Shown piece after piece: positions 1-64,000 of a DNA stretch of 64,000 bases. The DNA comes from Burkholderiales bacterium (GTDB lineage Bacteria; Pseudomonadota; Gammaproteobacteria; Burkholderiales; Burkholderiaceae_C), in contig JACPUE010000056.1 in NCBI GenBank assembly GCA_016192425.1, forward strand, positions 1-64,000. Reading direction: 5' to 3'. The translations under genes and the position numbers were made by a program. The notes below the pieces were generated by a model, which made no database searches, was not told the origin of the DNA, and saw nothing but the letters and a program-made list of their open reading frames with translations. Position 1 is the first letter of the stretch. Each line of letters begins with the position of its first letter.

Positions 1-411
1 GTTGGACAGGCGCACCTGGTCGCAGGTGATCTCGCTGAAGATGCGCCACTGCGAATCGATGTGGCGCACCTGGTGGTGCAGCACCAGGCCCGAATGCGCC
101 TCGACCTCGCCGGGGCAACCGGCCAGGATGACCAGCGGCGAACGCTCGGCATAGGCGCTGGCCACGGCGTTGACGACGTTGAGCGCACCCGCGCCGTAGG
201 TGACCGCCACCACGCCCAGGCCGCAGTGCATGCGCGCGGCGGCATCGGCGGCAAAGCCCAGGGCAGGCTCGTGGCTGAGCGTCACCAGGGGGAGGATGTT
301 GCTCTCCTCGATCTGCTTGAACAGCGGCAGGATGAAGTCGCCGGGAATACCAAAAATTTCCTGCGCGCCGTGGTTCTTGAGGGCGCGCAGCAGCGCAAGG
401 CCGAGGGTCAT
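1..411 (-). CDS. ipdC: Phenylpyruvate/indolepyruvate decarboxylase, N-terminal part (runs off window)
   Basis: This is the first 137 residues of a thiamine diphosphate-dependent 2-keto acid decarboxylase, cut by the left edge of the window. The start MTLGLALLRALKNHGAQ, the segment IFGIPGDF, the catalytic Glu in LSHEPALGFAADAAAR and the following TYGAGALNVVNAVASAYAE closely match, from memory, the Azospirillum-type phenylpyruvate decarboxylase. Such enzymes turn phenylpyruvate or indole-3-pyruvate into the aldehyde and CO2 in the Ehrlich/auxin pathway in the cytoplasm. The ATG at 411 has a GGAG Shine-Dalgarno about 9 bases upstream. Substrate choice cannot be decided without the C-terminal half, so the symbol is provisional (ppdC is equally possible). 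Confidence 0.85.
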   Translation of the reverse strand, partial: MTLGLALLRALKNHGAQEIFGIPGDFILPLFKQIEESNILPLVTLSHEPALGFAADAAARMHCGLGVVAVTYGAGALNVVNAVASAYAERSPLVILAGCPGEVEAHSGLVLHHQVRHIDSQWRIFSEITCDQVRLSN

Positions 412-473
412 GGGGATGTCTCCGGGGGGTTCTGCAAAGCCCGGATGATCGTGGCGGCTGGGGGGCAAAAGCA

Positions 474-487
474 CTGATCTGGATCAA
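474..487 (-). promoter_or_regulatory. Possible FNR/ANR-type box upstream of the decarboxylase
   Basis: CTGAT-CTGG-ATCAA differs at one base from the FNR consensus TTGAT-N4-ATCAA. It lies about 63 bases upstream of the decarboxylase ATG, a workable place for low-oxygen activation. This is a sequence match only; no -10 element was fixed. Confidence 0.35.
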
Positions 488-515
488 ACACAGAACGCAA
501 ACCAATGGCCGAAAT

Positions 516-549
516 GCACAATTATTTGTGCCTTTAAGGCAAATTGTGC
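516..549. promoter_or_regulatory. Nested inverted repeat, operator-like
   Basis: The arms GCACAATT (516-523) and AATTGTGC (542-549) are perfect inverted repeats. Between them lies a second, weaker symmetry (TTTGTGCC...GGCAAA). The AT-rich symmetric site 105 bases upstream of the decarboxylase resembles an operator for a dimeric regulator such as Lrp/AsnC, but the regulator is unknown. Confidence 0.35.
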
Positions 550-932
550 GCAGTTTGGTTGCGTAGTTTGTTTTTTATTCGCACTAAGTGTGTGCCTCAG
601 CCCAATGCGCTCCGCGCGTGGAAGTTGGCTGATCCGTTCTACTGCGTGCCCGGCAAATTCAAATGCATGCCGTACGGCTTCCTTGGGGCTGGTGCCGGGT
701 GTTCGTACGGAAAGAGGCTGTCACGTAGGACAGGCCAAAGGTCGAAATCGACCTTGAAGTGACGCTCGGGTTGTGCGACCCAATGACGGCTTCGCAGCGA
801 TTGCAGCAGTTAGTCGTTAGTGTTCCAACACGCGCTGTTCTGCGGCAAACATGAGAAGACAGGCCCAGCAGATCTAGCGCTAACATCCCAATAGAACCGG
901 GCGAAGCCCACAGCAAGATCCAGGGATGAAGA
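550..932. other. Non-coding stretch at the left boundary of the Kom-like island
   Basis: I see no convincing gene on either strand. The short open frames here lack family motifs and good starts. An 8-base inverted repeat with a 2-base spacer (AAGGTCGA-AA-TCGACCTT) lies at 738-755. Base composition is already lower in GC than the chromosome further right, so this probably belongs to the acquired segment or its junction. No integrase, direct repeat or tRNA end was recognised. Confidence 0.4.
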
Positions 933-1970
933 TTGAATCAGCGACAACTTGATCTGCCAGGGCTATTGGCCGAAGCCGACGACGCAGACGACGGCGGAGC
1001 ACAAGCGCACGTACATGACCGGGGGGAGCTCCACGTGCACATCAACGGTGCCATTCCTTTGTCTACCATCCAGGAGATCATGGCTGACGAAGCAACGTCG
1101 CTTCCGGTTGGGTTCGATTTTGAGCAAGACATGATCCGCCTAGCACCGTGTACATCGCTGGCTGAATATCTCACACCCTGGCAGGTGCTGCGTCTCTTTC
1201 CCAAGAAGCGCGCGAACCTTGATCGCCTCGCCAATGCTGTTCTGGCGAGCTTGGCAGAACACGCCGTGCGTTTTGTTGAGCTTCGCAGCAGTGTTCTGTA
1301 TCTGACCGGACTTCAGAACTGCACGCCGGCGCAGGCATTAGAACGCCTCATTGAATCCACCGGCAGCGCGGCACAACTCCACGGAATCCAGCGGGGCTTA
1401 ATCCTCACTGTGACGCGAGGCGACTACGGTGCTTCCAATCTCGCCACCCTCTTGCAGGCCTACGAGAACCTCGGACGGCCGAAGGATGTCGTGGGGATCG
1501 ACCTTGCCGGGGATGAAGAGATGCCCTACTCGGCTGAGCTGCCCGCGATGATCCGTGAGGCCAAGGACCGGTACGGCTTAGGCATCACTATCCACGCCGG
1601 AGAGACTGGCCGCGTGGAGAACGTACGCGCGGCCGTGGATCTCTTCCACGCAGATCGGATCGGCCATGGTACGGCCGCTGGCAAGGATCCGTATCTGCTG
1701 GACCTGCTGGCTGCCAAGGGGGTTTGCGTCGAGATCTGCCCGGTCAGCAACCGGCTCACGGGCGCGGTTCCCCGTGATGAGGCCCACCCTCTACAGGAGT
1801 TCCGACGCCACGGCGTGCCGTTCGTGATTTGCTCCGACAACCCCGCAATCCACCAACGCGGCTTGGCAGACGACCAGGCTACCGCCATGGCTGAAGGCTT
1901 GTCCATCCGCGACATGCGGCAGCAGTACGAAGTCGCAAAACGCTTTTCATTCATGGAGGGGTTGAATTGA
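933..1970 (+). CDS. Adenosine deaminase-family protein, KomA-like (Kongming defence)
   Basis: A 345-residue metal-dependent deaminase of the adenosine deaminase fold. All catalytic landmarks are present: the HxH zinc motif (H34, H36 in ELHVHINGA), HAGE (H221, E224), the GHG histidine (H245 in RIGHG) and the SDNP aspartate (D302). An intact active site argues for real deamination. In Kongming systems KomA is reported to deaminate dAMP to dIMP; that assignment rests on the operon context here. The start is a TTG at 933: an in-frame stop lies at 927-929, and AGGG at 922-925 gives 7-base spacing. Its stop overlaps the next start by four bases. Composition is visibly less GC-rich than the flanking genes, suggesting transfer. 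Confidence 0.8.
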   Translation: MNQRQLDLPGLLAEADDADDGGAQAHVHDRGELHVHINGAIPLSTIQEIMADEATSLPVGFDFEQDMIRLAPCTSLAEYLTPWQVLRLFPKKRANLDRLANAVLASLAEHAVRFVELRSSVLYLTGLQNCTPAQALERLIESTGSAAQLHGIQRGLILTVTRGDYGASNLATLLQAYENLGRPKDVVGIDLAGDEEMPYSAELPAMIREAKDRYGLGITIHAGETGRVENVRAAVDLFHADRIGHGTAAGKDPYLLDLLAAKGVCVEICPVSNRLTGAVPRDEAHPLQEFRRHGVPFVICSDNPAIHQRGLADDQATAMAEGLSIRDMRQQYEVAKRFSFMEGLN

Positions 1971-2527
1971 AGATTCGATTTATGTCTGGCAACAAACACA
2001 AGATCGCGGAGGTGCAACGCATCCTCACCCCGGTCGGCGTTGACATCGTGCCGGTATCCAGAAAGATCGAGGAGCTGCAAACGCAGGATGTCCACGCGCT
2101 CGTGCGAGACAAACTGATCAAGGCGTTCCAAGAAATAGGCCGCCCGTTGTTCGTTGAGCACACGGGGCTATACCTCAGCGGAATGAACGACCTCCCAGCA
2201 GGCTTGACCCAGATCTTTTGGGACCGGCTGGAAGCCAACCGCTTCGTTGACCTCGTGGCCGGCCTGGGTGATGACAAAGTCACCGCAAAGACGGTGCTTG
2301 GATACTGCGACGGGCGCGAGATGCACCTGTTCGAGGGTGCCATCGAAGGCACTGTTCCCCGTGCTCCTGTTGGCCCAGAGGACTTCCAATGGGACTGCGT
2401 CTTCATTCCCAACGGCAGCACGAAGACGTTTGCCGAGATGGGCACCGACAAGGACGCCATATCCATGCGCCGCAAAGCGCTGGACAAGTTCGCTGCCCAC
2501 CTCACAGCCACGAAAGTCATGAAATGA
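1967..2527 (+). CDS. HAM1/ITPase-fold protein, KomB-like nucleotide sensor
   Basis: A 186-residue protein of the non-canonical purine NTP pyrophosphatase (RdgB/HAM1/ITPA) family. The nucleotide-binding start SGNKHK (7-12) is intact. The usual acidic active-site motif (E-D-S/T-G-L) instead reads VEHTGL, with H65 in place of the catalytic Asp, and the usual SHRxxAL reads SMRRKAL. These changes suggest it binds inosine-type nucleotides without efficient hydrolysis, which fits a sensor subunit (inference). The start is TTG at 1967 with GGAGGGG just upstream, overlapping the previous stop (TTGA). The stop overlaps the next ATG (ATGA), so the three genes are translationally coupled. Confidence 0.78.
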   Translation: MKIRFMSGNKHKIAEVQRILTPVGVDIVPVSRKIEELQTQDVHALVRDKLIKAFQEIGRPLFVEHTGLYLSGMNDLPAGLTQIFWDRLEANRFVDLVAGLGDDKVTAKTVLGYCDGREMHLFEGAIEGTVPRAPVGPEDFQWDCVFIPNGSTKTFAEMGTDKDAISMRRKALDKFAAHLTATKVMK

Positions 2528-3318
2528 GAGCTGAGCTTCTTGACGCGCACCGCAGCGGCAAGCTGATGCTGTTTGTAGGTGCCGGCGTGTCCGCGAACCT
2601 TGGCTTGCCGAGTTGGGGCCAACTCATCGCGCACATCGCGAAGGAGCTGGGCTATGACCCGGCAGTGTTTGCCACCTATGGGAACTACCAGACCCTTGCT
2701 GAGTTTTACAAGAAGAAGAGAGGCGGACTTGGCGAGTTGAGGAGCTGGATGGACCGGGAGTGGCACAAGCCGTCCACAGACATCAAGGCTTCCGATATTC
2801 ACCGGCTGATCACTCAGGGCAACTTCTCGCGGATTTACACCACCAACTACGACCGTTGGCTTGAGATCGCACACACTGAGTTCGGCGTGAAGTACGACAA
2901 GATTGCCAGTGTGGCGGATATGGTTGCCGTTAGGGACGGTCACCGCCAGATCATCAAGTTCCATGGTGATTTCGCAGCTGACGAGTCGATCGTCCTCGAC
3001 GAGACCAGCTACTACCAACGGCTGAATTTCGATACGCCACTGGACATCAAGCTGCGCAACGACGTGTTAAGCAATTCCGTCCTCTTTGTCGGCTACAGCC
3101 TGACGGACTTCAATATCCGGCTCCTGTTCTATCGACTGACGGAGATGTGGGGTCGTTCGCCGCTGGCATCCGTCAGACCCAAGTCCTACGTCTTCACGCA
3201 CCGTCCAAACCCAGCAGCAGAGGAAGTGCTGAGGCACTGGGGCATCGAGATGATCGTGTCCGACGAGGACGATCCAAAGAAGGCGCTCACGGACTTCCTC
3301 CAAAATCTCGTGACCTAA
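2524..3318 (+). CDS. SIR2-domain NADase effector, KomC-like
   Basis: A 264-residue SIR2-family protein. Visible motifs are GAGVS (19-23) for NAD binding, TTNYD with N108, KFHGD with catalytic-type H147, and the defence-SIR2 signature GYSLTDFN (190-197). There are no zinc-finger cysteines of deacetylase sirtuins, so NAD cleavage is more likely than protein deacetylation. In Kongming, KomC is reported to act with KomB and deplete NAD when dITP accumulates during infection. The ATG at 2524 overlaps the KomB-like stop by four bases. The protein is essentially one domain, shorter than Thoeris ThsA or multi-domain DSR proteins. Confidence 0.8.
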   Translation: MRAELLDAHRSGKLMLFVGAGVSANLGLPSWGQLIAHIAKELGYDPAVFATYGNYQTLAEFYKKKRGGLGELRSWMDREWHKPSTDIKASDIHRLITQGNFSRIYTTNYDRWLEIAHTEFGVKYDKIASVADMVAVRDGHRQIIKFHGDFAADESIVLDETSYYQRLNFDTPLDIKLRNDVLSNSVLFVGYSLTDFNIRLLFYRLTEMWGRSPLASVRPKSYVFTHRPNPAAEEVLRHWGIEMIVSDEDDPKKALTDFLQNLVT

Positions 3319-3341
3319 CAAAGTCAGCAGGCTCTTCATTG

Positions 3342-3357
3342 GCGCTTCGGGAAGCGC
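3342..3357 (+). terminator. Possible hairpin terminator after the Kom-like operon
   Basis: Stem GCGCTT / AAGCGC around a CGGG tetraloop, 24 bases after the SIR2 stop, followed by an AT-rich stretch rather than a clean T run. Confidence 0.4.
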
Positions 3358-3616
3358 GTGCCTTAATTATTTAAATCCTGATGAGCAGACAGGCCTCGGC
3401 CGATAGTTATGGAGTAGCGCTGGCCATCCCTCATCTTTGGTGCAGGTCTTCTCCGCCGCTAGGTACAAATGCCCTCACGAACATGGGAGGCGGCTGTCCG
3501 TCGATTGACCGATCACGACCGAAGCAGTCGCTCAGGCCGTCGAACGCGAATGACTCCGTTCAGCCTTGAACCGTCGCTAGCACTCGCCTTCCCAGAGACG
3601 CTTGCCTACCGCCCCC
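3358..3616. other. Non-coding stretch at the right boundary of the Kom-like island
   Basis: About 260 bases with no supportable gene. Composition moves from AT-rich (around 3362-3376) back to the chromosomal level. I found no attachment-site repeat matching the left boundary by eye. Confidence 0.4.
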
Positions 3617-4318
3617 TCACCCCCGCCGCACCACAAACCTCGCAAACCGCGCCCCCAGTCGCTCCACCTGCATGGCTGTCAGCGCCCAGGCAGCAGCGCC
3701 CGGCGCGCGGCATTCCTGCAGCGCCCAGTGGGCCACGCCTGTATCGGCCAGGGTGTCGGCCAGGGCAAACAAGTCGTCCACACTGAACAGGCCCGCATGC
3801 CAGGTGGTGCGGCATTCATGGGGCACGCCGCTGGCGAGCAGGTGGCGCAACGATGCAAAGGCTTTGGCGCCGCTGCCGGGGGTGCGGGTGATGGCGTCGT
3901 AGGCGTGCAGCGGGCCTTTGATGTCCAGGCCCACCCAGTCGAGCAGGGGCAGCAGGGCTTGCAGGCGTTCGGGGTACATGCCGCCGGTGTGCAGCGCGGT
4001 TTGAAAGCCCAGGGCGCGCACTTGTGCCAGCGCGGCGGGCAAGGCGGCCTGCAGCGTGGGTTCGCCGCCGGAGAAGACGACGCCGTCGAGCAGGCCCTGG
4101 CGGCTGTGCAAGAAGGCCAGCACCTCAGGCCACGGCACGGCGGCGGGGGTGGTGGCGTCCAGCAGTTCGGGGTTGTGGCAGTAGCCGCAGCGCCAGGGGC
4201 AGCCCTGGCCATAGAGCACGGCGGCCAGGCGGCCGGGGAAGTCGATGGTGGTGAGCGGCGTGATGCCGCCGATGCGCAGGGGGTTGGCAGACAACAGGGT
4301 TTCGCTCACGGTATCCAT
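3617..4318 (-). CDS. nrdG: Anaerobic ribonucleotide reductase activating protein
   Basis: A 233-residue radical-SAM enzyme that installs the glycyl radical on class III ribonucleotide reductase. The CPWRCGYC motif (CX3CX2C) binds the 4Fe-4S cluster. FSGGEPTLQ is the following glycine-rich SAM motif, and GLDIKGP is typical of the family. The start at 4318 (MDTVSETLLSANPLRIGG) is preferred: the frame is open further upstream but reads through an interspersed repeat and lacks family similarity. It is the last gene of the nrdD operon and should be co-transcribed with its substrate. Confidence 0.9.
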   Translation of the reverse strand: MDTVSETLLSANPLRIGGITPLTTIDFPGRLAAVLYGQGCPWRCGYCHNPELLDATTPAAVPWPEVLAFLHSRQGLLDGVVFSGGEPTLQAALPAALAQVRALGFQTALHTGGMYPERLQALLPLLDWVGLDIKGPLHAYDAITRTPGSGAKAFASLRHLLASGVPHECRTTWHAGLFSVDDLFALADTLADTGVAHWALQECRAPGAAAWALTAMQVERLGARFARFVVRRG

Positions 4319-4355
4319 GGTTGAAGACGTATGCCCTTGCGCGGCCCCGGCCAGC

Positions 4356-4460
4356 GGCCACCGCGCAAGGGCCGCCCCGCCGCGCTGGTGCCGTCCCCCT
4401 TCCCGTAGTGCGAAGCACGAAGAGAGAAGGGGGAAGCGGCGCAGCCGCTCAGGGGGTTGC
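4356..4460 (-). repeat. Comamonadaceae gene-end repeat, copy 1
   Basis: A C/G-rich element containing CCACCGCGCAAGGGC, a run of CCCC blocks, an AGCGGCG-CAGCCGCT hairpin and CAGGGGG. Near-copies sit at 27728-27838, 52545-52660 (inverted) and 62684-62795. Each starts within a few bases of a gene's 3' end. The function is unknown, possibly termination or mRNA end protection. Confidence 0.7.
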
Positions 4461-4643
4461 TCACTTTTCAGCAAAGAACTGGCGCTCGTTGTGTTCGCCC
4501 TGCTTGCCGATATTGAAGCTGGCCACGGGGCGGTGGTAGCCCATGACGCGGGTCCAGACTTCGCAGGGCTGGCGCTCGGCGTCGGTGAGTTGCACGTCGG
4601 CGGCGGTGGCCAGGGCGGTGTGTTCGGTGGGGGTGTGGTGCAT
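4461..4643 (-). CDS. Separately encoded glycyl-radical tail of class III ribonucleotide reductase
   Basis: A 60-residue protein matching only the last segment of NrdD. The motif PCEVWTRVMGYHRPVASFN corresponds to the family C-terminus, so G35 is the predicted radical glycine. C27 aligns with the fourth cysteine of the NrdD zinc site. An AAGGAG Shine-Dalgarno about 6 bases before the ATG at 4643 shows it is translated on its own. It lies between nrdD and nrdG in the same orientation. The main NrdD (4743-6770) ends after the first three zinc cysteines and lacks a glycine loop, so the two polypeptides must assemble to give a working enzyme (inference). Confidence 0.8.
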   Translation of the reverse strand: MHHTPTEHTALATAADVQLTDAERQPCEVWTRVMGYHRPVASFNIGKQGEHNERQFFAEK

Positions 4644-4667
4644 GCTGATCTCCTTAGGGGTGGTTGA

Positions 4668-4725
4668 AATGCTATTAATTTGATAGCTGCTTGCGCTTAT
4701 CCAGCAAGCGATAGATGCCGTTTTT
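4668..4725 (+). repeat. Short interspersed repeat (ATGCTAT family), copy A
   Basis: Begins ATGCTATT, then TTGATAGCTGCTTGCGCTTA, then AGCAAGCG and AGATGCC. Other copies lie at 6928-6966, 15220-15275, 26999-27050, 29172-29225, 39207-39262, 45246-45312 and 52700-52757. It separates nrdD from its split-off tail gene. Confidence 0.75.
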
Positions 4726-4742
4726 GCTTGAAGTTTTCGCCA

Positions 4743-6770
4743 TCAGGCGGCCAGGCGCTCGCGCTTGGCCTGCAGGCGTTCTGCGTCGCACTGGGGGCAG
4801 AACGGGTGTTCGCCCTCCAGGTAGCCGTGCGTGGGGCAGATGGAGAAGGTGGGCGTGATGGTGATGTAGGGCAGGCGAAAGCGCGTGAGTGCGCGGCGCA
4901 CCAGCTCGCGGCAGGCGGCGCCGCTGGAGACGCGCTCACCCATGTACAGGTGCAGCACGGTGCCGCCGGTGTATTTGGTTTGCAGTTCTTCCTGGCGCGC
5001 CAGGGCTTCGAAGGGGTCGTCCGTCCAGCCTACGGGCAGTTGCGAGGAGTTGGTGTAGTACGGCTGGCTGGCCGTGCCAGCCTGGGCGATGGCGGGCCAG
5101 CGCTTTTTGTCTTCTTTGGCAAAGCGGTAGGTGGTGCCTTCGGCGGGCGTGGCCTCCAGGTTGTAGAGGTGGCCGGTTTCTTCCTGGATCTGCACGATGC
5201 GCGCGCGCACATGGTCCAGCAGGCGCACGGCAAACTGGTGGCCCTGGGGGCTGGTGATGTCGTGCGCGTCGCCGGTGAAGTTGCGCACCATTTCGTTGAT
5301 GCCGTTGACGCCCAGCGTGCTGAAGTGGTTACGCAGCGTGCCCAGGTAGCGCTTGGTGTAGGGGAACAGGCCCTGGTCCATGAGCCGCTGGATGAGCTTG
5401 CGCTTGACCTCCAGGCTTTGCTTGCCCAGCTCCAGCAGGCGGTCCAGCGCGGCGTACATGCCGGCCTCGTCGCCCGCATGCTGGTAGCCCAGGCGCGCGC
5501 AGTTGATGGTGACCACGCCCACGCTGCCCGTCTGCTCGGCACTGCCAAACAGGCCGTTGCCGCGCTTGAGCAGTTCGCGCAAATCCAGCTGCAGGCGGCA
5601 GCACATGGAGCGCACCATGTTGGGCTCCAGCTCGGAGTTCACAAAGTTCTGGAAGTACGGCAGGCCGTATTTGGCCGTCATCTCGAACAGCGCGGCGGCG
5701 TTCTCGCTCTCCCACGGAAAGTCTTTGGTGATGTTGTACGTGGGGATGGGGAAGGTGAACACGCGGCCCTTGGCGTCGCCGGTGGTCATCACGTCGATGT
5801 AGGCGCGGTTGATGAGGTCCATTTCGGCCTGCAGCTCGCCGTAGCAAAACGGCATTTCCACGCCGCCGATCACGGGCACCTGCTCGCGCAGGTCTTCGGG
5901 GCAGGTCCAGTCGAAGGTGAGGTTGGTGAAGGGGGTTTGCGTGCCCCAGCGCGAGGGCACGTTGAGGTTGTAGATCAGCTCCTGGATGCACTGGCGCACG
6001 GCGGCGTAATCCATGCCGTCCTTGCGCACAAAGGGCGCCATGTAGGTGTCGAACGACGAAAACGCCTGCGCACCCGCCCATTCGTTTTGCAACGTGCCGA
6101 GGAAGTTGACGATCTGCCCCACGGCGGAGCTCATGTGCTTGGGGGGCGCGGCCTCCACCTTGCCCGGCACGCCGTTCAGCCCCTCGTGCAAGAGCGTGCG
6201 CAGCGACCAGCCCGCGCAGTAGCCGCTGAGCATGTCGAGGTCGTGGATGTGGATGTCGCCGTTGCGGTGCGCCTCGCCGATTTCAGGGGCGTACACATGC
6301 GAGAGCCAGTAGTTGGCCGTGACCTTGCCCGCCACGTTGAGGATGAGCCCGCCCAGCGAATAGCCCTGGTTGGCGTTGGCGTTGACGCGCCAGTCGGCGC
6401 GCGTGAGGTATTCGTTGATGGAGCTTTCCACGTCCACCAGAGTCTGTTTGTCGGCGCGAAGCTGGGCGCGGCGGTCGCGGTAGGCAATGTAGGCGCGCGC
6501 GGTCTGCAGGTGGTTGGCGGCAATCAGCGTGTGCTCGACCACGTCCTGGATCTGCTCGATGCCCGGCGCCTGGCCGTGGAAGCGGTGGATCAGCACCTTG
6601 CCCACCTGGGCGGAGAGCAACTGGGCCTCGTCCGCCCCGAACTCGCCCGTGGCGGTCCCGGCGCGCTCGATGGCCGAGCGGATCTTGCGTGCATCAAAAA
6701 CGGCGCGTTGGCCGCTGCGCTTGAGCACCTCGCGGGGCAGGGTGACGGTGGTGGGGTTTGGAGGAGTCAT
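4743..6770 (-). CDS. nrdD: Anaerobic (class III) ribonucleoside-triphosphate reductase, large part
   Basis: A 675-residue class III reductase that makes dNTPs from NTPs without oxygen. An ATP-cone lies near residues 10-95 (VLKRSGQRAVFDARKI), followed by the ten-stranded barrel with NPFTNLTFD-like, SMCCRLQLDLRELLKRG and GVVTINCARLGY segments. It ends at the zinc region ICPTHGY...FCPQC, giving three of the four usual cysteines, and then stops without the RVxGY glycine loop; that part is encoded at 4461-4643. The ATG at 6770 is chosen because upstream in-frame ATGs (6803, 6812) fall in the NrdR operator. Expression is probably repressed by NrdR and higher without oxygen. Confidence 0.9.
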   Translation of the reverse strand: MTPPNPTTVTLPREVLKRSGQRAVFDARKIRSAIERAGTATGEFGADEAQLLSAQVGKVLIHRFHGQAPGIEQIQDVVEHTLIAANHLQTARAYIAYRDRRAQLRADKQTLVDVESSINEYLTRADWRVNANANQGYSLGGLILNVAGKVTANYWLSHVYAPEIGEAHRNGDIHIHDLDMLSGYCAGWSLRTLLHEGLNGVPGKVEAAPPKHMSSAVGQIVNFLGTLQNEWAGAQAFSSFDTYMAPFVRKDGMDYAAVRQCIQELIYNLNVPSRWGTQTPFTNLTFDWTCPEDLREQVPVIGGVEMPFCYGELQAEMDLINRAYIDVMTTGDAKGRVFTFPIPTYNITKDFPWESENAAALFEMTAKYGLPYFQNFVNSELEPNMVRSMCCRLQLDLRELLKRGNGLFGSAEQTGSVGVVTINCARLGYQHAGDEAGMYAALDRLLELGKQSLEVKRKLIQRLMDQGLFPYTKRYLGTLRNHFSTLGVNGINEMVRNFTGDAHDITSPQGHQFAVRLLDHVRARIVQIQEETGHLYNLEATPAEGTTYRFAKEDKKRWPAIAQAGTASQPYYTNSSQLPVGWTDDPFEALARQEELQTKYTGGTVLHLYMGERVSSGAACRELVRRALTRFRLPYITITPTFSICPTHGYLEGEHPFCPQCDAERLQAKRERLAA

Positions 6771-6783
6771 GGCGGCCTTTTGA

Positions 6784-6831
6784 ACACTACATTTAGTGCG
6801 CATGATAGCCATTAAACACTATAGGTAGTTT
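6784..6831 (-). promoter_or_regulatory. Two NrdR boxes upstream of nrdD
   Basis: ACACTACATTTAGTGC (6784-6799) and ACACTATAGGTAGTTT (6816-6831) both resemble the NrdR consensus ACACWATATATWGTGT. Their starts are 32 bases apart, three helical turns, which is the usual spacing of paired NrdR boxes. The inner box ends only 13 bases from the chosen nrdD ATG, so binding would block the promoter and start region. A degenerate FNR-like site (TTGAT-CAGG-CACAA, two mismatches) overlaps at 6830-6843. Confidence 0.75.
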
Positions 6832-6927
6832 GATCAGGCACAAACCGGGGGCCGCAGCGTTGCAGGCCGGCGGCAGGGGCACACAGCGGCAGAGCGCCTG
6901 GATATTTGGGTGTTTTTAGCGTCAAAC

Positions 6928-6966
6928 GCCCGCACATAAAGCGCAAGCAGCTATCAAAAATAGAGC
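6928..6966 (-). repeat. Short interspersed repeat (ATGCTAT family), copy B
   Basis: On the minus strand it reads GTGCTCTATTTTTGATAGCTGC then TTGCGCTTTATG. It lies 20 bases from the stop of the GGDEF-EAL gene, in the convergent space before the nrdD promoter. Confidence 0.65.
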
Positions 6967-6985
6967 ACCGTGCTCTGCAGCCCGG

Positions 6986-9900
6986 TTACGCCGTGGCGTG
7001 CTGGCGTGCAAATGCCGCGAAGGCCTCCGGCTCCAGCGGGCGGCTGTACCAGTAGCCCTGGATTTCGCCGCAGCCCAGGTCCTGCAGCAGACGGGCCTGC
7101 TCGGCCGTTTCCACGCCCTCGGCCAGCGTGGCCATGCGCAGGCTTTGTGCCATGCGGACGATGGCGGTCACGATGGCATGGTCGCTGCTCTGGTCGGCCA
7201 GTTCGCGCACAAAGGACTGGTCGATCTTGAGCTTGTCGATGGCGTAGCGCTTGAGGTAGCTCATCGACGAGTAGCCCGTGCCGAAGTCGTCCAGCGCCAC
7301 GCGCAAGCCCGCCTCGTGCAGGCGGCGGATGGTGGTCTCGGCCTGCTCGGGGTATTTCAGGGCCACGGCCTCGGTCAATTCGACCTCCAGGCGCTGGGGC
7401 GACACATCCAGGCGGTGCAGCACCTGCAGCAACTCGTCCACGAACTGGGGGCGCGCAAACTGCGCGGCAGACACGTTCACGGCCACGACGATGGGCGGCA
7501 GGCCCGCCGCATCCCAGGCGCGCACCTGCAGCGCCGCAGCCTCCACCACCCAAAAGTCGATGGCCAGGATGGTGCCGCTTTGCTCGGCGATCGGGATGAA
7601 TTCGGCCGGCGACACCAGCCCCCATTGCGGATGGTGCCAGCGCAGCAGGGCCTCGGCCCCCACCAGCGCGCCGCTGCCCAGCGCGCACTGCGGCTGGTAC
7701 ACCAGACGCAGTTCGCCACGGTGCGCCGCTTCCTTGATGCTGGCGGCAATCTCCAGCGAGCGCTGCGTATGCGCCTGCATCTCGGGCGCAAAAAAGCGCA
7801 GGCCGTTGCGCCCGTCCTGCTTGACGCGGTACATGGCCACCTCGGCCGCCGACTCCAGGGCACTGGTGGTCTTGGCGTCGTCGGGATACACGGCGATGCC
7901 CGCCGACGCGCTCATCGACACCGCATGGCCGTGCACCTGCAGCGTGGTCTGCAACTGCGCCAGCGCCTCCTGCGCGATCAGCGCCACGGTCGCCTGGTCG
8001 GCCACCGGCACGATGGCGGCAAAGCTGTCGCCCGAATAGCGGGCCAGGGCGATGTGCGGCTTCAGGCTGGCGCGCAATCGGCTGGCCAGGGCCACCAGCA
8101 GTTCATCGCCCGCCGCGTGGCCCAGGGTCTCGTTCACCAGCTTGAAGTTGTCCAGGTCAAACCACAGCAAGGATACGCGCCCATGGCTGGCGCCTGCCCG
8201 GTCGATGGCCTGGGCGAGCTGCTCGTCAAACGCCTTCTTGTTGAGCAGGCCGGTCAGGGTGTCGTTGTTGGACAGCGCCTGGATGCGCTCCTGCGCCTCG
8301 CGCTGCAGGGTAATGTCTTCCTTGTGCGCAACGTAGTGCGCGACCTCGCCAAAGGCATTGCGGATGGGATAGATCGAAGCGCGCTCGGTGTAGGTCTGCC
8401 CGTTCTTGCGGCGGTTGATGAACTCGCCCTGCCAGGGCAGGCCGCTGCGCAGCTTGCCCCACATGTCTTCGTAGGTGGAGCGCGGCGTCTGGTCCGACTG
8501 CAGGATGCGGGGGTTGCGCCCCAGCACCTCTGCAGCGCTGTAGCCGCTGCCTTCGCTGAAGGCCTGGTTCACGTAGATGATGCGGGCCTGGCTGTCGGTG
8601 ATGAAGACGGCGTGGGGGCTCTGACCCAGGGCCTCGGACAGACGGTGAATCTCGGCTTCCTGGCGGCGCTGGATGGTGTGCTTCCAGATGGCTTCGGCCA
8701 GGATCTGGAGCGCCTGCACCTCCTGGGTGCCGTAGTCGGTCGCCTTGCCTGCCACACCCAACAGCATGTACACCCTGCCGCCCTCGACCACCGGCAGGCT
8801 GATGAGCCGCCGCAGCCCGCCCTGCCCCGGCGCCGTGCCGGTCTGCGGGCCGGGCTCCAGGCTGTTGAGCACCACGGCGCGCCGCTCGTGCAGGGCACGG
8901 GCCCACAAGCCCGCCTGGCCGACGGCAAGCACGCACCCCGCGGCCTCCCCCGAGCAAATGGCCTGGGTGGTGGTGCGCTGGTCGTCCTGCACGAAATGGA
9001 TGCCTGCCAGGGCGCTGCCCGTCAGGCTGCGGGCATGGTCTGCCCCCCGGCGCAGAAACGTGGTCTCGTCCTCAAGAACATCGTGCTGCTGCAGGTCCAG
9101 CAGCGCCGCGTTCAGGTGGGCCTCGAAGCGGATGCGCTCTTCCTTCTCGACCGTGGCGGTGATGTCGCGCGACAGCACCAGGTAGGTGTCGCCACTCCTG
9201 CGGGGGTCGGACTTGCGGGCCACGGCCAACTCGAAGTGGTAGGGGCCGCCAGGCAGATCCAGCGCCATGCGCTGGCCGCGGCTGGTGCCCTGGCGCTCGG
9301 CCTCGGCCAGCGCCTCCATGCAGCGGGTGGCCGCCTGCGGGGGCAGCACGGCATCGAGCCGATGGCCGATCAGGCTGGACAGGGGTGCCGCCAGCTTGCT
9401 GGCGTCCTGCGTGTGGATCGCCAGGTACACGCCCTGGCGGTCCACCTCGAACAGCATGTCGGGCAGGGTGCTGAGCGTGGCGCGCTGGCCCGCCTCGGAG
9501 GCCTGCAGGTCCTGGTAGGGCATCTGCACCGTCTCGACAAACAGGCCCCGGCACAGAAAGCCGTAGGCCAGGATCTTGTAGAGATGGCCCGCGATGTTGT
9601 ACACATCATTGACGTTGGCGTAGAGCGTGAAGAAGTACTCGCTCATGGCCATGGTGAACGAAGCCAGCGCCAGCCACTCGGTGCCGGATTCGCCGGCCTG
9701 GCGCAGGCGCAGCAGGAAGCCGACACCTGCCAGAACGTAGAGCGCTATCAGTGCATATTCAAAACGCACCTTGAAGGGCGTCAGCCCGGAACCGGGCAGG
9801 AAGGTACGCGGCACCCATTGCGACTGCAGGAGCAGCACGTAGTGCACCGCCCCCACCAGCAGCAGCAACCCCAGCAGGCCCGCGTAGCGCGACACCGTGC

Positions 9901-10384
9901 CCGCCGCCAGGTTCCAGTGCCGGGGCCAGAAGGCCGCACACAACAAGGACAGGGCGGCGAGCGACCGAGCGGGCAGCCAGAAGTTGATGGCCTTTTCCGG
10001 GCCGCTGGGCGTGACAAAGTCCGGCATGCCCGCGTAGGACAGGCTGTGGCTCAGGTCCAGCATGCCCACGCCCAGCAGGCCCAGGCCCAGCACCAGGGCG
10101 CGGCCGTTGGTGCGGTATTTCTGCGTGACCCAGGAGATGCCGAACACCATGGCCACCACGGCGATGGCCACCACCTCCATGGCCGTGTGCAGCGGCACGT
10201 AACCGGCCACACCCCGGGCCGCATCGGGCGCCGGAAGCACCTTCACCAAGCCCAGACTGCCCAGCAGCAGCAGGAACCAAAGCAGCGACTGGCGGGACTT
10301 GGCACGGTGGGCGGGGTGGATCATCTCCAGGGGCCTATGGGTGAGACGTTCCGCCGCGCCGTGGGCACGCGTGGCGAAAAACAT
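6986..10384 (-). CDS. Membrane MASE-PAS-GAF-PAS-GGDEF-EAL protein, probable c-di-GMP phosphodiesterase
   Basis: An 1132-residue signalling protein. Residues about 30-260 carry seven or eight membrane helices (MASE3-like), then PAS (285-405), GAF (410-565), PAS (575-695, ending in HKEDIT), GGDEF (700-870) and EAL (880-1125). The cyclase signature is degenerate (YSGDSF instead of GGDEF), so cyclase activity is unlikely. The EAL domain keeps EALLRW, ELTE, DDFGTGYS, KIDQSFV and EGVET and should hydrolyse c-di-GMP. The ATG at 10384 is preferred because the frame upstream runs through the terminator at 10462-10493. An alternative start is 10324. The input signal is unknown; the NO genes upstream may be only neighbours. 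Confidence 0.85.
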   Translation of the reverse strand: MFFATRAHGAAERLTHRPLEMIHPAHRAKSRQSLLWFLLLLGSLGLVKVLPAPDAARGVAGYVPLHTAMEVVAIAVVAMVFGISWVTQKYRTNGRALVLGLGLLGVGMLDLSHSLSYAGMPDFVTPSGPEKAINFWLPARSLAALSLLCAAFWPRHWNLAAGTVSRYAGLLGLLLLVGAVHYVLLLQSQWVPRTFLPGSGLTPFKVRFEYALIALYVLAGVGFLLRLRQAGESGTEWLALASFTMAMSEYFFTLYANVNDVYNIAGHLYKILAYGFLCRGLFVETVQMPYQDLQASEAGQRATLSTLPDMLFEVDRQGVYLAIHTQDASKLAAPLSSLIGHRLDAVLPPQAATRCMEALAEAERQGTSRGQRMALDLPGGPYHFELAVARKSDPRRSGDTYLVLSRDITATVEKEERIRFEAHLNAALLDLQQHDVLEDETTFLRRGADHARSLTGSALAGIHFVQDDQRTTTQAICSGEAAGCVLAVGQAGLWARALHERRAVVLNSLEPGPQTGTAPGQGGLRRLISLPVVEGGRVYMLLGVAGKATDYGTQEVQALQILAEAIWKHTIQRRQEAEIHRLSEALGQSPHAVFITDSQARIIYVNQAFSEGSGYSAAEVLGRNPRILQSDQTPRSTYEDMWGKLRSGLPWQGEFINRRKNGQTYTERASIYPIRNAFGEVAHYVAHKEDITLQREAQERIQALSNNDTLTGLLNKKAFDEQLAQAIDRAGASHGRVSLLWFDLDNFKLVNETLGHAAGDELLVALASRLRASLKPHIALARYSGDSFAAIVPVADQATVALIAQEALAQLQTTLQVHGHAVSMSASAGIAVYPDDAKTTSALESAAEVAMYRVKQDGRNGLRFFAPEMQAHTQRSLEIAASIKEAAHRGELRLVYQPQCALGSGALVGAEALLRWHHPQWGLVSPAEFIPIAEQSGTILAIDFWVVEAAALQVRAWDAAGLPPIVVAVNVSAAQFARPQFVDELLQVLHRLDVSPQRLEVELTEAVALKYPEQAETTIRRLHEAGLRVALDDFGTGYSSMSYLKRYAIDKLKIDQSFVRELADQSSDHAIVTAIVRMAQSLRMATLAEGVETAEQARLLQDLGCGEIQGYWYSRPLEPEAFAAFARQHATA

Positions 10385-10461
10385 CGTTACGCCTGCCGGG
10401 CCATTATAGGAACGCTCTTGCGGCGGATTGCAACGTGTCTGCACGGTGCTGTGCCCCCTCC

Positions 10462-10493
10462 AAAAAAAAAAAGAGCCGGCACAAGGCCGACTC
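10462..10493 (-). terminator. Rho-independent terminator after the norB-hemerythrin unit
   Basis: The minus-strand transcript would read GAGTCGGC-CTTGT-GCCGGCTC followed by an 11-base U tract (one G-U pair in the stem). It lies about 95 bases after the hemerythrin stop and upstream of the GGDEF-EAL start. Confidence 0.85.
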
Positions 10494-10586
10494 GATACCA
10501 AGGGAGATCAGGGAGTATTTATAGAACGATTCTTGCTTTTTCGCTCTTGAACAGGGCGCCATGCGCTCTTGTTCTGAGAGCATTTG

Positions 10587-11015
10587 TCAGGCTGCGGTCG
10601 CTACCTCCTCGGCTTCGATGCGCGGGTAGAAGTCGCGGTTTTCGCGCTGCATGCGCTCGTGCACCATACGCAGCACGCGGTTGGCGTCGTTGCGGAAGCC
10701 CTGCTCGTCGCGGCGCAGGCTATCGGCCAGGTTCCAGCGCCGGGCAAAGGCCTCGTAGGCCTGGGCGATGGGGCCCATGTCCTTCTGGTACTGCTGGCCC
10801 ATGCGCGCCAGCTCGGGGTTGTGGCCGCGCTGCAGCGCCGGGTACAGCGCCTGGTCTTCCACGGCCAGGTGCAGCTTGATGGTGGAGCTCATGCTGACGA
10901 TGAGCCGCGCAATGTCGGCGGCGTTGTGCGCCACCCCGGCCTGCGCCAGACGCCGCAGGGCTGCGATGTTGCCCAGGATGTCTACGTGCTGGTGTTTGAA
11001 TTTGTCGATGTTCAT
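10587..11015 (-). CDS. Hemerythrin-domain (HHE) protein of the nor locus
   Basis: A 142-residue four-helix protein with di-iron type ligands: H9/H10 in KHQHVDILG, HLAVEDQALYP, and HERMQRENRDFYPRIE near the C-terminus. Its gene follows norB by 58 bases in the same direction, so it is probably induced by NO with norB. It may bind NO or O2, or help repair iron-sulfur or di-iron centres, as proposed for NorA/DnrN-type proteins (family knowledge). It is shorter than typical NorA/ScdA, which have an extra N-terminal domain, so the symbol norA is withheld. Confidence 0.8.
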   Translation of the reverse strand: MNIDKFKHQHVDILGNIAALRRLAQAGVAHNAADIARLIVSMSSTIKLHLAVEDQALYPALQRGHNPELARMGQQYQKDMGPIAQAYEAFARRWNLADSLRRDEQGFRNDANRVLRMVHERMQRENRDFYPRIEAEEVATAA

Positions 11016-11073
11016 GGAATGCTCCGTGGAAGAAAAGACTGGCCGGGTGCCCGCAGCACCCGGCGTGAGGGGA

Positions 11074-13377
11074 TCAGCGCGGTGCGCTGGCCAACGTGGC
11101 GCCGGTGGGGGCAGCCGGGGCGCGTGAGCCGAACACGCCGCTCACCACCTGCCAGGCCACCGAGAGCGCGCCGACGATGAAGACCACATCGCCGAAGGTG
11201 CGCACCCAGCGCAGCGTCTGGAGGATCGGCTGCTGCAGGAATTCTTCGCTGCGCGCATACCACAGGCCCTGCGTGAAGCTGGCGTGGAACTGGAACAGGC
11301 CGATGGGCAGCAGGCTGGTGAACATCATCAGCACCAGGCCCGCGTTGAGCCACCAGAAGCCCGTCTTCATGAGGCGCTCGCTGAACACGAGCTGCGGGCG
11401 GATGTAGCGCAGCACCAGCAGCGTGAAGCCCAGCGCCAGGAAGCCGTACACCCCGAACAGCGCGGCGTGCGCGTGCACCGGCGTGGTGTTGAGGCCCTGG
11501 ATGTAGTACAGCGCCACCGGCGGGTTGATGAGGAAACCGAACACGCCCGCACCCAGCATGTTCCAGAAGGCCACGGCGATGAAGCACATCAGCGGCCACT
11601 TCAGGTTGTCCATCCAGGGGGCCTTGTTCTTCAGGCGCCAGTGCTCCCAGGCCTCGTGGCCCAGCACGACCAGCGGCACCACTTCGAGCGCGCTGAAGGC
11701 GGCGCCCACGGCCATCACCGGCGTGGTGGTGCCGCTGAAGTACAGGTGGTGGAAGGTGCCCGGAATGCCGCCCAGCATGAACAGCGAGGCCGAGGCCAGG
11801 CTGGCCGTGGTGGCCATGCGGTAGGACACCAGGCCCAGGGTCGAGAAGATGAAGGCCAGCGCCGTGGTGGCAAAGACTTCGAAGAAGCCCTCCACCCACA
11901 GGTGCACCACCCACCAGCGCCAGTACTCCATCACCGACAGGTGCGTGCGCTCGCCATAGAACAGGCCCGAGCCGTAGAACAGGCCGATGGCCACGATGGA
12001 GAAGGTCAGCAGCGCCAGCAGGTTCTTGTCCTGGCCGCTGGGCGCGAGCAATGCGGGGAACACGCCGCGCGCCATCAGCACCAGCCAGAAGGCGATGCCG
12101 GCGAACTTGCCGATCTGCCACAGGCGGCCCAGGTCCACGTATTCATAGCCCTGGTGGCCGAGCCAGAAATTCCACTCGGGCGGCAGCACCTGCGCAATGG
12201 CTAGGTAGTTGCCGATGAACGAGCCCACGACCACGACGACCAGCGCCCAGAACAGCACGTCCACGCCAAGCTTCTGGAACTTCGGGTCCTTGCCGCCGTT
12301 GATGAGCGGCGCGAGGAACAGGCCCGCTGCCAGGAAGCCGGTGGCGATCCAGAACAGCGCGCTCTGGATGTGCCAGGTGCGCACCAGCGCGTAGGGGAAC
12401 CATTGCGACACGTCCAGCCCATAGAACTTCTGCCCCTCCACCGTGTAGTGCGCGGTAAAGCCGCCCAGCATGACCTGGAAGCTGAACAGCGCCACCACGA
12501 GGAACAGGTACTTGCCCAGCGCGCGCTGCGAGGCCGTGAGCGGCACGCGCGTCAGCGGGTCGTGCTGCGGCGGCACGGGGTCTTGCTCGTCGTGCCTGCC
12601 CAGGAAGGCCCAGGCCCAGACCAGGAAGCCCACGCCCGCGATCAGCAGCACCACGCTGGCGACGGACCAGATCATGTTCTCGGCCGTGGGGCGGTTGTCG
12701 ATCAGCGGCTCGTGCGGCCAGTTGTTGGTGTAGGTGGCGCCGGTGCCGCCGCCCACGTCGGCGGGGCGCTCGGTGGCGGCGGCCCAGGCGGTCCAGAAAA
12801 AGAAGCCGGCTAGTCGTGAGCGCCGCTCGGCGCTGGGCAGGGTGTTCTCCTTCATGGCGTAGTGCTCGCGCGTCTTCTGGAATTGCGGCGCGTCGCTGAA
12901 GAGCTGGCTGTAGTACTGCACGTTGCGCGCGATGGCCTGCTCGCGCAGCTTGGACACCGTCATGGTGCCCGTGGCGGCGTCGAAGGTGTTGGTGCGGTAC
13001 TCCTTCTTCAGGCGCGCGCGCAGCACGGCCTGGCCGTCGGCGTCCAGCTGGTCGAAGGGCTTGCCGTACTGCTGCTGCGCGGCCAGATCCAGCCAGGCCA
13101 GCAGTTCGCGGTGCAGCCAGTCGGCCGTCCAGTCGGGCGCCTGGTAGGCGCCGTGGCCCCAGATAGAGCCGAGCTGCATGCCGCCCACGGATTGCCAGGC
13201 GGTCTGGCCGTCGAGGATGCCCTCCTGCGTGTAGAGCACGCGGCCGTCCTCGGTCTGCACCTTCTGCGGAATGGGCGGCGCGGTGCGGTACACCTCGGCC
13301 CCGTAGTAGCCCAGCAGGCTGAAGCAGACGATCATCACGCCGATCAGCGTGAACCAGTATTTGCGGTAGTTACCCAT
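11074..13377 (-). CDS. norB: Quinol-dependent nitric oxide reductase
   Basis: A 767-residue single-subunit qNOR (NorZ type) that reduces 2 NO to N2O using membrane quinol. The long N-terminal extension with a hydrophilic domain (EDGRVLYTQEGILDGQTAW) marks the quinol type as against cytochrome c NORs. The catalytic core shows the conserved histidines in RTWHIQSALFWIATG, HLWVEGFFEVFATT, HLYFSGTTTPVMAVG and HAHAALFGVYG, ligands of haem b, haem b3 and FeB. About fourteen membrane helices are expected. The ATG at 13377 has AGGAGG seven bases upstream. Divergent norR and its sites show NO-induced, sigma54-dependent control. Confidence 0.95.
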   Translation of the reverse strand: MGNYRKYWFTLIGVMIVCFSLLGYYGAEVYRTAPPIPQKVQTEDGRVLYTQEGILDGQTAWQSVGGMQLGSIWGHGAYQAPDWTADWLHRELLAWLDLAAQQQYGKPFDQLDADGQAVLRARLKKEYRTNTFDAATGTMTVSKLREQAIARNVQYYSQLFSDAPQFQKTREHYAMKENTLPSAERRSRLAGFFFWTAWAAATERPADVGGGTGATYTNNWPHEPLIDNRPTAENMIWSVASVVLLIAGVGFLVWAWAFLGRHDEQDPVPPQHDPLTRVPLTASQRALGKYLFLVVALFSFQVMLGGFTAHYTVEGQKFYGLDVSQWFPYALVRTWHIQSALFWIATGFLAAGLFLAPLINGGKDPKFQKLGVDVLFWALVVVVVGSFIGNYLAIAQVLPPEWNFWLGHQGYEYVDLGRLWQIGKFAGIAFWLVLMARGVFPALLAPSGQDKNLLALLTFSIVAIGLFYGSGLFYGERTHLSVMEYWRWWVVHLWVEGFFEVFATTALAFIFSTLGLVSYRMATTASLASASLFMLGGIPGTFHHLYFSGTTTPVMAVGAAFSALEVVPLVVLGHEAWEHWRLKNKAPWMDNLKWPLMCFIAVAFWNMLGAGVFGFLINPPVALYYIQGLNTTPVHAHAALFGVYGFLALGFTLLVLRYIRPQLVFSERLMKTGFWWLNAGLVLMMFTSLLPIGLFQFHASFTQGLWYARSEEFLQQPILQTLRWVRTFGDVVFIVGALSVAWQVVSGVFGSRAPAAPTGATLASAPR

Positions 13378-13515
13378 GGCGCACCTCCTGGCGGCTGGCG
13401 CTGCGCGCTCGGACACTGGGGGCTTGGCTGGCGCACCCTCGCGGGGGCTGGTGGAAATTCGCGGAAACCGTGTGCATGGTGCTCCTCTCTTAAAGATGAA
13501 TTACGTATGAACTTT

Positions 13516-13531
13516 TGCACGGTCCGGGCCA
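13516..13531 (-). promoter_or_regulatory. Sigma54 promoter of norB
   Basis: The minus strand reads TGGCCC-GGACC-GTGCA, with GG and GC elements at the -24/-12 spacing of RpoN promoters. It sits about 40-80 bases downstream of the NorR sites and about 140 bases before the norB ATG, as expected for an enhancer-type system. Confidence 0.7.
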
Positions 13532-13571
13532 GCTTTTGCCGCCAAGCAAATCAAGGGTTTACACCCATCAG

Positions 13572-13609
13572 GGTTAATTTCACCATTCAATCAAAGGGTT
13601 CAAAGTACC
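13572..13609. promoter_or_regulatory. Two NorR enhancer sites
   Basis: GGT-TAATTTC-ACC (13572-13584) and GGT-TCAAAGT-ACC (13597-13609) fit the NorR core GGT-N7-ACC exactly. A shorter symmetric element, GGGT-TTAC-ACCC, lies just left (13555-13566) and may be a degenerate third site. The second site ends 11 bases before the norR ATG, so NorR may also control itself. Confidence 0.8.
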
Positions 13610-13620
13610 ATTGAAAGGTC

Positions 13621-15219
13621 ATGAATACCCTGATTGAAGCCCCTTGGCTGGCCGACCTGGTCACCGAACTGCCCGCCAACCTGCGCCTGCAGCGCCTGAT
13701 CGGCGGCCTGCGCGCACATTTCTGCTGCGGCGCCGTGGCGCTGCTGCGGCTGGAGGAAGGCCACCTGCGGCCCATGGTGGTGGACGGCCTGGTGAGCGAA
13801 TCGCTGGGACGCCGCTTTGCCGTGCACCAGCACCCCCGGCTGGCGACCATTCTGGCGCGCGACGAAGTCACCGTCTTTGACCACGACAGCAGGCTTCCCG
13901 ACCCCTACGACGGTCTGCTCGACACCCTGGTGGGCGAGCCGCTGCCGGTGCACGACTGCATGGGCGTGGCGCTGCGCATCGACGGACGGCCCTGGGGCGT
14001 GCTCACGCTGGACGCGCTGCAGACCGGCACCTTCGACGCCGCAGCCCGTGCCGCGCTGGCCCGCTGCGCCGTGCATGTGGAGGCGGCCGTGCGCGTCACC
14101 CGGCTGGAGCAGCAGGTGCACGCGCTGAGCCGCACCGCCAGCCAGCACCTGGGCGAGCCCGCCGACGAGCAACACTTGCGCGCCGCGCTGGACGACAGCG
14201 AGATCCTGGGCCAGAGCGAAGCCCTGCTGCGCCTGCAGGAGGAGGTGAAGGTGGTGGCCGGCTCCGACCTGCCCGTGCTGCTGCTGGGCGAAACCGGCGT
14301 GGGCAAGGAGCTGTTTGCGCGCTTCCTGCACCGCCACTCGCCGCGGCGGGGCAAGCCGCTGGTGCATGTGAACTGCGCGGCGCTGCCCGAATCGCTGGCC
14401 GAGAGCGAGCTCTTCGGCCACCGCCGGGGCGCGTTCTCGGGCGCGGTGACCGACCGGCCCGGGCGCTTCGAAGCGGCCGAGGGCGGCACGCTGTTCCTCG
14501 ACGAAGTGGGCGAGCTGCCCTTGAGCGTGCAGGCCAAGCTGCTGCGCACGCTGCAAAACGGCGAAATCCAGCGCCTGGGCGCCGACGAGCCCCGGCGCGT
14601 GAACGTGCGCGTGGTGGCCGCCACCAACCGCAGCCTGCGCGACCACGTGCGCGACGGGAGCTTTCGCGCCGACCTGTACCACCGGCTCTCGGTGTACCCC
14701 GTGCCGATTCCGCCGCTGCGCGAGCGCGGCGACGACGTGCTGCTGCTGGCGGGGCGTTTTCTGGAGCTCAACCGCGCCCGCCTGGGCCTGCGCAGCCTGC
14801 GCCTGTCGGCCGACGCGCAAAGCGCGCTGCGCCACTACCACTGGCCGGGCAACATCCGCGAGCTGGAGCATGTGATCAGCCGCGCCGCCCTCAAGGCCCT
14901 GAGCCGGGGCGCCAGCCGCAACGACATCGTCACGCTGGAAGCCGCCCTGCTGGACCTGGACGCCCTTCAGCCGCCCCCCGGCAGCGCCGCCCCTGCCGCG
15001 CCCCCTACCGAAGCAGCGCCCGCACCGGCAGCGCCTTTCATTCCCTTCATGCCCACCCGCCCCATGCCCCTGCGCGAAGCGCTGGACACCTGCCAGCGCC
15101 AGGCCATAGAAGCCGCCCTGGCCCGCCACCGCGGCCAGTGGGCGCGCGCCGCACGCGAGCTGGAGATCGACCCCAGCAACCTGCACAAGCTGGCCAAACG
15201 GCTGGGGATGAAGGCATAA
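13621..15219 (+). CDS. norR: NO-responsive sigma54 activator
   Basis: A 532-residue bacterial enhancer-binding protein. The N-terminal GAF domain (about 1-180) senses NO through mononuclear iron in this family. The central AAA+ domain (about 190-425) has Walker A GETGVGKE, Walker B TLFLDE, and the sigma54-contact loop GAFSGA, where the usual motif is GAFTGA. A proline/alanine-rich linker leads to a Fis-type helix-turn-helix at the end (RAARELEIDPSNLHKLAKRLG). It is transcribed away from norB, and the shared spacer holds its binding sites. The Thr-to-Ser change in the loop is conservative and is unlikely to abolish activation. Confidence 0.93.
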   Translation: MNTLIEAPWLADLVTELPANLRLQRLIGGLRAHFCCGAVALLRLEEGHLRPMVVDGLVSESLGRRFAVHQHPRLATILARDEVTVFDHDSRLPDPYDGLLDTLVGEPLPVHDCMGVALRIDGRPWGVLTLDALQTGTFDAAARAALARCAVHVEAAVRVTRLEQQVHALSRTASQHLGEPADEQHLRAALDDSEILGQSEALLRLQEEVKVVAGSDLPVLLLGETGVGKELFARFLHRHSPRRGKPLVHVNCAALPESLAESELFGHRRGAFSGAVTDRPGRFEAAEGGTLFLDEVGELPLSVQAKLLRTLQNGEIQRLGADEPRRVNVRVVAATNRSLRDHVRDGSFRADLYHRLSVYPVPIPPLRERGDDVLLLAGRFLELNRARLGLRSLRLSADAQSALRHYHWPGNIRELEHVISRAALKALSRGASRNDIVTLEAALLDLDALQPPPGSAAPAAPPTEAAPAPAAPFIPFMPTRPMPLREALDTCQRQAIEAALARHRGQWARAARELEIDPSNLHKLAKRLGMKA

Positions 15220-15275
15220 TGCTATTGTTTTGATAGCTATTTACGCTTACCCAGAAAGCGCCAGATGCCAAAAAC
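15220..15275 (+). repeat. Short interspersed repeat (ATGCTAT family), copy C
   Basis: ATGCTATTGTTTTGATAGCT followed by AGAAAGCG and CAGATGCC. It begins directly at the norR stop codon. Confidence 0.7.
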
Positions 15276-15336
15276 ACCCATCATTTATTGATCCCAGCAC
15301 AACCCCCATCCCCCCCCTACGGCATTCCTTGCCACA

Positions 15337-16545
15337 ATGCTGGGCATGATCACCCTTCAAGACATCCAGGATGCCGCACAGCGCCTACAAGGCCAGGTGC
15401 TGGAGACGCCGTGTGTGGAATCCCGAACGCTCTCACAGATCGTGGGCGCGCAGGTGTTCCTCAAGTTCGAGAACCTGCAGTTCACCGCCTCCTTCAAGGA
15501 GCGCGGGGCCTGCAACAAACTGGCACTGCTGACGCCCGAGGAGCGCGCGCATGGCGTGGTGGCCATGAGTGCGGGCAACCATGCGCAGGGCGTGGCCTAC
15601 CACGCGCAGCGGCTGGGGCTGCGGGCGGTGATTGTGATGCCGCGCTTTACGCCGGGCGTGAAGGTGGAGCGCACGCGCGGCTTTGGCGCCGAGGTGGTGC
15701 TCCATGGCGACACGCTGGAAGAGGCGCGCGCGCATGCCTACGCACTGGCCGATGCGCAGGGCCTGACCTTTGTGCACCCCTATGACGACGAGGCCGTGGC
15801 CGCAGGCCAGGGCACGCTGGCGCTGGAGATGCTGCAGGCCGTGCCCGACCTGGACACGCTGGTGGTGTCGGTAGGCGGCGGCGGGCTGATTGCGGGCGTG
15901 GCCACGGCGGCCAAGGCCATCAAGCCGGACATCCGCGTGGTGGGGGTGCAGACCACGCGCTTTCCGGCCATGGTGAATGCGGTGCAGGGCACGCATCACC
16001 CGCAGGGCGCTTCCACCATTGCCGAGGGCATTGCCGTGGGCACGCCGGGCAAGATCACGCAGGAGGTGGTGGCCCGCCTGGTGGACGACCTGGTGCTGGT
16101 GGACGAGGGCGACATCGAGCAGGCGGTGCTGATGCTGCTGGAGATCGAAAAAACCCTGGTGGAAGGCGCTGGCGCCGTGGGCCTGGCGGCACTGCAGCGC
16201 TACCCCGAGCGCTTTGCCGGGCACAAGGTGGGGCTGGTGCTCAGCGGCGGCAATATCGACCCGCTGCTGCTGTCGGCCATCATCGAGCGCGGCATGGTGC
16301 GCTCCGGGCGGCTGGCGCGCATCCGCGTGAGTGCGCGCGATGTGCCGGGGGTGCTGGCGCGCATCACAGCGGCGCTGGCCGATGCGGGCGCCAACATCGA
16401 AGAGGTGCACCACCAGCGCGCGTTCACCACGCTGACGGCGCAGAACGCCGACATCGAACTGGTGCTGCAAACGCGCAGCCACGCGCATGTGGACGAGGTG
16501 CTGGAGCACCTGCGTTCGGTGGGCATGACGGCGGCACGCATGTAG
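15337..16545 (+). CDS. Threonine ammonia-lyase (TdcB type with ACT domain)
   Basis: A 402-residue PLP enzyme converting threonine to 2-oxobutyrate and ammonia. The lysine of FTASFKERGA binds PLP, and SVGGGGLIAG is the phosphate loop. Residues about 325-400 form a single ACT domain (ISARDVPGVLARITAALADAGANIEEV-like). One ACT domain and about 400 residues is the catabolic/short type rather than the roughly 510-residue biosynthetic IlvA with two ACT-like units, but such enzymes are often annotated ilvA in this family. The start may be 15337 or the second ATG at 15346 (MITLQDIQ); neither has a strong Shine-Dalgarno. Confidence 0.88.
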   Translation: MLGMITLQDIQDAAQRLQGQVLETPCVESRTLSQIVGAQVFLKFENLQFTASFKERGACNKLALLTPEERAHGVVAMSAGNHAQGVAYHAQRLGLRAVIVMPRFTPGVKVERTRGFGAEVVLHGDTLEEARAHAYALADAQGLTFVHPYDDEAVAAGQGTLALEMLQAVPDLDTLVVSVGGGGLIAGVATAAKAIKPDIRVVGVQTTRFPAMVNAVQGTHHPQGASTIAEGIAVGTPGKITQEVVARLVDDLVLVDEGDIEQAVLMLLEIEKTLVEGAGAVGLAALQRYPERFAGHKVGLVLSGGNIDPLLLSAIIERGMVRSGRLARIRVSARDVPGVLARITAALADAGANIEEVHHQRAFTTLTAQNADIELVLQTRSHAHVDEVLEHLRSVGMTAARM

Positions 16546-16596
16546 GGCGTGTCATCATTCAATTCCCCTACGCGAATTGAATGATGGCACGCCCTA
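16543..16596 (+). terminator. Long hairpin starting at the threonine lyase stop codon
   Basis: Arms 16543-16565 and 16574-16596 are 23 bases long with one mismatch and an 8-base loop. The left arm includes the TAG stop codon itself. There is no U tract, so it may be a 3'-end stabiliser or a mobile palindrome rather than a classical terminator. Confidence 0.6.
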
Positions 16597-16676
16597 GGCT
16601 GCGCGGCCCGCCTGCAAAGTTTTGCTATCAGGGCTAGAATTTTTGCCAGCTACGCAACAACCCTCGGAGACCTGCC

Positions 16677-16814
16677 ATGTCTGACGTCCACGCCAGCACC
16701 GACCTGCCGCCCGACCCGGTGGAGGAGGTGGTGCCCTACATCCCTGTGGTGCTGCCGGTGGTGGGCGCCATCATGATGTTCTTGCTGGCGATGATTGCCG
16801 TCACCATGGCCTGA
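16677..16814 (+). CDS. Small single-span membrane protein (45 residues)
   Basis: ATG at 16677 with GGAG 8-9 bases upstream. The acidic N-terminus ([19 protein letters not shown]) precedes one hydrophobic helix rich in V, I, M and L up to the end (residues about 21-45). It is followed by a strong rho-independent terminator, which supports a real monocistronic gene. The family is not recognised. The topology would put the acidic tail on one side of the inner membrane. Function unknown. Confidence 0.6.
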
Positions 16815-16847
16815 AGGCAAGGCTGAAGCACAATCTACGGCCCCGCT

Positions 16848-16880
16848 GCACAGCCCCGCTTGCGGGGCTGTGCTGTTTTT
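16848..16880 (+). terminator. Rho-independent terminator
   Basis: Stem GCACAGCCCCGC / GCGGGGCTGTGC with a TT loop, then TGTTTTTG. It ends the small membrane gene and lies just before queC. Confidence 0.85.
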
Positions 16881-16900
16881 GTTTGTCGGAGATTCTCACC

Positions 16901-17623
16901 ATGCGCCAAGGCCACGCCCTCGTTCTGTTTTCTGGCGGTCAGGATTCCACCGTCTGCCTGGCCTGGGCGCTGCAGCGCTTTGCCCGGGTCGAAACGATTG
17001 GTTTTGACTACGGCCAGCGCCACCATGTGGAGCTGCAGGCGCGCCAGGAGGTGCTGGCTGCGCTGCGCGCCGGGTTTGCGCAGTGGCAGGGCCGTCTGGG
17101 GGACGACCACATGGTGGACCTGGCGGTGCTGGGCCAGATCAGTGACACGGCGCTGACGCGCGATACCGCCATCGCCATGGACGCCGCCGGGCTGCCCAAT
17201 ACCTTTGTGCCGGGGCGCAACCTGCTGTTCTTCCAGATGGCCGCTGCCGTGGGCTACCGGCGCGGGCTGCACACGCTGGTGGGCGGCATGTGCGAGACGG
17301 ATTTTTCCGGCTACCCCGACTGCCGCGACGACACGCTCAAGGCGCTGCAGGTGGCGTTGTCGCTGGGCATGGGCCAGCGCTTCACCATCGAAACACCGCT
17401 CATGTGGCTGGACAAGGCCCAGACCTGGGCCCTGGCGCACCAGCTGGGCGGCGACGCACTGGTGGACCTGAGCGTGCGCCTGACGCACACCTGCTACCTG
17501 GGCGAGCGCGGCCACCTGCACGCCTGGGGCCACGGCTGCGGCGAATGCCCGGCGTGCACGCTGCGGCGCCAGGGTTTTGAGCGCTGGGTGGGTGGGCAAG
17601 GGGACGCATTGCCGATTGCATAA
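16901..17623 (+). CDS. queC: 7-cyano-7-deazaguanine synthase
   Basis: A 240-residue ATP-dependent enzyme converting 7-carboxy-7-deazaguanine to preQ0 in queuosine biosynthesis. The PP-loop SGGQDST lies near residues 12-18. The zinc site is formed by a cysteine in [10 protein letters not shown] and the [10 protein letters not shown] cluster near the C-terminus. The ATG at 16901 has GGAG 9 bases upstream; an upstream TTG adds only six residues. No other queuosine gene is adjacent, and no preQ1 riboswitch is apparent in the leader. Confidence 0.93.
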
Positions 17624-17926
17624 CCTCATGCATTTTTTGCATGATTCTTGCCCCTGTCTGACAGACAAATTTTGCGCAGCTTCATAAAATTGCCATCCCA
17701 GCCGACCTGCGGACTCCGCCCTGGGGTGGCCGGTGCCACAAACACCGGTTGCCAGCCACTCTTTCCGCCCGCCGCCTGAGCCTTGGGGCCTGTCCCGGCC
17801 CTGGGAGAAAAGCCGTTTTTTCAAAGGCAGCGCCGGGCCCTTGTTCCGTGCCGCCTTGCTGAGTTTGCTGTGCCGCCACGCCCGCTTCCTTTGAAAAAAC
17901 CGTTTTTCAACTTAAGGAAGCTCCCG
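17624..17926 (+). promoter_or_regulatory. pckG upstream region with a 13-base inverted repeat
   Basis: About 300 bases without a gene. A palindromic ATGCA-TTTTT-TGCAT element lies at about 17631-17646, followed by AT-rich promoter-like sequence. The arms GTTTTTTCAAAGG (17815-17827) and CCTTTGAAAAAAC (17888-17900) are a perfect inverted repeat 60 bases apart. The second arm ends 26 bases before the pckG ATG, near its AAGGAAG ribosome site, so an mRNA stem could form there. Confidence 0.45.
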
Positions 17927-19801
17927 ATGAACGCACCCACCATGCAGGGCCTGAACCTCAATGCCCCCGCCTACGTCAAAAACGCCCGCCTGCTGGCCTG
18001 GGTGGCCGACATGGCCGCCCTGTGCAAGCCCGACAGCATCTACTGGTGCGACGGCTCGAAGGACGAATACGACCGCCTGTGCCAGCAGCTCGTGGATGCG
18101 GGCACGTTCAAGAAGCTCAACCCCGCCAAGCGCCCTGGCAGCTTCCTGGCCTGCTCTGACCCGTCCGACGTGGCCCGCGTAGAAGACCGCACCTTCATCT
18201 GCTCAGCCCAAAAGGAAGACGCCGGCCCCACCAACAACTGGATGGCCCCCGCCGAAATGCGCGCCACGCTGCAGCCTCTGTTTGACGGCTGCATGAAGGG
18301 CCGCACCATGTACGTGGTGCCTTTCAGCATGGGCCCGCTGGGCAGCCACATTGCCCACATCGGCGTGGAGCTGACCGACAGCGCCTACGTGGCCGTGAAC
18401 CAGAAGCTGATGACCCGCATGGGCAAGGCCGTGTACGACGTGTTGGGCGTAGAGGGCGAATTCGTGCCCTGCATGCACACCGTGGGCGCGCCGCTGGCCG
18501 CTGGCGAGAAGGACACCACGAGCTGGCCCTGCAACCCCAAGGTCAAGTACATCGTGCACTACCCCGAAACACGCGAGATCTGGTCCTACGGCTCGGGCTA
18601 CGGCGGCAACGCGCTGCTGGGCAAGAAGTGCCTGGCGCTGCGCATCGCCTCGACCATGGGCCGCGACCAGGGCTGGCTGGCCGAGCACATGCTCATCCTG
18701 GGCGTGACCAACCCCGAAGGCAAGAAGTACCACGTGGCAGCCGCCTTCCCCAGCGCCTGCGGCAAGACCAACTTCTCGATGCTGGTGCCGCCCGAGGCCG
18801 GTTTTGCAGGCTGGAAGGTCACCACCATCGGCGATGACATCGCCTGGATCAAGCCCCATGCCGACGGCAAGATGTACGCCATCAACCCCGAGGCGGGCTA
18901 CTTTGGCGTGGCACCGGGCACCAACATGCACACCAACCCCAACTGCATGCGCTCGCTGAACAAGGACGTGATCTTCACCAACGTGGCTCTCACCGATGAC
19001 GGCGACGTGTGGTGGGAAGGCATGGAGAAAGACGGCGGCGGCATTCCCGGGCACCTGATCGACTGGCAGGGCAAGGACTGGACTCCGGCCATCGCCAAGG
19101 AAACCGGCGCCAAGGCCGCCCACCCCAACTCGCGCTTTACCGTGGCCGCTACCAACAACCCCGCGCTGGACGCCCAGTGGGACGACGCCAACGGCGTGGC
19201 CATCGACGCCTTCATCTTCGGCGGCCGCCGCTCCACCACCGTGCCGCTGGTGACCGAGGCCAGATCCTGGATGGAAGGCGTGTACATGGCCGCCACCATG
19301 GGCAGTGAGACCACCGCCGCCGCCTTTGGCGCGCAGGGCGTGGTGCGCCGCGACCCGTTCGCCATGCTGCCCTTCTGCGGCTATAACATGAGTGACTACT
19401 TCCAGCACTGGCTGGACATGGAGCACAAGCTGGAAGAATCGGGCCACCAGTTGCCCAAGATCTTCTGCGTCAACTGGTTCCGCAAGGGCGAAGACGGCAA
19501 ATTCGTCTGGCCCGGCTACGGCGACAACATGCGCGTGCTCAAGTGGATGCTGGACCGCATCGAAGGCAAGGCCCAGGGCCAGGAAACCATGTTCGGCGTT
19601 GCGCCCCAGTACGCCGAAATCAACTGGACGGGCCTGGACTTCACCCCCGCCCAGTTCGCCACGGTCACCAGCATCGACAAGGCCGCATGGCAAGACGAGC
19701 TGAAGCTGCACAACGAGCACTTCGAAAAGCTGTCCTACCACCTGCCCAAGGAACTGGTGCAGACCAAGGCCGCACTGGAGCAGCGCCTGGCTGCCCTGTG
19801 A
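17927..19801 (+). CDS. pckG: Phosphoenolpyruvate carboxykinase (GTP)
   Basis: A 624-residue GTP-dependent PEPCK interconverting oxaloacetate and PEP, the entry to gluconeogenesis. The P-loop [13 protein letters not shown] with its reactive cysteine, GDDIAWIKP (kinase-2 metal site), [11 protein letters not shown] and [13 protein letters not shown]-like [13 protein letters not shown] are family signatures. The length is normal for the GTP type. The ATG at 17927 has AAGGAAG about 7 bases upstream. It ends at a strong terminator shared with the convergent lipoprotein gene. Confidence 0.95.
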
Positions 19802-19832
19802 TCAGCGGCAACACTGCAAGCCATCCGCCATG

Positions 19833-19866
19833 ACACCAAGGGGCCGCAAGGCCCCTTGGTGTTTTC
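19833..19866. terminator. Bidirectional terminator between pckG and a lipoprotein gene
   Basis: ACACCAAGGGGCC-GCAA-GGCCCCTTGGTGT followed by TTT on the plus strand. The convergent gene's stop codon (19865-19867) touches its edge. Confidence 0.85.
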
Positions 19867-21073
19867 AATTGGTGCAATAGCCGCTGGTAGCGACACAACC
19901 ACCAGTGCCCCCGGTAGTGCCACTTCCCCCTCCTCCACTTTGTCCGCCAGAACCCGTCGGGCTGGCACCCGCAGGCACTTCGGGGTGGGGCAAATCGGGG
20001 CGGACTTCGGGCTGTGCCTGCGTGATGTGGGGAATGTCCACAAGGGTGGCGCTGAGCAACGGGTACTGGTCATCCACCAGCATGACCAAGGGTTTGCGGT
20101 CCTGGACTTCCACGTTGGTCAAATCTGGCAATTCCCAGCCGTCGATCGTGCGCTGCGCAGCGCCACGCAAGCGGATGACTTGATCGGACTTCTCTGGCGG
20201 CACAGGCAATACGCTGGATGCTCCGCCATCGGCATCAGGATTGACGTAGGTGTTTGAACCCGATTGGCCGGGATAGACCTTGGTGACTTTGTTCTCTTCA
20301 TTGCGCCAGACGATGGTTCCGTCCGGCGATTTCGTCCTGGAAAAGCCATCCTCATAGGTCTTTTTTTCTATTCCACCTGCGAACTCAATTTTTACAACCG
20401 CTCCATGGCCCGATCCCAACGGAACCGGGTCGTCTTCTGCGCTGATGAGGCGCACATCGACTCCCCCTACCATCCGTCCCGGAACGCCTGACTCCGTCTT
20501 TTGTCCCAGATCCAATCCAACAGTGAACCCATCGCGCTCGGAATCAATGCCATGCTTCTTCAACAAATCGGCACTGATGCCCACCCGGCTGAGCGCGTCG
20601 CCCCGCCCAGGGTTGAGCGGAAACGCCATGGCCTGCGCCACGGCGCCCTGGGCTGCGTATTCTGGGTACATCTTCACGAGCTGCGCCTGCAAGGCTTCGG
20701 GATAGACCGCAAAGGCTCCCCGGCCTGCTTCGAATGAGGGCAGGGTGGACTTGCCCGCCAAGGTGGCAACCAGCTTCAAAGAAGGCACGCTTGCCGCATC
20801 GTGCGGATTCGAGCCTGCCACCAGTTCGTCGGCATCGCTGACGCCGTCTCCATCGGAGTCCACCACTCGCCAGGCGATGTAGCAGCCCGACAGGTCACAC
20901 ATCCGCACCACCTTCAGCAAACCATCGCTGTCTCCATCCGATTTTTGCGCCTGCGCTGCCGTAGCAACAGTTTCTCCCCCGCCGCATCCCGCCAGCAACA
21001 TGGCCGAACCCATTGCCAATGCCGCCCAAGCCGCAGCAACCGCCACAGCGGTTTTTTTCATCCTTGCCTGCAT
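19865..21073 (-). CDS. Lipoprotein with thrombospondin type 3-like calcium repeat, function unknown
   Basis: A 402-residue predicted lipoprotein. The signal sequence ends in the lipobox LLAGC, followed by a GGG spacer. A segment near residues 60-85 (DSDGDGVSDADELVAGSNP) is a thrombospondin type 3-like, Asp-rich calcium-binding repeat. The middle is unassigned. The C-terminus is Gly/Ser-rich and ends with two cysteines (GCVATSGYC). The ATG at 21073 has GGAG 7 bases upstream; the next ATG (21061) has none with suitable spacing. It is convergent with pckG. Probably surface- or periplasm-facing. Confidence 0.7.
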   Translation of the reverse strand: MQARMKKTAVAVAAAWAALAMGSAMLLAGCGGGETVATAAQAQKSDGDSDGLLKVVRMCDLSGCYIAWRVVDSDGDGVSDADELVAGSNPHDAASVPSLKLVATLAGKSTLPSFEAGRGAFAVYPEALQAQLVKMYPEYAAQGAVAQAMAFPLNPGRGDALSRVGISADLLKKHGIDSERDGFTVGLDLGQKTESGVPGRMVGGVDVRLISAEDDPVPLGSGHGAVVKIEFAGGIEKKTYEDGFSRTKSPDGTIVWRNEENKVTKVYPGQSGSNTYVNPDADGGASSVLPVPPEKSDQVIRLRGAAQRTIDGWELPDLTNVEVQDRKPLVMLVDDQYPLLSATLVDIPHITQAQPEVRPDLPHPEVPAGASPTGSGGQSGGGGSGTTGGTGGCVATSGYCTN

Positions 21074-21265
21074 GATGCACTCCAACAAAGTCGGGGGCCG
21101 CACCATGCCGCCCCGCAAGGGCGCACTGTAGAAAAGGGGCTGGCGCTTGTGGCACATTACAGTTGTATCAAGCTGCCGGTACGTGCGGTTTTGCGCACGC
21201 ATGCCTATCGATTTCGCGGTGGGGCCCGACAGCGCTTCCCCGGTTACTCCCCAAACAACATCTCC

Positions 21266-22258
21266 ATGCCCCGTTCAAACTTGGCCTTTCCGTTGGCTCT
21301 GCTGGCCACGCTGGGTCTGTCCAGCCTTGCACACAGCAGTCCTTCAACCCAGGGTACGGCCCATTTTCTGGTTGTTGACTCCCAAGACGCTCCGCTGGCA
21401 GGCACCACAGTGACCGGTGTGTGCGAGGCCAACCTGGGTTCTTTCTGGAACCGGGAGTCACTGGTTTCGCGCTGGTCCTGCACCACCGACGCTGATGGTG
21501 TGTGCACAGCCCCCATCACCACGCTGGCGCAGCCGGACGGCAAGCCCGTGCCCTGCCGGGGCTCCGAACCCAGCACCATTACCGAAAAAGGCGCCAGCCC
21601 GGCGCGCAGCAGCTACCACGCCTTCTTCCCCAAAGGGGTGCCGAACAGCTACACCTTGCTGAAGAAGGGCCAGTCCTGGAAGCACGGCGAGTACGAATTC
21701 CAGACCATTGCCGATGAAAATGCCTTCGCCGGTTTAGCGCACCGCTTCCGTGCCAGCCACTATGCGCAGCACATGCAAGCAACGCCCACGCCTGACGGCA
21801 AGGGCACGGTATGGAGCACGCAAAGCGCCCACTACCAGGAAAGCAAGGATTTCCCCAACACCACTTACCTCACGGCGCAGCGCGATGCAGCCGCAGGCGC
21901 GCTGACGGTGCGCGTGGTGTCGCAACTCAGCTATGTCGATTTCTCGTACCACCGGTACACCACCGCCGTGTTCGACGCTGCGGGCAAGAGCACCTCGGCC
22001 GCTTTGCAGCCGCTGGCGGAAAAAATGGTGTGCAACATGCGCGACCTGCTGGAGCGCAAATGCACCTACCACGAGTCGGTGGCCTTGACGCTGGATCCGG
22101 CCGTGGCACGCCAACTGGCCCAGGGCTACCACGACGGCGCACGCACGCAATGGACACTGCGCCTGACTTCGACCAATGGCCGCGAGCAGCGCATTCCCAT
22201 CGCCCATGCAGAGTTTGCTGCCCTGATGGATGCCGCCCTGCCCTCCGGCCAGCGCTGA
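21266..22258 (+). CDS. Secreted protein of unknown function
   Basis: A 330-residue protein with a clear signal peptide (PLALLATLGLSSLAHSS). After cleavage a short beta-rich section (HFLVVDSQDAPLAGTTVTGVC) resembles carboxypeptidase-regulatory-like domains. The rest, with paired cysteines (CEANLGS, SCTTDADGVC, CNMRDLLERKC), is not recognised. The start at 21266 is the first ATG that gives the signal peptide; the frame is open far upstream but non-coding in character. It lies 26 bases before the phosphoesterase gene and may share its transcript. Confidence 0.65.
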   Translation: MPRSNLAFPLALLATLGLSSLAHSSPSTQGTAHFLVVDSQDAPLAGTTVTGVCEANLGSFWNRESLVSRWSCTTDADGVCTAPITTLAQPDGKPVPCRGSEPSTITEKGASPARSSYHAFFPKGVPNSYTLLKKGQSWKHGEYEFQTIADENAFAGLAHRFRASHYAQHMQATPTPDGKGTVWSTQSAHYQESKDFPNTTYLTAQRDAAAGALTVRVVSQLSYVDFSYHRYTTAVFDAAGKSTSAALQPLAEKMVCNMRDLLERKCTYHESVALTLDPAVARQLAQGYHDGARTQWTLRLTSTNGREQRIPIAHAEFAALMDAALPSGQR

Positions 22259-22284
22259 CAAGACACAACGTCCAGGACCAGGCG

Positions 22285-23130
22285 ATGCAGATCCAGTTGC
22301 TGTCCGACCTGCACCTGGAAACGAACCCTGACTTCCACGCCAGCCCCGCCGTAGGCGCCGATGTGCTGGTGCTGGCAGGCGATGTGGGGTCGTACCAGAG
22401 CGGTTCGCGTCTTGCGGGCCCGCACTTCGGGCTGGAGCGTTTTTCGCCATTGCCCCAATGGGCTGCATGGCCTGTGCCCGTGGTGTTTGTTCCCGGCAAC
22501 CACGAGTACGACGGCCTGGATTTCGATGCTGCCCACGCCCGCCTGCGCCGCAGTTGCGATCAACTGGGCATCGTCTGGTTGGAGCGCGGCACCGCCGTGA
22601 TCGATGGCGTGCGCTTTGCGGGCACAACGCTCTGGTCCGACTTTGACGCACTTGCGGTGCATGCCGCCACAACGTCGGCCGCGCAGCAGTTTGAACTGCG
22701 CACCAAAGCGCAGCGTGCGGCCAACCACTACCTGAGCAAGACCGGCACGACCTGGAACGGCATGCCCATGCTGGCCGAACAGATGCGCGCCCAAGGCCTG
22801 CTGTGCGCCGACTGGCTGCGCAGCGCCTTGCAGCAGCCGCACGCGGGCGCCACAGTCGTGGTGACCCACTTCGCCCCCAGCCTGCGCAGCAGCGACCCGC
22901 GCTATGGCTTCACCCCCGGAACGGCAGCGTTCTGCAATGCGCTGGACGACTTGATGGCCCACGCCGACCTGTGGCTGCACGGGCACCTGCACTGCCCCAG
23001 CGACTATGTAGCGCAAACCCCCATGCCAGACGGCGGCCTGCACCGCTGCCGCGTAGTGGCCAACCCCCTGGGGTACCGGCGCAAGGGGGAGCAGGCCTTG
23101 TTCCAGGCGCATTGCTGCATCGCCGTATGA
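22285..23130 (+). CDS. Calcineurin-like metallophosphoesterase
   Basis: A 281-residue cytoplasmic protein with the full two-metal motif series: DLHLE (D8, H10), GDVGSY, GNHEYD, THFAPS and HGHLH. This core hydrolyses phosphate esters or phosphodiesters; the substrate cannot be told from sequence. The ATG at 22285 starts directly at the first beta strand (MQIQLLSDLH), as usual for the family. The UspA gene follows 34 bases later in the same direction. Confidence 0.85.
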   Translation: MQIQLLSDLHLETNPDFHASPAVGADVLVLAGDVGSYQSGSRLAGPHFGLERFSPLPQWAAWPVPVVFVPGNHEYDGLDFDAAHARLRRSCDQLGIVWLERGTAVIDGVRFAGTTLWSDFDALAVHAATTSAAQQFELRTKAQRAANHYLSKTGTTWNGMPMLAEQMRAQGLLCADWLRSALQQPHAGATVVVTHFAPSLRSSDPRYGFTPGTAAFCNALDDLMAHADLWLHGHLHCPSDYVAQTPMPDGGLHRCRVVANPLGYRRKGEQALFQAHCCIAV

Positions 23131-23164
23131 TGGTGCATTGCCCACCCCTCTTGCGGAGATTTCC

Positions 23165-23587
23165 ATGAATATTCTGCTGGCTGTCGATGGCAGCGCCTAC
23201 ACCAAGAAGATGCTGGCTTACCTGGCCACCCACGACGAGCTGCTGGCCCCGTCGCACACGTTCACTGCCGTGACCGTGCAGGCCGCACTCCCTCCCAGGG
23301 CACGGGCCGCACTGGGCAAGGCTGCGGTAGACCAGTACTACGCCGACGAAGCCGGCAAGGTGCTCAACCCGGTGAGCAAGTTTCTGGAGCGCCACGGGTT
23401 CCAGCCCAAGCGCATGGCCAAAGTGGGGCCTGCAGGCGAAACCATTGCCAAGCTGGCTGATGCCGGCCAGTTCGACCTGCTGGTGATGGGCTCGCACGGC
23501 CACGGCGCGCTGGCCACCCTGGTCATGGGTTCGGTCACCACCCAGGTGCTGGCCCACTCCAAAGTGCCGGTGTTGATCGTGCGCTGA
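23165..23587 (+). CDS. Universal stress protein, UspA family
   Basis: A 140-residue single USP domain. The start MNILLAVDGSAYTKK and the ATP-binding motif GSHGHG-x9-GSVTTQVLAHSKVPVLIVR are typical of ATP-binding UspA/UspFG proteins. The ATG at 23165 has GGAG 6-7 bases upstream. Such proteins modulate stress survival; the partner is unknown. Confidence 0.9.
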   Translation: MNILLAVDGSAYTKKMLAYLATHDELLAPSHTFTAVTVQAALPPRARAALGKAAVDQYYADEAGKVLNPVSKFLERHGFQPKRMAKVGPAGETIAKLADAGQFDLLVMGSHGHGALATLVMGSVTTQVLAHSKVPVLIVR

Positions 23588-23609
23588 CTGTCCGCTTTTT
23601 TTTCCGCAT

Positions 23610-24560
23610 ATGAACCCATTGGTATTACCTCGCCGCACCGTGTTGATGGCTGCGGCCTGGGGCGTTTCAGCCCCCCTGCTGCAAGCTTGCGGTGGCGGGA
23701 GCAGTTCTGACGCTGCAGAGCTTCCCAATGTGCTGGAGGTGGCGCAGGCCACCGCCGAGTTGAGCACCCTGGTCGAGGCCTTGGCGGTGGTCGGCCTGAC
23801 AGGGGCTGTGGCTCAGGGCACGGTCACGGTGTTTGCACCGACCAATGCCGCCTTTGCTGCGCTGCTGGAAGAATTGGGAATCTCCAGGCAGGCACTGCTT
23901 TCCGACAAGGCCTTGCTGACCCAGGTGCTGAACTACCACTTGCTGGACTCCCGTGTGCTGCGCAACGAGATTGCGCTGGGCAAGGCACTGGAGCCACTGG
24001 GCGGGGGCTTCTTCAAGGTGGAAGCAGACAGCGGGCTGCGTTTTACCGATGGGCGCGGTCGGAGCGGCCACATCACCACCACGGACATCCTGGCCCGCAA
24101 CGGTGTGGTGCATCTGGTGGACCGCGTGTTGCTGCCCACGGACAAAGACGTGTTCGCCACGGCCCAGGGCTTGCCCCAGCTCAGTGTACTGGTGCAGGCC
24201 CTGACAGCCGCCGATCTTGTTTCAGCACTGGAACAGTCGAGTGCAGTGACCTTGTTTGCGCCCACCAATGCAGCATTTGCCACCTTGCTCGCTGAACTGG
24301 GGTTGAGCCAGGCCATGCTGTTTGCCGACAAGGCCCTGCTGACCCGGGTGCTCACGTACCACCTGCAAGGCAAGCGCACGCTCAAGGCCGACCTTTCTGT
24401 CGGCACCACCATCCCCACGCTGCAAGGGCAGACCTTCCAGGTCGGAGCCGATCTGAGGATCACCGATCAACGGGGTCGAATCTGCCAGATCACCGACACG
24501 GATGTTTTCGCCGCCAATGGCGCGATCCATATGGTGGATCGGGTTGCGCTGCCGCAGTAG
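23610..24560 (+). CDS. Lipoprotein with two fasciclin (FAS1) domains
   Basis: A 316-residue protein. The N-terminus has a signal with twin Arg and the lipobox-like LLQACGGG. Two FAS1 domains follow (about 45-175 and 185-316), each with the H1 box TVFAPTNAAFAALLEELG or TLFAPTNAAFATLLAELG and the H2 box NGVVHLVDRVLLP or NGAIHMVDRVALP. The domains are similar enough to suggest internal duplication. FAS1 proteins mediate adhesion or matrix interactions. It starts 22 bases after uspA. Confidence 0.88.
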   Translation: MNPLVLPRRTVLMAAAWGVSAPLLQACGGGSSSDAAELPNVLEVAQATAELSTLVEALAVVGLTGAVAQGTVTVFAPTNAAFAALLEELGISRQALLSDKALLTQVLNYHLLDSRVLRNEIALGKALEPLGGGFFKVEADSGLRFTDGRGRSGHITTTDILARNGVVHLVDRVLLPTDKDVFATAQGLPQLSVLVQALTAADLVSALEQSSAVTLFAPTNAAFATLLAELGLSQAMLFADKALLTRVLTYHLQGKRTLKADLSVGTTIPTLQGQTFQVGADLRITDQRGRICQITDTDVFAANGAIHMVDRVALPQ

Positions 24561-24590
24561 CCCCACCCTCCGCAGCCGTCCGCAAAGGCG

Positions 24591-25205
24591 TCAGCGGCTG
24601 CGCAGTCCGTCAAAGCAGGTTTTGAGCACCAGTTCCACGATTTCTGCATCGCTGAACTGGCCGCCCTCTTTGAGAAAGCCCACCACCGGGTCGCACGCCC
24701 TGGCGTACAGGGTGTAAAGCACCACCAGCGGGGGCAAGGCGGGATCGACACTGCCTTGCGATTGGGCCTGGGTGATCCACTGGCCTATCTGGTCGCTCAC
24801 CGTGACCAGGGCGTGAAGGTACTGGTTGTCCGCCATCAGCACCGTGCGCAACGCTGTGTTGCGGCTGGGCAGCAGTGGCATGTGGTTGCCAATGAGCCGC
24901 TCCAGCGACCAGCGCACCAGTGCACGCAGCTTGTCCTGGGGCGCCAGATCCGCCGGCACCGTGGACAGAAAGGCGTGCACCTTGCCAAGAATTTGCACCA
25001 TGGAGGCACAGCACAGCTCTTCCTTGCTGGCAAAGTGCTTGTAGAGGCTGGCCTTGGCGATGCCTACGGCATTGGCAACGTCGTCCATGGTCATGGCGTC
25101 GTAGGCTTTTTCACCCAGCAGGCGGCAGGTAGCCTGCAGGATGGCCTCCTCGCGGGCCTGGTGCATTTGCTCCTTGAAGGAGAGTTTCACGGGGGACGGT
25201 TGCAT
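24591..25205 (-). CDS. TetR/AcrR-family regulator
   Basis: A 204-residue repressor-type protein. The N-terminal helix-turn-helix (about 18-64) reads EEAILQATCRLLGEKAYDAMT then VANAVGIAKASLYKHFASKEEL. The C-terminal ligand domain is generic. Its target is not obvious: it is convergent with the FAS1 gene, and upstream lies the end of the ArgP-like gene in the same direction. Confidence 0.85.
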   Translation of the reverse strand: MQPSPVKLSFKEQMHQAREEAILQATCRLLGEKAYDAMTMDDVANAVGIAKASLYKHFASKEELCCASMVQILGKVHAFLSTVPADLAPQDKLRALVRWSLERLIGNHMPLLPSRNTALRTVLMADNQYLHALVTVSDQIGQWITQAQSQGSVDPALPPLVVLYTLYARACDPVVGFLKEGGQFSDAEIVELVLKTCFDGLRSR

Positions 25206-25266
25206 CCCCCGATCTTATGCATTCCGGTTGAAAAACAGTTGGCTCGGTTGTTTTTCAACCACGGCG

Positions 25267-26193
25267 TCACCGTCCGGAGTTTCCCTGATCCAGATCGCGC
25301 GCCGAGGCCTCGGTCAGGGCCTGGGTAAGGGCTTCGAGCACCTCGGATTCCAGGTTCCAGCAATGCCAGTACAACTGGATGGGCAGCGTGTGGCCGGGCG
25401 AAACGTCCACCACTTCCCCGGCGGCAAGCGCCGGCCGCACGAGCAGCTCGGGCAGCACGCCCACGGCCCAGCCAGCCTGCACGGCGTGCAGCTGGCCCTC
25501 GGTGCTGGGCACGAACAGGTGGTTGAGCGCCACCCGCTTGAGGCCGAAGGTGCGTGCGACGAACTCTGCCGCCATGTCGTCCTTGCGGTTGAAGGAAAGG
25601 AACGGCACTTCGCGGAAGTTGTGGGCTGTCAGGCCATTGGGCAGGTGCTTGTGCGCAAAGCTGCTGGACGCCACGGCCACATAGTGCATGGCGCCCAGCG
25701 GCACCATGCGGCAACCGCGCATGGCCTGCTTGAGCGTGGTGACGCAGCCCAACACCTGGCCCGAGCGCAGCCATTCCTGGGTGAAGTCCTGGTCGTCGGC
25801 AATGATCTCCAGCGGCAGGCGCTGGCGCACCAGATCGTGCACCGCATCGAGCGCCCAGGTGGCAATGCTGTCGGCGTTGATGGCGATGGAGATGCGCTCG
25901 TCCTCGCGGCCGCTGCCGGGGGCGCTGGGCGCCAGCTCCTGCAGGTCGCGCTCCAGGTCGGCGCGCAACAGGCGCAGTTGTTTGGTGTGCTTGAGCAGCA
26001 ACTGCCCCGCCGAGGTAGGCCGCAGGGGGCGGCTGCGCACGATGAGCACGGAGCCGACCTGCGCCTCCAGCGCCCGCAGGCGCTGCGACACCGCCGACTG
26101 CGTGACGTTGAGGCGCTGGGCGGCCCGCTCGAAGCCCCCCTCTTCAACAATGGCCGCCAGGCATTCCAGGGCGGCGGGGTCGTAGGTGCTCAT
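25267..26193 (-). CDS. LysR-family regulator, ArgP/LysG type
   Basis: A 308-residue LysR regulator. The winged helix (residues about 5-60: LAAIVEEGGFERAAQRLNVT then SAVSQRLRALE) and the effector domain (ISIAINADSIATW...VLGCVTT) match the ArgP (IciA)/LysG group, which senses lysine or arginine and usually controls an amino acid exporter. Here it is divergent from dadA, 110 bases away over an AT-rich spacer (26220-26280), so control of D-amino acid catabolism is the likely local role (inference). Confidence 0.82.
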   Translation of the reverse strand: MSTYDPAALECLAAIVEEGGFERAAQRLNVTQSAVSQRLRALEAQVGSVLIVRSRPLRPTSAGQLLLKHTKQLRLLRADLERDLQELAPSAPGSGREDERISIAINADSIATWALDAVHDLVRQRLPLEIIADDQDFTQEWLRSGQVLGCVTTLKQAMRGCRMVPLGAMHYVAVASSSFAHKHLPNGLTAHNFREVPFLSFNRKDDMAAEFVARTFGLKRVALNHLFVPSTEGQLHAVQAGWAVGVLPELLVRPALAAGEVVDVSPGHTLPIQLYWHCWNLESEVLEALTQALTEASARDLDQGNSGR

Positions 26194-26303
26194 GGTGTGG
26201 CAGGGGAGGATGGGGCTGGTTTAAATTATAAGCGCACCTGATGTTTTTTGAATGCGGTTAATTTGACTTTATTTTTCATGCGCCCCGGCGCACACTGCGC
26301 GCC

Positions 26304-27647
26304 ATGAAAACCATCATTCTCGGCGCCGGCATCATCGGCATCAGCACGGCGTGGCATCTGCGCGAGCGGGGCCACGAGGTCATCGTCATCGACCGCCAGC
26401 CCGGTGCGGCACTGGAGACGAGTTTTGCCAACGCGGGGCAGATCTCGGTGAGCTACTGCGAGCCCTGGGCCAACCGCGAAGCACCCTGGAAAGCGCTCAA
26501 GTGGCTGTTCGACAAGGAGGCGCCGCTGCTGTTCCGCCCGCAACTGGACTGGCAGCAATGGCGCTGGGGGCTGAAGTTCCTGGCCCAGTGCAACGATGCT
26601 GCGTTCGAGCGCAATGTACAGCAACTGGTGGAGCTGGGTGCCTACAGCCACCGCGCGCTCAAGGAACTGGTGCGCAGCACGGGCATCGAATACCACCGCC
26701 TGGAGCGCGGCATCGCGCATTTCTACTCGGACCAGAAGTCCTACGACGACGCAGGCCTGGCCGTGGAGGTGATGCGCAAGCATGGCGTGCAGCGCCGCCT
26801 GGTCACCCGCGAGGAACTGCTGCAGATCGAGCCCGCCTTCCGGGCCTATGGCGACCGCATTGTGGGCGGCACCTACACCAGCACCGATGAAAGCGGCGAC
26901 GCCCGCCTGTTCACCCAGCAGCTTGCCCAGCGCTGCGCCGAGCGCGGCGTGCAATTCCTGTACGGCCATGACGTGGTGCGCCTGGAGCACAATGGCGACG
27001 CTATCAATTCTGTAGCTATCAGGGCAAACCAGCCGGACGCTGCAGGCCAAAAAGACACCGTTCTAAAAGGTGACGCCATCGTGGTGGCCTGCGGCTCCTA
27101 CAGTGGGCCGCTGCTGCGCAGCGTGGGCGTGGATTTGCCTATCTACCCCGGCAAGGGCTACAGCGCCACTTTCCCCATTCTGCGGCCCGAGGCGGCCCCC
27201 ACCGTCTCGGCACTGGACGACGGCCGCAAGATCGCCATCAGCCGCCTGGGCGACCAGTTGCGCGTGGCCGGCACCATCGAGCTGGGCGGCTTTGACATGG
27301 CGCTGGACACCCCCGTGGCCCGCGCGCGCTGCCACATGCTGTCGCGCCGCATCGAGGAGCTGTTCCCCGGTGTGTGCGACACCCGCACTGAAGAACAAGG
27401 CGGCAACCCCCAGTACTGGACGGGCCTGCGCCCCGCCACGCCGACCAACATCCCTTTCATCGGCCGCACGCCGCTGCGCGGGCTGTGGGTCAACACCGGC
27501 CACGGCACCCTGGGCTGGACGCACGGCGCAGGCTCCGGCCTGGCCCTGGCCGAACTCATCGGCGGCCAGCGCCCCGGCATGGACTTTGGCTTCTACGGCT
27601 TCGACCGCGCCCCCAAGGGCACCGGCCTGCAACCCGCACGGGCTTGA
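26304..27647 (+). CDS. dadA: D-amino acid dehydrogenase small subunit-type flavoprotein
   Basis: A 447-residue FAD-dependent oxidoreductase that deaminates D-amino acids (notably D-alanine) and feeds electrons to the respiratory chain. The Rossmann motif GAGIIGISTAWHL is at residues 7-19, LSRRIEELFPG and WTGLRPATPTNIPFIG are family segments, and NTGHGTLGWTHGAGSG closes the FAD site. It is longer than the usual roughly 430 residues, partly because a short interspersed repeat (26999-27050) is translated in frame as DAINSVAIRANQPDAAGQKD. There is no alanine racemase nearby. Confidence 0.9.
   Translation: MKTIILGAGIIGISTAWHLRERGHEVIVIDRQPGAALETSFANAGQISVSYCEPWANREAPWKALKWLFDKEAPLLFRPQLDWQQWRWGLKFLAQCNDAAFERNVQQLVELGAYSHRALKELVRSTGIEYHRLERGIAHFYSDQKSYDDAGLAVEVMRKHGVQRRLVTREELLQIEPAFRAYGDRIVGGTYTSTDESGDARLFTQQLAQRCAERGVQFLYGHDVVRLEHNGDAINSVAIRANQPDAAGQKDTVLKGDAIVVACGSYSGPLLRSVGVDLPIYPGKGYSATFPILRPEAAPTVSALDDGRKIAISRLGDQLRVAGTIELGGFDMALDTPVARARCHMLSRRIEELFPGVCDTRTEEQGGNPQYWTGLRPATPTNIPFIGRTPLRGLWVNTGHGTLGWTHGAGSGLALAELIGGQRPGMDFGFYGFDRAPKGTGLQPARA
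26999..27050 (+). repeat. Short interspersed repeat inside dadA, in frame
   Basis: ACGCTATCAATTCTGTAGCT, then ATCAGGGCAAACCAG, then GACGCTGCAGGCC and AAAAAG matches the ATGCTAT family, including its far end CGCT-AGAGGCC-AAAAA. It is read through without a stop in the dadA frame. Confidence 0.6.
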
Positions 27648-27727
27648 TGCCGCAGGGCTGCGGGAACACCCCCACAGCAGCACTGGCAAAGCCCACCCTC
27701 TACGCCACGGGCAGGGCCCCACCCAGC

Positions 27728-27838
27728 AGCCACCGCGCAAGGGCTGCCCCGCCGCGCTGGTGGCGTCCCCCTGCCCGCATTGCGCAGCAATGCGAGAGCG
27801 GGGGGAAGCGGCGATAGCCGCTCAGGGGGGGGGTGCCC
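27728..27838 (-). repeat. Comamonadaceae gene-end repeat, copy 2
   Basis: Same element as 4356-4460 (CCACCGCGCAAGGGCTGCC ... AGCGGCGATAGCCGCTCAGG). It ends one base before the stop codon of the ABC binding-protein gene. Confidence 0.7.
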
Positions 27839-29041
27839 CTACTTCTTGCGTTGGACGATCAGATTGCGCTTGGCATCCTCGGGGTAGGCAAAGGTGATGG
27901 ATCCGTTCTGCACCTTGCCCATGACCAGCATGTTCTGGGTGATGGCGTCCTTGTCCTCCGACGTGAAGGGATGCTCATAGGTGGCCACCACGCCGTAGTA
28001 CACGCGCTTGATGTTTTCCAGCGCGTTCTTGACGGCGGGGCCGTCGAGCTTGCCGTCGCGGATGCCGAACAGCGCGTAGGTGAGCAGGTAGGTGGCGTCG
28101 TAGCCCTGCGCTGCGGCCATGGGCACGGCCATGCGTTCGCCGTGCTTGCGCTTGAAGTTGGTCAAAAAGGATGCCCGGCGCTCGTTGCTGGGCTCGGCAA
28201 TGAAGGTCTGCGCCATCAGTGCGCCATCGGCCGCATCCTTGGCGCCGTCGATGAAGAAGGGAAACGACAGCGGCCAGGCGCCTACCAGGGGGACTTTCCA
28301 GCCCAGATCCTTGCGGCTGTTGGCAATGACGGCTTCCTCCGGGCCCACGGTGTAGCTGAAGATGACGTTGGCTCCGGCCTCGCGCGCAGCCTGCAGATCC
28401 TTGCGCAGATCCGTCACGCCCAGCGGGAAGCGCGTGACATGCACCGCCTGCAGCTTGCGCGCGGCCAGTGCCTCCTGCACGTCCTTGAGCCCGGCCTCGC
28501 CGTAGCCTGTGGTGTCGGCAAAAATGGCTACACGGTTCCAGCCACGCTTGACAATGTCTTCCACCACAAAGGGGGCCTGGATGCTGTCGCGCGCCGAGGT
28601 GCGGAAGATGTAGCTCTGCGCAGGCGGGTACTTGGCCGTCAGCGGCGTGCCGGTGGCACAGGGAATGATGAGCGGCAGTTGTGCGCTCTGGTACACCTCC
28701 AGCGACTTGGCCGCCACACCGGTGTTGCAAAAGCCGATGGTCGCCACCACGCCTTGCTTGGCAAGGTCCTGCGAGGCCTTGAGCCCGGTGTCCGGGTCGC
28801 CCTTGTCGTCACGCACGACAAGTTCCATCGGTCGCCCCAGGTACCCCCCGGCGGTGTTGATTTCAGCGATGGCCAGCTCAATGCCCTGGCGCAGTGGAAC
28901 TCCAAAGTCGGACGATGGGCCTGTAAAGGGACCAATCACTCCTACCTTGACGGTGGCTTGCGCCTGGGCGGAAGCTGCAGGCGCAGCCAGCACGGCGAGC
29001 ACGCCCAGGGCGGCGGCCATCATGTGGCGAATTGGTTGCAT
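27839..29041 (-). CDS. Branched-chain amino acid-type ABC transporter substrate-binding protein
   Basis: A 400-residue periplasmic binding protein of the LivJ/HAAT family (Peripla_BP_6). The signal peptide MMAAALGVLAVLAAPAASAQA is followed by VKVGVIGPFTGPSSDFG, the family opening, then AIAEINTAGGYLGRP and the mid-domain IFADTTGYGEAGLKD. The ATG at 29041 has GAGGAG about 6 bases upstream. No permease or ATPase genes are adjacent, so it is an orphan that may serve a distant liv-type transporter. The ligand is unknown (amino acid, urea, amide or aromatic acid). Confidence 0.88.
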   Translation of the reverse strand: MQPIRHMMAAALGVLAVLAAPAASAQAQATVKVGVIGPFTGPSSDFGVPLRQGIELAIAEINTAGGYLGRPMELVVRDDKGDPDTGLKASQDLAKQGVVATIGFCNTGVAAKSLEVYQSAQLPLIIPCATGTPLTAKYPPAQSYIFRTSARDSIQAPFVVEDIVKRGWNRVAIFADTTGYGEAGLKDVQEALAARKLQAVHVTRFPLGVTDLRKDLQAAREAGANVIFSYTVGPEEAVIANSRKDLGWKVPLVGAWPLSFPFFIDGAKDAADGALMAQTFIAEPSNERRASFLTNFKRKHGERMAVPMAAAQGYDATYLLTYALFGIRDGKLDGPAVKNALENIKRVYYGVVATYEHPFTSEDKDAITQNMLVMGKVQNGSITFAYPEDAKRNLIVQRKK

Positions 29042-29171
29042 GGGGTTCTCCTCTCGCGTTGTGGTGCAGCTTAGGCGGTGACAGGGCCACACCGATACCG
29101 CATTTTCCCTGCATGCAGGCCAGTGCGTCGGGCGATTGCCCTTCCCCAAGGGCAGGCCGGTATTCTGATTT

Positions 29172-29225
29172 GCTATTGTTTTGATAGCTGCCTGCGCATT
29201 ATTTACGGCGCCAGAGGCCGATTTC
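29172..29225 (+). repeat. Short interspersed repeat (ATGCTAT family), copy F
   Basis: TTGCTATTGTTTTGATAGCT, GCCTGCGCATT and CGCCAGAGGCCGATTT. It overlaps the 3' end of the M14 peptidase gene and supplies its last codons and stop. Confidence 0.75.
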
Positions 29226-30147
29226 CCTTGATTTTCGCAGCCTCCACCGGGGCGGGGCGGTACAGGCGCGTGTCCATCCAGCGCAGCAGGTCACGCCACA
29301 TGGCCCGCACTTCAGCATCGCGCGGCATGTTCAGGGCGTGTTCCAGTTCGATGGTGACCACCGGCATGTTCTGCTGCAAGCTGCCGTAGTAGCCCAGCGA
29401 ACCCGGGAAGACCCCCACACGGTCCAGGCGCAGGCGGCCCAGGCGCTGGGGCGGCTCGTGGGGGCCATCGAAATCGAGCACCCCGTAGGGTGCGTGGATG
29501 CTGACGACCAGGTGGGGGTTGAACTCCTCCAGCTGGGTGTGCAGGAACAGCGATTCAGGCTCGGACAACGGCTCCGTGCCCGGCCAGCGGCGCGGATCCT
29601 TGCGCGTGCGTTCGCGCCAGTAGCGCGGGGCATCGGCCAACCAGTCGGGGGTGTTGAAATTGCGGTTGAGATCCACCCCACGGGCATTCACGCGGGTGGG
29701 TTTCTTGGCCAGCAGGCCATCGGGGTTGAGCACGGGGATGAAGCGCCAGTGCACGGGCCGCCGCGTCTGTTCGGCCAAGCCGATCCAGTGCATGGCCAGT
29801 GCACCCGAGGTGAGCTCGTCGCCATGCATGGCGCCCACCACCAGCACGCGCAGGGTGTCGATGTCCGGGTGCTGCGGCAGGATGTCGCGCCAGTACAGCG
29901 CCGTGCCCAAGCTCGAACGTGCGCCGCTGGGCGTGAGGCGCGCGGCCTCGCACTGTTCTGCGCGTACCCCCGGCAAGCGCGGCAACAGCAGCGCGCAGGC
30001 CGAGACGCTCTCCTGCGGCGCAGCCTGCAAAGCCCATGCCCCACCCGCCAGCACGGCCCCCACCAGCGCCACAGCCCCCGCACGCCACCAGGCACGCAGG
30101 CGCGGGCGCACCAGGTCAGCATCAAAGGGCAGGGCCAGCATCGTCAT
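29203..30147 (-). CDS. M14-family zinc carboxypeptidase (MpaA-like)
   Basis: A 314-residue predicted membrane-anchored peptidase: one N-terminal helix (AGAVALVGAVLAGGAWAL), then a carboxypeptidase A-fold domain. Zinc ligands are visible in GAMHGDE and SIHAPYG, the substrate-binding arginine in VNARGVDLNRNF, and the catalytic Glu in VTIELEH. MpaA-type enzymes cut gamma-D-Glu-diaminopimelate bonds of murein peptides; that specificity is inferred. The start is 30147 (MTMLALPF) or 30141. The final residues (GNRPLAP) and stop come from an interspersed repeat. Confidence 0.82.
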   Translation of the reverse strand: MTMLALPFDADLVRPRLRAWWRAGAVALVGAVLAGGAWALQAAPQESVSACALLLPRLPGVRAEQCEAARLTPSGARSSLGTALYWRDILPQHPDIDTLRVLVVGAMHGDELTSGALAMHWIGLAEQTRRPVHWRFIPVLNPDGLLAKKPTRVNARGVDLNRNFNTPDWLADAPRYWRERTRKDPRRWPGTEPLSEPESLFLHTQLEEFNPHLVVSIHAPYGVLDFDGPHEPPQRLGRLRLDRVGVFPGSLGYYGSLQQNMPVVTIELEHALNMPRDAEVRAMWRDLLRWMDTRLYRPAPVEAAKIKGNRPLAP

Positions 30148-30238
30148 CACACACTCGCAACAAGGGGCACCCCTGGGGGGCACAGCACAAAAACCACAGG
30201 CCCCGGATAATAGCCCGCCCTCCCCGTCCAGGTTCTGC

Positions 30239-30748
30239 GTGTACCACCACCCTACCCTTTTGCCGCCCGATTTCGATTCGCGCCACTTTCGCAGCGCGCT
30301 GGGCATGTTCGCCACCGGCGTGACCATCGTGACCGCACGCGCCCCCTCGGGCAGCCCGGTGGGGCTGACGGCCAATTCGTTCAACTCGGTTTCGCTGTCG
30401 CCGCCGCTGGTGCTTTGGAGCCTGTCGCGCCAGGCGGGCTCCATGGAGGTGTTTCGCACGGGCGTGCGCTACGCCATCCACGTGCTGGCTGCCGACCAGC
30501 AGGCCCTGGCCGAGCGCTTTGCCACGCGCGGCATCGACCGCTGGGCTGGCGTGGCGCACCACCCAGGCCTGGACGGCACCCCGCTGATCGACGGCGCGGC
30601 TGCCACGTTCGAATGCTTCAGCCGCAGCCAGTACCCCGAGGGCGACCACGTGATCTTTGTCGGCGAAGTCGAGCGCTGCAGCCACCGCACCGGGATGCCG
30701 CCCCTGCTATACCACGGCGGGCGCTTCCACACCGACCACCCGCTGTGA
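30239..30748 (+). CDS. Flavin reductase-like FMN-binding protein
   Basis: A 169-residue split-barrel flavin reductase domain (HpaC/PF01613 type): FRSALGMFATGVTIVTAR, then GLTANSFNSVSLSPPLVLWSL, and H-x-I-FVGEVE near the end. Such proteins reduce FMN/FAD with NAD(P)H for a partner monooxygenase, but no monooxygenase is adjacent. The start is taken as GTG at 30239 because no ATG precedes the conserved FRSAL; an upstream AGG gives weak support. The MOSC gene begins two bases after its stop. Confidence 0.8.
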   Translation: MYHHPTLLPPDFDSRHFRSALGMFATGVTIVTARAPSGSPVGLTANSFNSVSLSPPLVLWSLSRQAGSMEVFRTGVRYAIHVLAADQQALAERFATRGIDRWAGVAHHPGLDGTPLIDGAAATFECFSRSQYPEGDHVIFVGEVERCSHRTGMPPLLYHGGRFHTDHPL

Positions 30749-30749
30749 C

Positions 30750-31340
30750 ATGCCAACGGTGGGCCTGACCCTGCTGCATGTGAACCGTGGCGCCTGCCAG
30801 ATGCTGCGCGTGGGCGAGCGCAGCGTGCTGTCGGCCATTGCCAAGGCGCCAGTGCCAGGCCCGGTGCCCGTGGGCCGCCTGGGCCTGGAGGGCGACGAAC
30901 AGGCCGACCCCAGCGTGCATGGCGGGCTGGACAAGGCCTTGTACGCCTACCCGGTGGAGCACCACGCCTTCTGGCAGGCACAGCGCCAGCAGCACGGGCT
31001 GGCGACCGAACCGCTGCCACTGCCCCCGGGCTTCATGGGTGAGAACCTGAGCGTGCAGGGGCTGCTGGAGCACGAGGTCTATGTGGGCGACCGGCTGCAC
31101 TTCCCGGATTGCACCCTGCGCGTGACGGCGCCGCGCGAGCCCTGCTACAAGTTCAACGCCGTGATGGGCTTTGTCCAGGCCGGGCGCACCATGGCGCAGA
31201 CCGGACGCTGCGGCTTTTACCTGGCAGTGGAGCAGCCGGGCAGCCTCCAGGCTGGCCAGCAAGCCTGGCTGGAGCCGGGCCAGCGCGCCCTGAGCATTGC
31301 CCAGGCCCTGGCAGGCAAGTGGGCCAAGCATAAGCGATAG
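30750..31340 (+). CDS. MOSC-domain protein, YiiM-like
   Basis: A 196-residue MOSC-domain protein. The domain features KAPVPGPVPVGRLGLEGDEQ, VHGGLDKALYAYP, FGEN-like MGENLSVQGL and the conserved Cys in PREPCYKFN place it with YiiM, a molybdenum-cofactor enzyme that detoxifies N-hydroxylated bases such as 6-N-hydroxylaminopurine. YiiM receives electrons from a flavoprotein, so the flavin reductase gene two bases upstream may be its partner (inference). ATG at 30750. Confidence 0.85.
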   Translation: MPTVGLTLLHVNRGACQMLRVGERSVLSAIAKAPVPGPVPVGRLGLEGDEQADPSVHGGLDKALYAYPVEHHAFWQAQRQQHGLATEPLPLPPGFMGENLSVQGLLEHEVYVGDRLHFPDCTLRVTAPREPCYKFNAVMGFVQAGRTMAQTGRCGFYLAVEQPGSLQAGQQAWLEPGQRALSIAQALAGKWAKHKR

Positions 31341-31361
31341 AGCCTGCCCCAGAGCCCCACA

Positions 31362-32831
31362 TCACTGCACTGTGAGCGTGCTGCCCAGCGCCAGGCGCCC
31401 CTGCGCAGGCTGCCACTGCACGCCGGTGACGGCGTTGTCCGCATTGGCAAAGCGCAAGGCATAGGCAGCCTGGCCCGCCAGCGCGGCAGCCGCATCGGGC
31501 GCGGCCAGGTGCACCTGGTACGAACCGCTGGCCAGCGCTGCAGGCAGGGCCGCCTCGCCCGACAACAACAAAGGCTCGCCGGGCGTGGCCTGGCGCAGGT
31601 CGGTGCCCGCCAGGGGCAAGCTGGTGGCCTGCCCCTGGGCGTCCACCAGCACCAGTGCCAGGCTGCGCGGATTCAAGGGCCGGGCCCAGCCCTGGTTGGC
31701 CAGCGCCACCGACCAGGCCAGCGTGCCGCCAGGCACAGCCGTGCTGCTGTGCGACACGGCCTGCAGCTCCAGCCGGTAGCCAAGGCGCCGCGACACTTCG
31801 GCCATGCAGCCGCCCGCTTGCCACTGCGCAAAGAAGCCCTCGTAGTAGTCGCGGTTCAGGTAGCTCATGTGGTAGGCCGCGCCTTCGCGCAGGATGTCGG
31901 CACAGGCCATGCGGGCCTGGGCAGGCTCGGGCGGTTCGCAGGTTTCCCCTCCGGCACCGGTCACGGCACTGGCCTGCTGTGCATAGGTGCGCAAGGCCTG
32001 CGACTGCGCGGCGGTTTCAGCAAAGTAGGTGCCCACATCGTCGGGGCTGGCCAGGAAACAGTCGTTGTGCAGCCCGATGCGTGCGGCAGGCGGTGGCGCG
32101 TCCGACAGCGCTTGCGCCAAGGCGGCCGGCGTCGGGTACCACAGGGCCAGATCCGCCGGGAGGCGCAGGTGCAGCAGCCGCTGGCTGGGCAGCGCCTGCA
32201 ACAGCGCATCGCGCACCGCGGCCTTGCGCGCTGGCGTGGTGAGGTTGTTGGACGAGGTATGCCATTCGCCCCAGGCGCCGATGAAACCCCCTTGCAGCAC
32301 GGCAATGACGTCGGCATTGCGCTGCAGCACGGGTTGCAGCTGCTGGATATGGGTTTTGACCCGCGAGAGCGTGGCGTCCTGGGCGTTGAGGTAGTCGGCC
32401 TCGGTTTCCGGGTAGTTGTAGGCAAAGCGCAGCACCGCCTTGAGCCCCTGCTTGCGCAGGTTGGCAAAACCGGTGTCCAGCTTGCTCAGGTAGCTGGCGG
32501 GCAGGTTGCGGGTGCGGTAGGCGCTCAGGTCGCCGGGGGTATAGACCAGGCGCTGCCCCTCTTGCGCCACATAGAGCAGCGAGGTGGCCGTGATCTTGGA
32601 AGGGTCGGTGGCAAAGCGGTAGAAACCCCGCTCAGGGTTGGGGAAGTCCAGGTCCGTGGGTTGCAGGCTGACCTGGGCCATGGGTGCCACGCTGGCCAGG
32701 CGCAGCGTGGGCGCTGGCGCCGCATTTTCAGTGCGCTGGGTGGCGCCAGCGTCGTCCTCGCCACCCCCACAGGCCGCAAGCCCCGCAGCGCACAGCGCCA
32801 AGACGCTGCATTTCAGAGTCCATGCCCGCAT
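31362..32831 (-). CDS. DUF4874/DUF4832 lipoprotein
   Basis: A 489-residue lipoprotein (lipobox GLAACGGG at 17-24). The N-terminal half begins with the DUF4874 hallmark NPERGFYRF and contains GLKAVLRFAYNY and GFIGAWGEWHTSS, a TIM-barrel-like glycoside-hydrolase-type pattern. The second half (from about 320: HMSYLNRDYYEGFFAQW) is DUF4832, ending in a beta sandwich. Family members are suspected carbohydrate-active proteins, with activity unproven. It is convergent with the MOSC gene. Confidence 0.85.
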   Translation of the reverse strand: MRAWTLKCSVLALCAAGLAACGGGEDDAGATQRTENAAPAPTLRLASVAPMAQVSLQPTDLDFPNPERGFYRFATDPSKITATSLLYVAQEGQRLVYTPGDLSAYRTRNLPASYLSKLDTGFANLRKQGLKAVLRFAYNYPETEADYLNAQDATLSRVKTHIQQLQPVLQRNADVIAVLQGGFIGAWGEWHTSSNNLTTPARKAAVRDALLQALPSQRLLHLRLPADLALWYPTPAALAQALSDAPPPAARIGLHNDCFLASPDDVGTYFAETAAQSQALRTYAQQASAVTGAGGETCEPPEPAQARMACADILREGAAYHMSYLNRDYYEGFFAQWQAGGCMAEVSRRLGYRLELQAVSHSSTAVPGGTLAWSVALANQGWARPLNPRSLALVLVDAQGQATSLPLAGTDLRQATPGEPLLLSGEAALPAALASGSYQVHLAAPDAAAALAGQAAYALRFANADNAVTGVQWQPAQGRLALGSTLTVQ

Positions 32832-32957
32832 TGCACTCCCCCCGAGCGCCTGCGCACAGTCAGGCGTGCAGGCATGCTAAGGCGTGGGCCGAACGCCATC
32901 AAACACTCAAGTGCAACCGCTTGTGACGGACGCCGCAAGGGGTGCAGATGCGCAGGC

Positions 32958-33224
32958 TCAGCGGCCGACCTCGGGCAGTTCGATCTTGACCTCCAGCACC
33001 TCCAGGTTGTCCTGGCGTTCGAGCTGGACCTTGATGTCGTCGGGGTTGATGGACACGTACTTGGAGATCACCGCCACCAGCTCGCGCTGAAGCGCAGGCA
33101 GGTAGTCGGGCTCGGCGGCATTGCGGCCGCTGCGCTCGTGCGCCAGGATGATCTGCAGGCGCTCCTTGGCGACGCTGGCGGTTTTCTTCTTCTCGCCCAG
33201 CAGGAAGGACAGGAACGATGCCAT
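32958..33224 (-). CDS. minE: Cell division topological specificity factor MinE
   Basis: An 88-residue MinE of normal length. The N-terminal MinD-interacting/membrane region ([25 protein letters not shown]) and the C-terminal dimer domain ([20 protein letters not shown]) are intact. It stimulates MinD ATPase and drives pole-to-pole oscillation that places the division septum. It starts 3 bases after minD stops, so it is translationally coupled. Confidence 0.96.
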
Positions 33225-33227
33225 GGC

Positions 33228-34043
33228 TTACTTGCCTCCAAACAGGCGCTTGAAAAAGCCGGGCTTTTCGGCCTCGATGAAGCGCATGGGCTTTTCCTCG
33301 CCCAGGAAGCGGTCGATCACGTCCTTGTAGGCCTCGGACACGTCGCTACCCTGGGCGTGGATGGCCGGGATGCCCTGGTTGGACGACTGCAGCACCGTCT
33401 CGGACTCGGGGATCACGCCGATGAGCTTGATGCGCAGGATGTCCTGGATGTCCTCCAGGCTCAGCATCTGGCCGTCCTGCACGCGGCTGGGGTTGTAGCG
33501 CGTGATGAGCAGGTGCTCCTTGATGGGTTCGCTGCCCTCGATGGCGCGCTTGGTCTTGCTGCCCAGCATGCCCAGAATGCGGTCGGAGTCGCGCACCGAC
33601 GACACCTCGGGGTTGGTCACCAGCAGCGCCTCGTCGGCAAAGTGCATGGCCATGAGCGCACCGGCCTCGATGCCTGCGGGCGAATCGCAGACGATGTACT
33701 CGAAGCCCATCTCGGCCAGATCCTGGAGCACCTTTTCCACACCGTCCAGGCGCAGCGCGTCTTTGTCGCGCGTCTGGCTGGCGGCCAGCACGAACAGGTT
33801 GTCGCACTGCTTGTCCTTGATGAGGGCCTGGTGGAGGTTGGCCTCGCCGTGGATGACGTTGATGAGGTCGTACACCACGCGGCGCTCGCAACCCATGATG
33901 AGGTCCAGGTTGCGCAGGCCGACGTCAAAGTCGATCACAGCAGTCTTGTGGCCGCGCAGGGCGAGGCCGGAGGCGAAGCTGGCACTGGTGGTGGTCTTGC
34001 CCACGCCACCCTTGCCGGAGGTCACGACGACGATTTTGGCCAT
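33228..34043 (-). CDS. minD: Septum site-determining ATPase MinD
   Basis: A 271-residue deviant Walker A ATPase: VVTSGKGGVGKTTTSASFA at the N-terminus, the catalytic Asp in AVIDFDVGLRNLD, and switch II CDSPAGIE. The C-terminal amphipathic membrane-targeting helix (KPGFFKRLFGGK) is complete. It recruits MinC to the membrane and is released by MinE. Order minC-minD-minE with spacings of 36 and 3 bases. Confidence 0.97.
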   Translation of the reverse strand: MAKIVVVTSGKGGVGKTTTSASFASGLALRGHKTAVIDFDVGLRNLDLIMGCERRVVYDLINVIHGEANLHQALIKDKQCDNLFVLAASQTRDKDALRLDGVEKVLQDLAEMGFEYIVCDSPAGIEAGALMAMHFADEALLVTNPEVSSVRDSDRILGMLGSKTKRAIEGSEPIKEHLLITRYNPSRVQDGQMLSLEDIQDILRIKLIGVIPESETVLQSSNQGIPAIHAQGSDVSEAYKDVIDRFLGEEKPMRFIEAEKPGFFKRLFGGK

Positions 34044-34079
34044 GTGATGCTGTTTCTCAATGGGTTGATAGGGAGAGGG

Positions 34080-34838
34080 TCAGGCAAGCGGCTCTATCAG
34101 GAGCTTCTCGCCGTCGAGCCGCACCTGGGCCGGCTTGCCGCGCACGCTGTCGGGCAGTTCGGTCTCGGTGGTGCGGTAGATGCCTGCGATGGAAACCAGT
34201 TGCGGCTCCAGGCAGGTGCAGAAAATGCGGGCGTCCGTGTTGCCGCGCGCGCCTGCAATGGCGCGGCCGCGCAGCGGCGCATAGACGTGGATGTTGCCGT
34301 CGGCAATGACCTCGGCGCCAAAGCTGACCATGGCCATGACGATCAGGTCGGCGCCGCGCGCATAGACCTGCTGGCCCGAACGCAGCGGCTTGTCCACCAC
34401 CACGGCGGGCAGCGCGGCCACGGGCACTTCGCGCACCACCTCGACCTCGCGGATCACTTCGACCTCTCGCACCACCTCGCGCGGTTCGGCCTCGGCGCGG
34501 GTGGGCGCGGCATCGGGTGCTGCGGCCAGTCCGGCCTCGCGGGCGGCCTGCATTTGCGCATCGGAGCCGCCGCGCACGGCAACGGGCAGCGTGCGGTGCT
34601 GGCGCAGCAACTGCACCAGGGTGGCAAAGTCGATGGATTCCTGCGCGTCGCGCACGCCCACCAGATCGATCAGCACCGGATCCTGGTCAAAAAAACCCGG
34701 CGCATCTTCCAGGCGCCGAGCCAACTCGGTGGCCAGCACCGCCAAGTCGGTGGTCTTGAGCATCAGCGCCACCGCGGGCAGCGAGGCGCTCTTGAAATCG
34801 AAATGGGTGCGGGTGGGGCCCGCCGTCTGTACGGCCAT
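34080..34838 (-). CDS. minC: Septum site-determining inhibitor MinC
   Basis: A 252-residue FtsZ assembly inhibitor. The N-terminal domain (about 1-105) carries the FtsZ-destabilising fold, and the C-terminal beta helix (about 150-250: LRSGQQVYARGADLIVMAMV, GNIHVYAPLRGRAIAG) binds MinD. The linker (about 118-145) is an Ala/Glu segment plus repeated (V/I)REVEV units, longer than in Escherichia coli. ATG at 34838 begins MAVQTAGPTRTHFDFKSAS; the open frame upstream is non-coding in character. Confidence 0.93.
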   Translation of the reverse strand: MAVQTAGPTRTHFDFKSASLPAVALMLKTTDLAVLATELARRLEDAPGFFDQDPVLIDLVGVRDAQESIDFATLVQLLRQHRTLPVAVRGGSDAQMQAAREAGLAAAPDAAPTRAEAEPREVVREVEVIREVEVVREVPVAALPAVVVDKPLRSGQQVYARGADLIVMAMVSFGAEVIADGNIHVYAPLRGRAIAGARGNTDARIFCTCLEPQLVSIAGIYRTTETELPDSVRGKPAQVRLDGEKLLIEPLA

Positions 34839-35074
34839 GGACAACAGGGTGGGATGGGCGCTTGCGCACAAAATTGCGGCAAGTGTACCGTGCTGCCGCC
34901 CGAGCCTGCAGCCCGAGCACCGGGCGCGGGCCTGGCCTTCCATGAACAGCCCAGCAGATACAGCGATACAAATAGAAACACTGTTTTTACATCGACGATG
35001 TTTCAATCGCTGTGCGCGCCACGGCCCCCAGCGGACTGCGGGCGCGTCACTCGTTTTCATGAAAGATGTTTGAG

Positions 35075-36592
35075 ATGACCTCTAGTGCCAGTTTGATCCC
35101 CGCGCGATTACGCGCCATGAACCCTTTGCGCACCGCTGCAGCCCTGGGCTGCGCCCTGGTGGCCCTGGCGGGCTGCGGCGGGGGCTCTGACGATGCGGCG
35201 CAGCCGCCAACAACCACCCTTGCAGCGCCCACCAACTTTTCGGTGACCAAGCTCGGCGTCTTTCGCTGGAATGTCACACCCGGCGCCACCCGCTATGAGC
35301 TGTATGTGGACCCGGACGGCGCTGGCCCACTGGCAGAGGCCAAGGCAAACGACTTCGACCAGGCCACCGGCACCGGTTTCAGGTATTCACTGGAGGCGAT
35401 TCAATGGTTTTCCGGCGACCTCAACGCACCCGTCTCTGCGACCAGCCTGGCAGCCAGCCTTAACGCCTCCTACCGGCTGCGGGCGTGCGATGCCAGCGGT
35501 TGCGGCGCCTTCACCGATCCCAAGACGTATGACATTGTCAACGCCGTCAGTCACGAGTTCAGCTCAGGACGCGCTCCCAACAAGTACATCTACAGCTTGG
35601 ACGTCTCCCCACGACTCTCCAAGGACGGCCTGACGCTGGCCATGGGCCAGCCCAGCGCCGGTGACGACGGCGCTGTCTACGTTTTCACGCGCGACAGCAG
35701 CACCCAGCCTTGGCAACCCCATGCGGTACTGCGCTCCGGCAAGGGCTCCTTTGGAGCGCAGATCGAGCTATCCGCCGACGGCAGCACCCTGGCCACAACA
35801 GGCAAGCTGACCTCTGCCAGCGATGCCAACGCACTCGCGGACGTGGCATACCTCTACCAGCGCAGTGGCAGCTCCTGGAACCTGCAAGCCACTTTGGAAG
35901 CACCCGCCGCACCATCGGCATGCCCACAGCCCTGCTTTGCCGGACACGTCGGCCATTTGGCGCTCTCTGCCAATGGCAGCCTGCTTGCCACCTCGCGGAA
36001 ATTCAGCACCGCCCCAGGCGTGGGCTCCACATCCATGGGCACCGTGGTGACGTACACGCGCAGCGGTGCCACCTGGTCGCAACAAGCCGTGCTGGAAACG
36101 GGCGGCAAGTCTGTGGAACTCTTGGCCTTGTCGGGAGACGGCAAAACCCTGGCGGTGAATCAAGGCGCGGAATCCCTCAGCACACCCTCCACCGACATGA
36201 CCGCTGCCCTGGTCTATGCCCAGCAAAGCGACAACACCTGGAGCCAGCAAGCCCGCATTCCCGTCGGCCTTGTTCATCTGGTGACCCTTGGAGCCAGCAC
36301 GCTCAGCAGCATGGAACTGTCTGTCGACGGGAACACCCTGGCCATCCTCGCGAGAAATTCACCTGGGTATCAGCCCCCAGAACTCGATGTCAAGCCCACA
36401 GATCTCTCGTGCGGCCCGATGGTGGGTAGCTTGTACATGGCACTGTATTCGCGCACTGGCAGCGCCTGGCAACGGCAAGCCGCCATCTCGCGCGCAAAGG
36501 CAGACATCTGGGCGCTGGCCCGCGATGGCAATGCCCTGTTCTACGGCAACACGCTGTTCACGCGCAGCAACGGCGCCTGGGCTTGCCCTTGA
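35075..36592 (+). CDS. FG-GAP/propeller lipoprotein, tandem paralogue 1
   Basis: A 505-residue predicted lipoprotein: lipobox ALAGCGGG, an FN3-like domain (about 50-150: FRWNVTPGATRYELYVDPDG, RLRACDASGCGAFT), then repeating units of LSADGSTLATTG and VAYLYQRSGSSWNLQATLE type, as in FG-GAP_2 beta-propellers. The start at 35075 is chosen because MTSSASLIPARLRAMNPLR aligns residue for residue with the start of the next gene; 35066 and 35117 are alternatives. Probably surface-exposed binding; function unknown. It shares near-identical ends with 36695-38155. Confidence 0.75.
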   Translation: MTSSASLIPARLRAMNPLRTAAALGCALVALAGCGGGSDDAAQPPTTTLAAPTNFSVTKLGVFRWNVTPGATRYELYVDPDGAGPLAEAKANDFDQATGTGFRYSLEAIQWFSGDLNAPVSATSLAASLNASYRLRACDASGCGAFTDPKTYDIVNAVSHEFSSGRAPNKYIYSLDVSPRLSKDGLTLAMGQPSAGDDGAVYVFTRDSSTQPWQPHAVLRSGKGSFGAQIELSADGSTLATTGKLTSASDANALADVAYLYQRSGSSWNLQATLEAPAAPSACPQPCFAGHVGHLALSANGSLLATSRKFSTAPGVGSTSMGTVVTYTRSGATWSQQAVLETGGKSVELLALSGDGKTLAVNQGAESLSTPSTDMTAALVYAQQSDNTWSQQARIPVGLVHLVTLGASTLSSMELSVDGNTLAILARNSPGYQPPELDVKPTDLSCGPMVGSLYMALYSRTGSAWQRQAAISRAKADIWALARDGNALFYGNTLFTRSNGAWACP

Positions 36593-36694
36593 TCGGCTGA
36601 TCTACGTCTTGCAGCGGCATCCCGTCCGGGGTGCCGTGGCTGTAGGGTGGGCATTTTGCACACACAAGATTTTGAACAAAGGATGCCATTGAAG

Positions 36695-38155
36695 ATGGTT
36701 ACCACGCCCGTTTTGATCCCCGCGCGACTGCGCGCCATGAACCCTTTGCGCGCCGCTGCAGCCCTGGGCTGCGCCCTGGTGGCCCTGGCGGGCTGCGGCG
36801 GGGGCTCTGATGACACGGCGCCGCCACCCGCGCCCGGCCTCGCGGCCCCCACGAACTTCACGTTTGAATTGAACTTCCGATGGACCGCCACGCCTGGCGC
36901 CACCCGCTACGAACTGCATGTGGACCCCGACGGCCCCGGCCCGCTGCCTGAAACCAAGGCTGCCGACGGCACCAACGACGACTGGAGGGGCTTCAGGTAC
37001 CAGCCCAGGGGTTCGCAGGGGTTCACCGGAACCTTCTACGACGCCAGCACCGATGCGCTAAACTTGGCTACGCGTATCAACGCCACTTACCGACTGCGTG
37101 CGTGCGATGCCAATGGATGCGGCACCTTTACCGCACCCATCGTCAATGAACCCAGCTACGAATTCCCTTCCGGAAGGGTACCAATCTTCCATTCGCAGTC
37201 CAAAGACGGTCTCACTCTCGCTATCGGGCAGCCCAGCGCCGATGCAGACTCCACCGTAGCAGTCTTCACACGCAGCAGCAGTGCTCATCCATGGCAGCTG
37301 CACGCCGTGCTGCGTTCCGGCAATGCTCAGTTCGGGGTCAACCTGGCGCTGTCTGACGACGGCAACACCCTGGCCATCCATGAACCTGTACCAGCCCAGG
37401 GTGACCTAACCCCTTACAGGACACGTTCTTACATCTACCAGCGCAGCGGCAATACCTGGATCCAGCAAGCCTCACTCGAACCCAGCAACCTCCCCGCGGC
37501 CTGCCAGCCGCCATGCGCAGCGTCTGGCAATAAACTGGCACTGTCCGCCGACGGCAGCTTGCTCGTTGAGTCGATCAATTTCTACTCGCAAGCCACACGC
37601 AAGTACATGGGTGCTGTCGTGATTTACGCTCGCAGCGGCACGACCTGGTCCCAACAGGCCTTGTTAGAAACCGGCGACAAATCCGCCGACATCATGGCCC
37701 TGGCACGTGATGGCAAGACCTTGGCGGTGAACCAAGGGGCCCAATACCGTAGCGAGAGCGTTCCATCCTTCGCCCTGGTCTTCACCCAGCAAAGCAACGG
37801 GATCTGGAGCCAGCAAGCCAGCATCCCAGTGGGTATCTGGTACTTCATGGACATTGCGGCAGGTGCTTACAGCAGCATGCAACTGTCCGACGACGGCAAC
37901 ACCCTGGCTGTCTTGGCGTCGAATGGGGCAGAAGACCGTGCTATCCATGCCGCCGATCTCTCGTGCGGCGCCCTGTCGAAGGATGGCTATTACATGGCAT
38001 TGTTTACCCGCAACGGCACGGCATGGCAGCGTCAAGCCGCGATCTCGCGCGGTTACGACAGCGCTTCCATGTGGGCGCTGGCCCGCGATGGCAATGCCCT
38101 GCTCTACGGCAACGAGATCTTCACGCGCAGCAACGGCGCCTGGGCTTGCCCTTGA
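36695..38155 (+). CDS. FG-GAP/propeller lipoprotein, tandem paralogue 2
   Basis: A 486-residue paralogue of the preceding gene, with the same order: lipobox ALAGCGGG, FN3-like domain (FRWTATPGATRYELHVDPDG), then propeller repeats (LSDDGNTLAIHE, YIYQRSGNTWIQQASLE, VVIYARSGTTWSQQALLE). The signal-peptide region and the last 30 residues (ALARDGNALLYGNEIFTRSN) are almost identical to paralogue 1 while the centre has diverged. The start at 36695 (MVTTPVLIPARLRAMNPLR) is set by alignment. Confidence 0.75.
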   Translation: MVTTPVLIPARLRAMNPLRAAAALGCALVALAGCGGGSDDTAPPPAPGLAAPTNFTFELNFRWTATPGATRYELHVDPDGPGPLPETKAADGTNDDWRGFRYQPRGSQGFTGTFYDASTDALNLATRINATYRLRACDANGCGTFTAPIVNEPSYEFPSGRVPIFHSQSKDGLTLAIGQPSADADSTVAVFTRSSSAHPWQLHAVLRSGNAQFGVNLALSDDGNTLAIHEPVPAQGDLTPYRTRSYIYQRSGNTWIQQASLEPSNLPAACQPPCAASGNKLALSADGSLLVESINFYSQATRKYMGAVVIYARSGTTWSQQALLETGDKSADIMALARDGKTLAVNQGAQYRSESVPSFALVFTQQSNGIWSQQASIPVGIWYFMDIAAGAYSSMQLSDDGNTLAVLASNGAEDRAIHAADLSCGALSKDGYYMALFTRNGTAWQRQAAISRGYDSASMWALARDGNALLYGNEIFTRSNGAWACP

Positions 38156-38217
38156 TCGGCTGATCCACACAAGCCTGGTGGGTGGGGAACAAGGCACGGT
38201 GCTTTAGCATCGGTGCC

Positions 38218-39141
38218 ATGCCCCATTCGCGCCTGCACCACCTCGACGCCACTGCCATTGCCATCCTCCTGGCCTGCTGCCTGTTCTGGGGCTTTCAGCA
38301 GGTGCTGGTCAAGGCCACAGTGGCCGAGGTGGCGCCGGTGTTCCAGGCCTTTGTGCGCTTTGCCATGGCCACGGTGGCGGTGCTGGCGTGGTGCCTGTGG
38401 CGCGGGGTGCGCCTGGGCAGCGCGCACGAGCCGCGCGGCGCAATGGTAGCCGGGGTGCTGGCCGGGACGCTGTTTGCGGGTGAGTTCGCCTGCATCTACA
38501 TCGGCCTGCAGTACACCACGGCCTCGCGGCTGACGGTGTTTTTGTACTGCTCGCCTTTCTGGGTGGCGCTGCTGCTGCCGCGCTTGGTGCCCGGCGAGGG
38601 GCTGCACGGCTGGCAGTGGCTGGGGCTGGCCGGGGCCTTTGCGGGCGTGGGGCTGGCCTTGGGCGAAGGGCTGCTGGGCCCCGCCAAGGCCGCCCTGCCC
38701 CAAGCCTGGCTGGGCGACCTGCTGGGATTGCTGGCCGGGCTGCTGTGGGCACTGACCACGCTGACCATCCGCGCCACCCCGCTGGGCCGCGTGGCACCGG
38801 CCAAGCAGTTGCTGTTTCAGGTGGGCATCAGCACGGCGGTACTGCCGCTGCTGTCGCTGGCGCTGGGCGAGCGCTGGAGCCTGGATTTCAGCGCCTTTGC
38901 CGCCAGCTCGCTGCTGGTGCAGGCGCTGGTGGGCGCGTTTGCCAGCTACCTGGCGTGGATGTGGCTGCTGACGCGCTACCCGGCCACCAAGATTTCGGTG
39001 TTCGTGTTCCTCACCCCCGTGTTCGCCCTGCTGTTTGGCGCCTGGTGGCTGGGCGAACCCATCACGCCCGGCTTGCTGGCCGCGCTGGCGCTGGTGGCGG
39101 CGGGCATTGTGCTGGTGAACCGCAAGCCCGCAGCGGCATAA
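38218..39141 (+). CDS. EamA-family (drug/metabolite) transporter
   Basis: A 307-residue inner-membrane protein with about ten helices in two EamA repeats (about 10-140 and 160-300). Hallmarks are LLACCLFWGFQQVLVKATV at the start, the paired end helices YTTASRLTVFLYCSPFWVALL and YPATKISVFVFLTPVFALLFG, and GEPITPGLLAALALVAAGIVLV. The substrate is unknown; many members export amino acids or metabolites. The stop is followed six bases later by a long palindrome. Confidence 0.88.
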   Translation: MPHSRLHHLDATAIAILLACCLFWGFQQVLVKATVAEVAPVFQAFVRFAMATVAVLAWCLWRGVRLGSAHEPRGAMVAGVLAGTLFAGEFACIYIGLQYTTASRLTVFLYCSPFWVALLLPRLVPGEGLHGWQWLGLAGAFAGVGLALGEGLLGPAKAALPQAWLGDLLGLLAGLLWALTTLTIRATPLGRVAPAKQLLFQVGISTAVLPLLSLALGERWSLDFSAFAASSLLVQALVGAFASYLAWMWLLTRYPATKISVFVFLTPVFALLFGAWWLGEPITPGLLAALALVAAGIVLVNRKPAAA

Positions 39142-39147
39142 ACTTTA

Positions 39148-39200
39148 AGAACTTGTCCGTAAATTATTTGATGCCATCAAATAATTTACGGACAAGTTCT
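39148..39200. repeat. Perfect 53-base palindrome after the EamA gene
   Basis: Arms 39148-39173 and 39175-39200 are exact reverse complements (26 bases) around a single C. The arms are AT-rich (centre AAATTATTTGATG), unlike local composition. No T tract follows. It may be a strong mRNA hairpin or a palindromic mobile remnant. Confidence 0.85.
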
Positions 39201-39206
39201 AAGCAA

Positions 39207-39262
39207 AATTAGCCTCCAGCGCCTTACTGGCAAGCGCAAGCAGCTATCAAATATGTAGCAAA
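39207..39262 (-). repeat. Short interspersed repeat (ATGCTAT family), copy G
   Basis: On the minus strand: TTTGCTACATATTTGATAGC, TGCTTGCGCTTGCC, then GGCGCTGGAGGCTAATTTTG. It is a full-length copy with the far end GGCGCT-GAGGC. It follows the palindrome by six bases. Confidence 0.75.
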
Positions 39263-39317
39263 ATGCATCGGTCTTTCAAGACCTCACCAGAGGCGACTGG
39301 GATTTCTCAGAGGTGAC

Positions 39318-40160
39318 TCAATAGCGCTGCATGATCATCTGCGTCTTCAGCGAATCCTGCGCCAAGAACCACCCTCTTGCCACCAGGTAGGCCATCAGAT
39401 CGTCATGCCGACCGGCCGCAGCACTCCCGTTGGCAGTTTTGAACGAAGCCTCCACCACGTACTCTGTGCCCGTGCCGGAGGAGCTCCTGATGGGCCAAAC
39501 CTCGATATACAGAGGTATGCCAGACCAAAGGCCAACGGATCTTTTCGCCAATACAGGCCCATATTTTCTGGATACGCTCAGCATATCGCTGCCCCAATGG
39601 GAATACCACCAGTTATCCATTTTTCCTGGTATGTTTTTTCTGAGCAGAGAAATAGCATCACTGGTGGATGGTATTTCCATGCCATGGTATCCAGATTTAT
39701 TGTCTTTTTTGGCATTGGTGATGCTCAGCGTTTTCTCTTGATATCCCCACTCGATTTGGGCCGCATAGTTTGTATCTGAAATATCGAAACCCTGCGCATT
39801 GGCAATAGACAAGGCTTCTGTAATGTCTCCGTTGGGAATGGAATAGCGCTTTTTGTAGGAGAGCTCAAAATCCCCCTCATCTTCCGTTTTGCGAATTCTC
39901 GCGATCCACCCGCTGCCATAAATGCTTTTGGAATCCGTATCCATGAACAAAACATTCATTTTTGTGACTGTGGCAGGCATTCCAAACGCATTCAGCACAG
40001 TCTCTTTCAGTTTGTGTTCAGAGTCCAAAACAACCTCTGGATTCATCAACAATTTTACTTCGTAGGTAGGAACCATGTTCCCCGCCGAGTTGGCCTCAGC
40101 GTGATACAGGCCGGCAAGGCCAGAAGCAGCAAACAAGACAAATGCAGCGATCACTCTCAT
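39318..40160 (-). CDS. Secreted protein with CYTH-like features, lower GC than neighbours
   Basis: A 280-residue exported protein (signal VIAAFVLFAASGLAGLYHAEA). The pattern YEVKLLM, then ARIRKTEDEGDFELSYKKRY, resembles the ExExK and R...K features of the CYTH triphosphate tunnel fold, which would be unusual in an exported protein. The C-terminal half is not recognised, ending in FLAQDSLKTQMIMQRY. Codon use and base composition are clearly more AT-rich than in flanking genes, suggesting later acquisition. The ATG at 40160 is chosen as the start of the signal peptide; 40226 is an upstream alternative. The fold call is tentative. Confidence 0.55.
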   Translation of the reverse strand: MRVIAAFVLFAASGLAGLYHAEANSAGNMVPTYEVKLLMNPEVVLDSEHKLKETVLNAFGMPATVTKMNVLFMDTDSKSIYGSGWIARIRKTEDEGDFELSYKKRYSIPNGDITEALSIANAQGFDISDTNYAAQIEWGYQEKTLSITNAKKDNKSGYHGMEIPSTSDAISLLRKNIPGKMDNWWYSHWGSDMLSVSRKYGPVLAKRSVGLWSGIPLYIEVWPIRSSSGTGTEYVVEASFKTANGSAAAGRHDDLMAYLVARGWFLAQDSLKTQMIMQRY

Positions 40161-40302
40161 GAATACACCCAAAAATAACAGCTTTGCCAAGATATTTTCA
40201 CGAATTTTGTGACAGCAGAGTGTCAATCAATCGCCATTTACACGTCACACAACCGCCACATTGGATGCTTATATTTGTCAAATTTGTTTCCATGGGCCAT
40301 AT

Positions 40303-42360
40303 ATGAAACCGCTTTTTAGAATTTCTGCTCCCGTGTTGTCCACGCTGGCTGCTGCCATGCTGACGGCCTGTGGGGGATCCAACGACACCCCGCAACTGGC
40401 CGGGAAGTTTCTGGATTCCGCAGTGGAGGGTCTGGACTACAAAGGCTCTTCGGGAACGGTTGGCACCACCGATGTCCAAGGCGGTTTCAGCTGCAAGGAT
40501 GGCGAAACCCTGACTTTCGCCGTCGGTGGCGTGGTGCTGGGCACCGCAAGCTGCCAAGCCACTGTGACGCCTATGGCGCTGGCATCATCGGGCAACACGC
40601 TCAACGATGCCGTGGTCAACCGTCTCGTGGCACTGCAGGTGCTGGACGAGGACGATGACCCATCCAACGGCATCAAGCTGACTGCGGCCGTCAAGTCTGC
40701 GCTTGGCAAAGCGTCCCTGGACTTTTCTGCAACCCCTGCTGCCTTTGAACCGGCACTGGCCGCGCTGCTGGCCAAACTTCCGGCCGACTTCCAAGGTCGC
40801 ACCATCGGCAACGAGCGCCGTGCGCTAGCGCGCGAGCACTTTGAAAACACACTGGCCACGCAGCTCGGTACTGCGGTCACCGAAACCGTGACCCAGGCCC
40901 AGGCGGTGGGGAGCGTGCAGACGTCCATCACCCGCTATCACATCAGTGCGGATCCGCGTTTCTACGTGCCGTACGAGGGCAGTGTCGCCGCCGTGAAGAA
41001 CGATTTCCCCACAGGGTTCCTGCCGTCCTATGGATCGGGCCTGGCCTTCAAGGGCAAGGCTGCCGACGGATCGCTGGAGTTCTACGGAATTACCGACCGC
41101 GGCCCCAACGGCGACGGCCCCAAGGTTCCCAACTCGGTCTTGGGAGCCGGCGCCACTGGAACCAGCGACGGCAAGTTGTTCCCATCGCCCAGCTTTGCGC
41201 CAGCCATCGGGGTCATCAGCGTGGGCCGCAATGGTGCTGTGCTCAAGTCCAGCATGCCGATCAAGGTCAGTGCCAGCATCAACGCCTCAGGGCTGGCCAT
41301 TGCGGCGGGCAAGCCAGGCGCCTCGGGAGAAATTCCCCTCAACGATGCGCTGCGTTTTGATGCCTCCAGCAAAACGGCATTCAGCGACAACGGTCTGGAC
41401 ACCGAGTCTGTGGTGCTCGATACGGCACGCGGCGCGTTCTGGGTGTCGGACGAATATGGCCCCTTCATCGTCAAGATCGATCTCGCCACCGGCATCATCC
41501 AGAAGAAGTACCAGCCCGGTACGGGGGCTTCCGATCTTCCCGCCGTGCTGGCCAAGCGCCGGGCCAACCGGGGCATGGAGGGCTTGTCGCTAGACCCATC
41601 CACCGCCAAGCTCAACGGCTTCATCCAGAGCCCGCTGGACGACGGCAAAGCGGACTATGTGCTGCCGGGTGCCACCGCGGCCACCAGCCAGAGCATCAAG
41701 GACTACGCAAAATTCAACCGCTGGGTGGAGTTCGATCCTGCCACTGAAAAGACCCGGCTGTTCGCCTACCCTATCGACAGCACACAGTATTCCAGCGGCA
41801 AGACGGGCGGAGCCAAGCTGGGCGATCTGGTGGCACTGGGCAATGGCAAGTTCATCGTCATCGAGCAAGGCGCCGGGGTGGATGGCAAGGTTTTCAACCA
41901 CCTGATGCTGGTGCAAGTCCCCGCAAACGCAACCGACATCGCAGCAATGGGCACCGATCTGGAAAAGAGCAGCATGACCGGCGCCGCCGTCAATGGCGTC
42001 AACTACGCATCGGTGGCGCCGCTCAAAAAGACATTGCTGCTTGATCTGAACAAGGCTGGGTGGCTGGCCGAAAAAGCGGAAGGCCTGGCACTGGTCGATG
42101 ACTCCACCCTCGCCTTGGTCAACGACAACGACTTCGGCCTCAAGACCCAGATCTACTCTGCATCCGGCGCCCCCCAGGACGGCGACATCACCAAGTGCAC
42201 CGTCGACGCTTCGGGGGCCCTGGTCACCACAGCGGGCGCGAGCGGCTGCACCGCAGGCAACACCGCCCGTGTGACCAAGGGCGCAGGCAGTGAGCGCCCG
42301 GCAAGGCTTTGGACTTTCAAGTTTGCGAAGAAACTGGCGGACTACAGCTCAGTCCAATGA
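40303..42360 (+). CDS. Lipoprotein with phytase-type esterase-like domain
   Basis: A 685-residue lipoprotein (signal PVLSTLAAAMLTACGGS). From about residue 215 it matches the esterase-like activity of phytase family (PF13449): EFYGITDRGPNGDGPKV, ESVVLDTARGAFWVSDEYGP, NRGMEGLSLDPST and a late EGLALVDDSTLALVNDNDFG. These are calcium-site-type loops of a beta-propeller phosphatase. The N-terminal 200 residues resemble a helical region common in Comamonadaceae lipoproteins. Probable extracellular or periplasmic phosphoesterase, with the substrate unknown. The ATG at 40303 gives the signal peptide. Confidence 0.82.
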   Translation: MKPLFRISAPVLSTLAAAMLTACGGSNDTPQLAGKFLDSAVEGLDYKGSSGTVGTTDVQGGFSCKDGETLTFAVGGVVLGTASCQATVTPMALASSGNTLNDAVVNRLVALQVLDEDDDPSNGIKLTAAVKSALGKASLDFSATPAAFEPALAALLAKLPADFQGRTIGNERRALAREHFENTLATQLGTAVTETVTQAQAVGSVQTSITRYHISADPRFYVPYEGSVAAVKNDFPTGFLPSYGSGLAFKGKAADGSLEFYGITDRGPNGDGPKVPNSVLGAGATGTSDGKLFPSPSFAPAIGVISVGRNGAVLKSSMPIKVSASINASGLAIAAGKPGASGEIPLNDALRFDASSKTAFSDNGLDTESVVLDTARGAFWVSDEYGPFIVKIDLATGIIQKKYQPGTGASDLPAVLAKRRANRGMEGLSLDPSTAKLNGFIQSPLDDGKADYVLPGATAATSQSIKDYAKFNRWVEFDPATEKTRLFAYPIDSTQYSSGKTGGAKLGDLVALGNGKFIVIEQGAGVDGKVFNHLMLVQVPANATDIAAMGTDLEKSSMTGAAVNGVNYASVAPLKKTLLLDLNKAGWLAEKAEGLALVDDSTLALVNDNDFGLKTQIYSASGAPQDGDITKCTVDASGALVTTAGASGCTAGNTARVTKGAGSERPARLWTFKFAKKLADYSSVQ

Positions 42361-42381
42361 CGCGGTCGTATCTTCCCGGCC

Positions 42382-42412
42382 GTGGTGCTGCCGCCCATGG
42401 GGGCAGCACCAC
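42382..42412. terminator. Hairpin between the phytase-like gene and trpB2
   Basis: GTGGTGCTGCC (42382-42392) and GGCAGCACCAC (42402-42412) pair perfectly between two convergent genes. There is no clear T run on either side, so termination is probable rather than certain. Confidence 0.6.
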
Positions 42413-42417
42413 CCTGG

Positions 42418-43785
42418 TCAGGGTGCGTCCACGCTGGGCAGGCCAGCCAATGCCATGGCCAGTTCCTTCTCGTCGTACGACTCTTCCTTGAGCTCGCCCG
42501 CAAAGTACTTCTGGTACGCCGCCATGTCGAAGTGGCCGTGGCCGCACAGGCCGAAGAGGATGGTTTCGCTCTTGCCCTCGCGCTTGCAGCGCAGGGCTTC
42601 CTCGATGGCGCCCTTGACGGCGTGGTTGGCTTCCGGCGCGGGCACGATGCCTTCGGTGCGCGCGAACAGCACGCCGGCCTCGAAGCACTGGTTCTGCGTG
42701 TAGGCCACGGCCTCCATCAGGCCCAGTTCCTTGGCGTGCGACACCATGGGCGCCATGCCGTGGTAGCGCAGGCCGCCCGCGTGGAAGCCCGGCGGCGTGA
42801 AGGTGCTGCCCAGGGTGTGCATCTTGGTCAGCGGCGTCATGTGGCCGGTGTCGCCGTAGTCGTAGGCGTACTTGCCACGCGTGAGCGAAGGGCAGGCTGC
42901 GGGTTCCACGGCCACGATGCGCGGCTTGGGGCCGCCGCGCAGGCCGTGGCCGATGAACGGGAAGGCGATGCCCGCGAAGTTGGAGCCGCCGCCGGTGCAG
43001 CCCACCACCACGTCGGGCCAGGCGTCGGCCATCTGCATCTGCTCCATGGCTTCCAGGCCGATCACCGTCTGGTGCAGCAGCACATGGTTGAGCACCGAGC
43101 CCAGCGCGTACTTGGTGTCGTCGCGCTGCACGGCCAGTTCCACGGCTTCGGAGATGGCGATGCCCAGGCTGCCGGGGTGGTCGGGGCGCTGCGCGAGCAC
43201 GCTGCGGCCGTACTGCGTTTCGGTGGATGGCGAGGGCAGGCAGCGTGCGCCGTAGGTTTCCATCACGGCGCGGCGGTAGGGCTTTTGGTCGTACGACACG
43301 CGCACCTGGAACACCAGCACCTCCAGGTCGAACAGGCTGCCCGCAAACGACAGCGAGGTGCCCCACTGGCCCGCGCCGGTCTCGGTGGTCAGGCGCTTGA
43401 CGCCAGCCTGCTTGTTGTAGAAGGCCTGCGGAATGGCGGTGTTGGGCTTGTGGCTGCCTGCGGGGCTCACGCCTTCGTACTTGTAGAAAATCTTGGCGGG
43501 CGTGCCCAGGGCTTTTTCGAGCCGGTGCGCGCGGAACAGCGGCGCGGGGCGCCAGAGCTGGTAGATCTCGCGCACGGGCTCGGGGATCTCGATCTCGCGC
43601 TCGGTGCTGACTTCCTGCAGGATCAGTTCCATGGGGAACAGCGGCGCCAGATCGTCCGGGCCCACGGGCTGGTGCGTGCCGGGGTGCAGCACGGCCGGCA
43701 GGGGCTTGGGCAGGTCGGCCTGGAGGTTGTACCAGGCCTTGGGCATCTGGCTCTCTTGCAGCAGGAACTTGGTCTGACCACTCAT
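42418..43785 (-). CDS. Tryptophan synthase beta-like protein, TrpB2 type
   Basis: A 455-residue PLP enzyme of the TrpB2 class, longer than TrpB1 (about 400). The PLP lysine lies in PAGSHKPNTA, the TETGAGQWGTSLSFA loop is typical, and VVGCTGGGSNFAGIAFPFIG binds PLP phosphate. The N-terminal extension (PKAWYNLQADLPKPLPAVLHPGT) is the TrpB2 signature. TrpB2 makes tryptophan from indole and serine without the usual alpha-subunit contact. No trpA is adjacent, so it may serve as an indole-salvage enzyme. Confidence 0.92.
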   Translation of the reverse strand: MSGQTKFLLQESQMPKAWYNLQADLPKPLPAVLHPGTHQPVGPDDLAPLFPMELILQEVSTEREIEIPEPVREIYQLWRPAPLFRAHRLEKALGTPAKIFYKYEGVSPAGSHKPNTAIPQAFYNKQAGVKRLTTETGAGQWGTSLSFAGSLFDLEVLVFQVRVSYDQKPYRRAVMETYGARCLPSPSTETQYGRSVLAQRPDHPGSLGIAISEAVELAVQRDDTKYALGSVLNHVLLHQTVIGLEAMEQMQMADAWPDVVVGCTGGGSNFAGIAFPFIGHGLRGGPKPRIVAVEPAACPSLTRGKYAYDYGDTGHMTPLTKMHTLGSTFTPPGFHAGGLRYHGMAPMVSHAKELGLMEAVAYTQNQCFEAGVLFARTEGIVPAPEANHAVKGAIEEALRCKREGKSETILFGLCGHGHFDMAAYQKYFAGELKEESYDEKELAMALAGLPSVDAP

Positions 43786-43900
43786 CGCTTCTCACTCCTC
43801 GGGTTGGTTGGGATGGGGGCGCGCGCAGCCCATCGCCCGGTCGGCGCACCACCGGGCCATCGTACCAGCGCGGGCATGGGGGTTTGTCCGGGGAACAGGC

Positions 43901-45973
43901 TCAGGCGGCCTGGGCCCGCTGGGTTGCAAACGCCACGTACCAGTCCAGGCAGCCGGGGTTGGCCATGGCGTCGCGGTTGACCACCTTCTCCAGCGGCTGG
44001 CCCAGCAGCAGCTTCTTGATGGGCAGCTCCTGCTTCTTGCCGCTCAAGGTGCGCGGCACCTCGGCCACGGCGAAGATGGCGTCGGGCACGAAGCGCGGGC
44101 TGAGCGCGGTGCGGATGGCGGCGTTGATGCGTGCGCGCAGGGCGTCGTCGAGCGTGCGGCCTTCGCGCAGCACCACGAACAGCGGCATGTAGCTCTCGCG
44201 GCCCAGGTATTCGAGGTCCACCACCAGGCTGTCGAGCACCTCGGGCAGGGCCTCCACGGCGCTGTAGATTTCGCTCGTGCCCATGCGCAGGCCGTGGCGG
44301 TTGATGGTGGCGTCCGAGCGGCCATAGATGGTGCAGCCGCCGTGCGCGCCGATGCGCAGCCAGTCGCCGTGGCGCCAGACGGCGCCCATGGCGGGCGGGC
44401 CGTCGCCGCCACCGGGCTGGCGCCCGTGGCCGGGGGGGTACATGTCGAAGTAGCTCGAGAGGTAGCGGCTGCCGTCCGCGTCGCCCCACAGGTACAGGGG
44501 CATGGAGGGAATGGGCTGGGTGCACACCAGCTCGCCCACCGCATCCACCACGGGCTGGCCCTGCTCGTCCCAGGCCTCCACGGCGGCGCCCAGCATGCGG
44601 CACTGCATCTCGCCCGGCACCAGCGGCAGCTCGCGGTGGCCGCCAATGAAGGCGCCGCAAAAATCGGTGCCGCCCGAAATGTTGTTCCACCAGATGTCGG
44701 GCTGCGGCTCCCCGCCTGCCATGGCACGGATGGACCGAAACTGCTCCGTGCCCCACTGCTGCACCTCGGGCGCCAGCGGCGAGCCGGTGGTGCCCAGCGC
44801 ACGGATGCGGGTCAGGTCGCCGCAGTCGGCCAGTACCAGACCGGCCTTCATGCAGTTGGCGTAGAACGCCGCGCCCGCGCCGAAGTAGGTGACCCCGTTC
44901 TCGGCGGCAAAGCGCCAGAGCGTGCCCCAGTCGGGCCGCTCCTTGCTGCCGCCGGGGTTGCCGTCGTAAATGACGCAGGTGGTGCCGCCCAGCAGGCCCG
45001 CCGTCTGCGCGTTCCACATGACCCAGCCGGTGGAGCTGTACCAGTGGTAGCGCTCTCCCCAGCTGTTGGGGTGGTAGCTGCAGCCCACGTCGTTGTGCAG
45101 GCCCTTGAGCTGCAAGGACACCAGGATCATGCCGCCGTGCCCGTGCACGATGGGCTTGGGCAGGCCGGTGGTGCCGCTGGAATAGACGATCCACAGCGGG
45201 TGGTCAAAGGGCAGCCACAGGGGTTCGAAGGCTGCAACTTCTGCATCATTTCGGGCCACAACGTCCGTGTAGCAAGCGCTGTTAGCTATTGTTTTTGTAG
45301 CATCCAGATCATTCACCAGCAGCACATGGCGCACGCTGGGCAGTTGGGCGCGCAGCTCCTGCAGCACGGCGCAGCGGTCCATGTCGCGGCCGCCGTAGGT
45401 CACGCCGTCCACCCCGATGAGCACGGTGGGTTCGATCTGGCGAAAGCGGTCGAGCACGGCATGGCTGCCCATGTCGGGGGCGCAAATGCTCCAGACCGCG
45501 CCAATGCCCACCGTGGCCAGGAAGGCCACCATGGCCTCGGGAATGTTGGGCAGGTAGGCCGCCACGCGGTCGCCCGGCTGCACGCCCTGGGCGCGCAGGT
45601 GCAGCGCCAGCGCGGCCACCTGGCGGCGCAGCTCGGGCCAGCCCAGTTCGCGCCGCTGGCCGCGCTCGTTGCAGGCCACGATGGCGGGCATGCCTGCGGC
45701 GTGCGCGGGCTCCACATGGCGCAGCACCTGGTGCAGGTAGTTGACCTGCGCCCCCGGAAACCACTGCGCGCCGGGCATGCGGTTGGCGGCCAGCACCGCG
45801 TGGTGGGGTGTGGGCGAGGCGATCTCGAAGCAGTCCCATACGCTTTGCCAGAAGGCGTCCAGGTCGGTCACCGACCAGCGCCACAGCGCGTCATAGTCAT
45901 CGAACACCAGGCCGCGCTGCGTGCGCAGCCAGTCCTGGTACAGGCGGATTTGCGGAACATAGGGGGCGGTCAT
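43901..45973 (-). CDS. Acetoacetyl-CoA synthetase
   Basis: A 690-residue ANL-superfamily ligase that activates acetoacetate with CoA and ATP, linking ketone bodies or polyhydroxybutyrate breakdown to acetyl-CoA. The AMP-binding signature is YSSGTTGLPKPIVHG. WYSSTGWVMWN and SGGTDFCGAFIGGH are typical of acetoacetate-CoA ligases. The catalytic lysine is in TLSGKKQELPIKKLL. The start at 45973 (MTAPYVPQIRLYQDW) is chosen. A short interspersed repeat (45246-45312) is translated in frame near residue 225-245. It is longer than the usual roughly 650-660 residues. Confidence 0.93.
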   Translation of the reverse strand: MTAPYVPQIRLYQDWLRTQRGLVFDDYDALWRWSVTDLDAFWQSVWDCFEIASPTPHHAVLAANRMPGAQWFPGAQVNYLHQVLRHVEPAHAAGMPAIVACNERGQRRELGWPELRRQVAALALHLRAQGVQPGDRVAAYLPNIPEAMVAFLATVGIGAVWSICAPDMGSHAVLDRFRQIEPTVLIGVDGVTYGGRDMDRCAVLQELRAQLPSVRHVLLVNDLDATKTIANSACYTDVVARNDAEVAAFEPLWLPFDHPLWIVYSSGTTGLPKPIVHGHGGMILVSLQLKGLHNDVGCSYHPNSWGERYHWYSSTGWVMWNAQTAGLLGGTTCVIYDGNPGGSKERPDWGTLWRFAAENGVTYFGAGAAFYANCMKAGLVLADCGDLTRIRALGTTGSPLAPEVQQWGTEQFRSIRAMAGGEPQPDIWWNNISGGTDFCGAFIGGHRELPLVPGEMQCRMLGAAVEAWDEQGQPVVDAVGELVCTQPIPSMPLYLWGDADGSRYLSSYFDMYPPGHGRQPGGGDGPPAMGAVWRHGDWLRIGAHGGCTIYGRSDATINRHGLRMGTSEIYSAVEALPEVLDSLVVDLEYLGRESYMPLFVVLREGRTLDDALRARINAAIRTALSPRFVPDAIFAVAEVPRTLSGKKQELPIKKLLLGQPLEKVVNRDAMANPGCLDWYVAFATQRAQAA
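45246..45312 (-). repeat. Short interspersed repeat inside the acetoacetyl-CoA synthetase gene, in frame
   Basis: On the minus strand: GATGCTACAAAAACAATAGC, TAACAGCGCTTGCTACA, then GGACGTTGTGGCCCGAAATG, a diverged full-length copy. It encodes about DATKTIANSACYTDVVARND without a stop. Confidence 0.6.
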
Positions 45974-46060
45974 GGCGCCAAGGGTAGCGCCGCCATGGAC
46001 TCCATACCCTGCGTACAGACCCGGTGGGTTGTCACGCGCGGGACAAGCCCGCCATGGCAT

Positions 46061-46079
46061 GGGGGCCCTTTCGGCCCCC
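46061..46079 (-). terminator. Hairpin after the bacteriohemerythrin gene
   Basis: Minus-strand stem GGGGGCC-GAAAG-GGCCCCC, six bases after the hemerythrin stop, without a U run. Confidence 0.5.
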
Positions 46080-46084
46080 TGGGG

Positions 46085-46540
46085 CTATCCGACCAGCTTG
46101 CCAAAAAACCGGCTGAAGAATCCGCGCGGCTTCTTTTGGCTCTCGTAGTAGTCGGCGTAGTGCTTGTCGGCCTGGAGGATGTGCTCCACCAGCCAGTCGC
46201 GCAGATAGTGCAGGAGGTCGAGTTGCAGCGCCTTGCCCTCTGCGAGCTCCATTTTTTTCTCGACAATTTTGCCGACGAATTGGGCATGGGACTGCTTGTG
46301 CCTGTTCAGTTCGGGATACCCAGAAATCCGCATCATGGTTTCTTCAGCGCAGAAATGGGCGACGGTGTACCTTTCCAGCGCCTCGATCAGGGACAGCATT
46401 TCCTTTGCTGGTGCCTGGCGAATCAGCGCGTCCCACAGACGGTTCATGATGTCCACCAACTCCATGTGCTGCGAATCGATTTCAGGAATGCCAATGGAAT
46501 ATGCATTCGTCCATGCGCACAATTGATGCCCTTGCTTCAT
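46085..46540 (-). CDS. Bacteriohemerythrin
   Basis: A 151-residue single-domain hemerythrin with the oxygen-binding ligand series intact: IDSQHMELVDIMNRL, HFCAEE, HKQSHAQF and HILQADKHYADYY. It stores or senses O2 or NO at a di-iron site. The start is set at 46540 (MKQGHQLCAWTNAYSIGIPEIDSQH), ten bases after the upstream gene's stop; the ATG at 46573 would overlap that gene. Being directly downstream of the REC-HTH-GGDEF-EAL gene, it may supply oxygen or NO input to the same circuit (inference). Confidence 0.88.
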   Translation of the reverse strand: MKQGHQLCAWTNAYSIGIPEIDSQHMELVDIMNRLWDALIRQAPAKEMLSLIEALERYTVAHFCAEETMMRISGYPELNRHKQSHAQFVGKIVEKKMELAEGKALQLDLLHYLRDWLVEHILQADKHYADYYESQKKPRGFFSRFFGKLVG

Positions 46541-46550
46541 TTCCCAACTT

Positions 46551-49271
46551 TCAATCAAACGTTTCAGATGCAATATCGCTGGCGAACAGCCACGCCATCA
46601 GTTCCGTCTCCTGCATCGGTGGAGCGAACAAGAAACCCTGGGCCACCGTGCAGCCAAGGTCGGCCAGAAAATCAAGATCCCTGGAGCCTTCCACGCCTTT
46701 GGCTACTGCCGCAATGCCCAGATCACTGGCCAGGCCAAAAACAGAGCGCACCACTGCAGCGTTGAATCGGTCGGCGTGGGCACCGGCAATCAACCGGCGA
46801 TCGATCTTCAGCCCCTCGAAGAAGGCATGCTTCAGGCATCCGGGGCCTGAGCACCCCATGCCGAAATCATCGAAGGCAAGCGAGACCCCTGTGCGCGCAA
46901 ACCGCTCCATGGCCTGAGAAATATCCGCTTCTCCTTGCGAGAACACCGAAACTGGAATATCCAGCTGCACACTGGAAGCGCAAACACCGGTTTCAGCAAT
47001 CACAGCGTCGATCTGGTCTGCAAACGCCGCATCAAACACTTGCGAGGGAGCCAGGTTGATGGCCAGGGAAAAATCCTTGAACCCTGAGTTCTGGATCCTG
47101 CGCAAGCACTTGCAGGCCTCCAGCAAAATCCACCGCCCCAGGGATGGCATGAACCCGGAGCGCTCTGCCAGAGGAAGGATCTCTGCAGGATAGACGAGAC
47201 CGACTTGCGAATCCATCAAGCGCAGCATGACTTCGGCGGCGATGGTCTTTCTGGACTGCACATCCACTATGGGCTGGAAATGGAGCACGAAGTCCCCACG
47301 CTCCAGGGCCTGCTGCAACGGGTATCCCACAAGCCGCCCGTTCTCCAGCACCGAATCGCTGGTGCGCTCGAATACCCGGACCTGGCCTCCGCCCAGGCCT
47401 TTGGCACGGTACATGGCGCGATCCGAAGCGGCGATCAGCGCATCGACATCGGCACCATCGTCGGGGTAGAAACTGAGCCCTATGCTGGCACTGACGGGGA
47501 GGTCGTTACCATTGCACCGGATCGGATCGCTGAAGGCTTGCAGGAGCTTCGCCGCCACGCCCAGCGCCTGTTCCCGCGAGCCCACCTCGGGCAAGACCAC
47601 GACGAATTCATCCCCGCCATAGCGGGCCAGGGTGTCGTTGTCACGGATCCGGGTGCGCAGGCGTTCGGCAATTTCCACCAGCACCGCATCGCCCGCCTCA
47701 TGGCCCAGGGTATCGTTGACGGGCTTGAAGCGATCCAGGTCCACAAAGGCAATCGCCAAGGGTTTCTTGCTGCGCCGTGCGTGGGCGACTTCCTGTGCGG
47801 CACGGTCCCACAACAGGGTTCGATTGGCCAGGCCCGTCAAGGGATCATGCAGTGCGGAATGCCGCACGCGCCCGGTTCCAAGGTGGCGCTCGGTGATATC
47901 GGCAATCAGCCCGACATAGCGCGCATTCTGGGGAGAACCCGGCGGCAGGGAACGGATCTCCAGCGTCTCCAGAAACAGGCGCCCCTGCTTGTTGCGGTTC
48001 CAGAGTTCCCCGCTCCAGTGGCCCTGGCTGGTCAGTTGCCCGAACATGTCTTTGTAAAACAGCGGATCCTGTTTGCCAGATTTCCAGAGCCTGGGGGTCT
48101 TGCCAAGAACCTCTGACGCCTCGTAGCCGGTAATTTTGGAAAACGCCGGGTTGACCCAGAGTATTTTCTGGTCGACGTCGGTGACCACCACCCCGTAGTG
48201 CAGATGGCTCACCACATCCGCAGAGATTTCATTCCAGACGGCCTGCGCGGGCGGCGGCGCCGGGGCCTGGTGGGCGTCGCTTCCCAGGCATCGCCTCGCC
48301 AGTTCTACCCTGTTGGCAACCCCATATTTCTGAAAGATCCGCCCCATGTAGGTGCGCACCGTCCAATAGCTGATGCCCAGCCTGCGCGCAATTTCCTTGT
48401 CGGGTATGCCCTTGATGGCCATGCGGCACACCAGCCCCTCCCGCCCGGTGAGGTCGGGCATGTCAGGCACGCCCGGCTCGCACCCCGCGCAGGGCTCGCT
48501 GGCCGGTGCCGGGCTGGCAGCATGCAGCAGGCGCTCAATGACGAGGATCAGTTCGGCATGTTCCACCGGCTTGGCAATGCAAAGGGTGGCGCCCGCGCGC
48601 AAAGAGTCGATTCGGCGGGCAGAGTCCAGAAAGCCCGAGATGGCCACGATCGGCAGCGTGGCATACCCGCCGCCCAGCCGCCGCACTTCGCGGATGAAGT
48701 GGTTGCCCGAGCGGTCATCCGCAAGGACGATGTCGGCAATCACCACGTCGTACTGCCCTTCTCGCGCCGCAGACAAGGCGGCCGGAATGGATCGGCACAG
48801 ATCGACCTGAATGCCCCGGTTCTTCAGGATATGCTGGATCAGTTCCCCGATGGCACGGTCGTCGTCCAGCACCAGCACGCGGCGCTGGTGCTGCTCGGCA
48901 CCGGGGTAGGATGCGGCGACATCGGTCAGGTACTTGCGGAACGCGTCGAGTTCTTCTTTGAAGAAGACTTCAGCCACCCCCATCTCCATCGCAGAGGAGA
49001 CCGTGTCGCGGCGCCTGCTGCCGGTGAGCAGAACAATGGGAATGGCGGCAATGCCGGGATCGCTCCGCAGGGTGGCCACAGTCTCGGCCAGATGGTCGGA
49101 GGACACATGGGTCGAAGCGGTGACGATCAGATCGGGAATGCGCTCCCGGATCTCTGCAATCGCCTCGCCTATGTCCGAAAAGGACGCCACATGCCACCCC
49201 GCTGTGCCAGCGAGCTCCGCGACCAGCGCGCGCGCACTCGCCGATCGATCGATGTGACACAGGTACGCCAT
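46551..49271 (-). CDS. REC-REC-LuxR-PAS-GGDEF-EAL signalling protein, probable diguanylate cyclase
   Basis: A 906-residue protein with an unusual layout. REC1 (1-115) lacks the acceptor Asp (PDLIVTAS) and is probably a pseudo-receiver. REC2 (130-250) keeps DDD, the acceptor in VIADIV and the Lys in CIAKP. A LuxR-type helix-turn-helix follows (about 272-325: GIPDKEIARRLGISYWTVRT). Then PAS (345-465), GGDEF with intact YGGDEF (478-640) and EAL (655-900). The EAL motif reads EVMLRL, and the ELTE, KIDxSF and EGVET positions are altered (QLDIPVS, LKIDRRL, AKGVEG), so phosphodiesterase activity is unlikely. It may combine DNA binding with c-di-GMP synthesis. Confidence 0.85.
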   Translation of the reverse strand: MAYLCHIDRSASARALVAELAGTAGWHVASFSDIGEAIAEIRERIPDLIVTASTHVSSDHLAETVATLRSDPGIAAIPIVLLTGSRRRDTVSSAMEMGVAEVFFKEELDAFRKYLTDVAASYPGAEQHQRRVLVLDDDRAIGELIQHILKNRGIQVDLCRSIPAALSAAREGQYDVVIADIVLADDRSGNHFIREVRRLGGGYATLPIVAISGFLDSARRIDSLRAGATLCIAKPVEHAELILVIERLLHAASPAPASEPCAGCEPGVPDMPDLTGREGLVCRMAIKGIPDKEIARRLGISYWTVRTYMGRIFQKYGVANRVELARRCLGSDAHQAPAPPPAQAVWNEISADVVSHLHYGVVVTDVDQKILWVNPAFSKITGYEASEVLGKTPRLWKSGKQDPLFYKDMFGQLTSQGHWSGELWNRNKQGRLFLETLEIRSLPPGSPQNARYVGLIADITERHLGTGRVRHSALHDPLTGLANRTLLWDRAAQEVAHARRSKKPLAIAFVDLDRFKPVNDTLGHEAGDAVLVEIAERLRTRIRDNDTLARYGGDEFVVVLPEVGSREQALGVAAKLLQAFSDPIRCNGNDLPVSASIGLSFYPDDGADVDALIAASDRAMYRAKGLGGGQVRVFERTSDSVLENGRLVGYPLQQALERGDFVLHFQPIVDVQSRKTIAAEVMLRLMDSQVGLVYPAEILPLAERSGFMPSLGRWILLEACKCLRRIQNSGFKDFSLAINLAPSQVFDAAFADQIDAVIAETGVCASSVQLDIPVSVFSQGEADISQAMERFARTGVSLAFDDFGMGCSGPGCLKHAFFEGLKIDRRLIAGAHADRFNAAVVRSVFGLASDLGIAAVAKGVEGSRDLDFLADLGCTVAQGFLFAPPMQETELMAWLFASDIASETFD

Positions 49272-49519
49272 GCTTGAAACAATTCGCCGAGGGGGGCCAA
49301 ACGGCTGATGCTATGCCAACCCCACCCCGTTGGGGAATCGCTGTAACCAGCGAGGGGCTGGTGCTCGCACTCCATGCCGATCAGCGCATCGGCAATGCCC
49401 GCAGGGCTGCTGGCCTCGCCGGGTGTGCAGGGTGCGTGCGTAGCTGGTGGGGCCTGTGCAAGCCGTCAGTTTCGCGTAGGATGCGGCCACTTTTGCACTT
49501 TGAAACAGATGGAGGGCCC

Positions 49520-50809
49520 ATGGGCATGTTTGACTGGCAGGAAAAAAGCGCCGACGTGCTGGCGCAGGGCGGCGTGATCGGGCCGCACGAGCGGCTGCCC
49601 TGGCCGCAGACGGCCATGATGGGCGTGCAGCACGTCATTGCGATGTTCGGCGCCACGGTGCTCGCGCCCATCCTCATGGGCTTCGACCCCAACCTAGCCA
49701 TTCTGATGAGCGGCATCGGCACGCTGATCTTCTTCCTCATCACCGGCGGCAAGGTGCCCAGCTACCTGGGGTCGAGCTTTGCCTTCATCGGCGTGGTGAT
49801 TGCCGCCACGGCCTATGCGGGCAAGGGACTCAATGCCAACATCGGCGTGGCGCTGGGCGGCATCATCGCCTGCGGGGCGCTATACACCCTCATTGGCGCC
49901 ATCGTGCAGATGGTGGGCACGGGCTGGATCGAGCGCTTCATGCCGCCCGTGGTCACCGGCTCGGTGGTGGCGGTGATCGGCCTGAACCTCGCCGGCATTC
50001 CCATCAAGAACATGGCCGCGGGCAACTTCGACAGCTGGATGCAGGCCGTGACCTTTGTCTGCGTGGGCCTGGTGGCCGTGCTCGCGCGCGGTATGGTGCA
50101 GCGCCTGCTGATCCTGGTGGGCCTGATCGTGGCCAGCCTGATCTACGCCCTGCTGACCAACGGCCTGGGCCTGGGCAAGCCCATGGATCTGACAACCCTG
50201 GCCAACGCGCCCTGGTTCGGCATGCCTGGCTTTGCGGCGCCCGTGTTCAGCGGCCCGGCCATGCTGCTGATTGCCCCGGTGGCCATCATCCTGGTGGCCG
50301 AGAACCTGGGCCACATCAAGGCGGTGACGGCCATGACCGGCCAGAACCTGGACAAGTACATGGGCCGCGCCTTCATGGGCGACGGCATCGCCACCATGGT
50401 CAGCGGCGCCGCAGGCGGCACCGGCGTGACGACTTACGCCGAGAACATCGGTGTGATGGCGGCGACCAAGATCTACTCCACCGCCGTGTTCCTGGTGGCT
50501 GCGCTGATTGCCGTGCTGCTGGGCTTTTCGCCCAAGTTCGGCGCCGTGATCCAGACCATCCCGCTGCCGGTGATGGGCGGCGTGTCCATCGTGGTGTTCG
50601 GCCTGATCGCCGTGGCCGGGGCCAAGATCTGGGTGGACAACAAGGTCGATTTTTCGCAGAACAAGAATCTCATCGTGGCCGCCATCACGCTCATCATCGG
50701 CACGGGTGATTTCACGCTCAAGTTCGGCGACTTTGCGCTGGGCGGCATTGGCACCGCCACGTTTGGCGCCATCGTGCTGTACGCGCTGCTGAACCGGGAC
50801 AAGGCCTGA
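49520..50809 (+). CDS. NCS2-family uracil/nucleobase permease
   Basis: A 429-residue nucleobase:cation symporter with about 14 helices. MMGVQHVIAMFGATVLAPILMGF opens the family fold. ILVAENLGHIKAV and GGTGVTTYAENIGVMAATKIYS are the two substrate half-sites, with Glu residues as in UraA/RutG uracil permeases. Uracil or thymine is the likely substrate, with proton symport. The ATG at 49520 has GGAGGG just upstream. The frame is open further upstream but not protein-like. Confidence 0.9.
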   Translation: MGMFDWQEKSADVLAQGGVIGPHERLPWPQTAMMGVQHVIAMFGATVLAPILMGFDPNLAILMSGIGTLIFFLITGGKVPSYLGSSFAFIGVVIAATAYAGKGLNANIGVALGGIIACGALYTLIGAIVQMVGTGWIERFMPPVVTGSVVAVIGLNLAGIPIKNMAAGNFDSWMQAVTFVCVGLVAVLARGMVQRLLILVGLIVASLIYALLTNGLGLGKPMDLTTLANAPWFGMPGFAAPVFSGPAMLLIAPVAIILVAENLGHIKAVTAMTGQNLDKYMGRAFMGDGIATMVSGAAGGTGVTTYAENIGVMAATKIYSTAVFLVAALIAVLLGFSPKFGAVIQTIPLPVMGGVSIVVFGLIAVAGAKIWVDNKVDFSQNKNLIVAAITLIIGTGDFTLKFGDFALGGIGTATFGAIVLYALLNRDKA

Positions 50810-50811
50810 CA

Positions 50812-51957
50812 TTACGCCAGGAACTTGCCCGCAGGACCTAGAACGCCCAGGTCGATGTAGCGCGAGCCCACAAACGGCGCCTGGCCGCTGTAGTCCACCA
50901 CGAAACCGCCCATGTCCCAGTTGCGGATGCCTGCCAGGGCGCTGCGCAGCTTGGCGCGCGTGGGGTCGCTGCCTGCGCGCTCCAGGCCCTCGGCCAGCAC
51001 GCGCATGTTGACGTAGCCCTCCAGGCTGCCCAGGTTGAAATCGTTCTGTCCGCGCGCCTTCATGGCGCTCTGGTAGTCGCGCACCACGGCTGTCTTGCCC
51101 TTGTTCGGATCGGGCATGACCATGGTGAGGGCCAGGCCGCCACCGGCCTCTCCCAACTGGCGGAAACCATCGCTGGTCAGTGTGGCGCTGACACCAGCCA
51201 TCAGCACACCGGGCAGTGCTTTCTTGAGGCCACGCACCAGCGGCACCGTGGCCGAGCCTGCCGTGGCCATCAGCACGGCGGCCGGGCGTGCGCTGCCCAC
51301 CTGGCCGAGCACGGCGTCCAGGTTCTTGCCGTCGGTGGCCAGTGCGGCCTGCACCGTGGCCTTGCCGCCTGCAGCGGCCAGGGCACGGTTGGCGTCTTCC
51401 AGCAGTTCGCGGCCGTAGGGGTTGTCCAGAAAGACAACGCCGATCTCCTTGACGCCCATGCCCACCAGGCGTTGCACCAGGCGCTGCACTTCGTCGGTGT
51501 AGCTGGCGCGCACGTGGAAGACGTTGCGTGCGTTCTTGCGCAGCGAGGATGCGCCCGTGAGCGGTGCCACGTAAGGCAGGCCCGCTTCCTCCACCAGGGG
51601 CAGGATGGCGGTGTTGTTGGGCGTGCCCACGCACGAGAGCAGGGCAAAGGCCGAGCCCTGGCCGATCATCTGCTTGACGTTGTCGATGGTGCGCTGGGGC
51701 ACGTAGCCGTCGTCCACCATGTTGAGCTGCAGCGCACGGCCGTGCACGCCGCCACGCGCGTTGATCTGGGTGATGGCCGCCTCGGCGCCCTGGCGCAGGT
51801 CGGTGCCAAAACCAGCCAGCGGGCCGCTGAGGGCTGCCGAACAGCCGATGGTGAGCGACTTGCCGCTGATGCCGCCCTCCTGGGCAAGGGCGCTGCGCAC
51901 AAAGGCGGGGGCCGCAAGGGCGGCTGCGGCGTAAGAGACAAACTGGCGACGTTGCAC
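50812..51957 (-). CDS. ABC transporter substrate-binding protein, LivJ/HAAT family, possible Tat signal
   Basis: A 381-residue periplasmic binding protein (Peripla_BP_6). The GTG start at 51957 has GGAG 8 bases upstream and gives the signal QRRQFVSYAAAALAAPAFVRSALAQ, a twin-arginine-like leader. The mature part opens LTIGCSAALSGPLAGFG and has AITQINARGGVHGR and FLDNPYGRELLED. An upstream ATG at 52077 would overlap the divergent thioesterase promoter and lengthen the leader. It is a second orphan binding protein in this window. The ligand is unknown. Confidence 0.86.
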   Translation of the reverse strand: MQRRQFVSYAAAALAAPAFVRSALAQEGGISGKSLTIGCSAALSGPLAGFGTDLRQGAEAAITQINARGGVHGRALQLNMVDDGYVPQRTIDNVKQMIGQGSAFALLSCVGTPNNTAILPLVEEAGLPYVAPLTGASSLRKNARNVFHVRASYTDEVQRLVQRLVGMGVKEIGVVFLDNPYGRELLEDANRALAAAGGKATVQAALATDGKNLDAVLGQVGSARPAAVLMATAGSATVPLVRGLKKALPGVLMAGVSATLTSDGFRQLGEAGGGLALTMVMPDPNKGKTAVVRDYQSAMKARGQNDFNLGSLEGYVNMRVLAEGLERAGSDPTRAKLRSALAGIRNWDMGGFVVDYSGQAPFVGSRYIDLGVLGPAGKFLA

Positions 51958-52114
51958 GGCAAAGGCTCCGGATATAAAGAGGGGGTGTGGGGGTGGACCG
52001 GGTCGGTACGCCAGCGCTGCGGCCAGGGGCCGGAGGCTGGGTTCGGCATTCGGGTAAACCCTGTATTCTGATGACATTCACATGACGGCGGTAGAGACCG
52101 CTCTCCATAACCCC

Positions 52115-52537
52115 ATGCCGATCTGGAAAAAACCCATCACCCTGGAACTGCTGAACCAGACCAATGCCCGCACTGCGGCCACCCACCTGGGCATTGAAAT
52201 CACCGAGGTCGGCGACGACTTCCTGCGCGGGCGCGTGCCCGTGGACGAGCGCACGCGCCAGCCCTTTGGCATCCTGCACGGCGGCGTGAGCGTGGTGCTG
52301 GCCGAGACGCTGGGTTCGATCGGCGCTTTCTTCGCCAGCCCCGAAGGCCACCGGGGCGTGGGGCTGGACATCAACGCCAACCACATCCGCGCCGCCAGCA
52401 GCGGCTGGGTGACGGGCACGGCGCGCGCCGTGCACATCGGGCGCACCACGCAGGTGTGGCAGATCGACATGGTCAACGATGCGGGGGAGCTGACCTGCGT
52501 TTCGCGCATCACCATGGCGATTTTGTCGCCGAGATAA
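52115..52537 (+). CDS. Hotdog-fold acyl-CoA thioesterase (YdiI/MenI-like)
   Basis: A 140-residue hotdog thioesterase. QPFGILHGGVSVVLAETLGS carries the catalytic Glu, and GLDINANHIR and VWQIDMVNDAGELTC-type segments match YdiI closely. The start at 52115 (MPIWKKPITLELLNQTN) is chosen because YdiI begins with the same pattern; an ATG at 52082 adds 11 residues. YdiI/MenI hydrolyses aromatic or 1,4-dihydroxy-2-naphthoyl-CoA. In a ubiquinone-type organism a general acyl-CoA role is more likely. Confidence 0.88.
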   Translation: MPIWKKPITLELLNQTNARTAATHLGIEITEVGDDFLRGRVPVDERTRQPFGILHGGVSVVLAETLGSIGAFFASPEGHRGVGLDINANHIRAASSGWVTGTARAVHIGRTTQVWQIDMVNDAGELTCVSRITMAILSPR

Positions 52538-52544
52538 GAAGCAC

Positions 52545-52660
52545 CCCCCTGTGGCGCTGCACGCCTTCCCCCTTCTCTCGCCCCGCTGCGCGGGTCGGGA
52601 AGGGGGGACGCCACCGGCGCGGCGTGGCGGCCCTTGCGCGGTGGCTCTGGTGGGGGCGCG
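52545..52660 (+). repeat. Comamonadaceae gene-end repeat, copy 3 (inverted relative to copies 1, 2 and 4)
   Basis: CACCCCCCTGTGGCGCTGC, CTTCCCCCTTCTCTCG, GGGGGACGCCACC and CCCTTGCGCGGTGGC. It begins eight bases after the thioesterase stop, in the same orientation relative to its gene as the other copies. Confidence 0.7.
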
Positions 52661-52699
52661 CGCCCTTTTTTGCGCTACCCGCGGGACACAGGTTTTGGT

Positions 52700-52757
52700 G
52701 AAAGTGGCTCTAGCGCCCGTCCAACAAGCGCAAGCAGCTACCATTTTTATAGCATCA
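52700..52757 (-). repeat. Short interspersed repeat (ATGCTAT family), copy I
   Basis: On the minus strand: GATGCTATAAAAATGGTAGC, TGCTTGCGCTTGTTGGACG, then GGCGCTAGAGCCACTTT. The stop codon of the adenosyltransferase gene lies at its first bases. Confidence 0.75.
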
Positions 52758-53330
52758 GTCGCTGTCAGTATCTGTGCTGCGCGCCAGGCGCTCGCTCTTC
52801 CAGTACACGTCGTCGCCGCCGTCCATGCGGTTGAGCACGCGCGCCAGCACGAACATCAGGTCTGACAGGCGGTTGAGGTAGTGGCGCGGCGTCTCGCGCA
52901 CGGTTTCTTGCGCGCCCAGGGCAACCACGGCGCGCTCGGCGCGGCGGGCCACGGTGCGGCACACATGGGCCTGGGCCGCTGCGCGCGTGCCTGCGGGCAG
53001 GATGAATTCCTGCAGGCGCGGCAACTGTGCGTTGTGCTCCTGCAGGGCCTGGTCGAGTTGCAGCACGGCCGATTCCTGCAGCAGCGTGAACCCCGGAATC
53101 GACAGCTCGCCCCCCAGGTTGAACAACTGGTGCTGCACGTCGATGAGCAGCTCGCGCACGCTGCCGGGCAGCGGCTCGCACAGCAGCAGGCCGATGTGCG
53201 AGTTGAGCTCATCCACATCGCCCAGGGCGGCAATGCGCAGGTGGTGCTTTGGGACGCGCGTGTTGTCGCCCAGGCCGGTGCTGCCGTCGTCGCCGGTGCG
53301 CGTGGCGATCTGTGTGAGTCGTTTGCCCAT
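52755..53330 (-). CDS. PduO-type ATP:cob(I)alamin adenosyltransferase
   Basis: A 191-residue enzyme that adds the adenosyl group to cobalamin to form coenzyme B12. The N-terminal ATP motif TRTGDDGSTGLGDNTRVPK, the conserved GDVDELNSHIG and the later RTVARRAERAV and PRHYLNRLSDLMFVLARVLN are PduO hallmarks. The ATG at 53330 (MGKRLTQIATRTGDDG) is chosen over far upstream starts. The acidic tail (STDTDSD) ends in an interspersed repeat. No other B12 genes are adjacent. Confidence 0.93.
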   Translation of the reverse strand: MGKRLTQIATRTGDDGSTGLGDNTRVPKHHLRIAALGDVDELNSHIGLLLCEPLPGSVRELLIDVQHQLFNLGGELSIPGFTLLQESAVLQLDQALQEHNAQLPRLQEFILPAGTRAAAQAHVCRTVARRAERAVVALGAQETVRETPRHYLNRLSDLMFVLARVLNRMDGGDDVYWKSERLARSTDTDSD

Positions 53331-53520
53331 GGTGGCCGTGGAGTCTGAAAAAGCGTGATCCTGGATTGTGCGCCAGCGGCAATACCCCTGCCTGCGCCGC
53401 AGTGCGCTTACGTCGCGCACCGAAATGTTGGTGCAGGCAACAGCAGGCAAAAGTGCTGGATCGCTGCGCCTTGCTGCGGTGCAATGAAACCCTGTTCCAC
53501 TTTTGCAAAGGATGACCTCC

Positions 53521-53928
53521 ATGCACCACGTCTTTCAGCGCCCCCATGCCCCGGCATCCGTGCAGCGCACGCCACAGCGCGTGCTGCACACCTTCGACGC
53601 CCGCAGTGTGCTGCTGCTGGCGGCACTGACCTTGGGTGGCACATCGGCCCTGCACGCCCAGACGGTGCCTGCCGCCAAAAGCCCTGCTGCGCAGAGCCAG
53701 GCCACAGGCGCCGCGGCCAAACCTTTGGCGGGCGCCGCCACTCCCGGATCCACCCAGTCCACCGCCGCAAGTGCAGCGTTCGACCGGGCAGACACCAATG
53801 GCGACGGCAAACTCAGCCCTGAAGAGGCACAGCAGCTCCCCGCCATCGGCAACCGCTTCGAGCAGCTTGACACCAACCACGACGGCTTTCTCTCGCGCCC
53901 GGAGTTCGAGGCCGGAGCCCGTTCCTGA
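53521..53928 (+). CDS. Secreted EF-hand protein
   Basis: A 135-residue exported protein with a signal peptide (VLLLAALTLGGTSALHAQ), an Ala/Pro-rich spacer and two adjacent EF-hand loops: DRADTNGDGKLSPEEA and EQLDTNHDGFLSRPEFE. Both have Asp/Asn/Glu ligands at the usual positions, so calcium binding is likely. The ATG at 53521 has AAAGGA 8 bases upstream. The role is unknown, possibly periplasmic calcium buffering. Confidence 0.82.
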   Translation: MHHVFQRPHAPASVQRTPQRVLHTFDARSVLLLAALTLGGTSALHAQTVPAAKSPAAQSQATGAAAKPLAGAATPGSTQSTAASAAFDRADTNGDGKLSPEEAQQLPAIGNRFEQLDTNHDGFLSRPEFEAGARS

Positions 53929-54024
53929 TGCGCCCAGGCACAGCCTGACAAAGGCATGACGGCCGGTACCCCGGCCAGGGGTGGCGGTGGTATTCTGGAA
54001 CGGCCTTTTCCCGAAGACCCGCCC

Positions 54025-55440
54025 ATGCATGCCAGCGCCCCCCATTCGCAAGCCACCGCCGCCGAGCGCCCCGTGCCCCAGGCCTTGCTCGACGCCCTGG
54101 CGCAACGCTTTGGCACGCAATACTCCACCGCCCTGGCCGTACGTGAGCAGCATGGACGCGACGAGGGCTCCATCCAGGCCCCGCCCCCAGCCGCCGTGGT
54201 CTTTGCCGAAAGCACGCAGGATGTGCAAGACGCCGTACGCCTGGCCGCGCAATACAGCGTGCCCGTGATCCCCTACGGCGCCGGTTCCTCGCTTGAAGGC
54301 CACCTGCTGGCTGTGCAGGGCGGCATCAGCATCGACGTGGGCCGCATGAACCGGGTGCTGTCCATCGACGCAGAAGACCTCACCGTCACCGTGCAGCCCG
54401 GCATCACGCGCAAGCAGCTCAACGACGCCATCAAGGACACCGGGCTGTTCTTCCCCATCGACCCCGGCGCCGACGCCAGCATTGGCGGCATGGCCGCCAC
54501 GCGCGCCAGCGGCACCAACGCCGTGCGCTACGGCACCATGCGCGAGAACGTGCTGGCGCTCGAACTGGTCACCGCCAGCGGCGAATCCATCCGCACCGGC
54601 ACGCGTGCCAAGAAGAGCAGCGCGGGCTACGACCTCACGCGCCTCATCGTGGGCAGCGAGGGCACGCTGGGCATCATCACCGAAGTGACCGTGCGCCTGT
54701 TCCCGCTGCCCGAGGCGGTGAGCGCCGCCGTGTGCTCCTTCCCCAGCATCGAAGCAGCCGTGCGCACGGTGATCCAGACCATCCAGCTGGGCGTGCCGAT
54801 TGCGCGCTGCGAACTCATCGACGCGCACAGCGTGCGCGCCGTCAACCGGCACAGCAAGCTCTCGCTGCGCGAGGAACCCATGCTGCTGATGGAGTTCCAT
54901 GGCTCGCCCGCCAGCGTGCAGGAGCAGGCCGAGACGGTGCAGGACATCGCCCAGGAATTCGGCGGCAATGCCTTTGAATGGGCGAGCACGCCCGAGGAGC
55001 GCACGCGCCTGTGGACGGCGCGGCACAACGCCTACTTTGCGGCCATGCAGTCGCGCCCCGGCTGCAAGGCCATCACCACCGACGCGTGCGTGCCCATCTC
55101 ACGCCTGGCCGACTGCCTGCTGGACTCCGTGGCCGAGGCCGACGCCAGCGGCCTGCCCTATTTCCTGGTGGGCCATGTGGGCGATGGCAACTTCCACTTC
55201 GGCTACCTGATCGACCCCGCTATTCCCGAGGAGCGCGAGCGCGCCGAGCGGCTCAACCACCAACTCGTGGCGCGCGCGCTGCGCCTGGCAGGCACCTGCA
55301 CGGGCGAGCACGGCGTGGGCATCCACAAAATGGGTTTCCTGCGCGACGAGGCGGGCGACGGCGCCATCGCGATGATGCGCGCCATCAAGCAGGCGCTGGA
55401 TCCCCAGAATATCCTGAACCCTGGCAAGATCTTTCACTGA
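54025..55440 (+). CDS. FAD-linked D-lactate dehydrogenase (GlcD/Dld family)
   Basis: A 471-residue flavoprotein oxidising D-lactate (or a related 2-hydroxy acid) and passing electrons to cytochrome c or quinone. The FAD (PCMH) domain shows VIPYGAGSSLEGHLL, GLFFPIDPGADASIGGMAATRASG and VGSEGTLGIITEVTVRLFP. The C-terminal substrate domain has VGHVGDGNFHF with metal-binding histidines and the closing GEHGVGIHKMGFL and LDPQNILNPGKIF. The ATG at 54025 follows ACCCGCCC without a strong ribosome site. D-2-hydroxyglutarate or glycolate remain alternatives. Confidence 0.88.
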   Translation: MHASAPHSQATAAERPVPQALLDALAQRFGTQYSTALAVREQHGRDEGSIQAPPPAAVVFAESTQDVQDAVRLAAQYSVPVIPYGAGSSLEGHLLAVQGGISIDVGRMNRVLSIDAEDLTVTVQPGITRKQLNDAIKDTGLFFPIDPGADASIGGMAATRASGTNAVRYGTMRENVLALELVTASGESIRTGTRAKKSSAGYDLTRLIVGSEGTLGIITEVTVRLFPLPEAVSAAVCSFPSIEAAVRTVIQTIQLGVPIARCELIDAHSVRAVNRHSKLSLREEPMLLMEFHGSPASVQEQAETVQDIAQEFGGNAFEWASTPEERTRLWTARHNAYFAAMQSRPGCKAITTDACVPISRLADCLLDSVAEADASGLPYFLVGHVGDGNFHFGYLIDPAIPEERERAERLNHQLVARALRLAGTCTGEHGVGIHKMGFLRDEAGDGAIAMMRAIKQALDPQNILNPGKIFH

Positions 55441-55553
55441 CGCAGGGGCGGGTATGCGGCGCATGGCGCCTGGAGCCGGAAGCCGCCATGCCCCCCGATC
55501 TTTGCCTGGCGCCCCTGCGGCACCCTGCTGGGCGCCCTAGGGCCTGAGTCACA

Positions 55554-56012
55554 TCACTGAACCTGCGCCAAGGCCTTGTCCAATCGGTCCTTGTTCATGG
55601 CAAACGCCGTTTTGGCCTTGTCGGCAGCCGCCTTGGCGTCTGCCAGGTTCACCGGCTTGCCTGCCTGGATCACCCCGACCATGGCCATGACCCGGTGCGG
55701 AAAACACTCGTAGAAGTAGACGCCCTCTTTCTCGATCACCACCTTCAGCTCAGCATCCGTGCCGCCTTTCCAGGCCTTGGCACCTGGGGGCAAGAGCGTG
55801 GACACGCTGTTGTGACCGCCTTTGTCCGCAGGCTTGAAGACCACGGTATCGCCCACCGCCACCTTCAGGTAGGCAGGCTCGAACACCATGTTGCCTTGGC
55901 CCGTCTTGCTGGTGTTGAGCATGTGGATGACATGCTCAGCCGCCCCTGCCGGGGCACTGAATGCACAGGCCAGCGGCAAGGCCAGCCACCAATGTTTGCT
56001 ACGTGTTTTCAT
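55554..56012 (-). CDS. Pseudoazurin (blue copper electron carrier)
   Basis: A 152-residue periplasmic cupredoxin with a signal peptide (ALPLACAFSAPAGAA). The type 1 copper ligands are visible: His in KGGHNSVS, then Cys, His and Met in YECFPHRVMAMVG, at pseudoazurin spacing. It shuttles electrons to nitrite, nitrous oxide or related reductases in denitrifiers, which fits the norB locus elsewhere in the window. The C-terminal helical tail (ADAKAAADKAKTAF) is typical. A 30-residue membrane ORF lies just upstream in the same direction. Confidence 0.93.
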   Translation of the reverse strand: MKTRSKHWWLALPLACAFSAPAGAAEHVIHMLNTSKTGQGNMVFEPAYLKVAVGDTVVFKPADKGGHNSVSTLLPPGAKAWKGGTDAELKVVIEKEGVYFYECFPHRVMAMVGVIQAGKPVNLADAKAAADKAKTAFAMNKDRLDKALAQVQ

Positions 56013-56098
56013 GCAGTTTCTCCTTGGTAAAAACAGTGGGCGCAGGCAAGCAGCACGCAGAACCAGCCTGCCTCGCGCAAGCCGGGCGCGCGCTGCGG

Positions 56099-56191
56099 CT
56101 AGGGTGTGACGGGGAGGAAGATATACACCGCAGCAATCACGGCACTGAGCACCAGCCAGTGCGCTGCGGTGTGGCAGGGCTTAGAACGCAT
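56099..56191 (-). CDS. Putative 30-residue membrane protein upstream of pseudoazurin
   Basis: MRSKPCHTAAHWLVLSAVIA and then AVYIFLPVTP: a short basic head and one hydrophobic helix. A GGGAGG Shine-Dalgarno sits five bases before the ATG (56191), stronger than for most genes here. It is 86 bases upstream of the pseudoazurin start in the same direction. Not recognised as a known small-protein family. Confidence 0.5.
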   Translation of the reverse strand: MRSKPCHTAAHWLVLSAVIAAVYIFLPVTP

Positions 56192-56334
56192 GGCACCTCC
56201 CGCCCTGAGGAATGCCATCGAACGCGCGCGGCAAGCAATGCAATGCCAGGAACATGTGCTACTCCTGTGGTGTGCACTGGGCTGGCCGCAAGCTGGCGTG
56301 CAGGGTTCCGCACGAGCGCGGAACAAACAAAATC
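56192..56334. other. Non-coding leader region upstream of the small membrane ORF
   Basis: No gene seen. A hairpin with arms GTTCCGC / GCGGAAC lies at about 56305-56323. Confidence 0.35.
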
Positions 56335-56352
56335 AAATGATAACTATTATTG
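56335..56352. promoter_or_regulatory. Fur-box-like AT-rich palindrome
   Basis: AAATGATAACTATTATTG resembles the core of the Fur box (about 13 of 19 positions by eye). It lies between the MFS stop and the small ORF/pseudoazurin unit. It could instead be part of an ordinary AT-rich promoter. Confidence 0.3.
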
Positions 56353-56353
56353 T

Positions 56354-57619
56354 TTAATTTGCAAGCGCCCGGCGCGCACCGGCCTGGCGCACCCCGGCGC
56401 CCACCCACAGCGCCGACAGCACCCCCAGCACCAGCGCAGCGGCAGAGCCGTGGAAGATGCCGCCGGTGACACCCCGGTCGAGCATGGCGCCGAACACCGG
56501 CGCAGCCAGCGCAAAGCCAATGTCCAACCCGGAATACACCATGCCATAGACCCGGCCCGTGGCGCCAGGCGGGGCAGCGCGCTTGATGAGCATGTCGCGC
56601 GAAGGGCCTGCAAGGCCCGTTCCCAGCCCCGCCAGCGAGGCCAGCGCCAGCGCAGCCATGCCGGGCAGCACGCCGCTGCCCACCAGCACCAGCAGCAGTG
56701 CAGCCCCCAGCAGGCAAGCGCCGATGATTTTTTCCAGCCGCTGCACACGCCCCACCATGAAGCCGCCCACCACCATGCCCGCGGCGCCGCACAGCATGTA
56801 GCCCGTGACCACCATGGCCGTGGCGCTGAGCGGCAGGCCGTACATCTTTTGCAGCGCAGGGCTGGCAAAGCTCTGGATGGCGCTCAGGGCGCAGGTGCTC
56901 CAGAAAAAGAACGAGAAGCACAGCCATACCGAGGGCAGGCGCAGGAAGGCCATGGGATGCTCTTGCGGCACACCGGCGCCGCCTGGGCTGTGGTGCGCCC
57001 AGGCACCCTGGCGATCGTCAATGGCGTCGCGCTGCCACAGCAGCAGCGCCAGCACTGCGGCGGCCAGCACGGCTGCAGCCAGTGCCGCCACACGCCAGGC
57101 ACCCGTGGCGCTGGTGATGCCCGCCAGGAACACGGGCGCCGCCGCCCAGCCCAGGTTGCCGCTGATGCCATGCACTGAAAACCCGTGGCCCAGCCGCGCA
57201 GGCGACACACGCTTGTTGAGGATGGTGAAATCCACCGGATGGAAGGGCGCATTGCCCAGCCCGGCCAGCGCCGCCGCCAGGGCCAGGCCGCCCCAGCCCT
57301 GCGCCAGCGCCGTAGCCAAGGCCGCGAGCGCAAAGCACAACAGCGCCAGGTACAGCACCGGGCGCGCGCCCACGCGGTCCACCACAAAGCCCGCCAGCGC
57401 CTGGCCCACGCCCGAGACAATGAAGAACACCGACACCAGCGCCCCCAGTTCCGAGTAGCTCAGCCCGAAATCGCTGATGAACCAAGGGAACAGGGGCGGC
57501 AGCAGCATATGGAAGAAATGCGATGTGCCGTGGGCCAGCCCGATGAGGCCGATGGTGCGCGCATCCTGGCGCAAGGGAACGGCGCTGGCCGGTGGTGTGG
57601 GGGTGTGGGAGGTGACCAT
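56354..57619 (-). CDS. MFS transporter, fosmidomycin-resistance-like group
   Basis: A 421-residue 12-helix major facilitator. The opening IGLIGLAHGTSHFFHMLLPPLFPWF and GLSYSELGALVSVFFIVSG resemble the Fsr (fosmidomycin resistance) group. VDRVGARPVLYLALLCF is the loop 2-3 motif, and FSVHGISGNLGWAAAPVF is the mid signature. The substrate is unknown, with efflux likely. The start is taken as 57619 (MVTSHTPTP) with GGA 8 bases upstream; 57631 is possible. Confidence 0.85.
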   Translation of the reverse strand: MVTSHTPTPPASAVPLRQDARTIGLIGLAHGTSHFFHMLLPPLFPWFISDFGLSYSELGALVSVFFIVSGVGQALAGFVVDRVGARPVLYLALLCFALAALATALAQGWGGLALAAALAGLGNAPFHPVDFTILNKRVSPARLGHGFSVHGISGNLGWAAAPVFLAGITSATGAWRVAALAAAVLAAAVLALLLWQRDAIDDRQGAWAHHSPGGAGVPQEHPMAFLRLPSVWLCFSFFFWSTCALSAIQSFASPALQKMYGLPLSATAMVVTGYMLCGAAGMVVGGFMVGRVQRLEKIIGACLLGAALLLVLVGSGVLPGMAALALASLAGLGTGLAGPSRDMLIKRAAPPGATGRVYGMVYSGLDIGFALAAPVFGAMLDRGVTGGIFHGSAAALVLGVLSALWVGAGVRQAGARRALAN

Positions 57620-57688
57620 AGTGCAGTCCACAGTCTATAGCGCCAAGAACCGGCATGTGCGCATGCCTGCATTGGCGCACTACCTGCG

Positions 57689-58762
57689 TCAAGGTCTTTG
57701 CACCACAAGGGGAACGGGTTCTTGCACGCTCCCTCCAGCACCATCCCCGCAGCCGTGCTCCAGCGGAGCGCACAGTCCGGCGGCGGGTTCCCGGGCCCAC
57801 TGCTCCAGCCAGGCCCACACCTGCTGCACACCGTCGCGCCCCGGCGCCTGCAGGCCGTGGTCGGCGCCAGGCAGTGCCCGTGCGCAATAGGGCGCCGCCC
57901 TGCCCTGGGCCTGGCGGGCAAAACGCTCGTAGGCCTGTGCGGGCACCAGGGCATCCTCGGTCCCCCACACCTGCAGCAGCGGCCAGGGGCTGGCCCACAG
58001 CGGCGCCTGTACAGGCCAGTGCCACAGCTCACGCCAGTAGCGCAGGCTGCGGCCCTGGTGCGTGGCGGTATCGGATGCATCGCTGGCCTGGGCCTGCTCC
58101 AGCGCGTGCAGCGCGGCCTGCGCCCCCAGGCGCTGTGCCTGCAGCGTGAGGGTCTCGCGCGGGTCGAGCCCGCTGGCCCCCAGCAGTACCAGCCCTGCCA
58201 GGCGCGGCACCTGCGGTGCCAGATGGGGCAGCAGCTCCCCCCCTTCGGACACGCCCACCAGCACGGTGGGCAGCGCATCCTGCGCAAGGCCTGCCTGCCA
58301 GGCCTGCAAGGCCGCCTGCGCATGCGCCCGCCAGGTGGCGTGTGCGTCGGTCTGCACAAAGGCCTGCGGGCACTGGCCGGGTGCCGTGCGGTCCATGGGG
58401 TGGACGCCCGGCTTGTGCAGCACCAGCACCTGGGCATGCAGCAGCCCGGCAAAGTAGCGGTCGGCAAAAGGGCCCAGGCCCGCGCAGCCCGAACCGGGCA
58501 CCACCACCACGCGGTAGCGCAGCGGCGGCGCCAGCGCGGGGCGCTCCAGCACTTGCAGGGTGACAACGCCCTGCCCCGGCAAAAGCCGCATCCTGAAGGC
58601 GCTGGCAGGCTCCTGGGCAGGCGCAATCGACGGGCCTGCCGCCGGGCCCAGTGGTACCAGGGCACAGGCGCCCAGCAGGCCCGCGCCCAGCAAAAAGGCC
58701 AGCACGCGGCTGGCCTTCAAGGCAGTTGGCAGGCACCGCTGGGGCGCCCGGTGCAGTGCCAT
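57689..58762 (-). CDS. Lipoprotein with alpha/beta-hydrolase fold
   Basis: A 357-residue predicted lipoprotein (lipobox LLGACALV). The alpha/beta-hydrolase triad is visible: Ser in VLVGVSEGGELLPH, Asp in WGTEDALVP and His in LPGADHGLQAPG. VVVVPGSGCAG is the oxyanion-hole strand. It is probably an envelope esterase or lipase-like enzyme with unknown substrate. Its start lies two bases after the stop of the CsgG-like gene, so it may be the distal gene of that operon. Confidence 0.82.
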   Translation of the reverse strand: MALHRAPQRCLPTALKASRVLAFLLGAGLLGACALVPLGPAAGPSIAPAQEPASAFRMRLLPGQGVVTLQVLERPALAPPLRYRVVVVPGSGCAGLGPFADRYFAGLLHAQVLVLHKPGVHPMDRTAPGQCPQAFVQTDAHATWRAHAQAALQAWQAGLAQDALPTVLVGVSEGGELLPHLAPQVPRLAGLVLLGASGLDPRETLTLQAQRLGAQAALHALEQAQASDASDTATHQGRSLRYWRELWHWPVQAPLWASPWPLLQVWGTEDALVPAQAYERFARQAQGRAAPYCARALPGADHGLQAPGRDGVQQVWAWLEQWAREPAAGLCAPLEHGCGDGAGGSVQEPVPLVVQRP

Positions 58763-58764
58763 GG

Positions 58765-59736
58765 TCAGCGCAGGATGATGACCTGCTCTTGCGGCTGCGG
58801 CGCCACCGGCTGGGGCTGCGGGTAGGGCTGGCCGCCCTGCATGGGGGGCGGCTCGGGGCGCACGCCGCGCGAGAGGTTGGCATCGGTGTAGCCCAGTTGC
58901 TGGGTGAGCTGCTGGTACACGTCCTGGGCCAGGCTCAGCGAGGTTTCCTTCATCACCTTGGCGCGGTTGGGCGGGGCGATGTCGCCGCGCACCGAGAGGA
59001 TCTTGGTGTCGTTGCCCGCACCCTGGGCCGAGAAGGCGGCCTTGATCTCGTAGGTCTTGGTGTTGATGAGCGAGAAGTCGGCCAGCAACTGCAGGCCGTA
59101 CTGGCGCGTGGCGCTGCTGGTGCCCTGCAGGGGCGAGAGCGCATCGGTGAAGTCGATGCTGGAGATCACGCCAAAGAGCACGTAGTCTGCGCCCTTGAAC
59201 TCACCCTTCTGGATGCGGGTGATGATGGCTTTCACGTCGGGCTGGCGCACGGGCTTGGCCATCTTGCCGCCCTGCACCTGGTTGAGCACCTGCTCTGCCT
59301 TGCTGGGCTGTGGCGCGCCGCCGTCAAAACCCCGGCCCTGCACCAGCTTGAAGTAGGTGCCCTGCAGCAAGGCGCCTTTGATGTCGTTGGTGTATCCGCC
59401 CAGTTCGCGTTGTTCGATGTAGCTGTAGCGTCCGGCCACGAAGGTGCCGCTGGCCTGCTCGGACGCCTGCATGGAATGCTGCCCCGAATGCGAGCCCGAG
59501 CCGCTGTAGGGCCCATGGCTGTAGCCGCCGCTGTGGCTGCCCTGCGCGCTCATCTGGCTGCTTTGCTGGTAGGTGCCTGCCATGAAGTATTCGGACACGC
59601 GCTCTGAATAGGCCAGGTCGGTCACCGCGATGCGGGGCGCCGCGCCACCCTGCTGGGCGTGCGCAGGCAGGCCCCAGGTGAAGGCCGTGGCGGCCAGCAC
59701 GGACAGGGCCGCGGCGAGGGTGGTTCTGCGTTGCAT
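58765..59736 (-). CDS. CsgG-like exported protein
   Basis: A 323-residue protein with a cleavable signal (LAATAFTWGLPAHAQ). APRIAVTDLAYSERVSEYF opens a CsgG/LpoB-type alpha/beta domain, and DYVLFGVISSIDFTDA and LLADFSLINTKTYEIKAAFS continue it. A Ser/Gly/His-rich insert (about 60-95) interrupts the first half. The C-terminus is Pro/Gln-rich. There is no lipobox, unlike true CsgG. It is the last or next-to-last gene of the YcfL-LpoB-like cluster, 15 bases after lpoB. An envelope role with LpoB is likely. Confidence 0.75.
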   Translation of the reverse strand: MQRRTTLAAALSVLAATAFTWGLPAHAQQGGAAPRIAVTDLAYSERVSEYFMAGTYQQSSQMSAQGSHSGGYSHGPYSGSGSHSGQHSMQASEQASGTFVAGRYSYIEQRELGGYTNDIKGALLQGTYFKLVQGRGFDGGAPQPSKAEQVLNQVQGGKMAKPVRQPDVKAIITRIQKGEFKGADYVLFGVISSIDFTDALSPLQGTSSATRQYGLQLLADFSLINTKTYEIKAAFSAQGAGNDTKILSVRGDIAPPNRAKVMKETSLSLAQDVYQQLTQQLGYTDANLSRGVRPEPPPMQGGQPYPQPQPVAPQPQEQVIILR

Positions 59737-59751
59737 GGTGTGGTCCTTTGG

Positions 59752-60360
59752 TCAGCGGCTGCTGGTTTTGCGGATTTCTTTTTCGTCCTGCCATTCGATG
59801 GTGCCTTCCTGCACGTCGAACAGCTTGAGCGTGAACTTGTAGAACACGTCCTTGGTGCTGGCGCTTTGCTTGACGATGCTGGTGAGCTCGCCCTCCAGGC
59901 TGTACTTGGCCGCCGTCATCTGGCCCACCTTGGCGGTGGTGTTCTGCTTGTACAGGCCGCTCTGGTTCTGGCGCTGCAGTTCATCGACCCCGGACTGCAT
60001 TTCGTTGATGGAGCGGGTGAAGCGCACCTTGCCCGACTTGACCAGCGTGGTCTGGATGGAGTTCATGACGTTGGTGGTGTCGATGTACTCGCTGGTCTTG
60101 TTCTTGACGGTGGAGATGGTCACCGTGGGGCGGCCCTGGAAAATGCCGGTTTCCAGCAGGCTGCCGGTCATCTTCTCGGCAATCATCTGCAGGTCGGTGG
60201 AGCCGAATTCGTTGGTCACCAGCTCCACGCCCTTGGCGTCGCCGTAGTTGACCTGGCGGTCGAAACGGATCACAGGGGACGAGAGGTTCTGGCAGCCCGC
60301 CAGGGTGAGTGTGCTGGCGGCCAGGGCCAGCAGCAGGGCTTTGCGTTGCAGGGTTTTCAT
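59752..60360 (-). CDS. LpoB-like penicillin-binding protein activator
   Basis: A 202-residue lipoprotein (lipobox TLAGCQNL). YIDTTNVMNSIQTTLVKSGK and AAKYSLEGELTSI, with the ending EWQDEKEIRKTSSR, match the LpoB family (PF13036), outer-membrane activators of the bifunctional peptidoglycan synthase PBP1b. It lacks the long disordered linker of Escherichia coli LpoB. Gene order ycfL-lpoB is the same as in E. coli, supporting the call. Whether it stimulates a PBP here is inferred. Confidence 0.88.
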   Translation of the reverse strand: MKTLQRKALLLALAASTLTLAGCQNLSSPVIRFDRQVNYGDAKGVELVTNEFGSTDLQMIAEKMTGSLLETGIFQGRPTVTISTVKNKTSEYIDTTNVMNSIQTTLVKSGKVRFTRSINEMQSGVDELQRQNQSGLYKQNTTAKVGQMTAAKYSLEGELTSIVKQSASTKDVFYKFTLKLFDVQEGTIEWQDEKEIRKTSSR

Positions 60361-60382
60361 GGTGTGGTTCCTCCGGGGCGGC

Positions 60383-60778
60383 TCAGCGCCGCTCGACGTT
60401 CATTTCAATGCGGAAATCGGTGGCTGCGCTGTGCGGTGCCACGCTCTTGATGGTCTGCTGGCCCAGGCCCAGCACACCCAGTTGCTTCCAGGATTCGCCA
60501 TCGCCGACCTGGTTGCCCACCTGATCCAGCCACTTGAAGCGGTAGAACACGGTGCGGTCGCCGCGCGCCATGTTGGCCAGGTCGGCCTGCACCACGAGCA
60601 CGTCGTTCTTGCGCACGATGCGGATCTCGCGCACGGCGATGTCGTTGGCCTCGCCGCGCAGCGCTACCTTGGAGGCCACTGCGATGGGCGTTGCGGGGTC
60701 GTGCTGCTGCGCCTGGGCGCCGCCCGCGAGGGCAAAAGCGGCCATGCAGAGCGCGGCCAGGGTCTTGCGATGGGTCAT
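60383..60778 (-). CDS. YcfL family (DUF1425) periplasmic protein
   Basis: A 131-residue exported protein (signal LAALCMAAFALAGGAQAQ). VREIRIVRKNDVLVVQADL, FYRFKWLDQVGNQVGDGESW and SVAPHSAATDFRIEMNV match the YcfL domain (DUF1425), a small beta-sandwich. It sits directly upstream of the lpoB-like gene, 22 bases apart, as in Enterobacteria. Function unproven. Confidence 0.88.
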   Translation of the reverse strand: MTHRKTLAALCMAAFALAGGAQAQQHDPATPIAVASKVALRGEANDIAVREIRIVRKNDVLVVQADLANMARGDRTVFYRFKWLDQVGNQVGDGESWKQLGVLGLGQQTIKSVAPHSAATDFRIEMNVERR

Positions 60779-60806
60779 GGTGCTCCTTCGGATGGGTGAG
60801 AATGGC

Positions 60807-62342
60807 TTACTGCACCGCAGCCTTCGGGGCCGCAGCCTTGGGCGCTGCCGTCTTGCTGGTGGTGCGCGAGCTGCGGGTGGTGGTCTTGGTGCTGGTCTTG
60901 GTGGTTTCGGTGGCTGCAGCAGCAGACTGGGATGCAGGGGCGGCCGCCACGGCGGGCAACTGGCCCAGGCTGGCCACCTTGCCGGTGATCACACCGTTAT
61001 GGTAGATGCGCAGCGGCACCAGGGCGTACTGGCCGTCGATATGGATGGGCTCTTCAAGCATGCGGCCGTTGATACTGATGCGGTGCTCTCCCGGCGGCAG
61101 ATAGCCGCGGGCCACGTACACGCGGCCGGGCAGCATGCGCCACATGCGGTCATCGGCCTGCTCGGTGGCGACGGTGGCGGCAGCCGCAATCAGGCCGCCC
61201 ACCAGTCCGCCACGCTTTTGCATTTCGTTCTGCAGCACGCCCTTGGCGATGGCGCGCGTCATGCCGCGCAGCACCATGCCGGGCATTTCGTCCTTGAGGG
61301 CGCGGCGCGCCATCACGTTCACATCGACGACCTTCTCCAGCTTGAAGTCATAGCCTGCCGCCGACAGGTTGCTCAGGAGCGGGTCATTGGAGGGCTCGAT
61401 CACCGGATACGACACGCTCACCGCCACCACGCCGCGGCCCGTGGGCACAGGCAGGCTGAAGGCCTTGGGCTTGCGCGCCGGGGCATCGCCCGCCTCGACG
61501 AGGAACAGCACATCGGTCATGCGCTGGCGGCGCTTCCAGGTGAAGCTGGTGCGGTTGTCCAGACCGCGAAGGCCTTCTTCGAGCACGCCGGTGTTGGGCT
61601 TGAGTTCGATGGCCTTGCGGTAGCCGGGCGCGGCCAGGCCCGATTCGCCCAGCACCTCGTACAGGAAACCGGCCAGGTAGTGCGACAGCGCGTTGGAGTA
61701 GCCGTTCTTGAGCTCCAGCACCTCGGGGTCGTTGAGCGTCTCTACGGGATAGCCATTGATCTCCTTGCTGCCCGAAGTGGCGCCCTTGGACTTGGCTTCT
61801 TCTTCCGCAGCCAGGGTCTCCTTGGCGCGGAACTCCGCAATCACGGCTTCGCGCTCGTGGGTGCGTTTGACGTCCACGCGGGCGTTTTCAAAATCACCCT
61901 GGGCGATGCGGTTGAGCGCCAGGCGCGTGGTGAGCCAGACCTTTTCGTAGTCCTGCCCCTCGTAGACCTTCAGGCGCTCGCTCACCAGCGCTGCGCCCAC
62001 GGTGCCCAGCAGCTTTTGCGGGTTGGTCTTGGCGGTTTCTTCCCATTCCTTGACCTTGGTGTCGGCCAACAGGAAGGCGCTGGTGCTGTCGTCGTAGCGG
62101 CGGTCCATGCGCAGCAGTTCGCCGCGTTCCATGTTGTAGAGCAGCGCGGCTTTCTCTTCCGGCGTGGTGGCCGAGGCTTCGAGCTTGGCGAGCGCCGCCG
62201 GAATGCCCGCAGTCTGCCCGGCGGTCTGCATGTCGGTGGCGAGCTTGTCGTGGCTTGCCATGTTGGCGCAACCCGTCAGGGCTGCCGCCACCAGCAGTGC
62301 GCCCCATAGGCGCGGCGTGGAAGGAAGGGGCCAGAATTTCAT
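60807..62342 (-). CDS. Large outer-membrane-type lipoprotein, COG3014-like
   Basis: A 511-residue lipoprotein (lipobox ALTGCANM), first gene of the envelope cluster. Its N-terminal half is helical and TPR-like (KAALLYNMERGELLRMDRRY, SNALSHYLAGFLYEVLG). The middle has VSVSYPVIEPSNDPLL. The C-terminal tail (about 470-511) is low-complexity Thr/Lys/Ala/Pro (TTKTSTKTTTRSS). From memory it matches the COG3014 family that accompanies LpoB/CsgG-like genes. It probably helps assembly of the outer-membrane complex formed by the next three products. Confidence 0.78.
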   Translation of the reverse strand: MKFWPLPSTPRLWGALLVAAALTGCANMASHDKLATDMQTAGQTAGIPAALAKLEASATTPEEKAALLYNMERGELLRMDRRYDDSTSAFLLADTKVKEWEETAKTNPQKLLGTVGAALVSERLKVYEGQDYEKVWLTTRLALNRIAQGDFENARVDVKRTHEREAVIAEFRAKETLAAEEEAKSKGATSGSKEINGYPVETLNDPEVLELKNGYSNALSHYLAGFLYEVLGESGLAAPGYRKAIELKPNTGVLEEGLRGLDNRTSFTWKRRQRMTDVLFLVEAGDAPARKPKAFSLPVPTGRGVVAVSVSYPVIEPSNDPLLSNLSAAGYDFKLEKVVDVNVMARRALKDEMPGMVLRGMTRAIAKGVLQNEMQKRGGLVGGLIAAAATVATEQADDRMWRMLPGRVYVARGYLPPGEHRISINGRMLEEPIHIDGQYALVPLRIYHNGVITGKVASLGQLPAVAAAPASQSAAAATETTKTSTKTTTRSSRTTSKTAAPKAAAPKAAVQ

Positions 62343-62597
62343 GCTTGTCCTTGTTTTGGATAGATCGTCCCTTCAGGGCCCCTGGCGCGTGTGCGCGCCA
62401 GGCAAGGAACGCCGCGGCACCGCCTGCCCTCCCGCAGGGATGCGGCGCCGACCACGGCCATGCTCCTTGGGCTGCCCCTCAATGGGTTTGTTTGTGTGGA
62501 TAGCCGACAGCAAATGTAGCAAAGGCAAGCCTTTGTTTCCGCGCCTGCTTCCGCAGCGCAGCAACGTTTGTGTAAGAAGCTGTGAACGCGCATCGTG
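62343..62597. other. Promoter region of the COG3014-ycfL-lpoB operon
   Basis: About 255 bases without a gene between divergently placed 3' and 5' ends. AT-rich promoter-like sequence near 62500-62600 would drive the minus-strand operon. No operator was recognised. Confidence 0.35.
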
Positions 62598-63521
62598 TCA
62601 ATCACCCGCCACAGGTATGACAGTTGTCCATTCCGCGACCGTGGCACCCGCGACGCTGAAACCGGCGCACCCCAGGCCAGGGCCACCGTGCAAGGGCCGC
62701 CCCGCCGCACCGGTGGCGTCCCCCTGCCCGCAGCGCGCAGCGCTGCGAGAGCGGGGGGAAGGCGCCGAAGGCGACTCAGGGGGGTGTTTCATTTCTGGCA
62801 TGCGGTACATCCACACCACGCGCCCGCCCGGCAGGCGCAGCTGAGCCTGGGGCAGCAGGCCGGGTGCGGCAAATTCCAGGCTCACCAGCCAGGCGCCCGG
62901 CGCCAGTTCGGCCAGGGCTTTGCCAACGGCGCGGGGCATGGTTTCGGGCCGCTGGAACAGGTACACCAGCGCATAGCCCGACCAGTCGTGCTCCCACATG
63001 TCCGTGCGGCGCACCCGCGCCCAGGGGCAGCGCAGGCCGCACAGCAGGCGCAGGGGCCAGCTCCACTCCACCCCTTCCAACTGCGCCTGCGGGTAGGCGC
63101 GGCGCAGCGCCATAAGCCCATCGCCCAGCCCACAACCGGCGTCGAGCACGCGCGCACCCGGCGCCAGCGGAGCCTGTGCCGCCAGGCCCTGGAGCGCTGC
63201 GTGCGGCGTGGGGAACAGGGGGGCGTCGCGCCAGGCGTTGAGCGGGTAGACCACGAGCAGCAGCCCCAGCGGCACCAGCCAGGCCCAGGGCGGCACGCTG
63301 GCCCAGCCCGTGAGCGCCAGCGCCAGCGGAAAACCCGCCGCAATCAGCCCCCGGCGCCACCAGGTGCTGCCCCACAGGCTGGCAGCCGCGGCCACGGCGC
63401 AAGCCCCCAGCAGGGCCCACACCGGCGGCACCACGCGCTGCAGGCCCGCAAAGAGCAGCCAGGCCAGGGCCCACGCCAGCAGCGCGGGCAGCGGCCAGGG
63501 GGGATGGGGCAATGCACGCAT
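62598..63521 (-). CDS. Membrane-anchored class I SAM methyltransferase, C-terminus reads into a repeat
   Basis: A 307-residue protein: three or four N-terminal helices (about 10-95), then a class I methyltransferase domain with motif I VLDAGCGLGDG near residue 125 and a later YALVYLFQRPETMPRAVGKAL. The natural end is probably near VWMYRMPEMK (residue about 243). The next 60 residues translate the gene-end repeat at 62684-62795 and are low-complexity. The substrate is unknown. It begins 15 bases after the partial upstream gene stops. Confidence 0.75.
   Translation of the reverse strand: MRALPHPPWPLPALLAWALAWLLFAGLQRVVPPVWALLGACAVAAAASLWGSTWWRRGLIAAGFPLALALTGWASVPPWAWLVPLGLLLVVYPLNAWRDAPLFPTPHAALQGLAAQAPLAPGARVLDAGCGLGDGLMALRRAYPQAQLEGVEWSWPLRLLCGLRCPWARVRRTDMWEHDWSGYALVYLFQRPETMPRAVGKALAELAPGAWLVSLEFAAPGLLPQAQLRLPGGRVVWMYRMPEMKHPPESPSAPSPRSRSAARCGQGDATGAAGRPLHGGPGLGCAGFSVAGATVAEWTTVIPVAGD
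62684..62795 (-). repeat. Comamonadaceae gene-end repeat, copy 4, translated in the methyltransferase frame
   Basis: CCACCGTGCAAGGGCCGCC ... AGAGCGGGGGGAAGGCGCC and CTCAGGGGGGTG. Same element as the other three copies. Here the stop codon that normally precedes it is missing, so the reading frame continues through. Confidence 0.7.
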
Positions 63522-63536
63522 GCGAAGCCAGCGGAC

Positions 63537-64000
63537 TCAGCGGCCCAGAATGCCGCGCAGCAGGCTGCCGGGGTTGAGTTGGGGCCCGGGGACGGCGCCT
63601 TGGTCATTGGCGGTCTGGCCGGCGGCTGCGGGCGCCGACTCCTGCGGGTCTGCGCGCAGGCCGCCGCGCGGCGCGCCGCCGCCCATGTCCTCGCCCAGCA
63701 TGGCCAGGGTGTGCGCCTTGACGCGCACGCGCACGGCCCATTCGGGCGTCCAGGGGGCCTTGGGGTCGGCCGGGCGCGGCGGGTGCACGATGTGGCTCTC
63801 GCCGCCGTAGGCCATCATGCGCAGCATGGGCGCCGCATCGCGCCCGCCCGCGGCGAAGATGCCCCGGGGAATAGCGCACTGCGTGGCCTCGGCAGGCAGC
63901 AGCACGCGGTCCTTGACCCAGCGCTCGATGGTGGCGTTGGGCAGGTAGTCGAACAGGCCCATGCCGGTGTCCGGCGTCTCGGCGCTGGACCACATCACCA
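63537..64000 (-). CDS. Unrecognised protein, C-terminal part (runs off window)
   Basis: At least 153 residues, open to the right edge, so the true start is outside. Recognisable only as a compact globular piece (MGLFDYLPNATIERWVKDRV, GIFAAGGRDAAPMLRMMAYG, EWAVRVRVKAHTLAMLG) followed by a Gly/Pro/Ala-rich tail. No known family could be named. It precedes the methyltransferase gene by 15 bases and is probably co-transcribed. Confidence 0.6.
   Translation of the reverse strand, partial: VMWSSAETPDTGMGLFDYLPNATIERWVKDRVLLPAEATQCAIPRGIFAAGGRDAAPMLRMMAYGGESHIVHPPRPADPKAPWTPEWAVRVRVKAHTLAMLGEDMGGGAPRGGLRADPQESAPAAAGQTANDQGAVPGPQLNPGSLLRGILGR

Follow-up and report, generated by a model that had tools for sequence, protein, structure and literature searches.

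A very probable complete Kongming operon of a Burkholderiales genome, apparently acquired horizontally, at a variable site downstream of nrdG

Gene layout and integrity of the operon

Three overlapping genes, whose products belong to the Pfam families A_deaminase (KomA-like, 1.8e-49), Ham1p_like (KomB-like, 7.6e-34) and SIR2_2 (KomC-like, 1.2e-24), lie near the start of the analyzed DNA, a stretch of 64,000 nucleotides referred to here as the window (Table 1). The original prediction, made from the sequence alone, had described three genes overlapping by four bases each in a segment of lower GC content, and both points were borne out. The open reading frames and the TTGA and ATGA overlaps were confirmed, and in 500-base windows the GC content of the operon is 0.56-0.62, compared with 0.61-0.71 at positions 3501-10000. 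The GC3 values of komA, komB and komC (0.69, 0.74 and 0.75, respectively) are also below the range of 0.85-0.95 found in 13 other open reading frames of our own choice within the window.

Table 1. Positions of the operon, its features and the neighboring genes in the window
Feature	Position	Strand	Remarks
TPP-dependent enzyme, N-terminal part	1-474	minus	flank
Upstream stretch, probable leader/promoter region	850-932	plus	conserved with the L013 and L017 operons (BLASTN)
komA-like gene, adenosine deaminase fold	933-1970	plus	345 aa, TTG start
TTGA, komA/komB stop/start overlap	1967-1970	plus	4 bases
komB-like gene, HAM1 fold, proposed dITP sensor	1967-2527	plus	186 aa, TTG start
ATGA, komB/komC stop/start overlap	2524-2527	plus	4 bases
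komC-like gene, SIR2 NADase family	2524-3318	plus	264 aa, ATG start
nrdG-like radical SAM gene	3617-4474	minus	flank
NrdD gene	4743-6812	minus	flank

The assigned starts of komA and komB are credible for three reasons. An in-frame TGA at 927-929 makes position 933 the earliest possible start of komA; the ribosome-binding-like sequences AGGGA (922-926) and GGAGGGG (1955-1961) stand 5-6 nt before the two TTG codons; and the KomA N-terminus MNQRQLDLPG is common to close relatives, in which the TTG start is mostly kept. The BLASTN alignment of the window with the related loci L013 and L017 begins at position 850.

The Kom genes of the window are under purifying selection, with dN/dS ratios of 0.038-0.133 against four relatives (0.123 for komA, 0.095 for komB and 0.046 for komC in the comparison with L013). 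It is very unlikely that the operon is a decayed or silent, non-working copy residing on an island. A scan for sigma-70 type promoters upstream of the operon returned 0 sites (shuffled mean 1.0), and one related locus, L019 from Chitinimonas, is indeed decayed, with stops in its KomA fragments; in the window, however, all three frames are open and constrained, and neither the start codons nor the overlaps nor the ribosome-binding-like sequences are damaged.

Elsewhere in the window (35066-38155), two adjoining open reading frames of approximately 500 aa, neither of which has a Pfam match, have in common an almost identical lipoprotein-like segment close to the start of each. This pair is a probable tandem duplication.

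Relationship of the three proteins to Kongming and housekeeping enzymes

The closest solved structures to the window KomC and KomB are Kongming proteins. KomC showed the best PDB match to KomC 8zsf (8e-102), followed by two further KomC chains, and KomB to KomB 8zsg (3.6e-67), whereas the next distinct match of each protein was to entry 9v0g (its SIR2 protein at 2.4e-43 and its HAM1 protein at 1.9e-25). His147 of the window KomC aligns with the catalytic His146 of the solved KomC, which is mutated to Asn in 9xvc. SIR2_2 is the only Pfam domain of this protein and, unlike in ThsA with its SIR2 and sensing domains, no second domain was found in it.

KomA was not named among the 38 PDB matches of the window's deaminase, and a reference operon was therefore sought. 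The viral-contig locus L093 (4464-6789) encodes KomB and KomC proteins identical over their full length to the solved Kongming PDB chains, and the deaminase upstream was taken as the reference KomA because it adjoins them. By our reading, the neighbors of this locus resemble phage replication and lysis genes. The window proteins share 43% (KomA, over 321 aa), 53% (KomB, over 179 aa) and 57% (KomC, over 260 aa) sequence identity with this reference. The KomA alignment scores 302 bits, compared with 104 bits and 32% identity for the alignment with E. coli Add.

KomA and KomB were also compared with their housekeeping counterparts in phylogenetic trees from which identical sequences had been dropped. 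In the tree of 45 deaminases, for which the program issued long-branch warnings, all 24 distinct KomA rows grouped together across a 100/99 branch from the 21 others, which comprised 14 of the 44 locus deaminases, 6 plasmid-annotated adenosine deaminases and one RdrB-like fragment. The tree of 56 HAM1 proteins contained 12 of 29 RdgB proteins, 22 distinct rows from KomABC loci and 22 chosen rows from loci with KomB and KomC only, and its 44 Kom rows were split from the RdgB proteins at 100/100. The window KomA is below the NCBIfam equivalog cut-off for Add (171.4 vs 216.55 bits), and KomB is below both RdgB cut-offs (96.7 vs 145.35 and 129.9 vs 203 bits).

The sequence motifs of the two proteins follow the same division. 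The window KomA keeps HxH, HAGETG, RIGHG and SDNP, and in KomB the motifs EHTG and SMR occupy the positions of DD[AS]G and SHR of RdgB. In motif counts that include many near relatives and are not independent, SDNP was present in 25/25 KomA rows and [ST]DDP in 44 of 45 other deaminases, EHTG or EHSG in 86/86 KomB-like rows and S-M-R or S-N-R in 83 of these 86 (the pattern missed the other three), with DD[AS]G and SHR in 29/29 RdgB proteins. The one exceptional deaminase has TDNP and lies in an 880-residue frame of a sister genome (L132, G018), which we take to resemble RdrB of the RADAR system. The general base of RdgB is the acid replaced in KomB, and the exchange of this acid and of the histidine would fit a sensor that does not hydrolyze its ligand.

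A model of the window KomA generated using AlphaFold2 (mean pLDDT 89.8) shows a deaminase barrel preceded by residues 1-25 with values below 50, which are predicted to be disordered. Among solved structures, the model is closest to bacterial Add enzymes and also resembles Cad1; a search of a viral structure library gave one match under 0.001.

These Add-like folds and the generic nature of the Pfam families A_deaminase and Ham1p_like would suit a nucleotide-salvage or pool-cleaning operon, in which a housekeeping-type deaminase and an RdgB-type pyrophosphatase have a SIR2 gene as a chance neighbor. We assign this explanation a near-negligible probability, since neither protein groups with the housekeeping clades or reaches the equivalog cut-offs, the RdgB signatures are replaced and the gene order is conserved together with KomC. 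Moreover, the host genome already encodes its own RdgB on contig C11 and another deaminase on contig C42, presumably an adenine deaminase as judged by its motifs.

The original prediction had equated the combination of deaminase, HAM1 and SIR2 genes with the composition of the Kongming system, and had named a placement of the first two among housekeeping Add and RdgB as evidence that would count against it. The comparisons agree with that assignment: KomB and KomC match the solved proteins far above any other protein, KomA groups with the reference, and cut-offs, motifs and trees all separate the deaminase and the HAM1 protein from Add and RdgB. The operon is a new betaproteobacterial member of Kongming, a system that has already been published.

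According to two papers (PMC12948488, PMC12774641), KomA, host Ndk and a deoxynucleotide kinase of the phage together convert dAMP to dITP, which activates KomBC and leads to NAD depletion; the mechanism given in the original prediction is in agreement with this. By homology, the window KomA would deaminate dAMP to dIMP upon phage infection, and dIMP would be phosphorylated to dITP by two kinases, a deoxynucleotide kinase of the phage and nucleoside diphosphate kinase of the host, whose genome contains a gene for the latter (PF00334, 2.9e-55). KomB, with its HAM1 fold and altered hydrolase signature, would then bind dITP and turn on the SIR2 NADase KomC, so that NAD would be depleted and phage growth stopped. 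We infer both these biochemical steps and the anti-phage effect of the window operon from the relationship to the reference system. As a diverged member (43-57% identity to the reference), the operon is well suited to asking which residues set dITP specificity.

Genomic setting, origin and distribution

The contig starts at base 1 of the window, and the left side of the site is seen only to that point. Among eight regions beside nrdG taken from the window's genus, the nrdG side matches in all eight and the window's left flank also in four (L184, L186, L188 and L191); two of the regions stop at a contig end. The proteins of four regions were searched against families, and the other four regions carry different open reading frames. 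The four searched sisters encode an ImmA/IrrE-type protein (weakly RmrA-like) with a DUF4411 protein (G022), an AAA_15 ATPase at a contig end (G023), an AAA_13 ATPase matching PDC-S06, also at a contig end (G006), and a CBS-domain gene with a DUF2971 gene matching PDC-S31 (G003). Given these differing contents, the site downstream of nrdG (3319-3616 in the window; L184-L187) is variable in the genus, with defence-like genes in the four sisters searched.

By KomC identity, the closest relatives of the operon are found in Aquabacterium (98%, a locus truncated by the contig end), Paenacidovorax caeni (97%), Methylibium (95%) and Stenotrophomonas nematodicola (93%), and the Stenotrophomonas locus makes Kongming appear to move between classes. 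The Paenacidovorax locus has a tyrosine integrase approximately 1.5 kb from the operon. From such sequence comparisons, the operon of the window was probably acquired horizontally. The cassette is enclosed by an imperfect direct repeat of 15 nt (at 851-865 and 3381-3395), which was considered as a mobile-element boundary, but no such pair (up to 2 mismatches) was present in eight other loci, including L013 and L017, and the repeat is therefore probably due to chance.

We regard it as highly probable that the window carries a complete, horizontally acquired Kongming operon at a variable site downstream of nrdG, with a mechanism deduced by homology.

Strong KomC matches are sparse in the surroundings of the host. 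Among the genomes of 60 relatives, they were found only in the window's own genome and in G040 from the same order, which has KomC without KomB in the stretch examined, and the 25 other genomes of the window's genus gave no strong KomC match. In the host family, which appears to include Paenacidovorax caeni, 10 of 299 genomes, counting that of the window, gave a strong match to KomC. The other nine comprise two with KomABC (L223 and L224), three with KomBC in which KomA was not found and four with KomC in which KomB was not found. L223 seems to be the same locus as L013 of Paenacidovorax, since the contig number and coordinates agree.

A broader, KomC-anchored scan of a genome collection gave 211 confirmed loci, of which the best 80 were evaluated by tblastn and recovery of open reading frames. 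Absence of co-occurrence of the three genes had been named beforehand as an argument against the Kongming assignment; instead, ordered KomABC was identified in 18 of these best 80 loci, in five of ten loci from viral contigs (the other five being distant SIR2 genes) and on a Vibrio plasmid, where an HTH gene accompanies it. The overlap between komA and komB is four bases in all 24 other KomABC loci measured, and that between komB and komC is four bases in 55 of 85 other pairs. KomC-like SIR2 genes for which no KomB or KomA was found alongside were also observed (L008-L010, L104 and L234-L237; 45-57% identity to the window KomC).

In 59 of the best 80 loci of the 211, KomB and KomC are present without an intact KomA, so that KomBC is not always accompanied by KomA and KomABC is outnumbered by the two-gene form in this KomC-anchored scan. 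Full KomB is missing in three of the 80 (L024, L049 and L025, the last of which starts close to the end of a contig). These KomA-less pairs, the least expected result of the analysis, lie outside the window and leave the Kongming verdict unchanged. They come mainly from Pantoea, Mixta, Erwinia and Stutzerimonas (59 of the loci L013-L092, together with L003 and L004).

A KomA profile was searched in 17 genomes with KomBC only (seven Erwiniaceae, one Pseudomonas, one Rahnella and eight Stutzerimonas/Pseudomonas, of unstated completeness). In 16 of them it found one distant deaminase each, at 4.3e-31 or weaker, and in Rahnella none; the same profile gave 1.2e-164 and 1.3e-167 in two KomABC genomes. 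In the KomB tree, the Erwiniaceae rows without KomA nest within the KomABC rows (100/98), which suggests loss of KomA in Erwiniaceae, and the Stutzerimonas rows branch outside. The KomA-less pairs keep the sensor signature residues, and ten pairs of such loci have dN/dS ratios of 0.003-0.094 over both genes, with some dS values above 1 and saturated, which points to strong purifying selection on the pairs tested.

Recurring gene families lie at fixed distances beside the KomBC-only loci, as expected for a conserved position, and no nucleotide enzyme was recognized among the example neighbor sequences inspected. A YebG-like gene is located downstream of KomC on the same strand, at a median distance of approximately 100 bp, in 22 of 39 Pantoea-type loci (4901-5251 in L003). 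Among the titles listed in a literature search, none dealt with KomBC without KomA.

It is conceivable, and we propose it tentatively as a reading that falls short of even chances, that KomBC is the core sensor-effector and KomA an optional signal maker, with the KomA-less pairs reading dITP or another deaminated purine triphosphate. Their signal would then have a different origin, for instance chemical deamination or an enzyme of the phage, and the operon of the window would be a KomA-equipped, mobile form. In any case, the KomA-less pairs make the function of the sensor-effector without its own signal maker directly testable.

The commonness of these pairs, the existence of a related HAM1-SIR2 complex (the 9v0g series) and the modest identity of KomA to the reference (43%) would favor an alternative in which the window operon derives from Kongming with its architecture unchanged but, through drift of KomA or KomB, responds to something other than dITP, perhaps ITP or a further deaminated purine triphosphate. 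This alternative has only a slim chance of being correct, as the window and the reference both retain the catalytic and signature residues, and the KomA and KomB rows group with the reference in the trees.

Comparison with known defence systems

A second HAM1-SIR2 complex is present in the PDB (9v0g, 9v0y, 9v0z, 9v12, 9v2k, 9v2m and 9v57). Like Kom, it combines a HAM1 protein that has EH in place of DD with a SIR2 protein in the same entries, but its similarity to the window proteins is far lower than that of Kongming (1.9e-25 for HAM1 and 2.4e-43 for SIR2), and these entries are absent from the 38 PDB matches of the window KomA. Literature searches by the codes 9v0g, 9v12 and 9v57 gave no name or paper for this complex, and searches by 8zsg, 8zsf and 9xvc returned no relevant paper.

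Individual domains are shared with other defence systems. The effectors of Thoeris (ThsA) and the Dsr proteins have the SIR2 NADase domain of the window KomC, but are approximately 476-1005 residues long in the PDB matches, compared with 264 aa for KomC. The CARF-ADA protein (Cad1) of type III CRISPR systems shares a defence-linked adenosine deaminase domain with the window KomA and was its sole match in PADLOC (2.4e-35); this match spans positions 328-582 of the 605-position CARF-ADA profile, and the window protein lacks the CARF part. The absence of a Kongming match in PADLOC is uninformative, because the reference proteins gave none either: with the 2023 copy, reference KomA matched only CARF-ADA, KomB matched nothing, and KomC matched ThsA and other SIR2 models.

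The closest correspondence is with the Kongming reference itself (L093; 8zsf, 8zsg, 8zsh, 8zsi and 9xvc). The window and the reference have the same gene order and a komA/komB overlap of four bases, and share the EHTG and SMR motifs of KomB, the equivalent of His146 in KomC, and HAGETG and SDNP in KomA. They differ in the komB/komC overlap (four bases in the window and one in L093) and in the N-terminus of KomA, which is unrelated in the two proteins, the start of the reference being uncertain (326 or 342 aa). In contrast to the reference, which is located on a phage-like contig, the operon of the window occupies a site of chromosomal type, downstream of nrdG, in a betaproteobacterium.
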